64,000 nucleotides of DNA from Chrysomallon squamiferum (lineage: Eukaryota > Mollusca > Gastropoda > Neomphalida > Peltospiridae), in the NCBI GenBank assembly GCA_012295275.1, contig CM022670.1, positions 5,848,661-5,912,660 on the forward strand, read 5' to 3'. The notes under the pieces were generated by a model, which had not been told where the DNA came from, ran no database searches, and saw only the letters and a program-made list of their open reading frames with translations. Below, in pieces: positions 1 through 64,000 of the stretch. How positions within the stretch are numbered: position 1 is the first letter of the stretch; each line of letters opens with the position of its first letter. Made by a program: the position numbers and the translations under genes.

Positions 1-612
1 GGCTGCAGCACAAAGATGACAGCCTGACAGACAGAGAGTCGGGTCAAAGTTCACCACTCTTGCTCAAATCGTAAGTTATTTTTATACAAGTTTCCATTTT
101 ATGATTTCTGCCCATTATAACTCATCCTTTTATTTTAGTAATGTTAAAATATGTTTGTCCAGCTGTTCACTGGGTAGCATAGTGAAAAGTGTTTATAACT
201 GTTACACGCTTTTTAAACCAGAACTGAAAAAACAGGCTGTTACTTCTAAGTGAAAAACACAATACACATTGATTTGTATTTAAAAATAGTAACAACAACA
301 ACAATAATAATAATTGCATGTGACCAGGAAAATATGCAGTAAGTGAAAATACTTTTGTTAAATATGATTTTCAAATAATAATTATACAGTCAAGTTAGCA
401 TTATACAACTCAAAATGAAGTGTAAAAATTACAAAGAAAATAATTGATTTCAGAAAAACTGCCTTTGTCGTGCGACCAACAAGTCATGAAGAAAAAGTCA
501 CATTTCAAGAACAGGTTTGTGTTCATATTAATAATTCACTTAAATTCTTTGAACTTAACAAATTTATTGTAAAACTTCTATATAACAGATTTGACTATTT
601 ATAACATGTGAC

Positions 613-643
<31 letters not shown>

Positions 644-3600
644 GATATCTATTTTAAAACTTTGCAAATCTATATTATGATTTTTAGGAAAAACAAAGAT
701 TTGAAAGTCCACACAAAGCATTCATCTACCGTCTCCATGGCTACGAGTCTGTAGTAGGCCCAGTTAAAGGCGTGTACAGTAAAGACAGTGCCATGACTAA
801 AGCAAGGGAGCACACCCTTCTCGTGTCAGAGAGGCCCCCTTTTGTTACCATACTGACACTGGGTAAGTGAGAATATGATATTTCTTCTTTTTTTACATTA
901 GATATTACAGCTGAGTTTTACTGAGAATCCAGTTAAAATATAAGTGTGTTGATGTGAACAATGATATCTGTACCTGATCTCTTGAAACTGGCTGAGAATA
1001 AGACCATTTTCATTTGTCATGTGTATAAAGAACTCAGCCCAAAGCTATGAATAAGCCCATGCTCCAAAAATCATAATAAATAAATAATTAAAATAATTAC
1101 AATAATTTCTTTTTAGTTAAATGTAGATTATACTTGATATATTTATGTTAACGGTAGATATTTATGTACATTAATGTAGGTATATTAATATTAAATGAAG
1201 GTATATTTAAGTTACATGTAAACATAATTAAAGTTAACTGTAGCTATATTGATGTTAAATGAAGGTATATTTAAGTTAAATGTAGACATAATTAAAGTCA
1301 ACTATAGCTATATTGATGTTAAATGAAGGTATATTTAAGTTAAATGTAGACATAATTAAAGTCAACTGTAGCTATATTGATGTTAAATGAAGGTATATTT
1401 AAGTTAAATGTAGACATAATTAAAGTCAACTAGCTATATTGATGTTAAATGAAGGTATATTTAAGTTAAATGTTGACATAATTAAAGTCAACTATAGCTA
1501 TATTGATGTTAAATGAAGGTATATTTAAGTTAAATGTAGACATAATTAAAGTTAACTGTAGCTATATTGATGTTAAATGAAGGTATATAATCAGTTTTCT
1601 TTTGGCAGTGAGAGATGCTGCAGCACGTCTACCAAATGGAGAAGGAACAAGAGGAGACATCTGTGAATTACTCAAAGACTCTCAGTTTCTAGCTCCCAAT
1701 GTGACAGACACACAGGTATTCCTTATTTTTTCTACGAATGTTGGACATCTGTATCCTCAGTAATTATCTCTGGCTTATATATAGTAATAGAAATGGTAAT
1801 AATATAGTAATGGTGGTGATGTAGTAGTAGTAGTAATAGTAAAAGACACTTGTAAGTGATGCCCTGACCTCATAAATATTCAGAATTATGAAATATCTGT
1901 TTCAGATTAACACAGTGGTGAGTGGTGCCCTAGACCGTCTGCACTCTGAGAAAGATCCTTGTGTCAAGTATGAAGTGAACAGAAAACTCTGGATTTACCT
2001 TCACCGAAGCAGAACAATAGAGGAATTTGGTAAATTTGACTTTAAAAAATTAGTAAGAACAAGTTACACACAGAGAGTGAACAGATCAGTATTATCTTAT
2101 GTATATTCACTTGTAATTTAATTGATGTTTTAAAATTATGAATATAATTATAATTTTGTATTTTCCAGAACGGATACACCAAGCACAAGGAGCAGCTGTT
2201 AAAGCCAAAAAATCTTTACAGAAACCCAAAACACCTAAACTATCTCATGTTAGTATTTATGCATATAAACTATTTCAAGTAAATATTTATGCCATCTAAA
2301 CTATCTCATGTAAATATTTATGCATCTAAACTATCTCATTTAAGTATTTATGCTTCTGAACTATCTCATTTAAGTATTTATGCTTCTAAACTATCTCATT
2401 TAAGTATTTATGCTTCTGAACTATTTCATATAAATATTAATGCACATCTCATGTAAGTGTTTATGCATTTGAACTACCTTACTTAGTAATGAATGTGTTA
2501 CATGTTAGATGTACAAGTGCAGTATGTGATGGCTTATGTAAAAAAGAAATATATTTTATAAATGGACTTCATCATTGTCTTATCTTTATAAATAATTTTT
2601 GTTTTTTTGCAGAATAAAGAAAGTTCACAAGCACTAAACAAGTCAGTGACAACAGCTTCAGTTCTGACTAGCAATGAAAACATCATCGTAGACGACTTAA
2701 CAGCAACACCTAGCAACAACAAATCCTTGACTCACCCAGCTTTCTCTGCCGGACTTAGAACTTCTCAGATAAGCCCAGTCAAATCAACTACCTCTCCCAA
2801 GCCTGCCCTCGGTCTCACCGTTAGTGTGGGAAATCTTTCATCGACTACAACAACAACAGCTAACGAGTTCATCACTCACGCTGCCCTGAAAACAACGTCT
2901 CAGTTGTTAAAAACTCAGACCACTCCGTCGCAGACAGCAGGTCTGTCTAAGTCTAGTACAGCAGTGAGTGGATCTGTGACATCTCTAGCTCAGGCCAAGA
3001 CTGAGACAGTGATCAGTCGGTCACAGGCTATCAACATGGGCCTCTTAGCAAGCAACGTTATCAGACAGAGTGGTGCAATCTCTGCAGTGTTAGGCACAGC
3101 GTCGCACCACAGCATCGTTTCTAAAGGTGACAGTGTCTTACAGAAACAGACTGCACGTGGTGTTATTCACCCCAGCAGCATCGTGACAAGTGTTGTGTCG
3201 AGTCAAGCATCGCCAGCTGCAACATCAGTTCAGACAGTGACCGTTCAGGCAGGTCACATAACATCACATCCATCACACACAAAGGAGAGTGATTCTATTA
3301 CTGTGGCCAGATTGATACAGCAAGTGTCCAATCCTCACATAGTGGGCAATCTGTTGACCACTCAGAACCAGCGAGTACAAGCAGCCAACCCCAGAACTAC
3401 AACCATCAAAATACAAGGTAACATTTTATACTACCTTTACAATACAATGTAACATATTAAACTACCATTAAAATACAATGTAACATATTAAACTACCATT
3501 ACAATACAAAGTAACATATTAAACTACCATGAATATACAATGTAATATATTGAAGTATCCTTAAAATCTATTATTTTAAACTTGCATTAAAATACAATCT

Positions 3601-3920
3601 TATTTTAAATTACCTCAAAATCAAAGGTCACATTTTAAATTACCATTAAAATAAAATGAAATATTAAATTATGATTAAAATACTAGTTAACAGTATAAAC
3701 TTCCATTTATATTCAAGGTAACGTAGTAAACTACCATTAAAATAAAAGGCATTTTAAAAAAACCTTTAACATATAGGGACATACTTTAAATTCAAGATAT
3801 TTAGCAAGTCAGATTAACCTGAGCATACATTATAAGTGGAGAGAATCTTTACTATTTCAGATCTTAATAACATCTCATTTCAGATATTATTTATATCTTG
3901 TCAGAATAACTTAACTACAG

Positions 3921-3960
<40 letters not shown>

Positions 3961-4518
3961 GATAAATGCATGTTTTTGTTAGGGTATTTATCAAGCACAG
4001 TAAGAATAAGTGGATTAATGAAAGTAACCAGATTGACTGTGACTGTTAAACATGTTGCAGCTTTTTAATGGGTTTTTTTTTTCCAGCTAACAGCACTGTA
4101 AATGCTGGTTTGGTGGGTCCTGCAGGAATTCCACTTGAGGCTGTTTTAAGTCAGCGCAAGTTAGGAAACCCTGTTTCTGTCAGTCAGTCATTCCAGACTG
4201 TTCAGCAGCCTAAGGTGGTTTCAGCAACACAGCACGGTGGTATCGTTGTAACTCAACTCACACCCGGCAGTATCACCCTCAGGCCTGGTAACACATCTCT
4301 GTGTTTTCACACACACACACACACACATACACATATGTACATACAATTACATTACATAAATAGCATCACACAACAGAATACAACAAACACACAAACAACA
4401 CAGCAACATACATAGTAGAACAAACAACACAGAACACAACAAACACAACTTTCACACACACACACACACACACTGAGCAAAATATTGCACATAGACTACA
4501 CACAACACAATCACTCAT

Positions 4519-4604
<86 letters not shown>

Positions 4605-5742
4605 ATACAAACACATGCACGCTAAACCCACAAACTAGATAAATAAACTAAATGTATGACATTTTCAAAAGCAGATTTAACTTTCTATTTGTTATTTAGG
4701 AGTTCCGGGTACTGCACAGGGTAAAGGTGTAACCATGACAACAACAGGATTGGTTCCTCAGTTTATCGTTCAGCAGGCACCTGCAGCCAAGCCAGCTGAT
4801 GGAAGTTCACCAACCGTGTCTCAAGGTTAGTGCTGTAGCAGCTGTTAGAATATTAATTGTAACTAATTACATATGACGGAGAGGAAACCAGCAGCTTCCT
4901 CTTCATACATGTTGCCATTATTGTTTAGCCATTGATGAATATAAACAAAAATCACCATTTAAAACAGTTATTAAACGTGTAACTGAGATACATTAACATC
5001 AATAACTGTAGCTAGTTGTTCAGTGTAACTGTTGGTCTGTAGTTAGTCCTGATTTGTGTTACTTGCTCTGTCACATTGTAATATGTGTCATGACAGCTCT
5101 TACAGACACCTCTAAATAAAAAATATATTTTAAAGATTTTTTTTAAATACATTATTACAAACAAAATCAGTTATCTGATCACAGTTTATTTTGTCTCATT
5201 ACACTGAACCATGAATATTTCTTTGGGTAGATGGTGTAATTTCACTAGTTTATGTGTATGTAATTGTGAGTTAATACTTGAATGTTTCAGATTACCGCTC
5301 TCCGATTCTGCTTAGTAATACTGGGGGGAAGGGAGCCCAGAACATCCAGGTTGTGAGGACAGTTTTGTCACAACAGGCAGGACTCAAACCAGGTCAGGCA
5401 ACCATTCTGATACAGGGACCAGGAAACATGGTCCCAACGGGGCAGGTCCTGCAGACGACCACATCTAAATCAAGTGGGCGAGGTTCACCTAAAGGGAAAG
5501 CTCAGCCTGTGTACGCCAGAATTATCACCCCACCCCCAGGCATGAAGCTGGCCACAGTTGGATCGGGACAAACTCTTCAGCAACAGAACTTTGGTGTGAT
5601 TCAGACTGTGGGTAAAATACTGCAGGCTGTGACATGTTCAGGTTTCAGTCCTGTTGTCAGTTCGGCTGTCATTCAGACTGCTTCATCTGTCAACACTACA
5701 AGTGCTGAAAACATCAAAAAGACATCAGAGGGAAACAGCTAG
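1..5742 (+). CDS. NFRKB: NFRKB (INO80 complex subunit G) homologue, 3' part
   Basis: Ten coding exons: 1-70, 454-514, 688-862, 1609-1715, 1906-2029, 2169-2248, 2613-3417, 4087-4287, 4700-4825 and 5291-5742 (stop TAG). All junctions are GT-AG and all phases agree, giving 732 residues of the C-terminal part; the 5' end lies left of the window. Exons 3-6 encode the conserved NFRKB winged-helix-like domain, with motifs such as YRLHGYESVVGPVKG, RLPNGEGTRGDICELLKDSQ and RKLWIYLHRSRTIEEFERIH. The following 560 residues are low-complexity Ser/Thr/Gln/Val-rich sequence ending in GNS, as expected for the disordered NFRKB tail. In known animals NFRKB is a metazoan-specific subunit of the nuclear INO80 chromatin remodeller and binds the deubiquitinase UCHL5. 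Human NFRKB is about 1300 aa, so roughly the N-terminal half is missing here by position, not by damage. Introns after exons 6 and 7 carry splice-site-anchored repeats. Confidence 0.93.
614..643. repeat. (TA)n microsatellite
   Basis: About 15 TA units in the NFRKB intron between the exons ending at 514 and starting at 688. Confidence 0.95.
1125..1592. repeat. 64-bp tandem array abutting a 3' splice site
   Basis: About 6.5 copies of a 64-bp unit; GAAGGTATAT recurs at 1197, 1261, 1325, 1389, 1451, 1515 and 1579. One copy is 2 bp short. The last copy runs to within about 25 bp of the acceptor of the NFRKB exon starting at 1609, so it probably lies over the branch-point region. Confidence 0.93.
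2235..2490 (+). repeat. ~30-bp tandem array grown from the exon 6 / intron boundary
   Basis: The unit is AAACTATCTCAT followed by GTTAGTATTTATGC-like sequence. The first copy is the real end of the NFRKB exon ending at 2248 plus its donor. Some seven or eight diverged copies follow inside the intron. Copies near 2276, 2307 and 2452 still have GT at the donor position; the last reads CTCAT-GTAAGTG, closer to consensus than the real site. Confidence 0.9.
3400..3770 (+). repeat. ~31-bp tandem array grown from the exon 7 / intron boundary
   Basis: The exon ends ACCATCAAAATACAAG before GTAACATTTTA. The intron repeats ACCATTAAAATACAA-TGTAACATATT-AAACT many times with increasing divergence. A copy near 3715 restores CAAG-GTAACG. 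The array occupies the first 350 bp of the intron. Confidence 0.88.
3923..3957. repeat. (TA)n microsatellite
   Basis: About 17 TA units in the NFRKB intron between 3417 and 4087. Confidence 0.95.
4307..4602. repeat. (CA)n and (GA)n microsatellites
   Basis: CA runs near 4307-4326 and 4455-4473, then an unbroken (GA)n of about 80 bp at 4522-4601. All lie in the NFRKB intron between 4287 and 4700; the first run starts about 20 bp after the donor. Confidence 0.95.
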
Positions 5743-6422
5743 AGCTGTTCAGTTGTTCAGACTAAATGTTTCAGCTTAGTTTTCATTGTGTCTTCTTATC
5801 AGTAACGAGAACTAGATAAAACTTTATTAACCAAACTTGATGACGTGACAGTCTGCAAGAGAGAATGTAGACAGAAACTGTAAAAATAAAATACTGGATA
5901 ACTTATTTCAGGAAAAGGAAAGTTAATTAAATCATGGAACTCTTAATAAGACTTTTGCTGTCACCCAATAGTTGAAAACACAGTTGCTGCTCGCTTTCTT
6001 TCTGAGGCAGCAAAATTTACATAATCTTCAAACAGTGAGATGACTGGAAAATTTATGTATGACGTGATTGCATTGTGTGAGATGAGAGTGAGACGTCCCA
6101 GGTACAAAGCTGACAGTGTAAAACAGAATGTCTGAGTTGATGATGTGACAGTAGACTGCTGCACATGATGTACTATTTAGTTTTCTGTTACAGTGTTTTA
6201 CAAGGCAGCCACTGAGTAAAGTGTGATACTCTCTTCAATTTGTCCTGTTTTTGTTTTAACTAACACAATATTTTATTAGTAATATATATGGTTATTTATC
6301 TTTTTGCTTTAAAAAATAACATATTGAGCAACTAAAATTTTGTTGGCGGTTTCTTACTACAAACAAGTTTTAAGTCATGAATAATTTATTTTTACTTCTG
6401 TTTATTCACTTTTTTGTGTTGT

Positions 6423-6437
6423 AATAAACATTTTATT
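6423..6437. terminator. Back-to-back poly(A) signals of two convergent genes
   Basis: AATAAA on + at 6423-6428 would serve NFRKB, giving a 3' UTR of about 690 nt. AATAAA on - (TTTATT at 6432-6437) would serve the Ly6 gene, giving a 3' UTR of about 280 nt. Only three bases separate them. NFRKB could instead use 5885-5890. Assignment is by motif and position only. Confidence 0.5.
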
Positions 6438-6450
6438 TTACAAAATATGA

Positions 6451-6690
6451 CTATCAGGTGAAAACAGTATATACAGAGGTATGTGCATGTCACATTAATA
6501 AAAAAAAATCATAAGGTTATAGATACATATTTATAAAAATGATTGATTAAAATAGTTTTTATACACAGAATATTATCAGGTGAAAACAGTATATACAGAG
6601 GTATGTGCATGTCACATTAATAAAAAAAAATAAGGTTATAGATACATATTTATAAAAATGATGAATTAAAACAGTTTTTATACACAGAAT
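6451..6690. repeat. Direct duplication of a ~119-bp segment
   Basis: Two nearly identical copies, about 6451-6570 and 6571-6690. Each contains TATCAGGTGAAAACAGTATA, GCATGTCACATTAATAAAA and TTTTTATACACAGAATA. They differ by a short indel next to the A run and a few substitutions, so the duplication is recent. It lies within the presumed Ly6 3' UTR. Confidence 0.92.
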
Positions 6691-6716
6691 ATTATCAGGT
6701 TGCTATAACAGCAGAT

Positions 6717-7516
6717 TCAGTTACTTGGTGACAATATAAACGAAATGATGATGAGTGGCAGCAGAGATCTAACTGTGTTACCATGGTTACAGAAATTTGA
6801 ATTGCATATGCACACTTCAAAGTCAATTTCTCCAATGTTCTTATCATAACATTTGTCAGAAGTCTGCACCTCACAACCTCGTACAACTTGCACATATCTG
6901 ACACCACTCTCTGAAAATACATCAATAAAACCTCTCATATATATCTTCTTTTTTTTTCTTTATTATTATTCTTTTTTTCTTTACAACATGGAAAACTGTT
7001 TAAACAAGTGTATTCTAAACAAGTACATTTCATAAAGAAAAGCTTTGGACACAAACAAAAATGCAGCAAATTTCTACACACATCAATACACAGTTAACCT
7101 GTTAAAACCAAAGTCATTCTTATTTTACTAAATTTATTAAATTCAGTAGCTTGATATGGCATATGACTAAGGATTTAAAAAAAAAAATCAGTATTTAAGC
7201 TTGGTTGCAGATTATTTTCTAGTTGGTGGACAAGTATTTACCCCATGTTATTCCTCTCATCTTGTTACATGAGCCAGAACATTCCTTAGCTTCCACATTT
7301 GTCAGACGAAAGCTGTCACCACATCTGTAGTCACTCCTACTATTACAGGAAAAGCAGCGAATTGCAGAACCTGCAAATAAATACCTGATATCTTAGACAA
7401 CCCACACGTCTTAAATTTATTTTTAGAACATTCGATAAAGAAATGTTCTTTATGTTAATGTTAGAAATGTTGACTTTCCCCCAATAATTTGTTTTATATA
7501 CTTCAACCATTCTTCT

Positions 7517-7563
<47 letters not shown>

Positions 7564-8069
7564 AACGGGAAACAATTTACAAGTACGGTAGTGTGCTCTG
7601 TTCAAAGAAATAAAATAATCTGTCTGGCAGTTCGTTTTTTTATTTATTTATTTTATTTATATTATTATTATTATTATTTTCTCGTTTAGACATGGAAGAA
7701 GGCAGTGTTGTAAACATTAAATAGTTTACTGATATTTTAATACCAGTCTATCTGGATTATTTGAAATCCATTTTAAACAGGTAAAAAACTGTAAACAGTT
7801 AACATGCAAATGAATGAAATACATTGTTGAATAGTAACCATAACATTGAAACGTGTCAAATGAATAACAACAAACTATTTATTTTGTGTTGTTTGTTAAT
7901 ATTAATGTTAATTAAACATGTTAAGTCACAGTAACTTGAGTACGTAACAAAGTATACAAAGCAACGACTAAAATAGTTGGACAGAAACGCTTCTTTTAAC
8001 GTTGAACGTACATTTTGTCAGCAGCAGGCACAATACCACACCAGCTACCACGTAGTTTATAGTTCCCAT
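6717..8069 (-). CDS. Ly6/uPAR three-finger protein, GPI-anchored, Quiver-like
   Basis: Three exons on the minus strand: 8069-8012, 7370-7242 and 6910-6717. Both introns are phase 1, typical of Ly6/uPAR genes. The product is 126 aa. Exon 1 is the signal peptide MGTINYVVAGVVLCLLLTK. Exons 2 and 3 form one three-finger domain: IRCFSCNSRSDYRCGDSF near the start, then ECSGSC, RGCE, DKCYD and the closing CICNSNFCN box. After CN comes a short spacer and a hydrophobic tail (LLPLIIISFIL), which is what a GPI-attachment signal looks like. The IRCFSCNSRSDYRCGD start is like invertebrate Quiver/Sleepless relatives, which modulate ion channels or receptors at the cell surface; an exact orthologue cannot be named. 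Donors are GTACGT and GTAAAT; acceptors follow pyrimidine-rich tracts. The gene is divergent from the protease to its right and convergent with NFRKB. Confidence 0.88.
7519..7560. repeat. Poly(T) tract, 42 bp
   Basis: Uninterrupted T run in the first intron of the Ly6 gene (poly(A) on the transcribed sense strand). No retrotransposon body is recognisable beside it. Confidence 0.9.
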
Positions 8070-8390
8070 CTTCTTTCAACGACAATCACGACATCATTTC
8101 TCTTTATTTATCATGACCCGTTCTTCCGCATCATCCTAAGTTAACTGGTACCTGACAGAATTCAGTCAATTGTCATTTGACGCTTACCTGTCCGACAGGT
8201 GGCGCTGCCATACCTGTTCTCAGGTACGCATTTGTAGTGGTCTAGTATAACTTTTCTTTAGATTTACAAATCTTAATTACAGAATGAAAAGATAATAAAA
8301 TGACATTTAGTACACAGTGCATGTATTATTAAATTAAACAAACTCAATTTTATAAATTTATATACATTTCAGACGTAGTAATTGTGTGTG

Positions 8391-8442
<52 letters not shown>

Positions 8443-9306
8443 AATCCTTAAATAAGTTAATTTTTTTAAAATTATTATTGTTGTTGCTGCTGTTATTATT
8501 TTCTCATTATTATTATTATTTATTTCAAAGGTTTTGAATATTTCTACAATTTATTCATTCGTATGTTACTGCTTGTCTCCGATTTTTTCAAACGACCCGT
8601 TGACTATTTTTTCTTTTTTTTTTTTAACAGTGAACCGAGAAACAGATGCGTGAACGAAAATGTGTAAATAACTTGAAATCACATTACATTTATAAACACA
8701 TTTATTTCAATTATTTAATTTTTATTCATTCATTCATTCACTTGAAACAGAAAATGAGCAGGAAAGTTCATAGGCTGTTGACATTATCTGAGAAAGGCTG
8801 AGCATTAATCAGCTAATTTCCTGTCAACTTCAAGTAGTTCTCAGTATTCAAATAGCTCTCAGGGCTCAGCCCCAGGGGGGTGTAGTGTTAGGTGTGGCCA
8901 TTCAGTGGATTTCTTTGGGTAAATTTTCAATGTTGTATTACAGAGAATCAACTGATTTATTTAATTATTTTTCTTTATTTATTATGTATTATTATTGCTT
9001 ATTATTATTATTTAAAAAAATATATATATATTATTTATTTAATATTTTTTTAAATTATTTTTATTTATTTTTTTTTTTTTTAATTTATATTATTCATTTT
9101 AAATATAGATAATGTTACTTATATATGAACCTATGCAGATTTCTGTAAATTCAGCAATCACACGCTAATACCCACTAGATCTGTTATTGCTTTATACGAT
9201 ATTCTGGAGATTTTTTTATGGTCACCAATAAAACATTTTCTCATCTTAAACGAAACAAGTTAGAAGTTTTAAGATGGGCAGATGTTAGTTCTCTCAAACA
9301 GTGTTT
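8070..9306. other. Intergenic region between divergent Ly6 and protease genes
   Basis: No gene is recognisable. It contains a (TA)n run at 8396-8440, T/A-rich low-complexity DNA at 8930-9110 and scattered ATT repeats. Promoters of both flanking genes should lie at its two ends. Confidence 0.6.
8396..8440. repeat. (TA)n microsatellite
   Basis: About 22 TA units upstream of the Ly6 gene. Confidence 0.95.
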
Positions 9307-9371
9307 TATAAGCGGTAGTAATGGATCACGTGACACATTCAGTAACACGACTAGCACGTACTAGAGCGAGG
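9307..9371 (+). promoter_or_regulatory. Probable core promoter of the serine protease gene
   Basis: TATAAG at 9307-9312 is followed at 9326-9333 by the palindrome TCACGTGA, an E-box of the USF/MITF/TFE type, and then the ATG at 9372. A TATA box here would place transcription start near 9335-9340 and leave a 5' UTR of about 35 nt. Motif evidence only. Confidence 0.4.
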
Positions 9372-9616
9372 ATGTTGAAATTGTTACTGATATTTACAGT
9401 TACATCTACATTCACAGGTGAGAAGTTATACTCAAATACATTAATCTCAAATACATTAATTTAAAAATGCGATTTATTAGACAACAAATGTCCGATTCAA
9501 AAAATAAATAAAATAAGTAAAATTTTCTACATCAAATTCTTACAATTTTTAAAATACAAGTTTTCTTCTTTTATTTTCCTTTTATTATTATTATCTCTTT
9601 TTTTTTTAGTAATAAA

Positions 9617-9685
<69 letters not shown>

Positions 9686-11746
9686 GTATATACTCTAACA
9701 AAAAAGAAACGCAAAACTAGATTTGATTAACACAGGGAATATCTATCTAATGGATAAACAGAAAGCAGCAGAATGTTCACATTTTACACAGACTTTCGCA
9801 GTTCATTAATATTGATGGTATTACATTGAAAAGGTTATAGGTTATACCAGTATAGTATCAATACCTTGTGTGCCCACCTCTATGTGGTCTCGCATTACCA
9901 TTATTCATAATTGGAGCGACATGTGGCTGCAAAATTTCATTTCAGTATCTCTCTGCCGTTAAGTTGCCTTGGATGTAAGCCAGGTTGGTCTTGCCAGTGT
10001 ATGAGATTGCTGCCCACACCATCACACTACCACCGCCAAATCTGTCCACTTCTTGTATGCAGTTTGCAGCAAAACGTTCACCACGACGTCTGTAAACTTG
10101 ACATTTTCCATCAGATTGACGAAGCAGAAATCGAGCCTCGTCACTAAACCAGACAGTTCTCCATCGTAATTAAGGCCAGACTCTGGCACTTGACACCATT
10201 GACGTCGTAGTCGACAATGTTGTTGAGTCAAAACCGCTTTTCTTACAGGCCGTCTTGCTCGAATACCTACCTCGCGTAAATGATTGCGGACTGTCTGAGC
10301 CGATATTCTACGCAGACCTAGTATTGCTGAAGCAGTAGAGGTTGCTGTGGTGGTTCTTTCCCGTAGATGAAGTACCCGAATGTAGCGGTCCTGGACCCTG
10401 GTGGTTACACGTGGTCTAATTGATCTGGGACGATCACGTGTTGTTTGGTGTTCCTGGAACCGATACCACAATCTCAAGATGGTGCTTGGGGATACATGGA
10501 ACACCCGGGTTACGGCCGAAAAGGATTCGCCAGCTTGTAAACGGCCGATGGCCTTGTTTCGTTGCGTTTCACTCAGTCGTGGCATTTGTTTGATGTTGGC
10601 TAAGAACAAAAATAAGGAACAGAACTATTCGAAAACCTTGCATTTTTATAACCCTCGTATTCACTTTCATGTGCCGCACGTGCACATGCACTGGTAACGT
10701 GGTTTGCACGCGGAGACGTTTTGGCTAATAAACACGATCATAGCCTTTATTTTGAGTTACCTGCTTTTTGGCGTCTGTAACAAAATCTATACATTTGAAT
10801 CACAAAATGTCATTATATTCATAGTTTGTACATCGATATGTGTCAGTTTACAATAGTTATCTAAGAAATCAACCATTTTGCGGGGTTTGTTTGGGGGGAG
10901 AGTAAATATATATATATCTTTATTTAAATATTACGGCAATTTATAACTAAAAACTTGTTCATCTACTTTCTGAATTTCAAGAATGTTTCGAGATTTTCAA
11001 ATCGCCACGTCTTGTGGGGGGTAAACCTACAACCCCCTCCGCTTACCCATTCATGGCTGCTGTTCAGCTGAAAGACGGGCATCACGTATGTGGAGGTTCC
11101 CTCCTGGATTCGAACTGGGTGATTTCTGCGGCTCACTGTTTTACTGACATGAAGTATGTTTTTGATCTAAATAATAAAAACGTATGAGATTATGTAAAAC
11201 TTTAAAAACAGTTTGTTTTTGTTTTTGTTTTTGTAGTTTATAAAAATATAAAATAAAAACATAAATTCGTATTTATAAACAGTCTACATCATCAGTTTCA
11301 AAACTTCCAAGTGAAATAAAACCACAGTGCAACCATGCGCACATACACACTCGCACACACGCACGCACGCACGCACCTCCATACGTTACATAATCAGATG
11401 AAACAGCTGCAGGAGATTTCCTTTCCTAGATATAACACAACACGTTTGACTAATCGTTGCTACTGGTGTGAACTGTTCTGTGTTGTTCTTGCAGACGACA
11501 AGACTTGCGCGTTGTTCTTGGTGATCACGACAGATCCGTTCTCGAGGCTTCAGAACAAACGTTTTCTGTCAGCCAGTTAAAACTGGTTTGTTTTTACACA
11601 TCTGTTTCATAAAAAAAAAAACACAACACACTCTTTCTTTTTTACCTTATATTTTTTTTTTTTCTCTCTCTCTCTCTGAAGATTTTCATGACAGTGGTTT
11701 TGTAGTTTATTAAACATATTCTCAAAAAACCCAATAAAAATGACAA

Positions 11747-11785
<39 letters not shown>

Positions 11786-13179
11786 ATAAATAAATAAAAT
11801 GTGGATTCAGTTTATCACTTAAAATATTTATTTAGTTTTTAAATTTAAATTCCTCTTCTTATTATTTTATTTATTATTTTTATGCAGCATCCTTTTTTCT
11901 CGGAAACGAATCCTAATGGTTACTTTCTGCCCAATGATCTGGCATTACTCAAACTGTCACACCCTGCCCTCATTAACAGCTACACCGCCCCCATTCACCT
12001 GCCGTCGTCATGTTCATACAACGTAACAGGTCGTAGATGTAAAATACTAGGGTGGGGTCGGCCATCCAGTAAGATCGTTACTGTATTTGGATTAATTATT
12101 ATTACTGATAAATATACTAGAATTTGTTCTACTACTTTCACTAGTACTACTACTAATAATAATAATAAAATATATTTATGAAACAAAAAAACAAAAAAAA
12201 ACAGTAACTGTAGTATTTGCAGTACGAATTTTGATATACCTTTTTATTATGAATGGAAAATGATTTCAATTACTTTAATGACATTGTGAGACAGAGGTGA
12301 TTATTATTTATTATTCCAGTTCAACTTATTGAGTAAAAAGATTAGAAAAAAAACAATCAGGTTTATCTTGCTACAGGTAATATTTATTTTTTATTATTTA
12401 TTTGTGGAGGCGACGCACTCGAGGTGTCCGACGTGCTGCAGGAAGCGGCAGTGACAACACACAGTGTACAGCAGTGTAAGCTCACTTGGGGCAACTACAC
12501 CTACCACGGACAGATCTGTACTTTTGAACCTGGCGTGTCGTCCTGTTCAGTTAGTATAACAGGTTTTTAATGAAGAAACTGTTATCAGCGTAACTGAAAT
12601 CTTCTGAACAGTGTTAGCGTGTTACAACAGATACATTTTCTAAATCCAAACTGACTAGCTGAGATCGTTGTTCAAAAATGTTGTCATTTTACATTTTATT
12701 TTTTATTGAAAAACGGTCCAGGGCCAAATCAAATTTTTGTTTGTTTTTATGTTTTTTTTTTGCTATTACAAATTAATGAGATTTGTATACAGATCAATAT
12801 AATTAACATTCATATCTGATGTGCAAAGCAGTCATTGACAATTTATATAAAAAACAACTCATTATTTAGTGGCTATAAGCAATTTATATCTTCTCTGTGT
12901 GTTTGTGCGTCTGAGTGTTTATAGATTTACAACTTTTCTTTAAAGTAATGTTTATGAAAGTTTTCTAATTTTAATGTTTTTGTTGAATTGTAACATGTTA
13001 GGTTGTTCTGTCTACAGGGTGTCAGTGGTGGTCCACTTATCTGTGTGGACATCAACAACTACGTTCTGGTTGGAGTCAGCTCGTGGACAGACACGCAGTG
13101 TCGTGACTACCCCAGCGTCTACGTCGATGTTGTACAAGAACGTGAATGGATTGAAGCAGTGATGAACAACGTAGATTAA
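9372..13179 (+). CDS. Secreted S1A chymotrypsin-fold protease with Val at position 194
   Basis: Six exons: 9372-9417, 10982-11153, 11495-11585, 11888-12068, 12410-12549 and 13018-13179 (TAA). All phases agree and the product is 263 aa. It starts with signal peptide MLKLLLIFTVTSTFT, then a short propeptide ECFEIFKSPR and the mature start LVGGKPTTPS. His57 is in SAAHC, Asp102 in NDLALLKL and Ser195 in GVSGGPL. All ten chymotrypsin cysteines are present: 1-122, 42-58, 136-201, 168-182 and 191-220. Two N-glycosylation sequons occur (NVT, NYT). Unusually, Asp194, whose salt bridge with the freed residue 16 forms the active site on activation, is Val, and residue 16 is Leu. Position 189 is Ser, 216 Thr and 226 Ser, so the S1 pocket is not trypsin-like. 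The gene could encode an inactive pseudoprotease or an enzyme with unusual activation. Exon 5 uses the acceptor TTTGTGGAG, a weak pyrimidine tract. Neither paralogues nor substrate can be judged here. Confidence 0.88.
9616..9687. repeat. (TTA)n microsatellite
   Basis: About 23 TTA units in protease intron 1, ending exactly where the Tc1-like element begins. Confidence 0.95.
9688..10785 (-). mobile_element. Decayed Tc1-type DNA transposon in protease intron 1
   Basis: The element lies antisense to the host gene. Its transposase begins with MPRLSETQRNKAIGRLQAGE at 10585 on the minus strand. It includes two helix-turn-helix DNA-binding segments of the Tc1 type (VSPSTILRLWYRF, RISAQTVRNHLREVGI). 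At about 10170 the frame shifts. In the new frame VWFSDEARFLLRQSDGK supplies the first catalytic Asp and VMVWAAISYTGKT follows. Further on a stop interrupts the frame after LTAERY. The second catalytic region survives only as NARPHR, with the residues that normally precede it, including the catalytic Asp, deleted. The left boundary TATACTCTAACAAAAAAGAA looks like a terminal-repeat start next to a TA target. I found no good matching right end, so that edge is approximate. The copy is dead. Confidence 0.82.
10022..10585 (-). pseudogene. Tc1-family transposase remnant
   Basis: Open from 10585 down to 10022, but only the first ~140 codons are genuine transposase (DNA-binding and linker). After the frameshift near 10170 the remaining codons are out of frame with the DDE domain. 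No functional product is expected. Confidence 0.8.
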
Positions 13180-13201
13180 CACAAATATTAAGAAATACAT
13201 A

Positions 13202-13235
13202 AATAAAACAAATGAGTCAATGAAATGTTTTTATT
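13202..13235. terminator. Opposed poly(A) signals at the protease / MICU3 junction
   Basis: AATAAA on + at 13202-13207 lies 23 bp after the protease stop codon. AATAAA on - (TTTATT at 13230-13235) lies about 1 kb past the MICU3 stop and is the nearest such motif I found there. If both are used, the two mRNAs end within about 30-60 bp of each other and may overlap slightly. Confidence 0.5.
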
Positions 13236-14256
13236 GCAAATAACTTGGTAGTTAGATTGACACCTTTTTCACAGCAGATCTAATATGAGGTTTACTAACA
13301 AACAAAAAAAGTATATATATAAATATAAATCATTTATAAATAAAATGCTCCAATTTAACAATTTAAATTACTATTAATTAGTTGGTATTTCCACACAGTA
13401 TGTCTGATACGTTTGTCTTACAGTTTATCACATTACACTAGAGAACTTCAGTAACACAAAAAAGTATCGTTACTACCTTTGAATATACCAGCTCCAGCTA
13501 CAGCTATGAATATATCACAGTAATAATTAGAATAATAATTTGTGTAGTTATAAAAAGTACAATAAACAGGTACGCAGTGTAATGATAATAAAATAAAACA
13601 GGTTTAACAAATCATTTACATAAACATTCCTATTTCATGTGTGGAGTAAAATGTAATAAATATTCACTTCAGTATCAACATTCACTTCCGTAAACCATTA
13701 ACTTCAAATGCAACAACATTTATATAAATATTTCTGTTTCAAACATCAACACTTATATCAATATACATGTTTCAAACATAAACATTTATATCAATATACA
13801 CATTTCAAACTTATTTCAAACATCAACATTCAGATCAATTTTTCATATTAGTATTCACTTCATCAAAAATCATTTCAGTTCATACATCAACATTCACATC
13901 AATATTTCGATGTTAATATTCACATCAATGTATTAATATATCAACATTTACATCAGTTTCAATACTGCAACGTTTATCAAGTGCATTAATATATCAACAT
14001 TTGCATCAAGTACATTAATACATCAACATTCACATCAGTTAACAATATATCATCATTACTATCAATGATATAAATATCAATGTTCACATCAATGATTTAA
14101 ATACACCAACATTCACAACATAACTGACATTTCCACACTGAGATATGTGTAAGTGCTGGAAATACATGTGATAAAGAATTGTGATCTGAGCAGGGTGTTA
14201 GGATAGATTTGTCAGTGGAATTCGTTTTTGTTCTCTGATCAGTGTTGTAGGATGAT
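13236..14256 (-). other. Probable MICU3 3' UTR with a degenerate ATCAACATT repeat
   Basis: No coding frame. From about 13660 to 14110, variants of CATCAACATTCACATCAATA recur irregularly every 25-40 bp. This looks like an old, diverged minisatellite, probably transcribed as part of the MICU3 3' UTR. Confidence 0.5.
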
Positions 14257-57512
<43,256 letters not shown>

Positions 57513-57728
57513 GTTAGATCTTTCAAACACGCATGCGCATCGGCGAGGCTGATTTTGATTGCCCAGTCAGTCATAGCCTATACACCGAAAGTTGGCTTCA
57601 ATTGCTTTAGTTTGCCAGTATTCAGTGGATGGTTAACATGTTTTATCAAGATGAACTGGAAAAACGGTAATATTTAATTAATTACAAAGTTGTCTTATTT
57701 CTATAAATATCTGATAAATATATCTATG

Positions 57729-57759
<31 letters not shown>

Positions 57760-59454
57760 CTGACATATCTGTAATCTTCTATTTCCTTATTTGTATACTT
57801 AAAGTTATAGTATACATAAATGTTTTATATTAAAATGCTGACTTGGTTTTTACTAATGTGTTTTTATTAGTCATGTCAGTGTCATCTTTTAAATTTTTTG
57901 TCACATACATATTATAACAATATTTTATTTGTAATAAATTAATAAAACTCTAATATATAATATCGTATAACTATAAATATATACATATGCACATATATAA
58001 TATATTAATAATAGCGGGTAGAGGTAATTTTGTAGATAAATATGACCTGAATTTCGTTTATCATACTGCCGATTTGTTATGTGATATGACAAAGTCCACA
58101 ATTTCTTACTTGTACTACTGAAAGTGTGATATACTTCTTAGTAACTTGTTTAGATGTTTCAAAGATAATAGTCAATTATAAAACTCATCCGACCGTGGCA
58201 CACGTAAAGTGTTACCGGCATACAACCCCCGGCAGACGGCGTATTGGTGTAAAAACTTTGGGATTTTCGACCAGACGACATTTTCTGGGCGGCGTGTGCT
58301 ACTTAATGTGTTTGGATAACCCTTTCATTACCAATCAGTGTTAATTAACTTCTCCAGCTACTGCTAATTTGGTCTAGCCAACTAACCATTCTGGCGGCAA
58401 ATTAAAAAAATATTTTTTCTAACTGATTAAAGTGATAAGTACTGCTAATGCTGGAGGTAACTTTTCTTACTTGTCCTGACTTTGGGAAAAACTATTAATT
58501 GATGAGCTGTGAGTAAGGTAAGTCGTGAGAGGTACGTTTAACTGTTAAACAGAATAGTTTATTTAATGCTAATATCCACTTGTTAATCACGAAGAACTGA
58601 ATAATAAATCAGTTTGTTTGAACTGAAATTTTTATAAATAGGATATTTTAGTCAATTTTAATTTTATAAAAAATGTAAATGAAATTTAAAAAACAAAATA
58701 TTTTTAAAAAATTTAAAAATATGTAATAGATAATATTTTATAATTAATAAAAAGTGATTCAGACGACGTTGTAGAGACGTACTAGACAAGTTTTCAAAGT
58801 GCATAAAAAAAGAGTTAAGATTGGAAAACTGCCAAAAAATATGGCTATCGGATTCATAACGATTCCCATCTTTGAAAAAAAAAAAAAAAAAAAAAAAAAA
58901 TCAGACGAATTGCAGGACGCCCCGGCACGTGCAATATAGAATGTACTAAAACTTCAGAAAATATTTTTTAAGTTACATCACTGATGTGAAAACTACAGCA
59001 GCTTGTAATTTCAAAGTTCTACTAACCAAACATTTTATTTTTAGTGTTCGCACGCAATGAATTAAAATAATTAATGATTGGTGTATACTTTTCTTTTTTC
59101 TTTCTTTCTTCTTCTTCTTCTTACTGTTATGTTATTTTTTGAGAGGTTAAAAATGCTGTTTAAACTCAGGTGAACTGTTAAGGTGTTAATATACGTTAAT
59201 CTTATTTGTTTATCCCTGTGCGATTACTGAAAAGTGCATTCGAATGTAATTAATGGAGGTCGCTTGCTACATCGTCAAAGTCTGGATTCATTCATCTCTT
59301 TGATAGTCAGCCTAACTATTGTGTTAGGATAATTTACTTGCTGAAGTCGGCAGTAAAGTTGTTTTTATGTGCGTAAACTTTACGTAAACTTGCACTACTT
59401 CATTCACTTTAATACAATACAGTGTAAAATGTTTATCTTTCAGATTTCAACTGC
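57513..59454. other. Intergenic region between divergent MICU3 and FGF-like genes
   Basis: No gene recognised. It contains a (TA)n stretch at 57717-57760, a 24-bp poly(A) at 58877-58900 and a somewhat less AT-rich patch at 58180-58340. The MICU3 promoter should lie just right of 57512. Confidence 0.6.
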
Positions 59455-59896
59455 GGATTGTACAAAAACAGGTTTGCCGCGTGCGGAATAACGGAAAGTT
59501 AATTACTGTTTTATACTGACGGCTAGCTGAAGTTGTTAAGGATATATGTACCCGATTTCTGAAATTCTTTATTGTGTGTTCTTGGATTAGTCATGGTTCC
59601 ATTTGCAGACGGAAAGAGAAGTTTCAAGGAGGAGCGTTAAAACGGGAGGAAAACATGTGAAACACGACGTGTACGGGTCGATGCCGTTAAAAGAAGCTAG
59701 AATTTAGTCTTCAAATGCAGATCTCCAACGTCCTCAACGTTCGTATATATGAGCGTGCCAACAACATTCGTCAAGCAGCGAAACGGCAACCATCGCGAGT
59801 TAGTGAAAAACTACTATCCAATATTGAACATTTGGCGGGTCCCGTCTGGCGTCGTTTCGCCAGCACCCCCTCGAGCTGTGTCTGCAGCGCTCGGCA
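59455..59896 (+). promoter_or_regulatory. Probable 5' leader / promoter of the FGF-like gene
   Basis: This stretch is less AT-rich than its surroundings. ATCTTTCAG ending near 59443 could be an acceptor for an upstream non-coding exon. Several upstream ATGs precede the FGF start; two frames (59715-59900 and 59749-59937) overlap it out of frame. If they are in the mRNA they would act as inhibitory uORFs. Confidence 0.4.
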
Positions 59897-60128
59897 ATGA
59901 ACTCAGCCTACTCTTTGAGGAATTTATTAATTATTAATTTCCTAATCCATCTGACCATAGCTACAGATAAACGTCTCGGAGATCCTCCAGTCCGAGGCAA
60001 TCATCCACCCAACTACTGGAGCCATAAGACCCGCACCATCTACCTACAAACTAGAACTGGACACTATATAGAGGTGTGTCCTGGGGACAAAATCGGAATT
60101 CGGGGAGTACACGAAAAGACAGACTACG
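59897..60128 (+). CDS. Fibroblast growth factor family, first coding exon
   Basis: The exon runs from ATG at 59897 to a consensus donor (TACG-GTAAGT) and ends in phase 1 after 77 codons. It begins with a signal-peptide-like segment (LLIINFLIHLTIA). After a Pro/Asn-rich linker comes the start of a beta-trefoil: RTIYLQTRTGHYIEV, then the glycine-rich turn and GVHEKTDYG. This matches the FGF pattern LY.RT..HL.I.P.G...G....S/D, and the GVHEKTD stretch resembles GVREKSD of FGF1/2. The intron falls where vertebrate FGF genes, as I recall, have their first intron. FGFs are secreted ligands for receptor tyrosine kinases. The heparin-binding half would be encoded beyond the window, as I see no second exon up to 64000. 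Subfamily cannot be assigned from this part alone. Confidence 0.72.
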
Positions 60129-60137
60129 GTAAGTGTC

Positions 60138-60400
60138 TGCTTAAGTACAAACAGCTTAACATTTTGTAGTTAAATACATACATTTCATCACTTACTACTT
60201 AAATACATACAGTTCATTATTCTCTACTTTAATACAAACATTTTTTTTCATTCACTACTTAAATACATACATTTCATTATTCTTTACCTTAATGCATGCA
60301 TTTTTTCATTCACTACTTAAATATATACATTTCATTATTCTCTACTTCAATACATACAATTTATCAATCACTACTTAAATATATATATTTCATTTTTCTC
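60138..60400 (+). repeat. ~30-60-bp repeat starting at the FGF exon 1 donor
   Basis: ACTACTTAAATACATACATT recurs about five times, alternating with CTCTACTTTAATACATACA. The first intron bases (CTGCTTAAGTACAAACAG) look like a diverged first copy, so the array starts within about 10 bp of the donor. Confidence 0.75.
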
Positions 60401-60556
60401 TGTTTTATCATAAATCCTGTACTAAAACCATTTATTTTATTGTACTTTATCTACTCAAATGCATAGATTATATAATTTTCTATCACATGTATTTTTTCTG
60501 TTTATGTACTTAATCATATGTATGTAATTAGTTTATTATTCATCATAATATTTTAT

Positions 60557-60558
60557 CA

Positions 60559-60606
<48 letters not shown>
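60557..60606. repeat. (TA)n microsatellite
   Basis: About 25 TA units. Confidence 0.95.
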
Positions 60607-60612
<6 letters not shown>

Positions 60613-60814
60613 TTATTATCATTGTTTGTCTACTTATAATATAAATGTTTTTTTCTTATCTTGTTAAACACATTACGTTATACTTTCATTTTAATCATTG
60701 TTTCTGTCATTTATTGTGTAACTTCTTATCTGCTTAAATATCTCCATTCTGTTATACTTATCTATTAAAACACATCGGGTTATTTGTTTAAATTAATACA
60801 TTATTTATATACTC

Positions 60815-60818
<4 letters not shown>

Positions 60819-60906
<88 letters not shown>
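60819..60906. repeat. (TC)n microsatellite
   Basis: About 44 TC units with one interruption near 60895. Confidence 0.97.
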
Positions 60907-62542
60907 ATTGTTTCTAAGAGGGTAATATTCTCATTCAGTTTGATGTCGATATTTGATTAAAATTGCTGTGAAATAAAAAGAAAAGCTAGTTTACGTCCTG
61001 TTGTCTCTGTGATAACATTTTGATACAATTTATGTTAATTTATGTGCATAAAATAATCATGATCATCGTCGTCATTAATGTTTGTGTCAGTGAAACATTA
61101 CAAACTCGTTATCAGTGAAAAAATATTGTTAACCTGCTGTTATCAAGCCTTGAAAAAAAAAAAACAGCTGAAGACGGCAGCGTGGTGAGTTTGCGACAAC
61201 GCTGGCATTGTTGCAACGCAGCGACTGGCGGTCGCGTTGTGTACGTTTTGTTTCGCTTTATTTTTAACTGGATTATCTGTTTACTGTTTTGTCATTACAG
61301 CGGCGTGTTAATTAAAATGTTGAGAGTACAGGTCCGAACACGACTTGACACACATACACCTCGTACCCTGTCTGTTTGTCACTTGTAGGGTGCACTGCAA
61401 GTCTTTATTGTCCGCTAACGTCTCACTGTAAAGAAGTTTTGGCCACGGGCCGATGGGCGGTCGACTCTGTCTTGCCTGATCACCAACACCGATTGCTTTT
61501 AGTTAGGACACGCTCACCGCATTGACAGGCAGTTGTACGATACAAACAATTATTTATGGGCACGGGCAACACGGACCTAACACATGTCACCATTGTCCGT
61601 GGAGTTTAAGCAATCTACTGTTAGAAAAATATATGTCCACTAGACATAAAACGGTTCCTGTATGCTTGAAAAGAGCGTTTTGTTATCTGATCCGCTCCCA
61701 GTTCCTGGAATAAAAACTAATCGCGTTTGTACTTGAGAGATATGGGCGTGCTTGAATGGTGGGGCTGAATTCCTTTTAAGACAAAAAATATGGCTTAGAG
61801 TTTCTAAAAATTGAAGTTTTGAAAGGGAAATTTAATACTATATAGTTTCGTGAAAGGGAATTCAGTTATACTTAATTTAATAACTTTTAATAATTGGTTA
61901 CAGTCTTGAAAAATAAATAATACGTTTAAATGCTTTGTAACTTACACCAGTGAACTAAAGTATTAACAGACAACCATCAAGAATGTTTGAAAACACTAAC
62001 TTTATTTAGTGTCTCGTTTTAGTCCAAATTATTAAAATAAATTTATATTATATATGTAACGATGATTTTACATTGCATCAATGTTTCCCTGTGTGTGGCT
62101 TGTCCGAAATCATTAACGTACATAAAATATTTTAATGAACATATGGGTCTGGGATATATTCTAAACATTTTATATCCCAAGAACCCCGTGTAAAATGGCA
62201 TCAGAATTTTGGAGGGGTTGAACTGGGCCCCGAAAAAGTTGTATTGCATTGTCCAGTTTACAATTTTGAACATATATTTTCAGACAGAGACTCCTTAACT
62301 TAGAGTTAACCTTAAACATGTCAGTACTGGTGTTTATACGATTTAACTGGCTGTAATTATTATCAGACTGTAAGTCTTGTAAATAAATCCTGTTTACTAA
62401 AATATTATTTATATCGTTGTAACCATAACAACATGTACAACAGCGACGTTTTCCTGCGTCTGAATCTATGAATCTAACTCTGTAAGGAGGAAATTAAAAC
62501 GGAAAAACGACTTTAAAAACATTCTGCGTGTCTATTTTTCTT

Positions 62543-62545
<3 letters not shown>

Positions 62546-62578
<33 letters not shown>
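62546..62578. repeat. Poly(T) tract
   Basis: About 33 T in the FGF-like gene's first intron, with no recognisable retroelement next to it. Confidence 0.9.
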
Positions 62579-62583
<5 letters not shown>

Positions 62584-64000
62584 AATTTTTCCTTTTGCTT
62601 GCGTATCCTATTTTGTATTTGTACTGAATCAGCGAGACTGAATGAAAAACCTGCGACTGACTCTGACATGGTAGCTAGTTTGTACGACTATCAATTGCAA
62701 AGGCTAACCGCCGTGGTCAAAGACGTAACAAAAGAACACTATGTTTGATAAGGTTATCCCTAGATTTTTACGATATCTGACCTGACTGTTTTTATCTGCC
62801 TAAATCTTTCGTATACTGACTTTATTATCAAACACCATCATATCGTTTGCTATACAAAGACGTAAATACACAGAGATACATCGCGTTAGGTTTATTGCCG
62901 TACTTTTACTTACTCAGTTGCACCGTGCAAAGGCTGTAACTACGAATACCCGGTATGGTGTAATTGATTTCATGAGGCAGGAAAATACGGGTTGTTTGAA
63001 AACGTCATCTGACGTTGATAATAATCTGATTTATTATCTTCGAAAAGCTTAAGAATAAATAATGTTATAAATGCGCAGAAGCAACATTCGAAGAAAAGTT
63101 TTGCTGTCTTTTTAATAAAAGAAAAATTATAAAATTAAATACCAACTTAATTAAAACAATTTTAATTTTCTAAAAATGTGCTTATATATATATATACAAA
63201 CACACGTACATACACCATTACCAGCATGTATGGGCAAATATTTCCTGTGTCTTTGTGATTAATATCTTAAACGTTTACTAATTAATTCTCATAGTGTCGC
63301 TTTGGATCGTCTGGCAAAAGAATAATCGAACCAGAATTAGATATCACGACTATCGTTACTTGTATAATATAATATGTTAGTATAAAGTATATTACGATGA
63401 TATACTTCTTACTCTATATGTTGAGATATATTTCGGCTGAGATACGTTACGCATTACTAAAATATTCTCATATTCATACAGAAATATATTTACTATTTCG
63501 TATATATTCGTGTGCACGTGACGTTTGTTTAATACATTTATGAATGAAAAGAGTATTAAAAAGTAAAGTGCAAGAGACACAATCAGTTTCCGTTGGTTAC
63601 AACTTTGAGGAAGAAGACAGAGGACTCGAGCCTCGCTGAGATCTGCTTTCAAACAAACCACGTGGACGAACGCGTGTCCACGGAAACGATTCTTTCCCGT
63701 TCGTTCACAGAACTCACGTGGCTAAACATGCTTCTGTAGAAATATAATGTTATAGTTAAAACCTGAATGAACTGTATTTGATTATTTTAATAATTATTTT
63801 ATATATATTATCCCAGTTTTTCCTCTGATTCTGCTGTAGTATGCAGGTTGTCCGGGAACTAGGTTAAACATTTCAGAGGCTAAAGATTAAACGCTCTTCC
63901 AAAATAAAAGAAACATCCATAAATAAAATCAAAATTAGATATAATAAAAGCTTTTACACTATAATTATACATTTACAGCACAACGTAGGGAATTTTCAAA

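Follow-up and report, generated by a model that had tools for sequence, protein, structure and literature searches.

Val194 in place of Asp194 in a complete S1A gene shared by two peltospirid snails: a candidate cleavable pseudoprotease

The window (64,000 nucleotides of DNA from the hydrothermal-vent snail Chrysomallon squamiferum, the whole stretch analysed) carries a digestive-type S1A (chymotrypsin-fold) gene of six exons at positions 9372-13179 of the forward strand. Its product has the His57-Asp102-Ser195 triad and Gly193 that characterize the family; in place of Ile or Val at position 16 paired with Asp194, it has Leu16 and Val194. Textbooks describe the salt bridge between Ile16 and Asp194 as the switch that activates chymotrypsin-fold enzymes. 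We favour, with a probability of roughly one half, the reading that this secreted-looking S1A homologue has, in peltospirid snails, lost the 16-194 switch and acts as a cleavable pseudoprotease. Its support includes the completeness of the V194 gene, an orthologue in Gigantopelta aegis that shares both V194 and L16, and the rarity of both residues among homologues. Val194 looks like an old, preserved alteration, neither a sequencing error nor the mark of a dying gene.

Gene structure and encoded protein

All six exons lie on the forward strand. Exon 1 (9372-9417) supplies the start codon and a hydrophobic segment resembling a signal peptide when judged by eye, MLKLLLIFTVTSTFT, and ends in the donor CAG/gtgaga (splice and cleavage points are marked by a slash throughout); an upstream ATG at 9321 is also in frame with it. 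Exon 2 (10982-11153) encodes the propeptide cysteine (residue 17), the R15/L16-V-G-G activation site (R15 at 11008-11010, L16 as CTT at 11011-11013), A32, H40, C42, H57 (11134-11136) and C58. Exon 3 (11495-11585) is bounded by ttgcag/A and CTG/gtttgt. Exon 4 (11888-12068) contributes D102 (11936-11938), His at position 122, Cys at position 127, an N-V-T sequon, C136 and GWG, and exon 5 (12410-12549) contributes C168, W172, an N-Y-T sequon, C182, S189, C191 and S192; the weak gtggag/ acceptor of exon 5 is supported by a gap-free alignment at this point to the G. aegis protein. Exon 6 (13018-13179) encodes G193, V194, S195, C201, S214-W215-T216, C220 and S226 and ends in the stop codon TAA, with a polyadenylation-signal-like AATAAA at 13202-13207. 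Every exon junction is GT-AG, and the six joined exons form an uninterrupted frame of 792 nt including the stop (263 aa), with no internal stops or frameshifts. A hydrophobic leader is followed by ECFEIFKSPR/LVGG, and the PF00089 profile matches the protein over the whole domain (180.5 bits, positions 2-220 of 220).

Codon 194 (13021-13023) is GTC, for Val, where the family has Asp (GAC or GAT). Exon 5 ends in TCC TGT TCA/gttagt (12549) and exon 6 begins ctgtctacag/GGT GTC AGT GGT GGT CCA (13018), so that splicing the six exons reproduces the in-frame SSC-S-GVSGGPL described in the earlier note. The same 263-aa open frame bears out that note's central claims: Asp194 is replaced by Val in an otherwise complete gene, the three triad residues are all present, and residue 16 is Leu. 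In most paralogues, as here, Gly193 is the first residue of last-exon homology and follows an acceptor-like triplet; the alignment of the G. aegis and window proteins also crosses the exon 5/6 junction with no gap. Other AG acceptors within 12950-13060 were considered and rejected: splicing to those ending at 13001 or 13025 would put the last exon out of frame, and one ending at 12960 brings in an in-frame stop. Recovery of an acid at position 194 by alternative splicing was likewise rejected, these AGs being unhelpful and the window holding no further G-x-SGG exon; in all six frames of the 64 kb, no second G-x-SGG or AAHC match was found.

The claim that all ten chymotrypsin cysteines are intact needs correction. 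The protein does have ten cysteines, eight of them at chymotrypsin positions 42, 58, 136, 168, 182, 191, 201 and 220 and a ninth in the propeptide where Cys1 is expected, but His occupies position 122, where Cys1 normally finds its partner, and the last of the ten lies at position 127 (residue 145). In trypsins, a Cys at position 127 is bonded to Cys232; the window protein has no cysteine after position 220. The cysteine arrangement of the G. aegis protein is identical (LPHTC and ECLPE). Among the matches listed, Cys127 occurs in 21 of 136 other homologues, none of which has Cys122 as well, and Cys122 occurs in 74 of the 136. Because the propeptide cysteine and Cys127 both lack their usual partners, they may be bonded to each other, and the shared shift from 122 to 127 suggests an unusual propeptide tether.

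Gly142 and Gly193 are both intact, and Ser189 and Trp172 are chymotrypsin-like. In elastases, the residues at positions 216 and 226 narrow the substrate cleft; were the V194 protein active, Thr216 and Ser226 would be expected to narrow its cleft in the same way.

Three reverse-strand features were observed around the gene. Intron 1 contains a broken open frame at 10160-10585 (MPRLSETQRNKAIGRL...), whose reading shifts frame downstream and which we take to be a Tc1-type transposase; no inverted repeats were found around it. Cysteine-rich exons at about 6700-7372 presumably belong to a protein resembling the Ly6/quiver-type GPI-anchored proteins, and exons of an EF-hand-like protein at about 14843-16325 resemble, we assume, those of mitochondrial calcium uptake (MICU) proteins.

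Rarity of Val194 among homologues and in the own genome

The homologue set comprised 136 other proteins from two protein searches, the second of which gave the best 120 of 869. At position 194, 131 of the 133 alignable homologues listed besides that of G. aegis have Asp; one has Gly, one has Leu and none has Val, and the motif looks disrupted in both the Gly and the Leu record. Leu16 is found in none of the 129 alignable homologues listed besides the G. aegis protein, while Thr216 is found in 1 of 109 and Ala32 in 10 of 117 of those listed. Ser32 belongs to the zymogen triad of chymotrypsinogen, His40-Ser32-Asp194, as set out in the available part of PMC4418343; this residue is Ala in both snails.

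The survey of the snail's own genome, an assembly of 404.6 Mb in 22 contigs in which the window is C6:5848661-5912660, covered 53 last-exon loci (L040-L092) picked from two sets of genome matches; one of these sets, with 150 of 199 candidates scored, gives minimum numbers. Residue 194 is Asp in 48 and Glu in 3 of the 51 alignable last exons, and Val in none. Five paralogue loci were viewed one exon at a time. GDSGGP stands in four of them and GDDGGP in the fifth; IVGG occurs in four (preceded by R in two, N in one and L in one) and HIMHG in one. No close paralogue was found in the assembly, where the other full-protein matches (E <= 0.01) are 28-48% identical.

Two further groups of loci were observed in this survey. 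L081, L084 and L085 (C15, about 1.145-1.70 Mb), lying among many S1A exons, carry Glu194 (GESGT, codon GAA) and keep Ser195; Glu194 is also reported for complement C2a in the portion of PMC13194640 available. At L059/L095 (C1:45.478 Mb), L070 (C13:23.785 Mb) and L092 (C3:6.569 Mb), Asp194 is kept and Ser195 is replaced by Asp, Tyr and Asn, respectively; these are probably ordinary serine protease homologues.

A search of the genome for further V194 genes with the pattern GGNGTNAGYGGNGGNCCN gave three matches including the V194 gene itself, compared with seven for a reversed-pattern control, by which standard the remaining two (L009 and L011) do not exceed chance. A word-limited protein search drawing on residues 186-240 returned, out of six candidates, the G. 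aegis protein alone, which is weak evidence that further V194 relatives are lacking. In a literature search, no paper pairing "GVSGGP" with "serine protease" was found.

The Gigantopelta aegis orthologue: age and constraint

The sole close relative in the protein search, an orthologue as judged by similarity, is a "trypsin-3-like" protein of G. aegis (P0001; E = 1.2e-117, 68% identity over 97%), which reads SSC-A-GVSGGPLIC and DER/LVGG. It has V194, L16, A32, S189, T216, S226 and the triad in common with the window protein. Also shared are Cys127, the cysteine in the propeptide and the two core sequons, N-V/I-T ahead of C136 and N-Y-T following W172. Over the core, 165 of 233 residues are identical (71%), with no indels. 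The deposited P0001 model is longer at the N-terminus, where no signal peptide is evident, and is extended at the C-terminus, with an extra cysteine in each of these parts. An AlphaFold2 model, made for P0001 and not for the window protein, has the chymotrypsin fold (mean pLDDT 80.3, pTM 0.72); its best PDB match is delta-chymotrypsin (TM-score 0.93 by target length), a likeness from which the condition of the active site cannot be read.

The divergence of C. squamiferum and G. aegis is placed at approximately 66.3 Ma in the part of PMC7736800 available and at 116 Ma (interval 71-184 Ma) in that of PMC7895826. Since both snails carry V194 and L16, these residues are most simply older than the split. 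A quick tree was built on 48 rows: a selection from 137 proteins, together with the window protein and four rows from its own genome, of which two are incomplete. It pairs the window protein with P0001 (SH-aLRT support 100%) on a long stem of 1.19, with tips of 0.10 and 0.31; the position of the pair among the remaining S1A proteins is poorly resolved. The Asp to Val change most simply falls on this stem.

That codon 194 reflects an assembly or base-calling error, or a rare allele, is scarcely credible. GTC is a single base from GAC, and the available text of PMC7142155 describes the published scaly-foot snail assembly as ONT-based with Illumina polishing and the genome as 1.38% heterozygous, but the record of the other species has Val as well, and the adjacent difference (A192 against S192) indicates that one is no copy of the other.

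Constraint was gauged by a neutral simulation (substitutions only) of 1000 pairs run to the observed protein identity. Only 4 pairs were stop-free, 22 kept all nine core cysteines and 293 kept the triad; because none of the 1000 did all three, the gene is, by this measure, under constraint. Val194 was retained in 717 of the 1000 pairs, and its conservation alone is therefore not significant. The earlier note had asked whether V194 is conserved in related molluscs under purifying selection: G. aegis shares the residue and the gene is apparently constrained, but selection specific to V194 does not follow. Its argument against a pseudogene is strengthened by an orthologue with V194 and L16. A decaying gene, its activity gone and its sequence drifting freely, would explain the loss of a near-universal family residue and the unusual ends of the G. 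aegis model, but we consider it very improbable given the open frame, GT-AG at every junction, 71% indel-free core identity after at least about 66 Ma and the simulation result of 0/1000.

Conservation is concentrated around the active site: 40 of 44 residues within five positions of H57, D102, S195 and S214 are identical, compared with 125 of 189 elsewhere (Fisher p = 0.0008). Among 352 pairs of triad-bearing relatives with 60-80% identity (non-independent, being drawn from 83 sequences), identity averages 0.85 near the site and 0.64 elsewhere; the values for the two snails are 0.91 and 0.66. A calibration with 355 pairs included two scored as not both H-D-S. In the activation domain, 25 of 34 residues are identical compared with 140 of 199 in the rest (p = 0.84), a conservation neither higher nor lower. 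The active-site region thus appears to be kept as in triad-bearing enzymes, and constraint on the fold could give the same pattern.

Readings of the V194 protein and comparison with known systems

Both Asp194 and Ile/Val16 are lost, and the loss is shared by orthologues in two species, as a pseudoprotease would have it. The slowness of thrombin D194A and the lack of detectable activity in PRSS23, which keeps the triad beside Ala194, point the same way. Under this preferred reading, the V194, L16 and A32 changes would predate the split of the two snails. The chain would still be cut at Arg15, its propeptide remaining tethered by the putative bond to Cys127, and the new N-terminus, with no salt bridge to residue 194, would fail to lock the S1 pocket and oxyanion hole in the active state. 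Free hydrolysis would then be absent or reduced thousands-fold, and the main role of the protein may be that of a ligand or cofactor, which is also the proposal for PRSS23. That R/LVGG is retained suggests that cleavage still matters. Three points count against a cleavable pseudoprotease: conservation near the triad is like that of triad-bearing relatives, which a dead enzyme need not maintain; neutral retention is high for Val194 (717/1000) and not rare for the triad (293/1000) with two species compared; and the G. aegis model is irregular at both ends, odd at the N-terminus and extended at the C-terminus.

A serious though less likely alternative is a working, perhaps conditional, enzyme whose site would be ordered without the 16-194 salt bridge, either by hydrophobic packing of Leu16 on Val194 together with a more rigid activation domain or by binding of a partner or substrate. 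Both lineages retain the triad, G193, S214, Arg15 and LVGG; the triad surroundings are conserved above the rest of the protein, and G142 and G193 are intact. A buried ammonium group without a partner is costly, and here it would be left unpaired; the narrowing of the cleft expected from T216 and S226 also speaks against a working enzyme. According to the available part of PMC13194640, hydrophobic packing of Ile16 contributes approximately 4-5 kcal/mol, to which the salt bridge adds 2-3, which makes packing the larger share, but the well-characterised exceptions to N-terminal insertion described there (tPA with Lys156, C2a with Glu194) retain an acid at position 194. In thrombin D194A, as far as PMC6889508 is available, the oxyanion hole is intact through a G43-G193 bond, in favour of a working enzyme, and activity is several thousand-fold lower; the earlier view that Asp194 is needed to build the hole fails for that mutant, while its importance for activity stands. 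A more specific version is rather doubtful: a natural S1A enzyme, of a lineage dating back about 66 Ma or more, that is active without the Ile16-Asp194 switch, its site locked by hydrophobic contact between Leu16 and Val194 or ordered by a bound partner, and its propeptide perhaps tethered to Cys127. The zymogen-locked pseudoprotease and the enzyme with another way of ordering its site, both raised in the earlier note, gain from the orthologue; for the decoy or binding protein also raised there, we found no supporting evidence.

The V194 chain might instead be used uncut, as a plain adhesive or a sink for inhibitors in shell, mucus or oesophageal gland. The signal-like leader and two shared sequons would suit such a role and the pseudo-active site could bind inhibitors, but the P1 Arg and LVGG are retained, and we regard an uncut chain as quite improbable.

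With the triad and cleavage site kept beside Val194, Leu16 and Ala32, all shared by two species tens of millions of years apart, the snail protein is a natural experiment on the dispensability of the switch. Trypsins and chymotrypsin make up most of the best 60 of its 551 PDB sequence matches. It resembles bovine chymotrypsin A in the positions of the pairs 42-58, 136-201, 168-182 and 191-220, in W172 and S189, and in equal C168-C182 and C182-C191 spacings. The two differ at I16/L, S32/A, C122/H, D194/V, G216/T and G226/S, and the snail protein adds Cys127; the Cys at 122 of two-chain chymotrypsin-type enzymes, with their Cys1-Cys122 tether, is absent. Thrombin D194A, in the portion of PMC6889508 available, similarly combines an intact triad with a lost 16-194 ion pair, but its Ala is engineered and Ile16 is kept.

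The natural cases lacking an acid at 194 that we found in the literature are PRSS23 and its paralogue PRSS35, in the part of PMC13194640 available. PRSS23 is described there as a secreted S1-fold protein with the triad, Gln16 and Ala194, no detectable activity, and effects that survive when the catalytic serine is mutated; the substitutions at its switch are conserved across vertebrates. The likeness to the snail protein extends to the small aliphatic residue at 194, a residue 16 that is not Ile or Val, and substitutions conserved among orthologues. In contrast, PRSS23 has Gln16 and Ala194 and lacks His40 (PMC13194640, same part), whereas the snail protein has R/LVGG, Leu16, His40, Val194 and Ser189, and so does not show the residues that mark PRSS23/PRSS35. 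It may be an invertebrate counterpart of PRSS23, useful for testing the origin of cleavable pseudoproteases. As far as its residues tell, the snail protein is like PRSS23 in logic, with different residues.
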